This document shows, piece by piece, positions 1 to 39,007 of a stretch of DNA of 39,007 bases. A program made the translations under genes and the position numbers. The DNA comes from Nitrososphaeraceae archaeon (GTDB lineage: Archaea; Thermoproteota; Nitrososphaeria; Nitrososphaerales; Nitrososphaeraceae). The stretch is from NCBI GenBank assembly GCA_022545895.1, contig JAKEIK010000040.1, positions 1 through 39,007 on the forward strand, written 5' to 3'. Below the pieces are notes generated by a model. That model was not told the DNA's origin. It worked only from the letters and a program-made list of their open reading frames with translations, and searched no databases. Within the stretch, counting starts at the first letter, position 1; every line of letters begins with the position of its first letter.

Positions 1-774
1 ATTAATTGGTTGAAGAGATGGTAAATTGTTACCAGGGTCCCGAAGTAGAATAATGTTCATTGGTTTTTTGTTTTCTGTAATACGCTTCAAATTCACCTCA
101 TGGTTTTTCGCGAGCAAAATACATTGTTCTGTGAACTCATTAACTATTCTTGCCGATAGCATGGAAGATTCGGAGTTATCCTCGGCGTCACAATTTTTTA
201 CATGCATATCTTTGACGAAAGTCTTGGAAATTCCAATCCCATCGATTCGGTCGTACGCGGGATCAGTGTTTGTTATTTTTGCGGATAATGGAATCTTGTT
301 ATGCCTCAGTCTTACGATCACCCGATGTGCAATTGTTGGAATTATTTTTACGGAGACTTCTGGATCACTAAATTTTATATTTCGTTCAAGATATTGACAC
401 AGTTCTTTCGCTTCTTCTTTTTCGATTATCCTGCCGGCCCTTCTGTCAATTATCTCGGTATTAAGACCCAGAGTTGCGAAATTTCCTCGCAGTGCAAGAT
501 CCCCATCCTTGAAATCTACTGCAGATCCAATTATCTCTATTACCCCTCGTCCCACATATTTTTCTCCTTTGAAATTGTAACCTAGCATATTGAATACAGC
601 AATGTCTGATTGGGGCGCTACTCCTTTTCCAACACTGATAACTTGTCCCATAGACCCATTTTTTGCAAGACTATTCAAGTTTGGCGTCATGGCAGCCTCA
701 AGTGGAGTAAGTCCATTCAAATCAGGATGTGGTAAGTCTCCGATTCCATCCAGCAAAACGTAAATGATCTTCAA
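1..774 (-). CDS. apgM: 2,3-bisphosphoglycerate-independent phosphoglycerate mutase, archaeal type (partial)
   Basis: The minus strand reads an uninterrupted alkaline-phosphatase-superfamily frame running off the left edge. It interconverts 3- and 2-phosphoglycerate in glycolysis/gluconeogenesis. The N-terminus reads KIIYVLLDGIGD, the metal-binding Asp segment typical of archaeal ApgM, followed by LTPLEAAMTPNLNSLA and VAPQSDIAVFNMLGY, which carries the Ser that would be phosphorylated in this family. Further in, IPTIAHRVIVRLR and TNTDPAYD also match the family. About 258 codons are present of roughly 400 usual, so the C-terminus lies outside the window. The start is a TTG at 772-774, chosen because it places Met directly before KIIYVLLDG; no ATG is available nearby. 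The gene is divergent from the ATPase subunit gene to its right. Confidence 0.9.
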   Translation of the reverse strand, partial: MKIIYVLLDGIGDLPHPDLNGLTPLEAAMTPNLNSLAKNGSMGQVISVGKGVAPQSDIAVFNMLGYNFKGEKYVGRGVIEIIGSAVDFKDGDLALRGNFATLGLNTEIIDRRAGRIIEKEEAKELCQYLERNIKFSDPEVSVKIIPTIAHRVIVRLRHNKIPLSAKITNTDPAYDRIDGIGISKTFVKDMHVKNCDAEDNSESSMLSARIVNEFTEQCILLAKNHEVNLKRITENKKPMNIILLRDPGNNLPSLQPIN

Positions 775-910
775 ATCTTTGGCGGTGCTTGTTAATCGCC
801 AAATAAAAATTATACAGTGACAAGATTGCTCCCCAATCTAATCACGTGACCTAATGAGAATGGGTCAAAAGGATTAAAAAGGGCAAATTAACAGCTGACA
901 AAGAAAGACA

Positions 911-1207
911 TTGCGTGTGATTGCGATAGGAAGCAGAGTCTTTATAACAAGTTTTCAGTTGGCTGGCGTGGAGGGAATCAAAGTCGAATCACCTAACGAA
1001 GCATTAGAACAAATCAATCATCTGGGATTAGCTAATGATGTAGGACTTATTCTTTTGAGCGACGACATAGGCAAGGAAATTAGGATTTCTCTTACAAACC
1101 TAAGATCCAGGAAACCGATACCACTAATATTTGAACTTCCATCCCCTGGTAGTTCTAAAGAAAACGTAGATTACCGAGCTCTTCTTAAGCAAATTTTGGG
1201 AGTATAG
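911..1207 (+). CDS. atpF: A/V-type ATP synthase subunit F
   Basis: This 98-residue protein matches the small stalk subunit F of archaeal A/V-type ATPases, a Rossmann-like protein that sits in the central rotor and influences coupling. Visible features are the N-terminal strand RVIAIGSRVFITSFQLAGV, a GLILLSDDIGKEIR segment corresponding to the family's GIILI..xIA..IR pattern, and a late strand PIPLIFELPSPG. The length is normal. The start is TTG at 911, with a TATA-like AT stretch near 872-882. No other ATPase subunit gene lies next to it; the neighbours are apgM and a glycosyltransferase, so the gene appears detached from the main ATPase cluster. Confidence 0.82.
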   Translation: MRVIAIGSRVFITSFQLAGVEGIKVESPNEALEQINHLGLANDVGLILLSDDIGKEIRISLTNLRSRKPIPLIFELPSPGSSKENVDYRALLKQILGV

Positions 1208-1362
1208 AAAATCGCCGCGATAATTGCAAGATTGAAAAATCGAAGAGCAAAATAGTTTCACTGTTTATAATTTGGATCTGGTATTGAACCACAACAAGTA
1301 TAAATCTGATAGAAGTATCTACGCATGGTTAACAGAATTTAGAAATTTGGTTATGTTTCAAC

Positions 1363-2550
1363 ATGTTTGATTTAGTCGCGATCTTGGTAACAATCTTGAT
1401 CGCCTTCAATACCGGAGTTATGTCCTGCTGGATATACCTTACATTTTCAATTCTTCAATCATTTCGAAATTCCCCTCGACTGAAATTTGACCCCGAAAAT
1501 ATTGGGCCCGAACATAGAGTTAGCATCATCATTCCCGCACGAAATGAGGAACAATACATATTCAAGTGTCTAAAAAGTCTGTTGAGTCAAAAACACGTCA
1601 CGTACGAAGTAATAGCAGTGAATGATTCGTCTACGGATAATACATTGAATATTATGCGCAATCTTTCAAAAGAAGACAGCAGGTTAGTTATCGTCAACGC
1701 CCCTCCGAAACCTGGAGATTGGGTAGGTAAAAACTGGGCATGTTATCAAGGTTACTTAAATTCGACTGGAGAGATTTTTCTGTTCACTGATGCGGATACG
1801 GTACACTCGCCTGAGGCTTTATCAAGTGCACTTGCGTCAATGCTAAAGGAAAAACTTGATGCTATATCTGCAGTTCCTAAGCTTTCGTGTAAAGACATCA
1901 TTACCAGAGTTACACTCCCCATCTTGTCGGTTTTTCTACATTCCCGATATTCACCAGTTAGAGTAAATGACCCAAAAACTAGAGTTGGATATTTCTTCGG
2001 AAGTTTTTATCTGATAAAAAGAACTACCTATGAGTCCGTCGGCACACATGAATCAGTCAGGCATGAGCTTGTAGAGGATGGAGCATTGGGACACAAAGTG
2101 AAAGAGATGAATTTCAAGTTAAAGCTTGTTAGAGGAGAAGCCTATGTCGAGGCGATATGGGCACGTGATCCCAGAACGCTCTGGAATGCCCTTCGACGTC
2201 TCATAATACCGTTATATCACAATGAAAAGCGCTCAGCGATTCTAATTGTCGTTACTTTATTTTTCATATTGCTCGAACCAATTATAGTATTTCCACTGTC
2301 TATTTATTTTAATTACACTGCTTCTACATTACTCAGTGGTTCCCTTTTTTTGCTTATCCTCGTATCTTTAATTCTACTTGTATCAGCAGGTGTAATCCAG
2401 TCGAAATATGGATTATTGCAAGGAGCCGTCTATGGTTTGGGTTCTCCTATTGGATGTGCAATCATCACGATTTGTTTTCTCTTGTCGCTCTTTGACATGA
2501 GAGGAAAAAGAACAGTGTCTTGGCGAGATCGTGATTATGAAATTGGTTAA
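1363..2550 (+). CDS. Membrane-associated family 2 glycosyltransferase
   Basis: This is a 395-residue GT-A fold glycosyltransferase that would move a sugar from an activated donor to a lipid or surface acceptor at the membrane. An N-terminal hydrophobic helix (about residues 3-30) is followed by the GT2 entry VSIIIPARNEEQYI, the nucleotide-binding VNDSSTDNTL, the metal-binding FTDADT, and an acidic VEDGALG segment that probably supplies the catalytic base. After ARDPRTLWNALRRL come three or four hydrophobic segments (about residues 290-385). The overall arrangement resembles carotenoid or hopanoid-type glycosyltransferases, but the acceptor cannot be told from sequence. A TATA-like sequence lies at 1297-1306. 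The gene stands alone between atpF and cofG. Confidence 0.85.
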   Translation: MFDLVAILVTILIAFNTGVMSCWIYLTFSILQSFRNSPRLKFDPENIGPEHRVSIIIPARNEEQYIFKCLKSLLSQKHVTYEVIAVNDSSTDNTLNIMRNLSKEDSRLVIVNAPPKPGDWVGKNWACYQGYLNSTGEIFLFTDADTVHSPEALSSALASMLKEKLDAISAVPKLSCKDIITRVTLPILSVFLHSRYSPVRVNDPKTRVGYFFGSFYLIKRTTYESVGTHESVRHELVEDGALGHKVKEMNFKLKLVRGEAYVEAIWARDPRTLWNALRRLIIPLYHNEKRSAILIVVTLFFILLEPIIVFPLSIYFNYTASTLLSGSLFLLILVSLILLVSAGVIQSKYGLLQGAVYGLGSPIGCAIITICFLLSLFDMRGKRTVSWRDRDYEIG

Positions 2551-2795
2551 GTAATAATACAGACACCTAACGTTACCAAATGTTATGTTGCATTAATGAT
2601 TAAATACTCTCTAAGAGACATTTACATTTACGTTGACAAGGTATAGGAATGGTTGGATGCAAATTGAAAGGGTGAATACAGAACATTGTTTGTCTATACG
2701 TTTTTCACGATTTAGTGTCTGGATCAATTTATCCATGTAGGATCCATCCTAAGTATTTATTAATCATCGTCTGGAATATTGTCTTGGGATAATAC

Positions 2796-3986
2796 TTGGA
2801 ACTGCAGTCGACTGCGCACAACTTGGACCTTCATAATTTTGAAGAAAGAATCTTGAGCGATTCTATTCCTAAGAAAGAAGTATATGATCTGATGATGAAT
2901 TTAGACACCCTTTCTCTGATCTCCGTTGCCCGCACAATTCGTCTTCGTCGTAAACCAGGACCAATAACATATTCTCGAAAGGTTTTCATAAATCTTGTGA
3001 ATCTTTGTAGAGACAAGTGTTCGTATTGTACATATAAGAAGGAGCCAACAGACACTGATGTGTCAATGTTGGATCCAGAAAAAGTCCTCAAGATTGCAGA
3101 AGACGGAAGAAGGCTTCGATGCACTGAAGCATTAATCGTAACTGGTGAAAGCCCGGAACAAAAGTATCCCGAAGCTAGAAAATGGCTTAAAAGCATCGGA
3201 TTCAGTTCGACTGCAGAGTATATAGACAAAATAAGTAACATGATCTTAAAAAAAACTGGACTGCTACCTCACACAAATGGAGGTATCTTGAACAAAGAGG
3301 AATTGTCAATTTTAAAGGAAACAAACGTAAGTCTTGGATGTATGCTCGAAAGCTCGTCGGAGCGTCTTCTTAGTAAGAATATGCCTCATGAATTTGCCCC
3401 TAGCAAAAATCCAAAAGCAAGAAAGAGATTACTTGAAAATGCGGGGGAACTCAAAATACCAATGACTACAGGGATCTTGATTGGGATAGGGGAAACGGTT
3501 GAAGAGGTCATAGATTCTCTTTTTATGATGAAAGAAATTAATCAAAGATATGGGAATATCCAAGAAGTCATTATCCAGAATTTTGTCCCAAAATCTAATA
3601 CCGGAATGCGCAAAATTCCAACGCCGCCCCTTAACTATTTTATTAGGATTATCGCCATTTCCAGGATTATTATGCCTGATATGAATATACAAGTCCCTCC
3701 CAATTTAAGCCCTAATAATTATGGGCTGTACGTCGATGCAGGAATTAATGATTGGGGCGGTATTTCTCCGCTTACCATTGACCATGTGAATCCCGAGTCA
3801 CCTTGGCCAGACATCAAAGAATTGACTAACGTTACTAAGAGATCAGGCTATATTTTGAGGCCAAGGCTACCGGTATATCCAGAATTCATTCTTGACAAGA
3901 ATGAGTTCATACACGACAATTTGTGGAAATATATAAGAGCGCTTTCTGGATCAGACGGACTTGTAAGGGACCAGTACTTGAATTGA
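2796..3986 (+). CDS. cofG: 7,8-didemethyl-8-hydroxy-5-deazariboflavin synthase subunit CofG
   Basis: This radical-SAM enzyme is one half of FO synthase, which builds the deazaflavin chromophore of coenzyme F420 together with CofH. The radical-SAM cluster motif is C71-x3-C75-x2-C78, within NLCRDKCSYCTY. Other CofG features are the segment LIVTGESPEQKYPEARKWL and the C-terminal half PPNLSPNNYGLYVDAGINDWGG. The length of 396 is normal. The start is TTG at 2796; a TATA-like AT-rich stretch at 2751-2764 lies about 35 bases upstream. The cofH start follows the stop by five bases, so the two are almost certainly co-transcribed. Confidence 0.95.
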   Translation: MELQSTAHNLDLHNFEERILSDSIPKKEVYDLMMNLDTLSLISVARTIRLRRKPGPITYSRKVFINLVNLCRDKCSYCTYKKEPTDTDVSMLDPEKVLKIAEDGRRLRCTEALIVTGESPEQKYPEARKWLKSIGFSSTAEYIDKISNMILKKTGLLPHTNGGILNKEELSILKETNVSLGCMLESSSERLLSKNMPHEFAPSKNPKARKRLLENAGELKIPMTTGILIGIGETVEEVIDSLFMMKEINQRYGNIQEVIIQNFVPKSNTGMRKIPTPPLNYFIRIIAISRIIMPDMNIQVPPNLSPNNYGLYVDAGINDWGGISPLTIDHVNPESPWPDIKELTNVTKRSGYILRPRLPVYPEFILDKNEFIHDNLWKYIRALSGSDGLVRDQYLN

Positions 3987-3991
3987 CATCA

Positions 3992-5239
3992 ATGTTAGAA
4001 GGTATAATGAAGAATATAGATTCGGTTGTTGCCCACATATTGAATGAAGCTCTAGATTCGAAAGATATTTCCATCAAACAGGCAGTCGAATTATTTGATA
4101 CTAGTGGTCTAGAAATAAGCGCAATTACGATGGTCGCAGATATGCTTAGAAAGCGTTCTGTTGGGGACATAGTAACATACGTCGTGAACCGAAACATCAA
4201 CTTCACAAATGTTTGCATTAAGAAGTGTGGATTCTGTGCCTTCAGTAGGGACTTTAGGAATGAAGAAGGATATTTTCTTCCTGTTGAAGAAATCATAAGG
4301 CGGACAACTGAAGCATGGAAACTGGGAGCGACCGAGGTTTGCATTCAGGCCGGGCTTCCACCCAAGATGGACGGTAATCTGTATATTGATATATGCGAGG
4401 AAATAAAAAAAGCGCATCCAGAGATTCACATACACGCTTTTTCTCCTGAAGAGGTACAATATGGAGCCTATTGTTCGGGAAAGCCTGTTGAAGAGTATCT
4501 TAAGATGTTGAAAGACGCAGGTGTAGGAAGTTTACCTGGTACAGCTGCAGAGATATTGAATCAAGAAATACGTGATATAATTTCTCCCGGAAGAATATCT
4601 GCCAAAGAGTGGATAAACGTCATCAAGTGTGCTCACAAATTAGGCATTCCTACTACATCCACGATAATGTATGGCCACATAGAATCTTCGATGCATAAGG
4701 CCGAGCATTTGGCAATCATTAGGTCCATTCAGAAAGAAACAAAAGGCTTCACCGAATTTGTGCCTTTGAGTTTTATATATAAGGAAGCTCCCATGTTCTA
4801 TAGAAATTCTATTCGTGGCATGAGACAAGGTCCTGATGGAAATGAGATACTCAAAATGCATGCGATCTCAAGGATAATGTTGAATAACTACATCAAAAAC
4901 ATTCAAGTTTCTTGGGTCAAAGAGGGATTAAAGATGTCACAAATTCTTCTCTCAGCCGGAGTCAACGACTTTGGTGGAACGCTAATTAACGAAAGCATTT
5001 CTACCTCTGCTGGAGCAGAGTATGGCCAGATGATGAAACCCAAAGAGATTCATCATGTCGTAAAATCAGCAGGCAAGATACCTGCACAACGATCTTCAAC
5101 TTATCGAATATTAAAAGAATTTAGTGAGGCGGAAGATGATCATGCTTTACCCCTTGATACTGCTGATCCGGCAACGTTTGGCTCCTATCAGGAATTGGTA
5201 AAGATCGGCAAATACAGATACGCTGAAATGAAAAGATAG
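3992..5239 (+). CDS. cofH: FO synthase subunit CofH (5-amino-6-(D-ribitylamino)uracil-L-tyrosine 4-hydroxyphenyl transferase)
   Basis: CofH is the partner radical-SAM enzyme of CofG. It joins the tyrosine-derived group to 5-amino-6-ribitylaminouracil, making the intermediate that CofG cyclises to FO. The cluster motif reads C75-x3-C79-x2-C82 (VCIKKCGFCAF), followed by EEGYFLPVEEI and the typical IQAGLPPKMDG and SAGVNDFGGTL segments. The open frame extends upstream to 3923, inside cofG, but ATG 3992, five bases after the cofG stop, gives a 415-residue protein of normal size and is preferred. A second ATG at 4007 is possible. Confidence 0.95.
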   Translation: MLEGIMKNIDSVVAHILNEALDSKDISIKQAVELFDTSGLEISAITMVADMLRKRSVGDIVTYVVNRNINFTNVCIKKCGFCAFSRDFRNEEGYFLPVEEIIRRTTEAWKLGATEVCIQAGLPPKMDGNLYIDICEEIKKAHPEIHIHAFSPEEVQYGAYCSGKPVEEYLKMLKDAGVGSLPGTAAEILNQEIRDIISPGRISAKEWINVIKCAHKLGIPTTSTIMYGHIESSMHKAEHLAIIRSIQKETKGFTEFVPLSFIYKEAPMFYRNSIRGMRQGPDGNEILKMHAISRIMLNNYIKNIQVSWVKEGLKMSQILLSAGVNDFGGTLINESISTSAGAEYGQMMKPKEIHHVVKSAGKIPAQRSSTYRILKEFSEAEDDHALPLDTADPATFGSYQELVKIGKYRYAEMKR

Positions 5240-5430
5240 ATGACCAAAGTAGAAATGAAAGTATGATCATTTACGACTTAATTGTAGGCAATATGGTTAG
5301 TATGTTACTCTGTTAGTGCCCCATACTAGGTTTATCTGTTTTCAGCATCAATTCAGGATCCTTTTATACAAAAAAATTAATCTTTTTAGAACGGTAAGGC
5401 TAACAAACTTTTGCTCATCAAAAAATTTAA

Positions 5431-5607
5431 TCAAAGAGGTTCTCCTGACATAAACCAATTTTCTTTGGGATTTTCCTTGTAAACAATAATGACGTGTCCT
5501 TTTTTTGTTTTTAGTATCTTAATGGCTGCTTCCGTAATTGCTGCAGCAAATTCCGCTTTCTGCTCTTTCGATCGGCCAGGGTACATCGAGACTGAAATTA
5601 ATGGCAT
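5431..5607 (-). CDS. 4-oxalocrotonate tautomerase family protein (58 aa)
   Basis: This short minus-strand frame begins MPLISVSMYPGRS and has the size and layout of the 4-OT family: Pro directly after Met (the catalytic N-terminal proline), a first strand, the helix EQKAEFAAAITEAAIKIL, then a second strand HVIIVYKENPKENWF. These enzymes tautomerise small enol/keto acids as oligomers; the physiological substrate cannot be told here. The 58-residue length fits the family's short monomers. The gene is isolated, transcribed away from purN and convergent with cofH. Confidence 0.8.
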   Translation of the reverse strand: MPLISVSMYPGRSKEQKAEFAAAITEAAIKILKTKKGHVIIVYKENPKENWFMSGEPL

Positions 5608-5696
5608 AACTATAGTTTCTCAAACACTAAAATAAACTAATTGCGGTTTTAATCTCAGAATTTACATATTGGTCAAATCAGTTGACTAATAGGAAA

Positions 5697-5718
5697 TACC
5701 AAAGGTTCAGGTTTGGTA
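5697..5718. repeat. 7-bp inverted repeat upstream of purN
   Basis: The arms at 5697-5703 and 5712-5718 are perfectly complementary (TACCAAA/TTTGGTA) around an 8-base loop. It lies between the divergent tautomerase gene and purN, upstream of the likely purN TATA region (about 5765-5775). It could be an operator or a chance hairpin; nothing else identifies it. Confidence 0.3.
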
Positions 5719-5803
5719 AAGACTCGATCATTTAAAACATGTTCTTAAGATAATAGAACAAAGCACTATATTTACGAGTACACGGATATTATAATCGAGA
5801 ACT

Positions 5804-6421
5804 TTGATAAACTTGGGCATTTTAATTTCGGGAAGAGGAAGTAATATGGAGGCCATATTACGAGCTATCGAAATGTCAAAGATTAAGGATGTTGTTCCTC
5901 GAGTAGTTATTTCTAATAAGCCAAATGCACCAGGTCTTCAAAAAGCTGCTAAGATGGGTGTCTCTACGAAGGTTGTATACAACTCTGCAAGAGGTTGGGA
6001 ATATGACAAGGAAATAGTTTCTGTATTAAGGGATCACTTGGTAAATCAGCAAAATGGCTTGATATGTTTAGCAGGATATATGCGCATTATTAGCCCTGAA
6101 TTTATAAACTTATTCAAAGGAAGGATTCTTAACGTTCATCCCTCCCTCCTTCCAGCGTTTCCCGGTCTTCACGCTCAAAAGCAAGCTTTAGAATATGGTG
6201 TCAAGGTCTCTGGTTGCACAGTACACTTCGTCGATGTCGGGGTAGATACTGGCCCTATTGTAGCTCAGAGAACCATAGAAGTTGAAGACCACGATACAGA
6301 AGAGACTCTTTCAAACAGAATACTGATGCAAGAACACGAGCTCTATATTGAGTGTATTAACCGGTTTGCCCAAGGCAGGTTGTCAACTCTAGGACGCCGG
6401 GTTTGCATAAAGTCTTGCTAG
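5804..6421 (+). CDS. purN: Phosphoribosylglycinamide formyltransferase
   Basis: PurN transfers the formyl group of 10-formyltetrahydrofolate to GAR in purine synthesis. The N-terminus NLGILISGRGSNMEAIL holds the substrate phosphate loop. CLAGYMRIISPEFI and ILNVHPSLLPAFPGLHA carry the catalytic Asn and His, and VDTGPIVAQ the catalytic Asp. The length of 205 is normal. The start TTG 5804 places Met just before INLGILISGRG. The next gene, folD, makes the folate substrate used here, although 135 bases separate them and each may have its own promoter. Confidence 0.95.
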   Translation: MINLGILISGRGSNMEAILRAIEMSKIKDVVPRVVISNKPNAPGLQKAAKMGVSTKVVYNSARGWEYDKEIVSVLRDHLVNQQNGLICLAGYMRIISPEFINLFKGRILNVHPSLLPAFPGLHAQKQALEYGVKVSGCTVHFVDVGVDTGPIVAQRTIEVEDHDTEETLSNRILMQEHELYIECINRFAQGRLSTLGRRVCIKSC

Positions 6422-6556
6422 GAAAGAAAAAGTCAAGAGATCAGACAATCACAGTAATCATCCTTTCATCTTAACAGATAGGTATTCTTTTTACGTTCAC
6501 TTTACGAGTCCCTCCAACAGCAAAACAAAATAACTACCCTAGATTTCCTTATTCAA

Positions 6557-7408
6557 TTGCCTGCAAAAAAGATCGATGGCCTTATGGTCTCGAGGTACCT
6601 GAAAGATAAGATTAGAAAAGATGTATCAAAGCTAACTGAACATGGAATTAAGCCTTGCCTAGCAACAATATTAATGGGTGACGATGAAGCATCAACTATG
6701 TATGTACGAAATAAACAATTAGCAGCTACTGATGTAGGCATTTTAACGATCGATAAAAGACTTCCAAGCACTGCTTCGATAGAAGAATTAATAAACTTAT
6801 TAGATGAATTGAATTCTGATAAGTGTGTTCATGGCATACTTTTACAGTTACCGTTACCAAAACATATTGATCAATTTTCAGCGATCAGCAGAATCGATAA
6901 AAATAAAGACGTGGATTGCCTGACCCCATATAATGCGGGCCTTCTTTTTACTGGCAAAGCAAGGCTTAAACCTTGTACGCCATCAGGAATCATTGAATTG
7001 TTAGATTATTATAAAATTGATGTAAGCGGAATGGATGTAGTTATTATTAACCGAAGCAACCTGGTAGGATTACCGTTGTATTTGCTTCTTTTGCAACGTG
7101 ACAGTACTGTGACGATATGTCATTCTAAGTCAAGAAATATCAATGAAAAATTAATCAGTGCCGACTGTATAGTTACTGCTATCGGAGATCGCAATAGGTT
7201 TCTCCTTAAAGGTGACATGGTTAAACCGGGTGTTGTTGTAATAGACGTAGGTATAAACCGAATCAAGGGAAAGCTCCATGGAGATGTGGACTTTGATTCT
7301 GTATATGATAAAGCTTCCTATATAACTCCTGTACCTGGGGGTGTAGGCCCAATGACGGTAACGATGTTATTGAAAAATACTGTGACTGCTGCAGATACCA
7401 ACAAATAG
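6557..7408 (+). CDS. folD: Bifunctional methylene-THF dehydrogenase / methenyl-THF cyclohydrolase
   Basis: FolD converts 5,10-methylene-THF through methenyl-THF to 10-formyl-THF, the one-carbon donor for PurN. The N-terminal catalytic domain shows STMYVRNKQLAA, with the Tyr and Lys used in the cyclohydrolase reaction, and GILLQLPLPKHID. The dehydrogenase domain shows DVDCLTPYNAGLL, TPSGIIELLDYY and the nucleotide-binding INRSNLVGLPLYLLL. The C-terminus has DVGINRIKGKLHGDVDF and TPVPGGVGPMTVTMLL. The length of 283 is normal. The start is TTG at 6557. The cyclo-ligase gene follows after 15 bases, so the two probably form an operon. Confidence 0.95.
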   Translation: MPAKKIDGLMVSRYLKDKIRKDVSKLTEHGIKPCLATILMGDDEASTMYVRNKQLAATDVGILTIDKRLPSTASIEELINLLDELNSDKCVHGILLQLPLPKHIDQFSAISRIDKNKDVDCLTPYNAGLLFTGKARLKPCTPSGIIELLDYYKIDVSGMDVVIINRSNLVGLPLYLLLLQRDSTVTICHSKSRNINEKLISADCIVTAIGDRNRFLLKGDMVKPGVVVIDVGINRIKGKLHGDVDFDSVYDKASYITPVPGGVGPMTVTMLLKNTVTAADTNK

Positions 7409-7423
7409 TACAGAAGTGTCACT

Positions 7424-8011
7424 ATGTCTGATTCGTGTCAGAGAAATAAACACTCTATAAGAAGAGAACTTCTTAAGATGAGGGAATTATTGGATGCAAA
7501 CAAAGCTCGTGACAATAGCGTTAAGATTCAAGATAGATTAATGGGACTACAGGAGTACAAAAATGGAACGATTATAGGAAGTTATGCTCCGAATGGAATG
7601 GAAGTCGAAACCTGGAAGATAATGCATCATGCATTAGCTAACAAGAAGACTTTGGCATTACCCAAGATTGAAGGAAATGGTACTCTATCTTTTTATGCAA
7701 TTGAAGAAGCAGATCTCAACGGCAATCTTGTTAAAAGCTCTCGCTTCAAGCTGAAAGAGCCAAAGGCATTGGAAGAAAGATTGGTTGAAAAGCTTGACCT
7801 TTTAATAATACCAGGAATCGCTTTTGATACTCGGGGATACCGACTCGGATATGGATTCGGATATTATGACAGATATATGGCAAAAAAGACTTACACCAGT
7901 TCTGTGGGGGTTGCTCATGACTTTCAGATTCTAGACCACAATTTACCTAATTTATCTTATGATCAAAAATTGGACTTTTTAGTCACTGAAACTCGGACTG
8001 TATATTTTTAG
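7424..8011 (+). CDS. 5-formyltetrahydrofolate cyclo-ligase
   Basis: This enzyme uses ATP to return 5-formyl-THF to the active folate pool as 5,10-methenyl-THF. Family features are a basic N-terminus with IRRELLKMRELL, GSYAPNGMEVETWKIM, the KTLALPKIEGNGTLSFY strand pair, and the signature LLIIPGIAFDTRGYRLGYG followed by FGYYDRYM. The length of 195 is normal. It lies 15 bases after folD on the same strand. Its last 29 bases overlap the 3' end of purD on the opposite strand, so the two messages are convergent with overlapping coding ends. Confidence 0.92.
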   Translation: MSDSCQRNKHSIRRELLKMRELLDANKARDNSVKIQDRLMGLQEYKNGTIIGSYAPNGMEVETWKIMHHALANKKTLALPKIEGNGTLSFYAIEEADLNGNLVKSSRFKLKEPKALEERLVEKLDLLIIPGIAFDTRGYRLGYGFGYYDRYMAKKTYTSSVGVAHDFQILDHNLPNLSYDQKLDFLVTETRTVYF

Positions 8012-9305
8012 AGTTTACTGCTTTGTATCCAATATCATTCCTATAATATTCCTCATTATCTCCCCAATGGATATTTCTTACGGTAGAATAGGCCCGATCG
8101 ATTGCTGTTTCCATATCAGTACCCAAAGCAGTGACAGAGAGCACTCGCCCACCAGCTGTAATTATCCTATCCTGAGGATCCCTAGCAGTACCTGAATGGA
8201 ATACGTAAACACCTTCTCCCATAGAGGAGTTTAATCCTCGAACTACCTTACCTTCTTCATATTTCCCCGGATAACCTTTCGACGTCATAACTACACACAC
8301 AGCAGGGTCTTTTTTCCACTTTATCTGAGACATGGAAGCAAGTCTCGTTTCGGCTATAGCTTCCAGATATTCTACGAGATCTGAATCCATTCTTGTCAAA
8401 ATTGATTGACATTCAGGATCACCCAACCTTACATTAAACTCGAGTACGTATGGAACATTAGTACTACGTTCGATCATCAGACCAGCGTACAGAAATCCTT
8501 TAAATGACAGACCTGATTTCTTTAACGCGTTTAATGTGGGTTCCATGATCGTCTTCATGATGTTGGAATTCATTTGTTCATCGATGATGGGTGCAGGTGA
8601 ATAGGCCCCCATGCCTCCAGTATTTGGTCCGATATCCCCATCCCAGATATTCTTGTGGTCCTGACTTGAATCCAGTGGGACTATTGAATGTCCGTCACAT
8701 AGTGCTATAAAGGAAACTTCATTTCCGTACAATCTTTTCTCTATCACTATACTGGTACCCTGGCTTCCAAACTCCTTGTATTTCAATATTTTATCTATTG
8801 TTCTAATTGCTTCTGGGAGATCATGACAAACTATGACCCCCTTACCCTGTGCTAGACCGTCCACTTTTATCACAGGAGGTTCTGACAAGGAAGTGACGAA
8901 TTTTTTTGCCTCATCGGCATTGGAGAAAACAGAAAAAGAGGCCGTAGGAATATTATATTTCTTCATAAATTTTTTTGCAAATACTTTACTTGATTCTAAT
9001 CTGGCTGCTTTTTTATTTGGTCCTATAATAGGTAACCCTTTTCTTGCAAATAAATCTACTATACCTAGTGTCAGAGGTTTTTCAGGGCCAACAATCGTGA
9101 AGCATGAGTTATCCCTCGCAAAATCACTAAGCTTTTCTAAATCATCAGGGGATGTTGGCACATTCATCCCTGTACCGCCATTTCCCGGGGCGAAGAACAC
9201 TTTGTTTACCTTCGGACTCTGGGAGAGCTTCCAACCAAGACAATGCTCTCGTCCACCTCCTCCGACAACCAGTATATTCCGGTAATCAACCATTTGTACT
9301 ATCAA
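7983..9305 (-). CDS. purD: Phosphoribosylamine-glycine ligase (GAR synthetase)
   Basis: PurD joins phosphoribosylamine and glycine with ATP, making the GAR that PurN then formylates. The order of motifs is the family's: ILVVGGGGREHCLGW at the N-terminus, VGPEKPLTLGIVDLF, the ATP-grasp segments PPVIKVDGLAQGKGVIV and SFIALCDGHSIVPL, then GPNTGGMGAYSPAP and VLEFNVRLGDPECQ, with metal ligands Glu and Asn. The length of 440 is normal. Starts at TTG 9305 and ATG 9293 both fit. An AT-rich box near 9330-9345 would suit leaderless transcription from 9305. The gene overlaps the cyclo-ligase at its 3' end and lies downstream of the SWIM gene. Confidence 0.95.
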   Translation of the reverse strand: MIVQMVDYRNILVVGGGGREHCLGWKLSQSPKVNKVFFAPGNGGTGMNVPTSPDDLEKLSDFARDNSCFTIVGPEKPLTLGIVDLFARKGLPIIGPNKKAARLESSKVFAKKFMKKYNIPTASFSVFSNADEAKKFVTSLSEPPVIKVDGLAQGKGVIVCHDLPEAIRTIDKILKYKEFGSQGTSIVIEKRLYGNEVSFIALCDGHSIVPLDSSQDHKNIWDGDIGPNTGGMGAYSPAPIIDEQMNSNIMKTIMEPTLNALKKSGLSFKGFLYAGLMIERSTNVPYVLEFNVRLGDPECQSILTRMDSDLVEYLEAIAETRLASMSQIKWKKDPAVCVVMTSKGYPGKYEEGKVVRGLNSSMGEGVYVFHSGTARDPQDRIITAGGRVLSVTALGTDMETAIDRAYSTVRNIHWGDNEEYYRNDIGYKAVNSKNIQSEFQ

Positions 9306-9359
9306 ATTGGATGATCCCTACAAAAACTTAACTTATTCTTAACTTTCTTTTCGATAATG

Positions 9360-9378
9360 ATCGAACTGTCAGTTCGAT
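9360..9378. repeat. 8-bp inverted repeat spanning the SWIM gene stop codon
   Basis: The arms ATCGAACT (9360-9367) and AGTTCGAT (9371-9378) are perfectly complementary with a 3-base spacer containing part of the TGA stop of the SWIM-domain gene. It sits between two minus-strand genes. There is no T-run after it on the minus strand, so calling it a terminator would be weak; a transcript-end or operator role is possible. Confidence 0.35.
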
Positions 9379-9674
9379 TGTTTGTGTAGTTTTGAATAAC
9401 AATCAGAGATTATTGCTGAGATGAAATCAAGATATTCCTCATCATGGAAGTAAATTTGTTCAAAGTTCTTGTTGATTACATTTTTGTGAGCAGAATTAAG
9501 ATGATAACATAATCCCTTACCTGAAAGAGTTCTATAATAATAATCGTTACAGCTACAGTAGTTTAGATATGGATCAAGCCAGTACTCGTAATTGTTACCA
9601 ATCATGGTCCATATGATTCTACCACTTGGCAAAAATGAATGACACTTTAAGTACAGTGGTCCTGAATCTATCAC
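9369..9674 (-). CDS. Small SWIM zinc-finger protein
   Basis: This 101-residue protein carries one SWIM-type zinc site: C40-S-C42, thirteen residues, then C56-Y-H58, matching CxCx(n)CxH. The preceding SGRIIWTMIGNNYEYWLDP strands are typical of the domain. SWIM domains bind nucleic acid or protein partners; no catalytic domain is attached, so the function is unknown. The start is GTG 9674, with the AT-rich stretch at about 9695-9706 about 28 bases upstream on this strand. purD follows after 63 bases. Confidence 0.75.
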   Translation of the reverse strand: MIDSGPLYLKCHSFLPSGRIIWTMIGNNYEYWLDPYLNYCSCNDYYYRTLSGKGLCYHLNSAHKNVINKNFEQIYFHDEEYLDFISAIISDCYSKLHKQSN

Positions 9675-9802
9675 AAATCACCTATATTTCATAAATTATT
9701 TATTACAGAAGTCTCCATCTAACCAGTGTATTCAAGTTTCGCATCCATTTCATGCGATTTATTATATCCCCGAAATAGCAAAGTTGCTCGCTTAAACCCC
9801 AT

Positions 9803-10189
9803 CTATATTCTTTTTACCGACAATGTGTGACCGGTGGGTATTGTGACTAGTGGATTAAGATCGTCAAGGACTCTACCAACTGGATTCATCATGATTCCGG
9901 ACAAATCTTGAAGTACTATACATAGTGAGCCGTTGGACGTCATATATCCGATATCACCTTTGTTAAAGATGGCCCTTTGCTTCTCGGCCCCCATGTTTAG
10001 GCCAGTTTCAAAATATACCAATTTAGTCCCAAGATAGTGTAGCCTGCCGGTTATAGGTATTGAGTGCAGTATATTAGAAACTGTTAACGGGGACAAATGG
10101 CGTACCAATTCACACCTGACTTTTCCGTTACCCATGACTTCCATGATAATTGGTATCCTAGAGACTGAACTGTTTCCAGGCAAATTCAT
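9803..10189 (-). CDS. Cyclophilin-like fold protein
   Basis: The sequence fits the archaeal/bacterial cyclophilin-like family typified by TM1367: strands IPIIMEVMGNGKVRCELVRHLSPLTV, then LPITGRLHYLG-type strand SIPITGRLHYLG, KLVYFETGLN, and KGDIGYMTSNGSLCIVLQD, where the ID-GY and acidic-strand pattern is characteristic. The family has a beta-barrel related to cyclophilin but usually without proven isomerase activity. The frame is open up to 10258, but a TATA-like box at 10211-10224 points to a leaderless start at ATG 10187-10189, giving 128 residues, so that start is preferred. The role is unknown. Confidence 0.7.
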   Translation of the reverse strand: MNLPGNSSVSRIPIIMEVMGNGKVRCELVRHLSPLTVSNILHSIPITGRLHYLGTKLVYFETGLNMGAEKQRAIFNKGDIGYMTSNGSLCIVLQDLSGIMMNPVGRVLDDLNPLVTIPTGHTLSVKRI

Positions 10190-10210
10190 CGGAAGTAATC
10201 TCATCAGCAA

Positions 10211-10224
10211 ACTATATAATTTAA
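10211..10224 (-). promoter_or_regulatory. TATA box of the cyclophilin-like gene
   Basis: On the minus strand the bases read approximately AAATTATATAGTTT, centred about 28 bases before ATG 10189. This spacing is that of archaeal TATA box to transcription start, and argues that the upstream part of the long frame (to 10258) is not translated. Confidence 0.55.
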
Positions 10225-10530
10225 TTGTAGCCAAGATATTTTTGACAATCCCGACCAATTCTCGCTCCTTTGCGAATACTAGATTCAGGAGTCTTTTTGT
10301 GTGATTCCTAAAATAAGCACTCAGATTGGGTCTGAAAGTAGACTATATCACGGTTAATTACATTTCAGACACCATTTAGGTCGAAGTGATAATCACAAAA
10401 TCTGATTCAAGGACAATTAGGTAGGCGACAAGCAGGCTTGAGAATAAGCAAGGCCTTTTTGTGCCTAAATTTTTAGATCGAATAAAAAGATAATTGTTGT
10501 TTAAAGATTTTTACTTAATATTAGTACAAG

Positions 10531-10719
10531 GTGCAGGAATGTCTAGCGTTCCCATTTAAAGTATACGTTCAACTGATTCTAAAACTACTGTCCCAAACCA
10601 AGGCGCTAATGATTTCTACTCACAATTCCAGAGGTATCAGTTGTGCTTGTTTATTAGGCATAGATAAAGATGTATTATTATGGCAGGAGACCTGGCAAAT
10701 GAGCAGGAAATCTTTATAA
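10531..10719 (+). CDS. Doubtful 62-residue hypothetical protein
   Basis: This is a GTG-started frame in the otherwise empty interval before rpoK. The product has a Lys/Leu-rich middle and no motif I recognise. The only support is an AT-rich box (about 10500-10507, TTTAAAG) at roughly promoter distance. The composition does not look clearly coding, and the frame may be chance. Confidence 0.2.
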   Translation: MQECLAFPFKVYVQLILKLLSQTKALMISTHNSRGISCACLLGIDKDVLLWQETWQMSRKSL

Positions 10720-10823
10720 CTGTCCATGACGTTAAATTAGTGAGTAAAGGTTAAAGCATTGTGCGCCGTATTTGATTTAGTAGATATAGCAACATTTAAT
10801 TAGATATCCAGCTGCTTTTTGAT

Positions 10824-11315
10824 TTGTTCTTGGTTTTAAAGCGTTCTTCGACAAAGTTATCGAAAAAGTCGCCTTCTACCAGCGAAAAGTCACCCAAGAA
10901 GCAACCGAAACAGGTGGAAAAAACCAAAAAGAATCTAAAACAAAAGGCAAAGCCGGCAGAAAAGAAGAAACATCAACAAGATGAAACTATTCAACTTAAC
11001 AAAAGTACGAGACCTGTAGACGAAGTAGTTGTATATCCAGAAATAGAATTCCAAGTACGGGAATTAGTGGCGGATGGTAATCAGGTATTAATAGGTCCAC
11101 CCAGATTGACACGATTTGAAAGGGCTAGAATAACTGGTGCAAGGTCATTACAACTCTCACTAGGTGCGCCATCTTTAATTGCTTGGACAAATGAAATTAG
11201 AGACACGATCTCTCTCGCAACAGCAGAGTTGGATGCCAGGATATTACCTATATCAATCCGACGCGTTTTGCCTAACGGATTGTACCAAGATATTCCCATT
11301 GACTGGATGAAATAA
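10824..11315 (+). CDS. rpoK: DNA-directed RNA polymerase subunit K (Rpb6 homologue)
   Basis: RpoK helps assemble the archaeal RNA polymerase by clamping the two largest subunits. The conserved core is at residues about 90-163: IGPPRLTRFERARITGARSL, LSLGAPSLI, then ELDARILPISIRRVLPNGLYQ. A lysine-rich tail of about 65 residues, rich in Lys, Ser, Pro and Gln, precedes it. The core alone is the usual size of RpoK, so the N-terminal tail is an extension. The start is a TTG at 10824 (another TTG at 10830); the TATA-like ATTTAATT at 10794-10801 is about 25 bases before it, supporting the long form and a leaderless message. Confidence 0.9.
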   Translation: MFLVLKRSSTKLSKKSPSTSEKSPKKQPKQVEKTKKNLKQKAKPAEKKKHQQDETIQLNKSTRPVDEVVVYPEIEFQVRELVADGNQVLIGPPRLTRFERARITGARSLQLSLGAPSLIAWTNEIRDTISLATAELDARILPISIRRVLPNGLYQDIPIDWMK

Positions 11316-11612
11316 CGTGAATAGTTTTCTTACAAGATAAATGGCCGTTTATCCAGCAGATTTGTCTGTGGGCTGGACGATAATTTGCCCATCCGATGAG
11401 CATATTTCAGTGTCAATGTAAGTTACGAGGCTCGAGAAAAGTTAAATGCTAGTGAAATATTCATGCTGGAGGGTGTACACGTGGAACATCTCATCAATTA
11501 ATATGATTGTATGGTACGTAGCAAGACTTAAATTTCGAACTTTTTCAATTTTGAGAGGGTCAAAATTCCGACTATCCAGGCGACTCATGTAGGGTACAAA
11601 TCCCAACTCCTG

Positions 11613-12809
11613 TTGGAAGATGGTACCACTTACGAAGGCATGGGTTTTGGTTTTCCAAAAATTGTAGGTGGGGAAGTAGTTTTTAATACGGGCATGGTTG
11701 GATATTCAGAAACTTTAACTGACCCATCATACAAAGGTCAGATTTTGTGTATGACTTATCCACTGATAGGCAATTATGGTGTTCCGAGTTGGGATGATTT
11801 GGATGAGTTTGGTCTTCCAAGGTACTTTGAGTCAGAGAGGATCCAAGTGAATGGCCTTATAGTTAATGAACTCTCAACTGTTGCCAGTCACTGGGATTGT
11901 GAACGTACTCTGGATCAATGGCTATACGATGAAAAGATATCTGGAATTAGTGGAATTGACACACGTGATCTAACAAAACGGTTGAGAGTTGATGGAGTAA
12001 TGAGGGGAGCATTATGTGTATCTCCTGACGAGATCAACAATAACGAATTAGCAAGAGCTATGTCTGAAACTAAGTATGATGGTTTTAATTTCATGCCTGA
12101 AGTTTCGGTCTCCGAGATCAAGGAATACGGAAGCCATTCTTTACCACCTGTAGTATTGATCGATACTGGAGTAAAGTATAGCATAATCCGTAACATCATC
12201 AGAATAGGATTCAGAGTTATTTGTGTTCCTTGGGATACTCCCACCATTGATATCTTGTCATATAGTCCCGTGGGGGTAGTTATTAGCAACGGTCCTGGAG
12301 ATCCCAAAATGTGCAAGTCAACAATAAAGACTGCCAATGACTTGATTGATTTATCGGTACCAACGTTGGGAATATGCCTTGGGAACCAGATAATTGCATT
12401 GGCTGGAGGAGGCAATACACAAAAATTAAAATTTGGGCACAGAGGTCAAAACAAGGCATGTACCGAAGTTGGAACTAATAGAACTTTCATTACAAGCCAG
12501 AATCACGGATATGGTATTGAACCCGAAAGCCTTCGCGGAACTGAATTTGACATATGGTACTTCAATACTGATGATAGGACTATTGAAGGGGTGACACACA
12601 GATCAAAGCCAATATTAGCAGTACAATTTCATCCTGAAGCTTCTCCCGGTCCCTATGACTGCATGTTTGTTTTTGAAAAGTTCAAGGAGATGATTTTGAA
12701 TGATAATATTGGTTACCAAAGGCAAAAACCTGAAAATATGACTACATCCTCGAGGACAGGAACTAAGGAAAAAAAGACAGGAGGTAGGAAGGGAGTTTCC
12801 GAGAAATGA
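11613..12809 (+). CDS. carA: Carbamoyl-phosphate synthase small (glutaminase) subunit
   Basis: CarA hydrolyses glutamine and passes ammonia to CarB for carbamoyl phosphate, feeding pyrimidine and arginine synthesis. The N-terminal domain shows GGEVVFNTGMVGYSETLTDPSY. The class I amidotransferase domain has the nucleophile Cys in LGICLGNQIIAL and the His and Glu in VQFHPEASPG. A Lys/Gly-rich tail of about 40 residues follows. TTG 11613 is the first ATG/GTG/TTG in frame, but it would cut into the first strand, since the frame reads YKSQLLLEDGTTYEG and homologues have Met some ten residues earlier. The frame is open back to 11532. A TATA-like TTAAATTT at 11528-11535 suggests initiation near 11557-11565, where only ATT (11565) is plausible. 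Confidence 0.92.
   Translation: MEDGTTYEGMGFGFPKIVGGEVVFNTGMVGYSETLTDPSYKGQILCMTYPLIGNYGVPSWDDLDEFGLPRYFESERIQVNGLIVNELSTVASHWDCERTLDQWLYDEKISGISGIDTRDLTKRLRVDGVMRGALCVSPDEINNNELARAMSETKYDGFNFMPEVSVSEIKEYGSHSLPPVVLIDTGVKYSIIRNIIRIGFRVICVPWDTPTIDILSYSPVGVVISNGPGDPKMCKSTIKTANDLIDLSVPTLGICLGNQIIALAGGGNTQKLKFGHRGQNKACTEVGTNRTFITSQNHGYGIEPESLRGTEFDIWYFNTDDRTIEGVTHRSKPILAVQFHPEASPGPYDCMFVFEKFKEMILNDNIGYQRQKPENMTTSSRTGTKEKKTGGRKGVSEK
12780..12785 (+). promoter_or_regulatory. carB: Shine-Dalgarno sequence for carB
   Basis: GGAGGT lies inside the end of carA, ten bases before codon 12796-12798. That codon occupies the position where CarB homologues have Met (followed by PRNESIKK), yet it reads TTT. 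The site therefore points to an internal carB start in the carA-carB message, with an unusual or altered start codon. Confidence 0.5.
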
Positions 12810-15800
12810 ATCGATAAAGAAAACGGTAGTGCTTGGCAGCGGTGCAATTAAGATCGGAGAAGCCGGCGAAAGTCAGAATCAGTATTAATGATTCTGGCCG
12901 CTAATTTGATTACTCCGGATCTCAGTGCCTCAAGGCATTATCTGAAGAAGGTATCCATAGCATACTAATAAATCCCAACATAGCCACAATTCAAACTGAC
13001 ACCAGATTTGCCGATAAGGTGTTTTTGTTACCTGTAACTAGAAGCTATGTAGAAAAAATAATAGAGCAGGAGAGGCCTGACTCGATAATGCTGAGCTTTG
13101 GTGGTCAAACTGCTCTAAATTGCGGTGTAACACTAAATGATGAAGGAGTGTTAAATAAATATGGTATAAAGGTTTTAGGCACTCCAATTACAGGAATAAA
13201 GATCACAGAAGATAGACAGGAATTTAAAAATGCGATGATTGCTAGTAGGGTACCAGTTTTAGATAGTGCCCCAGCACACAATATGGAAGAAGCAATTGAA
13301 ATTGCCAATAACATAGGATATCCTGTCATCATAAGGGTCGCATACACACTTGGAGGCAAAGGTGGAGGAGTTGCGCATAACGAATACGAACTGCAGGAAA
13401 TAGTTCAAAGAGGATTACCACAAAGTATAGTACATCAAGTCCTAGTAGAAAGATATGTTGGAAGTTGGAAACAGATTGAATATGAGATGATGCGAGATTC
13501 TACAGGAAATGCCATTACAGTTTGCAACATGGAGAACGTTCTTGCTATGCGCGTTCACACAGGAGACAATATTGTGGTTGCACCCTCTCAAACACTCAAT
13601 AACGAAGAATATCACAAACTTCGCTCTGCAGCAATCAGAGCCGTCCAACATTGCAATATACTGGGGGAGTGTAATGTCCAGTTTGGGTTAGATCCCGCTT
13701 CTGAAGACTATTGTGCGATTGAGATAAACGCCAGACTTTCTAGATCCTCCGCATTGGCCAGCAAGGCAACTGGTTATCCCTTAGCCTATATGGCTGCAAA
13801 GATATGCCTTGGATATTCTCTTACCGAGCTTGTGAATAGCATAACCAAAACTACCACTGCGTGTTTTGAGCCATCTTTAGATTATGTTGTTTTAAAAATG
13901 CCAAGATGGGACTTTAGAAAGTTTGAACTTGTGAGTAGGAAACTCGGAACCAGCATGAAGTCGGTAGGTGAAGTCATGGCAATTGGTAGATCCTTTGAAG
14001 AGGCAGTACAAAAAGCAATCCGTATGACTGATACAGGAAAACATGGCTTGGTTTGTAACGACGATTCAGAGCTAGAAGAAAATTTGGAAATAGTAGAGGA
14101 GGGATTGTTACATCCTGACGACGAAGTATTACAAACCGTCGTAAAGGCAATTAAGTTGGGAATTTCAATAAACACAATATATAGGCTTTCAGCAATAGAT
14201 CCTTGGTTTTTAACTAGAATAAAAAATGTCATAGAATTAGAGAAAAAATTGAGGGATTCTGATTTAAGTGAGAATCTCCTAAAAGACGCTAAACGGTATG
14301 GATTTTCTGATCATCAAATCGGAAAATGTGTTGGTTTGAATGAAATGAGTGTCAGGAAGCTTCGCCAAAAATTAGGAATAATACCCGTAGTGAAGCAGGT
14401 TGACACCCTAGCTGCTGAATGGCCAGCAAAGACCAATTATCTTTATCTAACCTATGGAGGAGAAAAAAACGACATAGTATATGATAAAAATAACCGAGGA
14501 GTAATAGTATTAGGTGCCGGACCATACAGAATTGGAAGTAGCGTTGAATTTGATTGGAGTACTGTTAATATGGTATGGAGCCTAAAGGAGAATGGGATCG
14601 AGTCTGTATCAGTAATAAATTGCAATCCAGAAACCGTTTCGACTGATTATGATATCTCCGATAGATTATATTTTGAAGAGTTAACTCTTGAGAGAGTTCT
14701 AGATATCTTTGAAAAGGAACAGTCATCGGGCATTGTGACTTGTGTAGGAGGACAGGTAGCTAATAACTTAGTACCAAAGTTGGGTAAACTTGGGATTCCA
14801 ATTATAGGTACTGCTAGCACGAACATAGACATGGCAGAAGACAGGGAAAAGTTTGGAAAATTACTTGATTCCTTAAATATTAGGCAGCCGCCATGGAAAA
14901 AATTTACGAACATGGCCGAGGCAATAGCATTTTGCCATAAGACAGGCTATCCAATATTGGTTAGACCTTCATATGTATTGAGCGGGGCAGCCATGAGAGT
15001 AGTCTGGGGAGAGGAACAACTCGAACGATTTTTGAACGAGGCAATTCACCTAAGCCCTGAATATCCAATAGTAATTACCAAGTTCCTACAAGAGGCATCC
15101 GAAGTTGAAGTAGATGCAGTGTCTAACGGAGAGGAGGTTATTATTGGCTCGTTGATAGAACATATCGATAACGCAGGTATTCATTCTGGTGATGCAATGA
15201 TGTGCATTCCACCATGGCGTTTGACCAGAAAGACAATGAATACTATTGTAGAATATACCAAAATGATAGCACTTTCATTAAAGGTTAAGGGGCCGTTAAA
15301 TATACAATATCTGGTAAAGGATGATCAGGTATATGTAATTGAAGCCAACATACGAGCATCCCGCTCAATGCCTTTTGTATCCAAAATTGTAGGGATTAAT
15401 ATTATAGCACTTGCTGCCAAAGCCGTTCTTGGGAAACCTCTGCCGAAAGAGGCAGGCAATTTATGGATGCGAGTTCCTGGTTTTGGAATTAAGGTTCCTC
15501 AGTTCTCATTCATGCAGTTAGAAGGCGCTGACGTTGTTCTCGGAGTAGAAATGCAATCTACTGGAGAGGTCGCTTGCTTTGGGGAAAGTTTTTACGATGC
15601 GTTATCTAAGGCCTATGAAGCTGCAGGTTATTCACTCCCTCTCTCGGGTTCCGCGTTAATTACGATAGGCGGCCAACGATATAAAGAAAAGTTATTACCA
15701 CTCATCTCCCTCGTAAATTCCATGGGATTCAAAATCCTTGCAACAGAACATACCGCCGAATTTATAAAAAATAATACCAAGGCAAATGTTCAAGAAGTTT

Positions 15801-16072
15801 ATAAAATAAGTGAGCCTTCAAGAAAACCTAATATCGCAGATCTCCTCTATAACCGTCAAATCGATTTTATCATAAACATTCCATCTACATCAACTATAGA
15901 AAAATATGTTGGGATGTTATACGATGAATACCAAATTAGGAGAAAAGCCGTGGAAATGGGCATCCCGGTCCTAACAACAGTTGAAGCAGCAACATCATTC
16001 GTTGAGAGCCTAAGATGGCGAACGACGTTTAAACCAACAATCAATTCTCTTTCGGGCTACGTCGAGTTTTAA
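12796..16072 (+). CDS. carB: Carbamoyl-phosphate synthase large subunit, interrupted by a 34-nt intron
   Basis: CarB makes carbamoyl phosphate from bicarbonate, ammonia from CarA, and two ATP. The coding sequence is a join of 12796-12870 and 12905-16072. Exon 1 encodes PRNESIKKTVVLGSGAIKIG and ends at GEAGE; exon 2 begins FDYSGSQCLKAL. Spliced, it gives about 1,080 residues, the normal length, with two ATP-grasp halves (GGQTALNCG, GGKGGGVAHN, MNAR-like EINARLSRSSALASKATGYP; then GAGPYRIGSSVEFDWSTV, CVGGQVANNLV, EANIRASRSMPFVSK) and a C-terminal allosteric domain. Without splicing the longest frame begins at GTG 13019 and lacks about 60 N-terminal residues including the first nucleotide loop. 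No ATG/GTG/TTG occurs in frame before GTG 12829; the start at 12796 is set by homology and the Shine-Dalgarno site. Confidence 0.88.
12871..12904 (+). other. Bulge-helix-bulge (tRNA-type) intron inside carB
   Basis: These 34 bases separate GAA (Glu, 12868-12870) from TTT (Phe, 12905-12907) of the conserved motif GEFDYSGSQ. They contain an in-frame TAA at 12886-12888 and shift the frame by one. Pairing seen: intron stem 12872-12881 with 12889-12898 (10 bp, one G-U, 7-nt loop); central helix 12865-12868 with 12899-12902 (4 bp, last pair G-U); bulge 1 at 12869-12871 (AAA); bulge 2 at 12903-12905 (AAT). Cutting after the second base of each bulge, the rule for the archaeal tRNA-splicing endonuclease, gives exactly 12870/12871 and 12904/12905. 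No outer exon helix directly abuts bulge 2, so this is a relaxed motif, but 12854-12859 can pair with 12913-12918 around it. Confidence 0.85.
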
Positions 16073-16086
16073 GAAATTTTGTTATT

Positions 16087-16860
16087 TTAGAAAAGGGTCT
16101 CCAGAAGCTCTTCGTTTCCAAGTATAGCACCCTCCATTGACAGTATCAGACACTTTTCTACAGCCTTCTTTTTGAGTATACGATTTACTAATGGCGAGAT
16201 TTGACCTTGTCTACTAACTTTTGACTGATTCACAATAAATCTATTGTAAGATGGCATTACAATAATATCAATCGACCCCTTCTTGCTAGGAAATATAACA
16301 TCCGTTCTAACTCTAAGAAACACCCACACTTTTTGACCATTCATAACACTATCAGATTTGAAGAATACTGGATGAACATGTCCAAGAATAATCTTTTTGA
16401 CGTTTGAAGTCAGTGATGAAGGCATAGTATGACCGTGAATAAGCAGGGTATCATCGATTGTCATTCCTGTAACCCCTATCGTACTTATTGAGTCAGGTAT
16501 GAGTAACCTGATCTTACTGTCATGATTACCAGGAACAAAATAGACTTTACATAGCTGTGAGAGGGACTGCAAAAATTTAGGAACTACTTTCCAATCTCCT
16601 TTATTGATTCCAGACACATTGTTTTTTATATCACCTAACAGAACAATTGAATTGGCTTTACAAGATATCACAATTTTTTCGAGTTCCTTTTCGGTCTCTT
16701 CCGCAATCTGATACCAATCGATAGATACGTTCTGTGATTGAAACCAATGCGCGAAACCAATGTGCAAGTCTGAAACTACTAGTATCGATTCATTCTGGCC
16801 TTCCAGCTTTGTATGCATTAAAAGTGCGGGATGTCTCGGTACTATGCTAAGCTCAGCCAT
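16087..16860 (-). CDS. Calcineurin-like metallophosphoesterase (ICC-like)
   Basis: All five metallophosphoesterase blocks are present in order: VSDLHIGFAHWF (Asp and His), VLLGDIKNN, FVPGNHDSK, LIHGHTMP and LGHVHPVFF. These bind two metal ions and hydrolyse phosphomono- or diesters. The layout with an early HPALLMH segment resembles the ICC-like family found widely in archaea. Substrate unknown. The length of 257 is about normal. It is convergent with carB, the stops being only 14 bases apart. ATG at 16860 is the start. Confidence 0.85.
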   Translation of the reverse strand: MAELSIVPRHPALLMHTKLEGQNESILVVSDLHIGFAHWFQSQNVSIDWYQIAEETEKELEKIVISCKANSIVLLGDIKNNVSGINKGDWKVVPKFLQSLSQLCKVYFVPGNHDSKIRLLIPDSISTIGVTGMTIDDTLLIHGHTMPSSLTSNVKKIILGHVHPVFFKSDSVMNGQKVWVFLRVRTDVIFPSKKGSIDIIVMPSYNRFIVNQSKVSRQGQISPLVNRILKKKAVEKCLILSMEGAILGNEELLETLF

Positions 16861-17112
16861 TTTTCATTTCCTAGGATAAATACAAAAATATCTTCGCTCC
16901 AACAGACATTTCAAACCCTCCTCTACGATCTCTGAATTCAATCTCAGGGTTTTAAATATTGTCCATAAGAACACGCTATTTGCTGTATCCAATTTCGAAA
17001 AAATTACACCGTGATCCTTATAGCATCGATTTCTACTATAATCATGATAAGATCCTGGCTATGAAATTTCGATCTGAAGTGGAGTACTTTTTAATCGTGG
17101 AGTTGCAGTATA

Positions 17113-17646
17113 ATGAAATTTAATTTGATACTGTCTTCGTCTCGGAACAGAGAAGGTGACGCAGTTGACGAATTCATAAAATTAATTGAGGAGAATCTAG
17201 AAGAAAGTCCAATAGTTGAAATAAGCAACATTCAAGGAATAATAATTGCATTTACTGAAACCGATCCTTTAGAGGTCATTGATCTCTTCAAAAAAATGGC
17301 CACTGAAGAACCATGGCACTTCAGGTATATTCTTAGAGTTATTCCAGTACAAATCGTTTGTTCTACTAACCTGACAGAAATTATAGATAGCTCTTGTAAG
17401 TTATTTAGGAAGGTGTCTAGAGTATCATCATTCAAAATTGTGGTTGAAAAGCGACACTGTAACATCAGATCTCGAGAAATAGTTTTGGCCATCGCAAGCA
17501 GAATAACAAACAAAGTGGATTTGTATTATCCTGATTGGATTATACTTGTAGAGATTTTGGGGAAAAGGACAGGTATATCAGTTTTGAGATCTGAACACCT
17601 ATTGAGCATCGTAAAGCAAAAGATGGGTGGACACATAAGTAAATGA
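17113..17646 (+). CDS. THUMP-domain RNA-binding protein (Tan1-like)
   Basis: This 177-residue protein opens with FNLILSSSRNREGDAVDEF, followed by strands ending GIIIAFTE and the THUMP core, roughly residues 75-175 (SFKIVVEKRHCNIRSREIVLAIAS, then VDLYYPDWIILVEILGKRTGISVL). THUMP domains bind tRNA acceptor regions. The arrangement resembles Tan1, the adaptor for tRNA N4-acetylcytidine formation, but no acetyltransferase gene is nearby. It starts with ATG 17113, with TTTTTAAT at 17089-17096 as a TATA-like box. Convergent with the cgi121 operon. Confidence 0.75.
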   Translation: MKFNLILSSSRNREGDAVDEFIKLIEENLEESPIVEISNIQGIIIAFTETDPLEVIDLFKKMATEEPWHFRYILRVIPVQIVCSTNLTEIIDSSCKLFRKVSRVSSFKIVVEKRHCNIRSREIVLAIASRITNKVDLYYPDWIILVEILGKRTGISVLRSEHLLSIVKQKMGGHISK

Positions 17647-17872
17647 CATTCAATGGAGATTTAAAGTTGTATTGTTAGTAGAGTTATCATTCAAACCAAA
17701 GTGCTTAGTTCCCAATCTGCATGCCAAAGTTTTATGATTTTAGCATTTTAGTTTTGCTCGTCTATTAATAGTTCCAGCACTTTGAAATCAGCCGACTCAA
17801 CACATGAAACGTCAGAATATAATTGAATCGAAACGAGATGTCGCACTAATCTTTTGCAAATTGCTAAAATCA

Positions 17873-17884
17873 GCACCGAGGTGC
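17873..17884. repeat. Short GC palindrome between convergent genes
   Basis: GCACC-GA-GGTGC reads as a 12-base palindrome in the 287-base space between the THUMP gene and cgi121, which point towards each other. AT-rich sequence follows it on the plus strand (about 17893-17912). It might mark a transcript end; the surrounding interval holds nothing else I can support. Confidence 0.3.
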
Positions 17885-17933
17885 CCAGTACCAATTAAAT
17901 AAAAATAATTGAAATTTATGGTGATTATTTAGA

Positions 17934-18533
17934 TTAAAACTTTACCAGAGCTGCTTTTTCTACGAGGTAATTTTCAAAAAATACCCTGTCTATTTTTTTA
18001 TGGGTAATCCCAAATTCTTTACGTAATCTTGCCATTTTGTTCTTTCCTATTCTTAAGACTGAAACATGTATCTCGTTATAGTAACCTTCAATGTATTGTT
18101 TTATCTTCAGGACAGAGTCCAAATTTTCTGACATCAAAATGAAGCATGCTGCACTATCGTTTTTTAATCCTCCAACTTTTATAGCCTTTGAAATTTGACT
18201 AGTACGACACAATCTCATTAGGATATCCGTTTCCATTATTTTTGATAACTTTATTCCTCGATTCCATGATTCAACCGTCAATTGGAGTACCCTTAACAGA
18301 TGATTTACTCCAAATACATAACTGGCATCCATGCCTTGAACTAAGACATCGGGAGAAAACGCTCTGAATTTGGTAATTAATTCGTGTAAATTTTCACTTC
18401 CAAGATGCATTATTTCGATAATTGCAACATAATAAGTGTCTATTCGATATAAAGATCGGTCTTCTGGAGGGATATTATTTTCTAACAAAGTAGGTCCTTT
18501 CTTATTATTCAAATTAATATCTTTTATACTCAA
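17934..18533 (-). CDS. cgi121: KEOPS complex subunit Cgi121
   Basis: Cgi121 is the subunit of KEOPS that recruits tRNA for N6-threonylcarbamoyladenosine (t6A) synthesis. Diagnostic stretches are VLVQGMDASYVFGVNHLLRVLQ and KIMETDILMRLCRTSQISKAI, matching the family's pattern around a helix-rich core with a QI-x-A-I helix. The C-terminal basic segment MARLRKEFGITHKKID is an addition of uncertain role. At 199 residues it is slightly longer than the usual ~160. It is third in a minus-strand row S17e, ubiquitin-like, Cgi121, with gaps of about 15 bases, so it is probably translated from a common message. Confidence 0.82.
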   Translation of the reverse strand: MSIKDINLNNKKGPTLLENNIPPEDRSLYRIDTYYVAIIEIMHLGSENLHELITKFRAFSPDVLVQGMDASYVFGVNHLLRVLQLTVESWNRGIKLSKIMETDILMRLCRTSQISKAIKVGGLKNDSAACFILMSENLDSVLKIKQYIEGYYNEIHVSVLRIGKNKMARLRKEFGITHKKIDRVFFENYLVEKAALVKF

Positions 18534-18547
18534 ATTTAGTCATTTTA

Positions 18548-18802
18548 CTATCCACCATGTACTAAACTAGCAACAGTGACGGTATCACCTGATTTTATTA
18601 CTGATTCTCCCTTTGGAAACAAAGACGATTCGATTCCATTGATAGCTATCAAAAAATTCTTTTCATCAATAAGGTCTGGCTCAATTGCATGGTTGCGTAA
18701 ATAGGACATTATGTATGAAATCGATGCGTTAGGCTCATCAATATAAAGTGTATTCGTATTCACAGTTTTCTGGATTGAACCGAGAAGTTTCACTATTATC
18801 AA
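18548..18802 (-). CDS. MoaD/ThiS-family ubiquitin-like protein
   Basis: This 84-residue beta-grasp protein ends in VHGG, the Gly-Gly tail that an E1-like enzyme adenylates. Sequence features: VKLLGSIQKTV first strand, SISYIMSYLRNH helix, NFLIAINGIESS and the SGDTVTVASLVHGG end. Members either donate sulfur (molybdopterin, thiazole, tRNA thiolation) or are attached to proteins as archaeal small modifiers (SAMPs). The sequence does not decide between these. TTG 18802 is the start. It lies 15 bases after S17e and 14 before cgi121. Confidence 0.8.
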   Translation of the reverse strand: MIIVKLLGSIQKTVNTNTLYIDEPNASISYIMSYLRNHAIEPDLIDEKNFLIAINGIESSLFPKGESVIKSGDTVTVASLVHGG

Positions 18803-18817
18803 TGTAGTTTCAAGTTG

Positions 18818-19057
18818 TCATTCTGCTTCCGAAGATAAGGAGTCTGGTGGCTCTCCTTGTGATTCCAAATTTTCCTCACTTGATTTGGATTGCTTGTTAA
18901 GATGTGAGGCGATATATCCTGCGACCTGATTTCTTAATTCTTTAGATCTTACTATCGCAAGCTCCACAATAGTCTTTTTATTCTGTTCAAAATTGGTTCC
19001 AAACCTATCAGGATATTTATTCATAAGGTCTGTGGCAATCCTTCTCACACGATGCAT
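18818..19057 (-). CDS. rps17e: 30S ribosomal protein S17e
   Basis: S17e is a small-subunit protein shared by archaea and eukaryotes. The core RVRRIATDLMNKYPDRFG, TNFEQNKKTIVELA and SKELRNQVAGYIASHL follows the family pattern exactly. An acidic, Ser-rich tail of about 25 residues is appended. The frame opens at GTG 19075, but the family starts with Met directly before a basic xRVR, which here is ATG 19055-19057; a TATA box about 29 bases upstream agrees. Product 79 residues. First gene of the S17e/ubiquitin-like/Cgi121 row. Confidence 0.9.
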   Translation of the reverse strand: MHRVRRIATDLMNKYPDRFGTNFEQNKKTIVELAIVRSKELRNQVAGYIASHLNKQSKSSEENLESQGEPPDSLSSEAE

Positions 19058-19080
19058 AGATATTAACGAGAACACAAGCT

Positions 19081-19093
19081 TATTTTATACTTA
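19081..19093 (-). promoter_or_regulatory. TATA box of the S17e operon
   Basis: Minus-strand reading gives AAGTATAAAATA, centred about 29 bases before ATG 19057. It implies leaderless or nearly leaderless transcription of rps17e and selects that ATG over the upstream GTG. Confidence 0.6.
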
Positions 19094-19149
19094 TTCATTC
19101 AGGAAAGTTCCAAGGCAAATTCTAATTTTGAGGTAATAAATACATCCTA

Positions 19150-19923
19150 TCATCCATTGAAGAACATGTGAGAATTTGTTGATACTATGCACATAGCTTC
19201 TTCAAAAGTCATTTTAAGCTCATGGGACATAATATTTAGTATAGTGATGAGCATATTTGTTGGCAATGATGTAACATTTTTGAAGCAGCCAGAATATCTT
19301 ACAGGCCCGTCTGTTTCAATCAATATCTTATTTCTATCAGCTAGACTAAGAAGTTTTTTCTTGTTTCGAGAGTAAGCGATGAGCGGACCGTATGAGACAT
19401 ATAGACCCATATCCATTGATCTTTGTAACTGCTTCTCTGTCCCATCAAACCAGTGGAGACATGCATCGAGGTTATCGTACGACGGAATGAGATTAAGAAT
19501 TTCATCCAATGTTCCTCTAGAGTGTATAGAAACGGGTTTTTCAATTTCTTCCGCTAAGTTCAACATTTTTTGAAAAATATCTACTTGCTTTGAGTAGTTG
19601 TAATCATTGGATGTGTCATACGAGTGATCAAGCCCAATTTCTCCTATTCCATCGATGAAGTTCCGGTTTTGCGCGACGAGGTCTTCAAATTCAGAAAACT
19701 CTTCGGTTTGGGCAAATTCAGGGTGAATCCCTACAAAATTAAATACTACATCTCGATTTGCTTCACTAAACATGTCTATGGCTCTCCTTGAAGTAGATAC
19801 GTCTATGGTCACTGAGCATCCTTTGATACGCAATTCCCTCATTGATGTAAGAATTTGTGTTAAAAAATTCGCATAATATTCATCCACCAGGTGTATATGC
19901 GAATCATAGAACAAAGGATCCAA
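19150..19923 (-). CDS. TatD-family metal-dependent hydrolase (deoxyribonuclease)
   Basis: This is a TIM-barrel metal hydrolase. Metal-binding and family motifs in order: FYDSHIHLVD (His-x-His), FVGIHPEFAQ, IDGIGEIGLDHSYD (Glu), PVSIHSRGTLDEI (His), ACLHWFDGT (His), and ILIETDGPVRYSG (Asp). TatD proteins act as 3'-5' exonucleases in DNA repair or RNA turnover; the substrate here is not shown. The length of 257 is normal. TTG 19923 is the start. The wHTH gene lies 35 bases upstream on the same strand. Confidence 0.85.
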   Translation of the reverse strand: MDPLFYDSHIHLVDEYYANFLTQILTSMRELRIKGCSVTIDVSTSRRAIDMFSEANRDVVFNFVGIHPEFAQTEEFSEFEDLVAQNRNFIDGIGEIGLDHSYDTSNDYNYSKQVDIFQKMLNLAEEIEKPVSIHSRGTLDEILNLIPSYDNLDACLHWFDGTEKQLQRSMDMGLYVSYGPLIAYSRNKKKLLSLADRNKILIETDGPVRYSGCFKNVTSLPTNMLITILNIMSHELKMTFEEAMCIVSTNSHMFFNG

Positions 19924-19958
19924 AAATTATAATTCCTACTTCAGATATTCTAATAATT

Positions 19959-20207
19959 CTATATCAAATCCTCTCTCGACATAGACACTATTTCTATCCT
20001 CCTCTTATCCTTAGACACCCAATTCACTCGTATTAACCCGAATATCTCCAAATCGAGTAAAATTTTGTTCACGTCGGACTCTGTAATTTGTATCCCGTCC
20101 TTCTCCAAGTTGTTCATCAGATCAGAATCTGTAAGGGTGTTAGTCTCCCTAATTTTCTCTAAAATAAGGTTTCGCAAAGGATACTTCAATTTCAAATCAC
20201 CTATCAC
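19959..20207 (-). CDS. Small winged-helix protein
   Basis: The 82-residue product has the helix-helix-helix-wing layout of a winged helix: LRNLILEKIRETN, TDSDLMNNLEKDG, TESDVNKILLDLEIFGLIRV (recognition helix), then a hairpin VNWVSKDKRRIEIVS. It may bind DNA or RNA; no target or exact family can be named. GTG start at 20207. It precedes tatD by 35 bases, so the pair may be co-transcribed. Confidence 0.6.
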   Translation of the reverse strand: MIGDLKLKYPLRNLILEKIRETNTLTDSDLMNNLEKDGIQITESDVNKILLDLEIFGLIRVNWVSKDKRRIEIVSMSREDLI

Positions 20208-20451
20208 AAGTTCCTAACTATTTACATTGTCGCCTCATTTAAAATCATATGTGTTTAATAAATACCAAACTCAACACCTCTCTAGAGTGATTCCTCAACC
20301 TTTGTAAATCTGAGAAAGCTTAACTCCTTAATCTAGGCTAGGAGGTGCTCTATGTCATGAACTGAAAGTATCTAAAATTTTGGCAAAGTGTCGATATATT
20401 GAGAAACAGATCAAGTTTAATATTTCAAACTCTACAAATGGTTTACCTAGC

Positions 20452-20670
20452 ATGAAAGGATTTGAAAAACGGCTTCCCCGAAGTGCTCGCAGAACCAGAA
20501 AGCCACTACAAACCGATTGGATAACTTCAAGGAAGCCTACATGGGTGAAATGCACTTATGAAAAATGTCTTCATGAATGGATTTACAAGGGCGCTGGAAA
20601 TTGGGCCGAATGTCCAATATGTCATAACTGTATGAAAGTTTCAGCTGGAAAAAGACATTATGGAAAGTAA
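20452..20670 (+). CDS. Small zinc-ribbon protein, unknown function
   Basis: The 72-residue basic protein has a Cys arrangement C-TYEK-C ... C-PI-C ... C (KCTYEKCLHEW, then ECPICHNCMKV), typical of a zinc ribbon, after an Arg-rich N-terminus (KRLPRSARRTRK). It could bind nucleic acid. The frame is open from TTG 20380, but the box GTTTAATATT at 20415-20424 suits a start at ATG 20452, which I prefer. I do not recognise the family beyond the ribbon. Confidence 0.6.
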   Translation: MKGFEKRLPRSARRTRKPLQTDWITSRKPTWVKCTYEKCLHEWIYKGAGNWAECPICHNCMKVSAGKRHYGK

Positions 20671-20892
20671 TTTCGTCACAGAAGCAAGATAAATCTAATC
20701 TGCAAAGTCTGATCCTAGTCAAACGAGTTTACCGATGATGTAGCCGATTATTTCGACGTGATTTTTTTTAGACTAGATAAGTTATCTGCATTTCGTTCTT
20801 AATGGCTTAAAAAATGTCGAAAAAACGCTATCTCCTTGCGATGACAAAATTGACAATAAGATTTTTTAATAATTTCAGGGAAAAATATTGAA

Positions 20893-21198
20893 TTGGCAAA
20901 ACGTGAATTTACTATACAAGTAGAGGGTGATAAAATACAAACTTTGGGACACTTGCACAAAAACGTCGCTTTGAAATATCTTATGAAACGAAGAAGATCG
21001 ATCTTAATGACCAAGGACAAGGAAAAAGTTGAAAAGCTCTTCACAGTCCTTCCGAGGAGTATAAGTATAGTAGGAAAAAACGTTACCCACTCATACGCTG
21101 TCAATTGGGAAAGAGAAGGAGTAACAGATTTTGAGGGATCTCGATTTGTGTTTACATTAGAGGAAATTTCTGCGCCAGTTATTTCGGCGCCTGCCTAG
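20893..21198 (+). CDS. Hypothetical protein, about 100 residues
   Basis: TTG-started frame with a TATA-like ATTTTTTAATAA at 20860-20871, about 27 bases before it, good for a leaderless gene. The product begins AKREFTIQVEGDKIQTLG and continues with basic LKYLMKRRRS, hydrophobic-charged alternation and a C-terminal APVISAPA tail. Secondary structure looks mixed alpha/beta. No known domain is recognised. Codon pattern and promoter support it as real. Confidence 0.55.
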   Translation: MAKREFTIQVEGDKIQTLGHLHKNVALKYLMKRRRSILMTKDKEKVEKLFTVLPRSISIVGKNVTHSYAVNWEREGVTDFEGSRFVFTLEEISAPVISAPA

Positions 21199-21337
21199 CA
21201 GATAACTAAATTCAATTCCGTTATTTAGATTTACAATAGCATCCTTTGTAGCACATGACGGTCGAGAAATAGTTTTTATTCCAATCAAGGCACTAAATGC
21301 GTGTACTTAAGTTAAGTGCAGCAGTTTAGTTATAATT

Positions 21338-21511
21338 TTAGCCACCTGCCGCTTCAGCACCTAAATGACCCCATAATCCTTCTTGGTAGGTATCAATGAG
21401 GTGGTTTATGACTTCGTCATAATCCAAATCCTTTTGCTTGGTATCCATCAATTCAATCCTAACGGACGATAATCGCTTGTAGGTAATATCATCTACATCA
21501 ATACTCTTCAT
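21338..21511 (-). CDS. 57-residue protein, antitoxin-like (VapB/DUF7557-type)
   Basis: The minus-strand frame begins MKSIDVDDITYKRLSSVRIE and continues with DLDYDEVINHLIDTYQE. This is the strand-helix-helix pattern of small archaeal VapB-like proteins (a ...VDDxTYxRL... strand and helix, then a Y/DEVI..LI helix). No toxin-like PIN gene is next to it; the convergent neighbour is the 101-residue hypothetical gene. The C-terminus ends AAGG. Family assignment rests on pattern alone. Confidence 0.5.
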   Translation of the reverse strand: MKSIDVDDITYKRLSSVRIELMDTKQKDLDYDEVINHLIDTYQEGLWGHLGAEAAGG

Positions 21512-21658
21512 GTGCTACTTTCTGGGAGTAATTTCTATTAATTATTTTGTAATTGCAAGGAATAATCTGGGATATAACATTTTGTAATTTTTGATACATT
21601 CGATAATTTTTTATAAGAATTCGAAAAATTTATTACGATTTGGGTTCACCAAAATTTT

Positions 21659-22324
21659 GTGTACATAGACACCATCTCAGTCCCCCATGCCGTAAAACAA
21701 GTAATAGGATCTAATGGTTTGTTTTTTCAAGCACTAAGAACAGGCATAGTCAATTACACGGCATTAGCTCAAAAAATAAAACCTGACGTCGAAAAATTGA
21801 CTAAAAATAATGTTAATTTGAATACTCTGGTGGTTGCCATTAAGAGATTTGCAGACACGTTGGAAGACAATGAGAGGAACCTGTCAGTACCTACCATTGA
21901 CGGAATTAGAATGTCTTTGACTGGTAGTATTTTGGATTTGGATTTCAGAACTGATTCTCATGCAGTAGTTGAGGCCCTTGACGAGCTTATCGAATCTGAC
22001 AAGGGATATAGCATGTTTAGAACAAATAAACAAATTCGAGTTTTCATAGAGGACCTCGATGAAGTTCGTACGATTTTTGCTCCCGCTAAAAGTTTTGAAG
22101 GCACAATCAAAGAAGGCTTATCGAAAATCACTATTAATATGCCCACAGACATGCAGAATACATATAGCATCCTCTCGACAGTATCCTATATCCTTTCTAG
22201 CAGCCAAATCCCATTGTACAATGCTTTCTTTTCTCATGATGAAATTACGCTGATACTGAATGTCAGTGACGCCGCTAAAGCCTACGAGATAATCAGAGAA
22301 GAGTTAGCAGGCATGCGGGAGTGA
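21659..22324 (+). CDS. ACT-like regulatory protein, unknown specificity
   Basis: This 221-residue protein has an N-terminal helical region (HAVKQVIGSNGLFFQALRTGIV, NTLVVAIKRFADTLEDN) that resembles a small DNA- or protein-binding domain. The C-terminal half has an ACT-like end: a helix from about residue 165 (TYSILSTVSYILSSSQIPLYNAFFSHDEITLILNVSDAAKAYEIIREEL) corresponding to the SSSxIPxxNxFxSxDxxxxxV pattern seen after aspartate kinases. No effector can be named. GTG 21659 is the start; TATA-like TTTTTTATAA lies about 21605-21616. No enzyme is fused. Confidence 0.55.
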   Translation: MYIDTISVPHAVKQVIGSNGLFFQALRTGIVNYTALAQKIKPDVEKLTKNNVNLNTLVVAIKRFADTLEDNERNLSVPTIDGIRMSLTGSILDLDFRTDSHAVVEALDELIESDKGYSMFRTNKQIRVFIEDLDEVRTIFAPAKSFEGTIKEGLSKITINMPTDMQNTYSILSTVSYILSSSQIPLYNAFFSHDEITLILNVSDAAKAYEIIREELAGMRE

Positions 22325-22406
22325 AATTAGGACTAGTACCATATACACAGTTGGGACACTACTGATTTTTTTTCATTAGCTACTAAGTGGTAATTTGATT
22401 CTCGAT

Positions 22407-24575
22407 TCACCTGTAATACGGAACTGCCACCTTCTCTCCCGGTTTCCCCTCTCTTTGAGTCTTTATTTTCTTTACACTCTCTTCAAAATGACGCATCATT
22501 ACATGTGCCTCCGAAACGTGCTTTGCTGCTTCTTCTGGTGTAGGGTATTTTGCCAAGTATTCATGCAAAACGAGAGAAACAGCGGTGTTCGCTACGGAAC
22601 TTGCATCGGCTCCACTGAATCCTTCGGTAAGTTCTGCAACCCGTACCAAATTTACATCTGGACCCAACGGCTTATCTTTTGAGTGTATTTCCAAAATCTT
22701 TTGTCGTGCAAGCTTGTCTGGCATTGGAACAAATACTATTTTATCAAATCTACCAGGCCTCAATAGAGCGGGATCTATTATATCTGCCCTATTTGTTGCC
22801 GCTAAAACGACTACACCAGAAAGTGCCTGGATTCCGTCAAGTTCAGTTAGTAATTGTGATACTACCCTTTCAGTAACCATACTATCTCCACCCATTCCTC
22901 TCGTAGGAGCTATCGAATCAATTTCATCAAAAAATACTACACAAGGAGCAGCCTGCCTTGCCCTCCTGAATATTTCCCTTATGCCTCGTTCGGATTCTCC
23001 TACCCACTTGCTTAAAAGTTCAGGACCTCTTACACTTATGAAATTTGCCTCCGATTCTGTGGCAACGGCCTTTGCAAGAAGTGTTTTGCCTGTACCAGAT
23101 GGTCCGTGCATTAATAGTCCTTTAGGCATGGAATGACCCAACTTAGTGTACAGCTCAGGATATCGTAATGGCCATTCTACGGCCTCTTGCAATTCTCGTT
23201 TTACCTCTTCCAGTCCGCCTATAGAAGACCAAGGAACATCTGGAGATTCCAAATAAACTTCTCGCATAGCTGATGGCATCACTTCCTTCACAGCATTTTC
23301 GAAATCTGCCATAGTTACTATTAGTTTATTTAATACTTCTGGAGAAAGCTTCTCATCCTCTAAGTTTAGTTCTGGCAATAATCGTCTTAAACATTTCATG
23401 GCTGCTTCCTTACACAAATATTCCAAATCAGCTCCAACAAATCCGTGTGTAACAGCAGCCACTCGATCTTGTTCGACATCCGTATCTAGAGGCATATTTC
23501 TAGTGTGGATTTGAAGTATCTCTAATCGTCCTCGCTTGTCGGGTACCTTTATTTCTATTTCCCTATCAAATCTGCCGGGTCTACGTAAAGCCGGGTCAAT
23601 TGCATTTGGTCTGTTAGTGGCTGCAATGACAATCACTTTGCCCCTGGCTTCTAGACCGTCCATTAGTGACAAAAGTTGTGAAACTACTCTTCTTTCTACT
23701 TCTCCAGTAACTTCTTCTCTTTTTGGAGCGATAGAATCAATTTCATCTATAAATATGATTGAGGGAGCTTTCTCCTTTGCCTCTTTAAAGATTTCTCTGA
23801 GGCGTGCGTCCGATTCACCATAGAATTTGCTCATTATTTCTGGCCCCGAGATACTTATGAAATGTGCGTTGCTTTCGTTAGCTACTGCTTTCGCTAATAA
23901 CGTCTTGCCAGTCCCTGGGGGACCGTACAACAATACACCTTTTGGAGCTTCGATCCCTAACTTCTCGAATATTTCAGGATGTCTTAGGGGTAGCTCGATC
24001 ATTTCCCGAACTTTTTGAATTTCTTCCTTTAGGCCACCAATATCTTCATACGTAACCTGAGGAACTCCTCTAAGCGTTTCACCTTTTTCTGCAATGTGAA
24101 AAATAGTTTTTTGAGTTACCAAAACTGCATCAGAAGCTGGTGTAACTCCAATTACTTGAAACGTAAGTCTTCCCCCAAAGTAGGGTACCATTACGTTGTC
24201 ACCCTTTATCAGAGGCACACTCTCAAGTGCGTCAGCAAGATATCTCTCATCTATGGGCGGAATAGCTTCCAAAGGAGCGACTATTACTTTCTCTGCAGGA
24301 ACCGCTTTAATTTTTCTAACAATTACTGTATCTCCTATGGCAACTCCGGCATTATTTCTGACCAAACCGTCTACTCTAACAATCCCTTTTCCTTCATCAG
24401 ATGGATATAATGGTAAACATTTCGCAACTGTTCTACGTTTACCCCTAATTTCAATCACATCGCCTGTAGATGCACTCAAAGAATCCATAGAATCATAATC
24501 GATACGGGCAACGCCGCGGCCCACATCTCGAGTGTAAGCTTCGAGTACCTTCAATGATAGAGTATTCTGACTCAC
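22407..24575 (-). CDS. cdc48: Cdc48/p97-family AAA ATPase
   Basis: This 722-residue hexameric unfoldase has the standard archaeal VAT/Cdc48 layout: an N-domain (residues about 1-160), AAA D1 with Walker A GPPGTGKT (about 218-225) and Walker [13 protein letters not shown], then D2 with Walker A GPSGTGKT and Walker [13 protein letters not shown]. Each D domain has its Arg-finger segment ([22 protein letters not shown]). The last residues are VPYYR, a hydrophobic-Tyr-X (HbYX) tail used to dock on 20S proteasomes. GTG 24575 is the start. Confidence 0.95.
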
Positions 24576-24598
24576 AATATCACTTACGACTTTACTTA

Positions 24599-24609
24599 TC
24601 TTTATACCT
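24599..24609 (-). promoter_or_regulatory. TATA box of cdc48
   Basis: Read on the minus strand this is GGTATAAAGAT, a near-consensus archaeal TATA box about 28 bases before the GTG start at 24575, consistent with a leaderless transcript. Confidence 0.6.
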
Positions 24610-24815
24610 TTGTTAGAATAATAATAGCAAGAAAAAAGAGTGAAATCTTCCCAATTTACTATTAAAGTGAGCTGCTTCTGTCAGATTCAAGAATTAGTAT
24701 TCAAAGTTCCTAATTCATCATTTCCGTTGAGATGCTGCACTTTCTCATATCTCTAACAAAAAAAACTTTATCAAAAGCTTAAAATCACCACACTTCTCAA
24801 ATTGAACGAAGAACA

Positions 24816-25547
24816 TTGGGAAAAAGAACTCTAGTACGAAGAAGAGGACGAGGGGGAAAACAATTTAGAGCCATCATAGTAGGAAAGATTTCACCGTCTA
24901 AATATCCCAATTTCAAATTTCCCGAAAAGCATTCTGGATCTGTTGTAGATATCGTTCATGAAAGAGGTAGGGATGCCCCGTTGGCAAAGGTACGTTTCGA
25001 CAACAAAACTGTTAGTTATGTTCCTGCCACCGACGGTATTGCAGTAGGAAATAGCATCCAAATAGGATATGATATTCCAGCTGCAAGCAACAATATCTTG
25101 GCTCTGGAATCGATACCTGATGGAACTTTAATTTGTAATATGGAAAAAAATATTGGAGATGGTGGTAAGCTAGTAAAGGCTTCCGGCTCTTCGGCATTGG
25201 TTTTTTCACATTCACCACAAGGTGTTACGGTGAAGCTCCCGTCGGGTAAGTTCATTACTCTCAGCCCCAATTGTAAGGCAATGGTTGGCGTGGTAGCAGG
25301 TGCAGGAAGAAAAGAAAAGCCATTCCTCAGAGCAGGAAATAGAGCTAAATACATGAAGGCAAAAGGGAAATTATATCCCACAGTTAGGGGAATAGCACAG
25401 GCAGCCGTGTATCATCCCCATGGCGGCGGAAGACATCAACACATTGGGCATCCGTCTTCAGTTGGAAGAAGTACACCTCCTGGAGCAAAAGTGGGCAATA
25501 TTGCACCTAGAAAGACTGGACGAGCAAGGCTTAAAGACAGAAGATGA
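24816..25547 (+). CDS. rpl2: 50S ribosomal protein L2
   Basis: L2 contributes to the peptidyl-transferase region of the large subunit. The sequence begins GKRTLVRRRGRGGKQFRA and contains SGSVVDIVHERGRDAPLAKV, PSGKFITLSPNCKAMVG and the conserved VYHPHGGGRHQH loop whose His is near the catalytic centre. The length of 243 is normal. TTG 24816 is the start; a TATA-like CTTAAAA box lies near 24778-24785. It stands apart from the usual large ribosomal-protein cluster in this window. Confidence 0.95.
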   Translation: MGKRTLVRRRGRGGKQFRAIIVGKISPSKYPNFKFPEKHSGSVVDIVHERGRDAPLAKVRFDNKTVSYVPATDGIAVGNSIQIGYDIPAASNNILALESIPDGTLICNMEKNIGDGGKLVKASGSSALVFSHSPQGVTVKLPSGKFITLSPNCKAMVGVVAGAGRKEKPFLRAGNRAKYMKAKGKLYPTVRGIAQAAVYHPHGGGRHQHIGHPSSVGRSTPPGAKVGNIAPRKTGRARLKDRR

Positions 25548-25639
25548 GGGTTAATAGATCAATGTCATCCTGTACTATTATTGTGGAAACGTATGGGTTG
25601 TCATAATAACGAGCATTTTTTATTTCCAGGATTGTTAGA

Positions 25640-26299
25640 TTGGTAACAAACACCAATACAATCCTAAATCTTATGAGGAAGACCCTTCATGAAAACAAAC
25701 TGACTAGGCTCACAGCACTAAAAAATTTGCAAAAACAAGAGCAAGGAGACCCTTTCAAAATCTTGATTGGAACTATATTATCTGCACGTACTAGAGATGA
25801 GAATACAACTCGGGTCTTGAAATATCTATTCGATAAGTTTAGAGACATCGATGGAATATCCAAAGCCGAGTTAAAAGATATAAGAGATTCGATTCACAGT
25901 ATTGGATTTTATAACATCAAGGCAAAGAGAATAAAACAGGTGGTGCAGTTACTGATTGAAAAGTTTGATAGTAAAGTACCTTCTAATTTGGAGGAATTAC
26001 TGACGTTGCCGGGAGTCGGGAGAAAGACTGCAAATTGTGTTCTTGTCTATGCTTTCAACCAGCCGGCCATTCCCGTGGATGTTCATGTGCACAGGATATC
26101 AAATAGATTGGGCATAGTGAATACAAGAAAAGTGGAAGAGACCGAATTGGAATTATGCAATATCATCGATAAAGAAATGTGGATTGAGGTAAATGATACT
26201 TTCGTTACTTATGGACAAAATGTATGTCTTCCAATTAAACCAAAGTGCAATATATGCCAACTTAAAAAAATGTGTAAATTTTACAAAAGTAATGTTTAG
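25640..26299 (+). CDS. nth: Endonuclease III (DNA glycosylase/AP lyase)
   Basis: Nth removes oxidised pyrimidines and cuts the AP site. The helix-hairpin-helix is LTLPGVGRKTANCVLVYAF with the catalytic Lys129; Asp147 of PVDVHVHRISNRLG is the second catalytic residue. The 4Fe-4S ligands are C196-x6-C203-x2-C206-x5-C212. The length of 219 is normal. The stop is one base from the stop of the convergent membrane-protein gene, an unusually tight tail-to-tail arrangement. The start codon is a TTG at 25640. Confidence 0.95.
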   Translation: MVTNTNTILNLMRKTLHENKLTRLTALKNLQKQEQGDPFKILIGTILSARTRDENTTRVLKYLFDKFRDIDGISKAELKDIRDSIHSIGFYNIKAKRIKQVVQLLIEKFDSKVPSNLEELLTLPGVGRKTANCVLVYAFNQPAIPVDVHVHRISNRLGIVNTRKVEETELELCNIIDKEMWIEVNDTFVTYGQNVCLPIKPKCNICQLKKMCKFYKSNV

Positions 26300-26300
26300 G

Positions 26301-27026
26301 CTAAGCCTCCCTCTTCTTCTTCACTAAAAGAGTAACAACAATCCCCGCCATTATTATTGACACTGCCAGAGGAAGATAATATAATGGCGAATTGGCAGGA
26401 TTACCAAAAATAATGTTGAATGAAATTTTTCCTCCAATGACATTAGCAGGATCTTCTGGCCTGTCCTTCCCATATACGGATATTGAACCTACAACAAAGT
26501 CATTAATAGAGAGTCGGTCTATGATAATTCTTTTCCCGTTTGTGATGGTCAGACCCTGATTGTTTGCATGTGCTACAAATATTGGCTGATCTCTTGACCA
26601 CCCATCGCTATCACGTTCATATATTCTAATGTAACCAGAATCTTTGGTGTTGACTGCTGCCCAGAATCTGGCAGATTCTCCTCCGAACATACCCAGCTCT
26701 ATGAATTTTTCGCTTGGATAAGGTTCTTGGATTTTTATTATCGTTTTTGCGTTACTGTAATGAGAATAAGTTAGGTTATTCTGAATTACCAGCTGCCAGT
26801 TAGTAGGAATAGGTTTTGCGAAGGAATATACTACGGGATTCTTTCTGTCGGCATTAGAGGCCGAGAAAGAAAGAGTAAAACCTTCACTATTCCTTGTGCT
26901 TATAATGTCGCTGGCTTCCGAAGACTGTACGAGACTTTGAACAGGGTTGATCATCAATGCCTGACTAAATAAACCCATAGCAACAAACATTACAAGGAGT
27001 TCTGATTTCAATTCTACCAAGATCAT
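26301..27026 (-). CDS. Secreted protein with C-terminal membrane anchor
   Basis: This 241-residue protein has an N-terminal hydrophobic signal (about residues 8-28) and a C-terminal transmembrane helix (SPLYYLPLAVSIIMAGIVVTLL) followed by basic KKKREA. The middle is beta-rich with no Cys. This layout is typical of thaumarchaeal cell-surface proteins. Function unknown. It follows sat after 19 bases on the same strand, so it may be carried on the cysH-sat message, but nothing in it suggests sulfur chemistry. Start assigned at 27026. Confidence 0.6.
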   Translation of the reverse strand: MILVELKSELLVMFVAMGLFSQALMINPVQSLVQSSEASDIISTRNSEGFTLSFSASNADRKNPVVYSFAKPIPTNWQLVIQNNLTYSHYSNAKTIIKIQEPYPSEKFIELGMFGGESARFWAAVNTKDSGYIRIYERDSDGWSRDQPIFVAHANNQGLTITNGKRIIIDRLSINDFVVGSISVYGKDRPEDPANVIGGKISFNIIFGNPANSPLYYLPLAVSIIMAGIVVTLLVKKKREA

Positions 27027-27045
27027 TAATTATTCTAGACACTAG

Positions 27046-28188
27046 TTATTCCTTTACAAATGGATCATCAGACGAAATTATTAATTGTGATACTTCTGGC
27101 CTCATTAGATGTTTGTCAGGTATCTCTCCAGTATTTACCATTTTTCGAATCATAGTACCACTCAACTCTTCTCTGAATTCATGACCGTGCGGACATGTTT
27201 TAGCATTCGCGTATGCAAGGCATTTTCTGCAATAATAAAACGACGGGAAGAAAACAGGCTCAATGCCCAAATCAGGATAGTTCTTGAATACATCATGTGC
27301 AGCGTAGGGCGGGTAGTACTCACCTACCCCTGCATGATCCCTACCGACAATAAAATGAGTGCAGCCAAAGTTCTTACGCATTATTGCATGATGGATGGCC
27401 TCCCGTGGTCCTGCGTATCTCATTTCTGTGTGAAGAGTTGCAAACAATACCTTTTCCTGCGGATAATAGTTTCGGATCAAAAGATCATACGACCTTACAA
27501 TCATTTCATCTGTAAAGTCTCCTCTCTTCTTCTTTCCGATCAAGGGATTAATGAACAGTCCGTCATAGATATTGAGTGCAGCCTTTTGCACCATCTCGTG
27601 GGCAATATGGGGAACATTCCGTGTCTGAAATCCAACGACGGTATTCCATTTTCTGCGTATAATTTCATTTCGTGTCTCTAGGGGACTCATCCTAAATTGT
27701 CTCATTCCCAATCGGTCCTGGACCGCGAAAATTTCAGTTTTGCCACTTACAAGAATATCTTTCATTGTAAGTACCTTATTCACACCTGGATGGTTCCTAT
27801 CAGTGGTCCCATACACTGAAGTAGAGAAGTGGACTTTATCGAACCTGTAAATATCTTTGACGTGTATTATGCCAAAACTTTCTCCTTCGCAAGTCAAGAC
27901 TACATCCCCCAAGTCCTTCAGATTTCTTGCTGTGTGATCATTAACGTCAAAAACTATTGGTATGGTCCAGGCAGTGCCATCAGTTAGTCTTCCTTCCCTT
28001 AGAACTTGTTGCAAGTCATCCTCATTCAGGAAACCATCCAAAGGACTAAAAACACCCTGGGCTATGTTTTCAACTTCAGTACGTATGTCTCGACTTACGT
28101 CAAATGTTTTTATTCCTACTAAATCTTTAGCCGTAATGAGATTATTTACCAGTTTCCCACCATGCGGCAGGATTGATACTTTATTCAA
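27046..28188 (-). CDS. sat: Sulfate adenylyltransferase (ATP sulfurylase)
   Basis: Sat makes adenosine 5'-phosphosulfate (APS) from sulfate and ATP, the first step of sulfate assimilation. Signature motifs: FQTRNVPHIAHEMVQ (ATP-binding QxRN-PxHxxH-type), MRYAGPREAIHHA, and the FIVGRDHAGVGEYY segment. The CxxC...CxH cluster (YYCRKCLAYANAKTCPHGH) of archaeal/bacterial forms is present and probably binds zinc. The length of 380 is normal. TTG 28188 is the start. It begins five bases after the end of cysH, so the two form one operon. Confidence 0.95.
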   Translation of the reverse strand: MNKVSILPHGGKLVNNLITAKDLVGIKTFDVSRDIRTEVENIAQGVFSPLDGFLNEDDLQQVLREGRLTDGTAWTIPIVFDVNDHTARNLKDLGDVVLTCEGESFGIIHVKDIYRFDKVHFSTSVYGTTDRNHPGVNKVLTMKDILVSGKTEIFAVQDRLGMRQFRMSPLETRNEIIRRKWNTVVGFQTRNVPHIAHEMVQKAALNIYDGLFINPLIGKKKRGDFTDEMIVRSYDLLIRNYYPQEKVLFATLHTEMRYAGPREAIHHAIMRKNFGCTHFIVGRDHAGVGEYYPPYAAHDVFKNYPDLGIEPVFFPSFYYCRKCLAYANAKTCPHGHEFREELSGTMIRKMVNTGEIPDKHLMRPEVSQLIISSDDPFVKE

Positions 28189-28193
28189 TTTAC

Positions 28194-28973
28194 CTAACTT
28201 GACCTGTCCGACTTATTTTTCACGGGATCCCAATGTAGGCCACATTCCTTATGAGATGAATTCTCCCACCACCACCTGCCAGCTCGAGAATCTTCTCCTG
28301 GCTTCACTGCCCTGGTACAAGGAGCGCATCCTATGCTCGGGTATCCAAGGTCATGTAATTTATTATACGGAATCTCATTATCTTTTATATATTTCCAAAT
28401 TTGGTCTGAAGTCCAATCTGCAAGTGGATTCAATTTTACAATGTTTCCATGCGCTGAATCAATTTCGATTTTTTTAATTTCATTTCTGGTAATGGTTTGC
28501 TCGCGCCTTAATCCCGTGATCCAACACTCCAATCCTGTCAGTGCCCTCTTAAGTGGGTCAACCTTTCTTATTTTACAACATAGCTTTCTATTCTCGATAC
28601 TCCCATACATCAAATTTATTCCCTTCTGTGTAACCATTTCCTCAACTTGAGGACTATCTGGAAAGAATACCTCTATCGTCACACCATATCTCTTTCGTAC
28701 TTCCTCCATTACGTCGTATGTCTCTTGATTTAATCTGCCTGTATCAAGTGTGAAGATCCTAGCGTGCGCACCGTCGATCTCACAAATTAAGTCAATCAAC
28801 ACTGCATCTTCTGCACCAAAACTGGACGCCAATGCGACATTTGGCGCATACGATTCCAAAGCCCACCTTATGACTTCTTTAGCAGACTTTGATTCCATTT
28901 CTTCAGATATTGAATTTAATTGGTCAAAGGATGGTTTAGAACGGTTAACACGGTCAGAACTTAACAGGTCCAT
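28194..28973 (-). CDS. cysH: Assimilatory APS (adenylylsulfate) reductase, CysH family
   Basis: This PP-loop enzyme reduces APS to sulfite. The nucleotide-binding segment VALASSFGAEDAVLI is followed by FTLDTGRLNQETYD and LECWITGLRREQT. Two cysteine pairs, C132-C133 and C216-x2-C219, are the signature of the 4Fe-4S APS-reducing branch rather than the PAPS branch, and the C-terminal ECGLH (residues 243-247) carries the catalytic Cys. The length of 259 is normal. It precedes sat by five bases. No sulfite reductase gene lies in the window. Confidence 0.9.
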   Translation of the reverse strand: MDLLSSDRVNRSKPSFDQLNSISEEMESKSAKEVIRWALESYAPNVALASSFGAEDAVLIDLICEIDGAHARIFTLDTGRLNQETYDVMEEVRKRYGVTIEVFFPDSPQVEEMVTQKGINLMYGSIENRKLCCKIRKVDPLKRALTGLECWITGLRREQTITRNEIKKIEIDSAHGNIVKLNPLADWTSDQIWKYIKDNEIPYNKLHDLGYPSIGCAPCTRAVKPGEDSRAGRWWWENSSHKECGLHWDPVKNKSDRSS

Positions 28974-29133
28974 ATAGCAAATTTCACACAGTAGATTTAT
29001 AATTATTTGTTTTTCATGTACAAATAGATTGCAATAGGTTGAAATTGGTGAGGCATCTCGTCTTATTTATTAAGAAGAGCTGTCTTATGCTGATTGATTA
29101 TAGATAAACGAAAATTAAACAAGTGATAAGATA

Positions 29134-30507
29134 ATGAGTGATGAATTCTGGAATAACTTAGATCAATACCGCGAACTGGGATTAGACGCACCACGCTGGA
29201 TAGCGAGTTCCTCCGATGAGTTGGAGTCTCTTGCAATATTAGACTCTTTCGCGAAAACAAAGAGATCAAATTATCTCACAGAGTATTCTTGGTTTGACGC
29301 ATTCCCTTATAGTGGAAAAAATCCAGAAATCGTAAGAAGAGTATATAATTTTAAAGACTTTGATAACGCAAATATCTTAAAAAACAAACGAATTGTGTCT
29401 TTATTTAATGTGCATGCTGACACCCTCTGTGACTCCCTAGCGTTATTAAAAATGTTGACCAATTTTTGTGCGAAGATAAATCCAAAATACCGAGTCAAGT
29501 GTGTAGGGATCTCAACAACTTCTAATCGAGAAAGTGAGTTTGTTTTGTTAGATTACATTGATGTACATAGAGGCGATAAGATTGGAAATACTGCAATTAA
29601 CACATCCTCCATCAAAGTCATTGATCCTTTAGAACAACCTGATTCTCCTGTTAATGTCGCTATCTCTTTGACAGCATCTTTAGAAAACCTTCTTATTCTG
29701 GGTTGCACCACAGGTTTCAGAATTATCCCCATCTACGACGCTCCAAATGAAGATATGATTAATCGCATTCAGACTAGTCATGATGTGTTCGCTTCAAAAT
29801 ATGATATATTTATCGACGATTATAGTTCAATTAAAACTGGAAAGTTATTCTTGGGAGCAACGGCATATGCTCATACTGAGAAACAGCTGCCTGTGAGATA
29901 CGACTTAATAAAACCAGGAATGGCGGTTTTATTAACCGACAAACTTGGATCATTATCTCCTCTAAATATTTTCACCATGGAGAAGTTAGAGGAATTTAAG
30001 CCGAATGCCCCCAATGAGCTTGCAGACTCCGTTATAAAGAATGAAATTATAAAGTCTCTCACTCAACCCAAATTTTCACTGGGTAAGATTGTTGCCAAAT
30101 ATAGTCCCGAACTTGGTAATGAATTTGATGTTTCTACAAACTTAGTCGCAGTTCATCCTGCAGGTATCGATGGAGCTTTGGCTCTACTCCATCTTGCAAG
30201 AATTTCAAATTCTCATTTGAAGATAAGAGAGATACCTATGAAATACGAGGAATTTGCGATCAGGGCAACAACTGAGAATATAATTCCAAATTCTACCTCT
30301 TCAGCAAATGGATGCCACATTATAATAGCAAGTAATGAGGTGGCAAATCAAATAGCAGAAGATTTGAAAAAACATAATTTCGCTGCAACAATAATAGGAG
30401 AAGTTATAGAAAAAGACGGTGCAAAAGTGACCATTAGTAAAAAACTAAGGTCTTATATGGCAGCGGATCGTCTGATTAATAGATTTGAACTAAGTGATTC
30501 TATTTAG
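29134..30507 (+). CDS. Selenophosphate synthetase/AIR synthase-related protein
   Basis: The 457-residue protein has segments like the AIR-synthase/SelD fold: LKPGM-type RYDLIKPGMAVLLTDKLGSLSP, and AVHPAGIDGALALLHLARIS, which resembles the SelD C-terminal domain. The SelD nucleophile region (a Cys or Sec followed by a Lys in a Gly-rich loop) is not seen at the N-terminus, which instead reads LGLDAPRWIASSSDE. It may bind ATP and a phosphorylatable substrate, but calling it a selenophosphate synthetase would go too far. It is divergent from cysH. Confidence 0.5.
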   Translation: MSDEFWNNLDQYRELGLDAPRWIASSSDELESLAILDSFAKTKRSNYLTEYSWFDAFPYSGKNPEIVRRVYNFKDFDNANILKNKRIVSLFNVHADTLCDSLALLKMLTNFCAKINPKYRVKCVGISTTSNRESEFVLLDYIDVHRGDKIGNTAINTSSIKVIDPLEQPDSPVNVAISLTASLENLLILGCTTGFRIIPIYDAPNEDMINRIQTSHDVFASKYDIFIDDYSSIKTGKLFLGATAYAHTEKQLPVRYDLIKPGMAVLLTDKLGSLSPLNIFTMEKLEEFKPNAPNELADSVIKNEIIKSLTQPKFSLGKIVAKYSPELGNEFDVSTNLVAVHPAGIDGALALLHLARISNSHLKIREIPMKYEEFAIRATTENIIPNSTSSANGCHIIIASNEVANQIAEDLKKHNFAATIIGEVIEKDGAKVTISKKLRSYMAADRLINRFELSDSI

Positions 30508-30589
30508 CTATTTCTGTTAATCATCTGCGGTTAATGTGAAATGTTTATAAAATAATTGATGATGGTCATAATTACCGCGAGGTGGGCAT

Positions 30590-31021
30590 TTGGATAATAT
30601 TTCAAGTTGTATCTTTTGTAACATTGCGAAATATATAACTAAAGCAAGAGTTATCAGTGAGAATGAGCACGCAGTCGCCTTTCTTGATGCATTCCCATTA
30701 AGGCGCGGACATACACTTGTAGCAACAAAAATGCACTGGGTAAAACTGCAAGAAATAAATTCTGACGAAATGGTTGCTTTGTTTGGATTAGTTAGCTTAG
30801 TGGCCGATGCACTTGAGAAAGGCATGGATGCAAATGCTACTCTAATCGCAATTCATAATGGAAAACAAGCCGGTCAAGAGATACCGCATCTGCATGTTCA
30901 TATCTTACCTCGTAAACGTGACGATGGTGGAGCCCCTATTCATTCCATCTTTAAGACAAGAATAAGTATTGATGATTCAGAGATGGACAATATCTTGCTT
31001 AAAATCAAGGCTAAGCTATAA
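30590..31021 (+). CDS. HIT-family nucleotide-binding hydrolase
   Basis: The histidine triad is H100-L-H102-V-H104 in PHLHVHILPR. An N-terminal CIFC (C7, C10) matches the zinc-binding form of HIT proteins. FLDAFPLRRGHTLVATK is the typical second block. These enzymes hydrolyse nucleoside phosphoramidates or related AMP adducts. The length of 143 is normal. The start TTG 30590 directly precedes DNISSCIFC. It follows the SelD-related gene after 82 bases. Confidence 0.9.
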   Translation: MDNISSCIFCNIAKYITKARVISENEHAVAFLDAFPLRRGHTLVATKMHWVKLQEINSDEMVALFGLVSLVADALEKGMDANATLIAIHNGKQAGQEIPHLHVHILPRKRDDGGAPIHSIFKTRISIDDSEMDNILLKIKAKL

Positions 31022-31070
31022 GTATCTAAGCACAAAGAAACCTTAGAAAAGATATACTAGATGTGAGCGA

Positions 31071-31778
31071 TCAACCGATTCTAACTATCTCCGACGGGAT
31101 CTCTCCTAACCTTTTAATTGTTAATGTCGGATGCTCACTGTCAGTTAACGGCTCTTGCTGAGAGAACAATGAGTTAGTAATCCTAATTGTTTTCATTCCC
31201 AACTCGTTTGCAGGTTTTATGTCAGTATCCAGTCGATCACCTATCATTACACAATCAGGGCCTGACTTGCCTGCACTTAGAAGAGCAGCTTCGAAAATCC
31301 TTCTGTCCGGCTTTCTGAATCCAGTTTGAGAGGAAAAAACGACGGCCTCAAAGAGCCCTATCATCCCATACTTTTGCAAGAAAGATAATGCGTGACCGCT
31401 CTGGTTTGCAATAATACCCATTTGGTACTTTTTACGAAGTTGGGTTAATGTTGGTAAAGCATCATCATAAAGGGTCAAGTGTTTTTGTCTTGCATATTGG
31501 ATATGGGGTTGAAAGTGTTGGAAAATAAGTCTACCATAACCTTGAGGTCTAAGTAATTTGCAAACTTCAAAAATTAACTCCTCAAAATCACCGTTACCGA
31601 TAATTCTATTTCTAATTACGTAATTTCTTATGGCAATATAATTCAAGCTATCTATCTTTGTTCCAAATCCTTCAAGTAATTCTAAAAATATAGAATCTAA
31701 ATACCGTATCATTTCCCACTCATTGATTAACGTTTGTCCGAGATCAAAGAATAAGAAATATGAAGAAGAATTATTCAT
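31071..31778 (-). CDS. HAD-superfamily hydrolase
   Basis: Motif I reads FFDLGQTLIN: the nucleophile Asp is present, but the position two residues later, usually Asp, is Gly, a variant also known in the YihX-type sugar phosphatases. Motif II is GIIANQSG, motif III the Lys in TGFRKPDRRIF, and motif IV VMIGDRLDTDIKPA. The cap is helical (about residues 20-95). A phosphatase role is likely; the substrate is not shown. It does not resemble the mannosyl-3-phosphoglycerate phosphatase needed by MpgS. Convergent with the HIT gene. Confidence 0.8.
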   Translation of the reverse strand: MNNSSSYFLFFDLGQTLINEWEMIRYLDSIFLELLEGFGTKIDSLNYIAIRNYVIRNRIIGNGDFEELIFEVCKLLRPQGYGRLIFQHFQPHIQYARQKHLTLYDDALPTLTQLRKKYQMGIIANQSGHALSFLQKYGMIGLFEAVVFSSQTGFRKPDRRIFEAALLSAGKSGPDCVMIGDRLDTDIKPANELGMKTIRITNSLFSQQEPLTDSEHPTLTIKRLGEIPSEIVRIG

Positions 31779-31965
31779 TTCTAGTCACACTATTTCTCGT
31801 GAACGATAAGTGAAATAACAAAAATTCAGCTATTAGAGTCTTCTTTCCTCCACCGAGTCGAAAACTCTACGTGCGAGTCGGCACAAAGGTTCATAAAAAA
31901 GAAATAATTTCCAGGAAATATCCTTTGATACTCGGCGGCTGGCTATTTTATGGGGATATTCGAAT

Positions 31966-32727
31966 TTGAAGATAGCTGAATTTGTCACAAATCTACCAAG
32001 GTCTGTCATGAGTGGGGAACATGTATTTCTCTCGGATAAAGTGATTAGAAGAATATTTACTCTTGCTGATTTAAGGTCATGCGACGTTTTTTATGATTTG
32101 GGTTGTGGGAATAGTAACGCAATATTAATTGCTGCAAATGAATATAGAGTAAAGAAGTCGATTGGAATTGAAAATAGAAAGAGGGCGGTAAAGAAGGTAT
32201 TATCTAAAATCAACGGAATTGATAATGCCTCGATAATCAATGATGACATTCGGAAGGTACAGATATCTGACGCTGATGTAATCTTATTTTGGTTTTATGA
32301 TGATCGTATTGTTAAACGTATGTTAGACAGATTTACTCTGACTTTGAAAAAAGGGACTAGAATTATATCCATATGGTCTCCGCCGGGATTGGTATTACCG
32401 GAAAAAATAGACTTTCCTTTTTTTGTTTCGGTTATCCCGTTTACATATGCAGAAAATGTCGAGAAACAGTTTGAGAAAATTTATGGACAACCGTGTATCG
32501 ACTTTACCGGCTCTTGGCTACTCGCTGAGAAATATATTGACGGAATCGAAACAGTGTCAAGCCAGTACAAAAGATTTGTTAATATCCTATATGGCATGAT
32601 CATTTGGATAAATGCATGGAACATGGGTGTAGCTTGCGAGGATGAGATTCCACCACCAGTTGAGTCCTACTTGGGCATATTAAAAACGTTTTTTAACATT
32701 GATTTATCTGACATGTTTGACAGGTAA
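31966..32727 (+). CDS. SAM-dependent methyltransferase-like protein
   Basis: The Rossmann methyltransferase motif I is VFYDLGCGNSNAILIAA, with SIGIENRKRAV (motif II acidic strand) and INDDIRKV then ADVILFWFYDD following. An N-terminal arm GEHVFLSDKVIRRIF is typical of archaeal class I enzymes with DOT1/KsgA-like arrangement. The C-terminal third is unusual, with VSVIPFTYAENV and a helical end. Substrate unknown. TTG 31966 is the start. Divergent from the HAD gene. Confidence 0.7.
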   Translation: MKIAEFVTNLPRSVMSGEHVFLSDKVIRRIFTLADLRSCDVFYDLGCGNSNAILIAANEYRVKKSIGIENRKRAVKKVLSKINGIDNASIINDDIRKVQISDADVILFWFYDDRIVKRMLDRFTLTLKKGTRIISIWSPPGLVLPEKIDFPFFVSVIPFTYAENVEKQFEKIYGQPCIDFTGSWLLAEKYIDGIETVSSQYKRFVNILYGMIIWINAWNMGVACEDEIPPPVESYLGILKTFFNIDLSDMFDR

Positions 32728-32775
32728 TATCACGCTGACGAAAATTAATAACCTGGAATTAATGTTCCAGGACTC

Positions 32776-33747
32776 CTACCACCCAAACCAACCTTGCCTC
32801 TTAAAATACCAAATCATAATCACGGCAGGCAATATCGCGGCAATTACCAGAAGAGTGAATGAGGTGAATGGTCCAAAGAAGGTCGCAGGACCAGTCTCGA
32901 TTCCACCAGGTAAATTTACATTCATTCCGTAAATAGCTGCAACCACTGTTGCAGGAATTGACAGTGTAAAAAGGATTGTCAGGACGGCCAAGATCTTGTT
33001 CGACTTTTCGGTGCTTAGCATAAAGTCAGTATCCTTGAAGATTTCTATTGTTTCCTTTGATTCTTCGAGTACTTCAATCACCTTGTCGATATGATCTTTC
33101 ACGTCATCAAAATACAGAGTAAGGTCCTCTTCAGAGAACTTCTGTATATCCTTACTCAGATCTAAAATAATGCGTTTCAATGGAATGACAACCCTCCTGA
33201 GTGTTGTTATTTCTCGCCTTAGGAGCGAAATTTCCTTTGCAACAGCGACTTTTTCATCAAATACAACGTCTTCTATGTCATCTAAGTTTCCTTCAAGTTT
33301 CATCAAAATATGTAGTAGATCATCGACCAACAAATCTATAATACTGTGGAGTAAGTATCCAGAGGACGTACCCATGAATGAATCTCGCTGTTTTTCATTT
33401 ACTTTGCAGATTTGAAACATCTCGGTTAGTGGTTTTAATTCTCCCTGCTGCACAGTAACTAAATAGTCAAATCCTGCAAAAATAGCAAGTTGCGTTGTAC
33501 GTGGAATACTCTTCTCTTTATCTATGGTAGGAAAATGAAGTATAACAAAAATATGATCCTCGTAACGGTCAACTTTGGGAATTTGTATTTTTGAGAGACA
33601 GTCTTCAATATTCAATTCGTGGAACGGATAAAGCTGTTCGAGTATACTCATCTTTTCACGCGTAGGTTTCTGGATATCTACCCACGTCAAGCTCTTGTTA
33701 GTAATCGATTCGAGGCCTAGTTTTCTTTCTCCAATTTCTGTCATCAA
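32776..33747 (-). CDS. corA: CorA-type magnesium/divalent cation transporter
   Basis: CorA forms a pentameric channel for Mg2+ or other divalents. The C-terminal signature YGMNVNLPG follows the first transmembrane helix (KILAVLTILFTLSIPATVVAAI), and a second helix (FTLLVIAAILPAVIMIWYF) ends with basic residues, as usual. The N-terminal cytoplasmic domain has the typical WVDIQKPTREKMSILEQLYPF entry and long charged helices. The length of 323 is normal. ATG 33747 probably, or two residues later. The inverted repeat at 33777-33811 lies at its promoter. Confidence 0.92.
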   Translation of the reverse strand: MMTEIGERKLGLESITNKSLTWVDIQKPTREKMSILEQLYPFHELNIEDCLSKIQIPKVDRYEDHIFVILHFPTIDKEKSIPRTTQLAIFAGFDYLVTVQQGELKPLTEMFQICKVNEKQRDSFMGTSSGYLLHSIIDLLVDDLLHILMKLEGNLDDIEDVVFDEKVAVAKEISLLRREITTLRRVVIPLKRIILDLSKDIQKFSEEDLTLYFDDVKDHIDKVIEVLEESKETIEIFKDTDFMLSTEKSNKILAVLTILFTLSIPATVVAAIYGMNVNLPGGIETGPATFFGPFTSFTLLVIAAILPAVIMIWYFKRQGWFGW

Positions 33748-33776
33748 ACCTCATTCTCAATTTTTGGTTTTTACCA

Positions 33777-33811
33777 CTGTAATATTCTATATTAATATTC
33801 CCGTATTACAG
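33777..33811. promoter_or_regulatory. Nested inverted repeat at the corA promoter
   Basis: CTGTAATA (33777-33784) and TATTACAG (33804-33811) are perfect 8-base arms around 19 bases that contain a second 10-base palindrome, ATATTAATAT (33789-33798). It starts 30 bases upstream of the corA start, where the promoter should be, so it could be a repressor-binding operator. No regulator is next to it. Confidence 0.4.
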
Positions 33812-33956
33812 AGTACTAATCTCGGGGAACCGAATAACAGGTGATGATAAGAATAATCTCAGATTAGTTAAATATCGGATTTGCATTAAGAGTTGTAAAT
33901 ATATTTGTTGTAATAATTCGATAAGAGCCGATTCAGTTTGGTAGTTTGCCTAGTAG

Positions 33957-33974
33957 ATACCATCGAAATGGTAT
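33957..33974. repeat. 7-bp hairpin with CGAA loop upstream of the Rieske gene
   Basis: ATACCAT (33957-33963) and ATGGTAT (33968-33974) pair perfectly around a CGAA tetraloop. An outer pair of arms, TTTGGT (33937-33942) and ACCAAA (33999-34004), could close around it. It lies upstream of the Rieske TATA box, so it is not in that gene's leader; a small RNA or a binding site are the options. Confidence 0.35.
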
Positions 33975-34001
33975 GTCTTTTCGATAAAGATAGAAGTAAC
34001 C

Positions 34002-34015
34002 AAATTAAAATATAA
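34002..34015 (+). promoter_or_regulatory. TATA box of the Rieske gene
   Basis: AAATTAAAATATAA is centred about 27 bases before ATG 34035, so the message is probably leaderless. Confidence 0.55.
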
Positions 34016-34034
34016 CATGATTATAATTTTCTAA

Positions 34035-34343
34035 ATGAGTAAAGTGGTCATAGGAAAAACCTCAGAAATTCAACAAGGTAAGTTGACACACGTAACTGCT
34101 GGTGGCAAGGAGATTTTAGTCACGTTGATAGACGGAAAATATTATGCAATGGGTAACGTATGTAATCATGCTGGAGCTGAGCTTCATGAAGGAGAATTGC
34201 ACGGCAGGGAACTAATATGTCCATGGCATGGTGCCAAGTGGGACATCACTACAGGGGAACTAATTTGGTTTCCGCAGAAATTGAAATCAGAGGAGTCGTA
34301 CAAAGTAGTAGTAGATGATGACACGTTATTCCTAGAGATCTAA
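34035..34343 (+). CDS. Rieske [2Fe-2S] ferredoxin
   Basis: The two cluster-binding pairs are C-x-H in VCNHAGAELHEG and C-x2-H in ICPWHGAKWDI, the standard Rieske arrangement. The 102-residue length is that of small soluble ferredoxins of the NirD/dioxygenase-ferredoxin type, which pass electrons to an oxygenase or reductase. There is no signal peptide or membrane helix. No partner oxygenase lies next to it. It stands alone with its own promoter. Confidence 0.92.
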   Translation: MSKVVIGKTSEIQQGKLTHVTAGGKEILVTLIDGKYYAMGNVCNHAGAELHEGELHGRELICPWHGAKWDITTGELIWFPQKLKSEESYKVVVDDDTLFLEI

Positions 34344-34492
34344 TTTTTGAATGTCTAGGCATATAAACCTCAATTATATGTATTTTTCTATACTTTGGTT
34401 CAGATTACCAATCAAGATCATAAGGATAAGAAATACTCCTTTGGTATGAATCCGATGTAATAGGTAATAGTACTAACGAAAGTTTTTAGAAG

Positions 34493-34508
34493 AATTCTCT
34501 AGAGAGTT
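34493..34508. repeat. Imperfect palindrome before the 34545 gene
   Basis: The core TCTCTAGAGA (34496-34505) is a perfect 10-base palindrome; further pairing with one T-G mismatch extends it to 34493-34508. The TATA-like run TTATTTTTATA (34507-34517) of the next gene follows directly, so it could be an operator. Confidence 0.3.
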
Positions 34509-34544
34509 ATTTTTATATGATGCAATATGTAGTTCAAATAAATA

Positions 34545-34925
34545 TTGGAAGAACATGAGTTTCTAATGGATCTCTGCTTTGTTGTTCTTTCTGTAGACAA
34601 AAGTATTAGGTTCGCAGGTGTTATTGATAGTAACGGTAAGCTTTTGGCAGGCAAGTACAGAAACAATATCCAAAAGCCACTAATTACATCAAGTTCCACC
34701 TCAAATCTTTCTCAAAACTCCCTGTATTCCGGATATTTGACACTAGCTATAAAGAAAAGGTTCGAATCGGACCTAGGTGAATTACATTTCCAACTGACAG
34801 AATTCGACAAAGTAAAATTACTTACCATTCCATTAACATCTAGAAACGATCGTTATCTTTGCGTTTCTCTTGATAATATTGCGTCTTACGAGAGGACTAT
34901 CTCAAAAATAATCGAAAGCATTTGA
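34545..34925 (+). CDS. Small thaumarchaeal-type protein (DUF6659/roadblock-like)
   Basis: The 126-residue protein contains SIRFAGVIDSNGKLLAGKYR, a strand-turn-strand like the roadblock-type or DUF6659 proteins common in this lineage, followed by helix YLTLAIKKRFESDL and strand VKLLTIPLTS. Function unknown; such folds often act as small signalling scaffolds. TTG 34545 is preferred since a TATA-like box ends about 30 bases before; ATG 34566 is the alternative. Confidence 0.6.
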   Translation: MEEHEFLMDLCFVVLSVDKSIRFAGVIDSNGKLLAGKYRNNIQKPLITSSSTSNLSQNSLYSGYLTLAIKKRFESDLGELHFQLTEFDKVKLLTIPLTSRNDRYLCVSLDNIASYERTISKIIESI

Positions 34926-35001
34926 AATCGATCCATGCTTATTAACATGAGTAATGGAATCCCATTTGTAATAAATATGGCTTACGTCGCCATCTTCGAT
35001 A

Positions 35002-36186
35002 ATGAAGCTTGACGTACCCAGATTCACAGAACGATTTGGCACCATAAGTATGCATGGAGTTCAGAGAGTTTATGAACTTGACTCGGGTTATAAAACTGGA
35101 AAAAGTAAATCAGAAGCCATTCGAACGATAGATAACGAAGTCATTTCTGAGATTGAGGGAAAGATGGCCATAGTAATTCCCATTAAAGGAGAACGTTTAA
35201 AACTCTTGGAAGGTGTTTTGAGTGGAATTCCCCACGATTGTTTGACTATCATCGTTTCAAACAGTCCGAGGCAGCCGATAGATCGTTATAAACTTGAGCG
35301 TGAAGCTATAGAACAATTTAATAGATTTGCGGAGAAAAATTCCATAATAGTCCATCAAAGAGACCCTGGTGTTTCTGAGGCCCTACGCGAAGTAGGATAT
35401 GCCGACTTACTTTCGAACGACGGAACAGTAAGGAATGGCAAGGCAGAAGGAATGATTATCGGCATGCTTCTGTCAAAGATGTCTGGGAAGGATTACGTTG
35501 GATTTATTGATGCTGACAATTATGTTCCAGGCGCTGTAAATGAATATGTAAAGATTTTTGCATCAGGTATCGCCATGTCAACCACACCTTACACGATGGT
35601 CAGGGTATCATGGATTTACAAACCAAAGGTCTCAGATAATGGAGTATACTTCTCTAAATGGGGGAGAGTGTCAGAAATTACCAACCAGTATCTAAACTCT
35701 GTGATCTCCTATTATACTGGCTTTGAAACCGAAGTCATGCGAACTGGCAATTCAGGTGAACACTGTCTCTCCATGAAGTTGGCGGAATCACTAACTTATT
35801 CTTCAGGGTTTTCTGTCGAACCATATGAAATAATAAATTTATTGGAAGAATTTGGCGGCATTATTCCAACTGAACACCAAGACGCCATGGATAAAGGCAT
35901 TGAAGTAATGCAGATCGAAACTCGAAATCCCCACTTTCACGAAGAGAAAGGTGATGCCCATGTTAGGCAGATGTTCCTGGAGGCTTTAGGTTGCATTTTT
36001 CATAGTAAAATTTGTCACCCTGAACTGCGAGAAAAAATTACGTCTGAATTGCAAACTAGAGGACTGCTCGACGCCGAGAAAGAACCGCCTCAGCTCCAAA
36101 GAATCCGGCCTTTTAAAGATATTGATGTCGCCTTATTTAGCAAAATCCTTCATGAAAAGTCAACAAGCTATCTCTACTGTGAATGA
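35002..36186 (+). CDS. mpgS: Mannosyl-3-phosphoglycerate synthase
   Basis: This GT55 enzyme transfers mannose from GDP-mannose to 3-phosphoglycerate, the first step to the compatible solute mannosylglycerate. The opening MKLDVPRFTERFG and TISMHGVQRVYEL, the core AIVIPIKGERLKLLEGVLSG, VSNSPRQPID and the metal-binding FIDADNYVPGAVNEY all match MpgS. The length of 394 is normal. ATG 35002 follows an AATAAATAT box about 28 bases upstream. The expected phosphatase (MpgP) is not adjacent. Confidence 0.93.
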   Translation: MKLDVPRFTERFGTISMHGVQRVYELDSGYKTGKSKSEAIRTIDNEVISEIEGKMAIVIPIKGERLKLLEGVLSGIPHDCLTIIVSNSPRQPIDRYKLEREAIEQFNRFAEKNSIIVHQRDPGVSEALREVGYADLLSNDGTVRNGKAEGMIIGMLLSKMSGKDYVGFIDADNYVPGAVNEYVKIFASGIAMSTTPYTMVRVSWIYKPKVSDNGVYFSKWGRVSEITNQYLNSVISYYTGFETEVMRTGNSGEHCLSMKLAESLTYSSGFSVEPYEIINLLEEFGGIIPTEHQDAMDKGIEVMQIETRNPHFHEEKGDAHVRQMFLEALGCIFHSKICHPELREKITSELQTRGLLDAEKEPPQLQRIRPFKDIDVALFSKILHEKSTSYLYCE

Positions 36187-36247
36187 ATTATTTTTCCCAA
36201 TTTACAAAAGATTAGGATTTCGTCATTATTTCGATTTCTGGTATGGC

Positions 36248-36269
36248 TTACTATGAATGTTCATAGTAA
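36248..36269. terminator. Candidate bidirectional terminator hairpin
   Basis: TTACTATGA (36248-36256) and TCATAGTAA (36261-36269) form a perfect 9-bp stem with a 4-base loop in the gap between convergent mpgS and the membrane-protein gene. The position suits a shared transcript end. There is no strong T-run after it, so the function is a guess. Confidence 0.35.
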
Positions 36270-36338
36270 CTAAAATTAATATCTTCAGCTTTAGAAACAT
36301 GATCCTATCTCGGCTATTTGTCCTCTGTTTGAAAATCA

Positions 36339-37190
36339 CTAATCTGCTTGCCTATCCTTTGATTCACATCTTTCATTGTTTCTGACATTGCGTACGAGAA
36401 GAATGGAGGTCAATACAAGTACTGGTATACTCATCAAAATAAACAGCGTTTGAAAAGGAGCCAAGATTGAAACTGCAGTACCCGTACCAAATCCCAAAAG
36501 TACCGAGAACAAACCTCCAGCGCAAGTTGGACATCCTATGAACAACCCGCTGAACGCTCCCATCGAGGAAACGGCCGAGAGCTTTCTTCTAGCCTGCGAT
36601 CTTGCCAGCTGAAAAGCATGTACATTTAATACAATATTAAAACCAACCAAAAGTGAGACTGACACTGCTAGGATTAAATTTAATGGTATCAATAACACGG
36701 ATAAGTTTTCAGTTAGTCTTATGGTAGCCATTGGAAAATATCCCGGAGATCCGCAGCATAAAGTCAATGCAAAAGACGGAAAGTTTATCGCATCATCAAG
36801 TGATACCTCAGTAGGGACATAGATAAGAATTCTTGAAAGATATGCAAAGAATAAGCCATACAAGATAGATGAAATTATCAACAACTTGAAATAATTTCTT
36901 TTCTTGAATATACGAGCTGCGGATGAAAGAAGACTAGGGTTATTTGGTGTTGTAAAGATTGAGAACTTGACAACTAGATATAGTCCATAAACAAAAAAAA
37001 TGGGACAAATCACGGTCAAAATTATCACCACCTGAGCCAGTCCATATAATTTTTGAGGCATAATTTGTGGGAGTTCTGATGATGTGAGGGAAGAATAAGC
37101 CAAAAAAATGAAGGCTATGGAAAAAATACTTAATCCAATAATCCTAAATCCCCTGTTTCTAGAGACCTGATGGTAACCTGCAGGTATCAA
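36339..37190 (-). CDS. Multi-pass membrane protein with Cys motifs
   Basis: This 283-residue protein has about six hydrophobic segments. Two Cys-containing sites stand out: TLCCGSPGYFP in a loop near the middle, and FIGCPTCAGGLFSVLLG at the start of the last pair of helices. The GCPTCAG motif recalls thiol or metal sites of CcdA-like transporters but I cannot place it in a family. The last residues are polar and charged. Its function is unknown. Convergent with mpgS. Confidence 0.6.
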   Translation of the reverse strand: MIPAGYHQVSRNRGFRIIGLSIFSIAFIFLAYSSLTSSELPQIMPQKLYGLAQVVIILTVICPIFFVYGLYLVVKFSIFTTPNNPSLLSSAARIFKKRNYFKLLIISSILYGLFFAYLSRILIYVPTEVSLDDAINFPSFALTLCCGSPGYFPMATIRLTENLSVLLIPLNLILAVSVSLLVGFNIVLNVHAFQLARSQARRKLSAVSSMGAFSGLFIGCPTCAGGLFSVLLGFGTGTAVSILAPFQTLFILMSIPVLVLTSILLVRNVRNNERCESKDRQAD

Positions 37191-37342
37191 ACAATTGATG
37201 ACTAGAGTCCTCGCAAATTTAACTTAATTGGACCGGTAGATATTCATGGGGTCAGAATACACCCTTGTCTTATCCATTCGACATGATTTCAATGACAATG
37301 AAAGCACAAAAAATCTAAATTTCAGCAGTTGTTGTTATTAAC

Positions 37343-37771
37343 ATGGCCGAAAATCCACCCGGACATGATGAATACATTACAGCCCATATTAGTTATGTAG
37401 GGTTTGTGGATCAGATTGGCCTAGAAGGCATTCTAATTTTAAAGACTCGTGATGGAAAAGAATTTCCAATGCGTGCGTTCTCTGGGGAAGTTGCGAGACA
37501 CATATTACGGTTTCAAGAAGGTGATAAAACCACTTTGCCTACTATATACAACTTGGTCGAAGAAATATCAGCTATGCAGGATTTGCTGCTTTTGGAGGTA
37601 AGAATATATCGAAATGGTTCAGTTCTCAGAGCTAATCTTTATTTCAAAAGTAGAAGGGATAACCTAATATTTAGAAATTATCGTGCCTCTGATGCAATTG
37701 CATTAGCAGCGTATTTTGACGTCCCTATCAAAGTAAGGAAAACTCTGTTCGAGGAAACCATAGAACAGTAA
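37343..37771 (+). CDS. Bifunctional-nuclease-family protein (DUF151)
   Basis: The 142-residue protein matches DUF151, also called the bifunctional nuclease family: ILILKTRDGKEFPMRAFSGEVARHI near the N-terminus, a helix PTIYNLVEEIS, and the C-terminal YRASDAIALAAYFDVPIKV, which is the usual (R)xSDAIALAxR motif region. In bacteria and plants some members act as nucleases. Activity here is not shown. ATG 37343 is the start. Convergent with purP, the stops about 7 bases apart. Confidence 0.85.
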   Translation: MAENPPGHDEYITAHISYVGFVDQIGLEGILILKTRDGKEFPMRAFSGEVARHILRFQEGDKTTLPTIYNLVEEISAMQDLLLLEVRIYRNGSVLRANLYFKSRRDNLIFRNYRASDAIALAAYFDVPIKVRKTLFEETIEQ

Positions 37772-37778
37772 AGAATCA

Positions 37779-38876
37779 TCAAGTAATTACTCGGTCTATC
37801 GCACCATTAGATATCGCCGACTTCAATTCCATGGCAATTCTTCTCCCAACCCCAAAGGTGTGCCCATGGCTGTACTTTGTGTAAGGACTGGTAGTGGCCA
37901 TAATTGCGTTACCTGGCACTCTCAGAGATACGTCATACACCGTGATTTCTAGATCTGGTGTTACGATACTCTGCAAAGAGAATGGGCCTATTATGCCAGG
38001 TGGGTATTCCGTCTTTGAGGCTCTGGTAAATCTATCGCCAATATCAAAAATCTTCTCAAGCATGGATTCTCGTATGCTCGCAGGAGTATGTCCTATCTCG
38101 ATGTGTTTAACATCCCACTCAAATTCCATTTGTTGTCTTGCAGGCATTGAGTTTAGATCATTCAGGTTTGTTTGAAGTCTTCTCTCAATACCTAGAAATT
38201 CCGATTCATCTGATAATGGGGAATAGAAGAAATTAAAGTTGAAATAAGCGCCTACGACATACTCCTCTATGACTGCGGACCTTAGATCTTTTTCTTCAAT
38301 TATGTGTCTATTTATTTTTATCTTGGATTTTTCATAATAATCCTTCGTAGAGGATACTAGGAAAAATGCTCTTTCCAGATTTCTACTGGCTTCCTGCACC
38401 TTAACCATAGCCAGGGCGTCAATTTGAGAAGGATCCTTGTATATCTTGGGATGACGTATACCCGCTTTTTCCAACAGATAGTACTGATTATGTTGGTAAG
38501 TTCTTTCTTCTGCTCTTAATAAGGTTCTATTACCAAACAATGGTATTGACAACTCATTCTGAACTATTTCGTAACCTACATACGCTGTAAGGGCACGATG
38601 AGGAACCAGGATAGAATTCATTTCTAGCATTTTTTGTTGATTTTCCTTATAAGAAATATCAGAGAATTTATCAAGCAAGATCATTTTGTCCACAAGACGT
38701 TTGTATCTCAAATAAGGTGTTTCACGGCCTTTCTGACAAACACAAACTGTTTTAAAGCCCTCATCCTTGGCACCATCCATAATTTCAAGGGCCGAGTGAC
38801 TTCCTAAAACTGCGATGCTTATATTCTTCGTATCATATGCTTCTGCGATAGTTGTAATGTCTTCTCTCTTAATCAT
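37779..38876 (-). CDS. purP: 5-formaminoimidazole-4-carboxamide ribonucleotide synthetase
   Basis: PurP is the archaeal enzyme that uses formate and ATP to formylate AICAR, replacing the folate-dependent step of PurH. The N-terminus SIAVLGSHSALEIMDGAKDEGF, FGNRTLLRAEERTYQHNQYYLLEKAGIRHP, VIEEYVVGAYFNFNFFYS and GIIGPFSLQSIVT match the ATP-grasp PurP family. The length of 365 is normal. ATG 38876 is the start. The promoter region at 38898-38916 is shared with the divergent gene on the right edge. Confidence 0.93.
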   Translation of the reverse strand: MIKREDITTIAEAYDTKNISIAVLGSHSALEIMDGAKDEGFKTVCVCQKGRETPYLRYKRLVDKMILLDKFSDISYKENQQKMLEMNSILVPHRALTAYVGYEIVQNELSIPLFGNRTLLRAEERTYQHNQYYLLEKAGIRHPKIYKDPSQIDALAMVKVQEASRNLERAFFLVSSTKDYYEKSKIKINRHIIEEKDLRSAVIEEYVVGAYFNFNFFYSPLSDESEFLGIERRLQTNLNDLNSMPARQQMEFEWDVKHIEIGHTPASIRESMLEKIFDIGDRFTRASKTEYPPGIIGPFSLQSIVTPDLEITVYDVSLRVPGNAIMATTSPYTKYSHGHTFGVGRRIAMELKSAISNGAIDRVIT

Positions 38877-38897
38877 ATACCTCTTGAAGGTACTGTT

Positions 38898-38916
38898 GTG
38901 TAAATAAAATTTTTAC
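38898..38916. promoter_or_regulatory. Shared AT-rich promoter between purP and the right-edge gene
   Basis: The stretch reads GTAAATAAAATTTTTAC on the plus strand and is nearly symmetric. Its minus-strand TATA is about 28 bases before the purP ATG (38876), and its plus-strand TATA about 30 bases before ATG 38943. One compact region may thus serve both directions. Confidence 0.45.
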
Positions 38917-38942
38917 GTAATACTGATTTGGCTACACAGGCT

Positions 38943-39007
38943 ATGGAAGTATCAAGAAGTGGCGAGATGGTCAGGACTTACTCCAAAGACCTAAGACAAA
39001 ATAAAAA
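38943..39007 (+). CDS. Start of a gene cut by the window edge
   Basis: An ATG frame begins MEVSRSGEMVRTYSKDLRQN and is open to the end of the window (21 codons). The AT-rich promoter-like stretch about 30 bases upstream supports a real gene. Too little sequence remains to identify the product. Confidence 0.4.
   Translation, partial: MEVSRSGEMVRTYSKDLRQNK

Follow-up and report, generated by a model that had tools for sequence, protein, structure and literature searches.

A conserved S17e-Urm1-Cgi121 operon in Nitrososphaeria and the possible Gly-Gly processing of its fused forms

In the genome of a member of the Nitrososphaeraceae, a small beta-grasp protein ending in Gly-Gly is encoded between ribosomal protein S17e and Cgi121, a subunit of the KEOPS complex, which raises the question of what such a protein does in this company. 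It could carry sulfur for a cofactor or for tRNA, or be attached to other proteins. The locus lies in a stretch of 39,007 nucleotides, called the window throughout, with the following features in and around the operon:

19150-19923, minus strand: TatD-family nuclease (PF01026, 156 bits), a conserved upstream neighbour
19083-19089, minus strand: possible archaeal TATA box, TATAAAA, seen in the sequence 32 bases before the S17e ATG
18818-19057, minus strand: rps17e, 30S ribosomal protein S17e, ATG start, 79 amino acids (PF00833 Ribosomal_S17e 48.9 bits, above cut-off; NF002242 72.7 bits, cut-off 72)
18548-18802, minus strand: Urm1-like beta-grasp gene, 84 amino acids ending SLVHGG before the stop (PF09138 Urm1 21.1 bits, cut-off 21.8)
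17934-18533, minus strand: Cgi121, KEOPS subunit (PF08617 CGI-121 31.1 bits and NF011465 91 bits, each above cut-off)
17113-17646, plus strand: THUMP-domain (Tan1-like) gene (PF02926 28.8 bits), convergent with the operon

A preliminary description of this DNA had reported three minus-strand genes in line with gaps near 15 bases, and the measured gaps are indeed 15 bases (S17e to the Urm1-like gene) and 14 bases (Urm1-like gene to Cgi121). The oppositely oriented Tan1-like gene that it placed downstream is confirmed by the PF02926 match and converges on Cgi121 at a distance of 287 bases. For the Urm1-like gene and for Cgi121 the start codon, TTG in a mechanical list of open reading frames, is not certain, and about 47 residues precede the matched domain of Cgi121, which is the only PF08617 match in a Pfam search of the genome. 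The single TATA box said to precede the operon held up in part: TATAAA does stand at -32 from the S17e ATG and is compatible with the data, but a box at -40 to -24 is found in 8 of 43 upstream regions against a mean of 3.3 and a maximum of 9 in 200 shuffles, which is no significant enrichment across loci. Adjoining the THUMP gene is a metallophosphoesterase gene (16087-16860, minus strand; above the cut-off for PF00149, below it for TIGR00024 SbcD_rel_arch at 82 bits), also present in four other loci of the genus (L006, L007, L009 and L010).

By sequence profile the window protein appears nearest to Urm1, which is its sole Pfam match at E ≤0.01 (E 0.0004, 0.7 bits under the cut-off); against the NCBIfam Urm1_like model it scores 17.3 bits where the cut-off is 70. 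A whole-genome search with PF09138 at E ≤0.001 returned no match even though the protein alone reaches E 0.0004, indicating that the Pfam model is weak for this lineage. Among 18 members of the family, 17 match the Urm1 model and 16 the ThiS model (Pfam, E ≤0.01), so the family sits between Urm1 and ThiS; one fused member scores 22.4 bits for PF09138, over the cut-off. When a profile of the 18 relatives is compared with the PDB, the best matches are mostly Urm1 proteins, including Trypanosoma brucei Urm1 (2k9x, E 8e-6), 2pko (ubiquitin-related modifier 1) and a Sulfolobus protein (4wwm, E 9e-5), with Ta0895, of unknown role, ranking between the Urm1 chains. The AlphaFold2 model of the window protein is a confident beta-grasp fold (pLDDT 89.2), for which Foldseek returns MoaD first, followed by Sulfolobus Urm1, yeast Urm1 and SAMP1. 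A C-terminal HGG is a hallmark of Urm1, and HGG closes the domain in 136 of 138 distinct open reading frames found with the family-wide profile, which takes in a few doubtful relatives, L111 and L116 being without HGG. For Sulfolobus islandicus Urm1, an H81R change is named in the abstract of a paper.

The genome, which is 93.9% complete, encodes one full-length E1 (PF00899, 5.6e-78; C74:3336-6566, locus L003), which adjoins threonine synthase and has a ThiS-type domain at its N-terminus, as well as an NcsA/TilS-type PP-loop ATPase (PF01171, 3.8e-20, on C32) and two JAMM proteins. No rhodanese domain was detected in a Pfam scan of the E1, and on paper a Urm1-like sulfur pathway would be complete apart from rhodanese. 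We propose, with moderate confidence, that the window contains the unfused form of an operon co-producing S17e, a Urm1-type carrier or modifier and a KEOPS subunit, that Urm1 freed at its GG serves tRNA thiolation, and that fused forms of the pair found in related archaea are cut by a JAMM protease. The one full-length E1, itself fused to another ubiquitin-like (Ubl) domain, would adenylate the Urm1-like protein, which has a free HGG end; the protein would then be charged with sulfur and used together with the NcsA-type ATPase for thiolation of tRNA, on this gene content its likeliest role; attachment to proteins would be a possible second use. Cgi121 would join KEOPS for t6A, and making the proteins together would keep two pathways of anticodon-loop modification supplied in step with the production of ribosomes.

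A reading that overlaps with this one takes its lead from Makarova and Koonin's remarks on operon neighbours (PMC2948915, cited here and below from excerpts), and holds that the Urm1-like protein is mainly a protein modifier (urmylation or SAMPylation) regulating the ribosome or KEOPS; those authors proposed SAMPylation of KEOPS or a joint function. We regard it as possible but doubtful. The nearest solved relatives include Sulfolobus Urm1 and SAMP1, JAMM genes are present, and excerpts of a study of S. islandicus report 330 urmylated proteins with the ribosome as an enriched pathway (PMC12625751). A modifier role does not, however, exclude sulfur transfer, as eukaryotic Urm1 does both according to the same excerpts, and no conjugate data were found for this lineage.

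The other part of the preferred reading, the freeing of Urm1 at its GG, turns on related archaea in which the two genes are joined. Among the loci available, Urm1 and Cgi121 form one open frame in 45 of 47 genomes of family f2 and in 8 of 11 genomes of genus g5, which we take to be Nitrosopumilaceae and Nitrososphaera, respectively. HGG lies exactly at the junction in all 53 distinct fusions, and the GG is kept whatever follows, as expected of a GG-processed Ubl precursor. Entropy is zero in the H, G and G columns and 2.3-3.7 bits in each of the following 14, in a set with a mean pairwise identity of 0.45 (minimum 0.22); the residue directly behind GG is S in 26 fusions and A in 13. Unfused copies stop directly after GG in 62 of 85 cases and carry 1-14 extra residues in 22, some of which could merely reflect overlap with the next gene, and the remaining copy (L116, the doubtful relative without HGG noted above) carries 146. 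In L136 an in-frame stop follows HGGA. Coupled translation is suggested by L054 and L129 (both g5) and L161 (f63), in which the end of the Urm1 gene is shared with the Cgi121 frame and the HGG codons contain a possible start (GTG or ATG); the splits in L054, L128, L129, L137 and L086/L136 could be assembly errors. An AlphaFold2 model of one fusion has two ordered domains, the second matching KEOPS Cgi121 structures, and falls below pLDDT 50 only at residues 83-85, the HGG.

In 119 loci placed on a tree, the two genes are separate in 54 and fused in 52, and Cgi121 is missing from the locus in 13; the set includes five loci from outside the class and differs from the 119 class genomes counted for gene order below. 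The tree, a quick one with many weak forks, long branches and no inferred root, requires five changes between the fused and other states. Its deep branches (f3, f5, f6, f7 and f9) are unfused, and most simply the unfused operon, as in the window, would for that reason probably be ancestral, with at least two origins of the fusion, one at the base of f2 and another in g5. By analogy with MoaD-MoaE, the single chain Urm1-HGG|Cgi121 of f2 and g5 would be cut after the GG by a protease, most likely a JAMM metalloprotease, freeing both parts. We put at about even the chance that ammonia-oxidising archaea make Urm1 as a ubiquitin-style precursor with a whole KEOPS subunit as its tail, that a JAMM cut at the GG yields modifier and t6A subunit in equal numbers, and that an older S17e-Urm1-Cgi121 operon gave rise to this arrangement two or more times.

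Alternatively, the fusion could be permanent, with the GG as a flexible hinge, Urm1 serving KEOPS as a structural or tRNA-docking module, and the operon reflecting their physical association. The apparent origin of the fusion on at least two occasions would suit such an arrangement, as would the two ordered domains joined by a loose HGG linker in the model. Cgi121 was also never found twice in one genome, so it should serve KEOPS whether cut or uncut: the Pfam CGI-121 model has one match in 46 of 55 genomes, two in none and no match in nine, and these nine include G011, G009 and G004 of the window's genus, where tblastn with the window's Cgi121 finds a homologue, for which reason absence by this model was not used as evidence. 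A hinge, however, would not require all 53 fusions to retain H-G-G ahead of 14 variable columns, nor does it account for the unfused copies that end exactly at GG, and a GG|S junction of the same kind is cleaved in MoaX. On these grounds we consider a permanent fusion unlikely.

On the precursor reading a protease would be at hand, since a search of 108 genomes found JAMM genes (PF14464) in 101 (54 of 55 and 47 of 53); being near-universal in the sample, their presence hardly discriminates. The seven genomes lacking JAMM (G182, G174, G194, G389, G613, G411 and G459, from five families) all have an unfused Urm1 with a bare GG end. A fusion (30) or tail (21) is found in 51 of 93 JAMM-bearing genomes as against none of these seven (Fisher p 0.005, not corrected for kinship), eight of the 108 genomes having been dropped with no Urm1 locus available or none under E 1e-11, and every fusion or tail genome in the test has JAMM. 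At all four g6 loci examined (L017, L018, L019 and L026) a JAMM gene with the metal-binding motif stands head-to-head with the operon. In g5, coordinates read by eye place a JAMM some 3-5 kb upstream of the fusion in three of 11 genomes (G120, G224 and G262), and farther off or on another contig in the other eight. Neither in those eight nor in the remaining class genomes outside g6 did inspection by eye reveal a JAMM closer to the operon than about 6 kb, fragmented assemblies hiding some cases.

Further GG and JAMM arrangements were observed. The Ubl domain of the E1 on C74 ends in VAGG shortly ahead of the E1 part; across 30 E1 loci (L003 and L228-L256), 25 of which have a readable pattern, VAGG is kept in 22 and followed by S or A in 20. 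This Ubl-E1 chain could be a second GG-processed fusion; the fusion itself was published in 2010 (PMC2948915). In two genomes of f33, outside the class (G438 and G487), a Urm1-like gene with a weak match and the ending AYIHGG has a JAMM gene about 2.2-2.3 kb away.

The preliminary description had proposed testing across Nitrososphaeria how far the gene order is kept. The order is neither unique to this genome nor a matter of chance: all 12 genomes of the genus, the window's own included, keep TatD-S17e-Urm1-Cgi121, and 99 of the 119 class genomes with the locus available, from 10 of 16 class families sampled, keep S17e-Urm1-Cgi121 in adjacent or fused form. These genomes are represented mostly by best-scoring or hand-picked loci and not by a random draw. 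S17e is next upstream of Urm1 (within 300 bases) in 110 of the 119, and Cgi121 is next to Urm1 (within 700 bases) or fused to it in 107. Of 79 class loci in which Cgi121 adjoins or is fused to Urm1 and the available sequence reaches at least 1.3 kb past the Urm1 frame, 54 have a THUMP gene downstream on the opposite strand. Among 15 genomes from outside the class, one of f63 has S17e-Urm1-Cgi121, one of f74 has S17e-Urm1, and three of f32/f37 have Urm1-Cgi121. In the loci examined of genus g2, presumably Nitrosocosmicus, Urm1 follows S17e and Cgi121 does not adjoin it, and five g2 genomes with a Pfam match have Cgi121 elsewhere in the genome; the linkage is therefore not obligatory. In all five g2 genomes for which both genes are listed (G081, G104, G111, G137 and G163), the displaced Cgi121 lies about 12-13 kb from JAMM. 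Of 400 class genomes, 283 give a family match to a profile built from the genus alone, and a wider profile matched four of nine misses that were re-searched. The other five (G107, G153, G154, G175 and G204) gave no match with either profile, and G153 is a g5 genome 95% complete, suggesting that the Urm1 gene may be dispensable in places.

The displacement in g2, and the fact that short gaps alone are no proof of functional coupling, agree with a view of the operon as transcriptional convenience with S17e, its three products not cooperating, whereas retention of the order in 10 of 16 families and repeated fusion speak against it. We judge mere convenience quite improbable, and retain joint supply of S17e, Urm1 and Cgi121 as the preferred reading.

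A PF02597 search of the genome found three further ThiS-type domains, one of them the N-terminal domain of the E1 on C74, making the window protein a fourth Ubl. The search for MoaD/ThiS copies beside moaE that the preliminary description had suggested yields two dedicated, Pfam-confirmed MoaD genes, on C184 and C207, next to moaA, moaE and moaC (moaA on C184 being cut by the end of the stretch examined); both MoaDs end in PVSGG and score 47-51 bits for Pfam ThiS. The gene order in the two clusters (L001 on C184, L002 on C207) is moaA-moaD-moaE-moaC, and moaC is fused to a MoCF_biosynth molybdopterin-binding domain in both. That the window protein is itself a MoaD-type molybdopterin synthase subunit, or ThiS for thiazole synthesis, has the first Foldseek match and the 16 of 18 ThiS matches in its favour and was nevertheless rejected as very improbable, in view of the two dedicated MoaDs with their moa genes, the HGG end of the family as against PVSGG, and a Pfam scan of six window genes that found no moa or thiazole gene near it. 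The preliminary description had suggested that the modifier may act in tRNA modification rather than in molybdopterin synthesis. A role outside molybdenum cofactor synthesis is well supported, the protein standing apart from the moaE-linked MoaDs. Its placement in tRNA modification is favoured by the Urm1 likeness and by the E1 and PP-loop ATPase of the genome and is tempered by the affinities to ThiS and MoaD.

The core association is not new. Excerpts of Makarova and Koonin (2010; PMC2948915) describe a Ubl-Cgi121 fusion shared by all of the Thaumarchaea available at that time, beside an S17 gene, probably in the same transcript, in Nitrosopumilus maritimus and certain marine relatives, and a proposal that tRNA modification is the ancestral role of archaeal Ubls; the preliminary description thus presented a pairing in print since 2010, and it missed both the single polypeptide of related archaea and what the junction implies. 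With the same pair and the same S17(e) neighbour, the published fusion and the window genes most likely belong to one gene family, but the window has two separate genes, with a free GG at the end of the Ubl. In the excerpts of PMC2948915 we found no treatment of the junction, of the tails or of the sequence of events, and we found no paper on processing of Urm1-Cgi121 among those listed from an open-licence collection, in which subscription papers are mostly absent. What seems new is the detail of junction and tails, the probably ancestral unfused operon, the repeated fusion and the precursor pattern.

Sulfolobales Urm1 (arCOG00540; PDB 4wwm) is likewise a Urm1-like beta-grasp protein, and its S17e-URM1 neighbourhood is named in the excerpts of PMC2948915; it differs in having no Cgi121 neighbour or fusion, Cgi121 being missing in Sulfolobales (PMC2948915). 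The closest models for cleavage are MoaX, the MoaD-MoaE fusion of Mycobacterium tuberculosis, whose cleavage between Gly82 and Ser83 is needed for activity (PMC4326299, in excerpt), and the MoaD-MoaE of Deinococcus, cut by the JAMM protein DRJAMM (PMC8832034, in excerpt). In each a sulfur-carrier domain is fused through GG to an enzyme subunit, and MoaX has Ser after the GG, as do many Urm1-Cgi121 fusions; the partner here is instead a KEOPS subunit, and cleavage is a predicted step. Caldiarchaeum SAMP precursors, which are cut by CsJAMM (PMC6043591), are likewise archaeal small modifiers made as precursors and processed by a JAMM, but no KEOPS subunit is mentioned with them in the excerpts available.

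If the proposed reading is true, modification of the anticodon loop (s2U34 and t6A37) and ribosome production are linked in one gene unit, and the precursor pattern offers a testable protease-substrate pair in an abundant archaeal group. Some ammonia-oxidising archaea of this group are in culture. In eukaryotes, the ubiquitin-ribosomal protein fusions and FUBI-S30 are Ubl precursors joined through GG to a translation-related protein and released by cutting. They differ from Urm1-Cgi121 in Ubl family, partner and protease, and in the Urm1-Cgi121 fusions archaea would gain a close parallel to the eukaryotic ubiquitin-ribosomal protein precursors.
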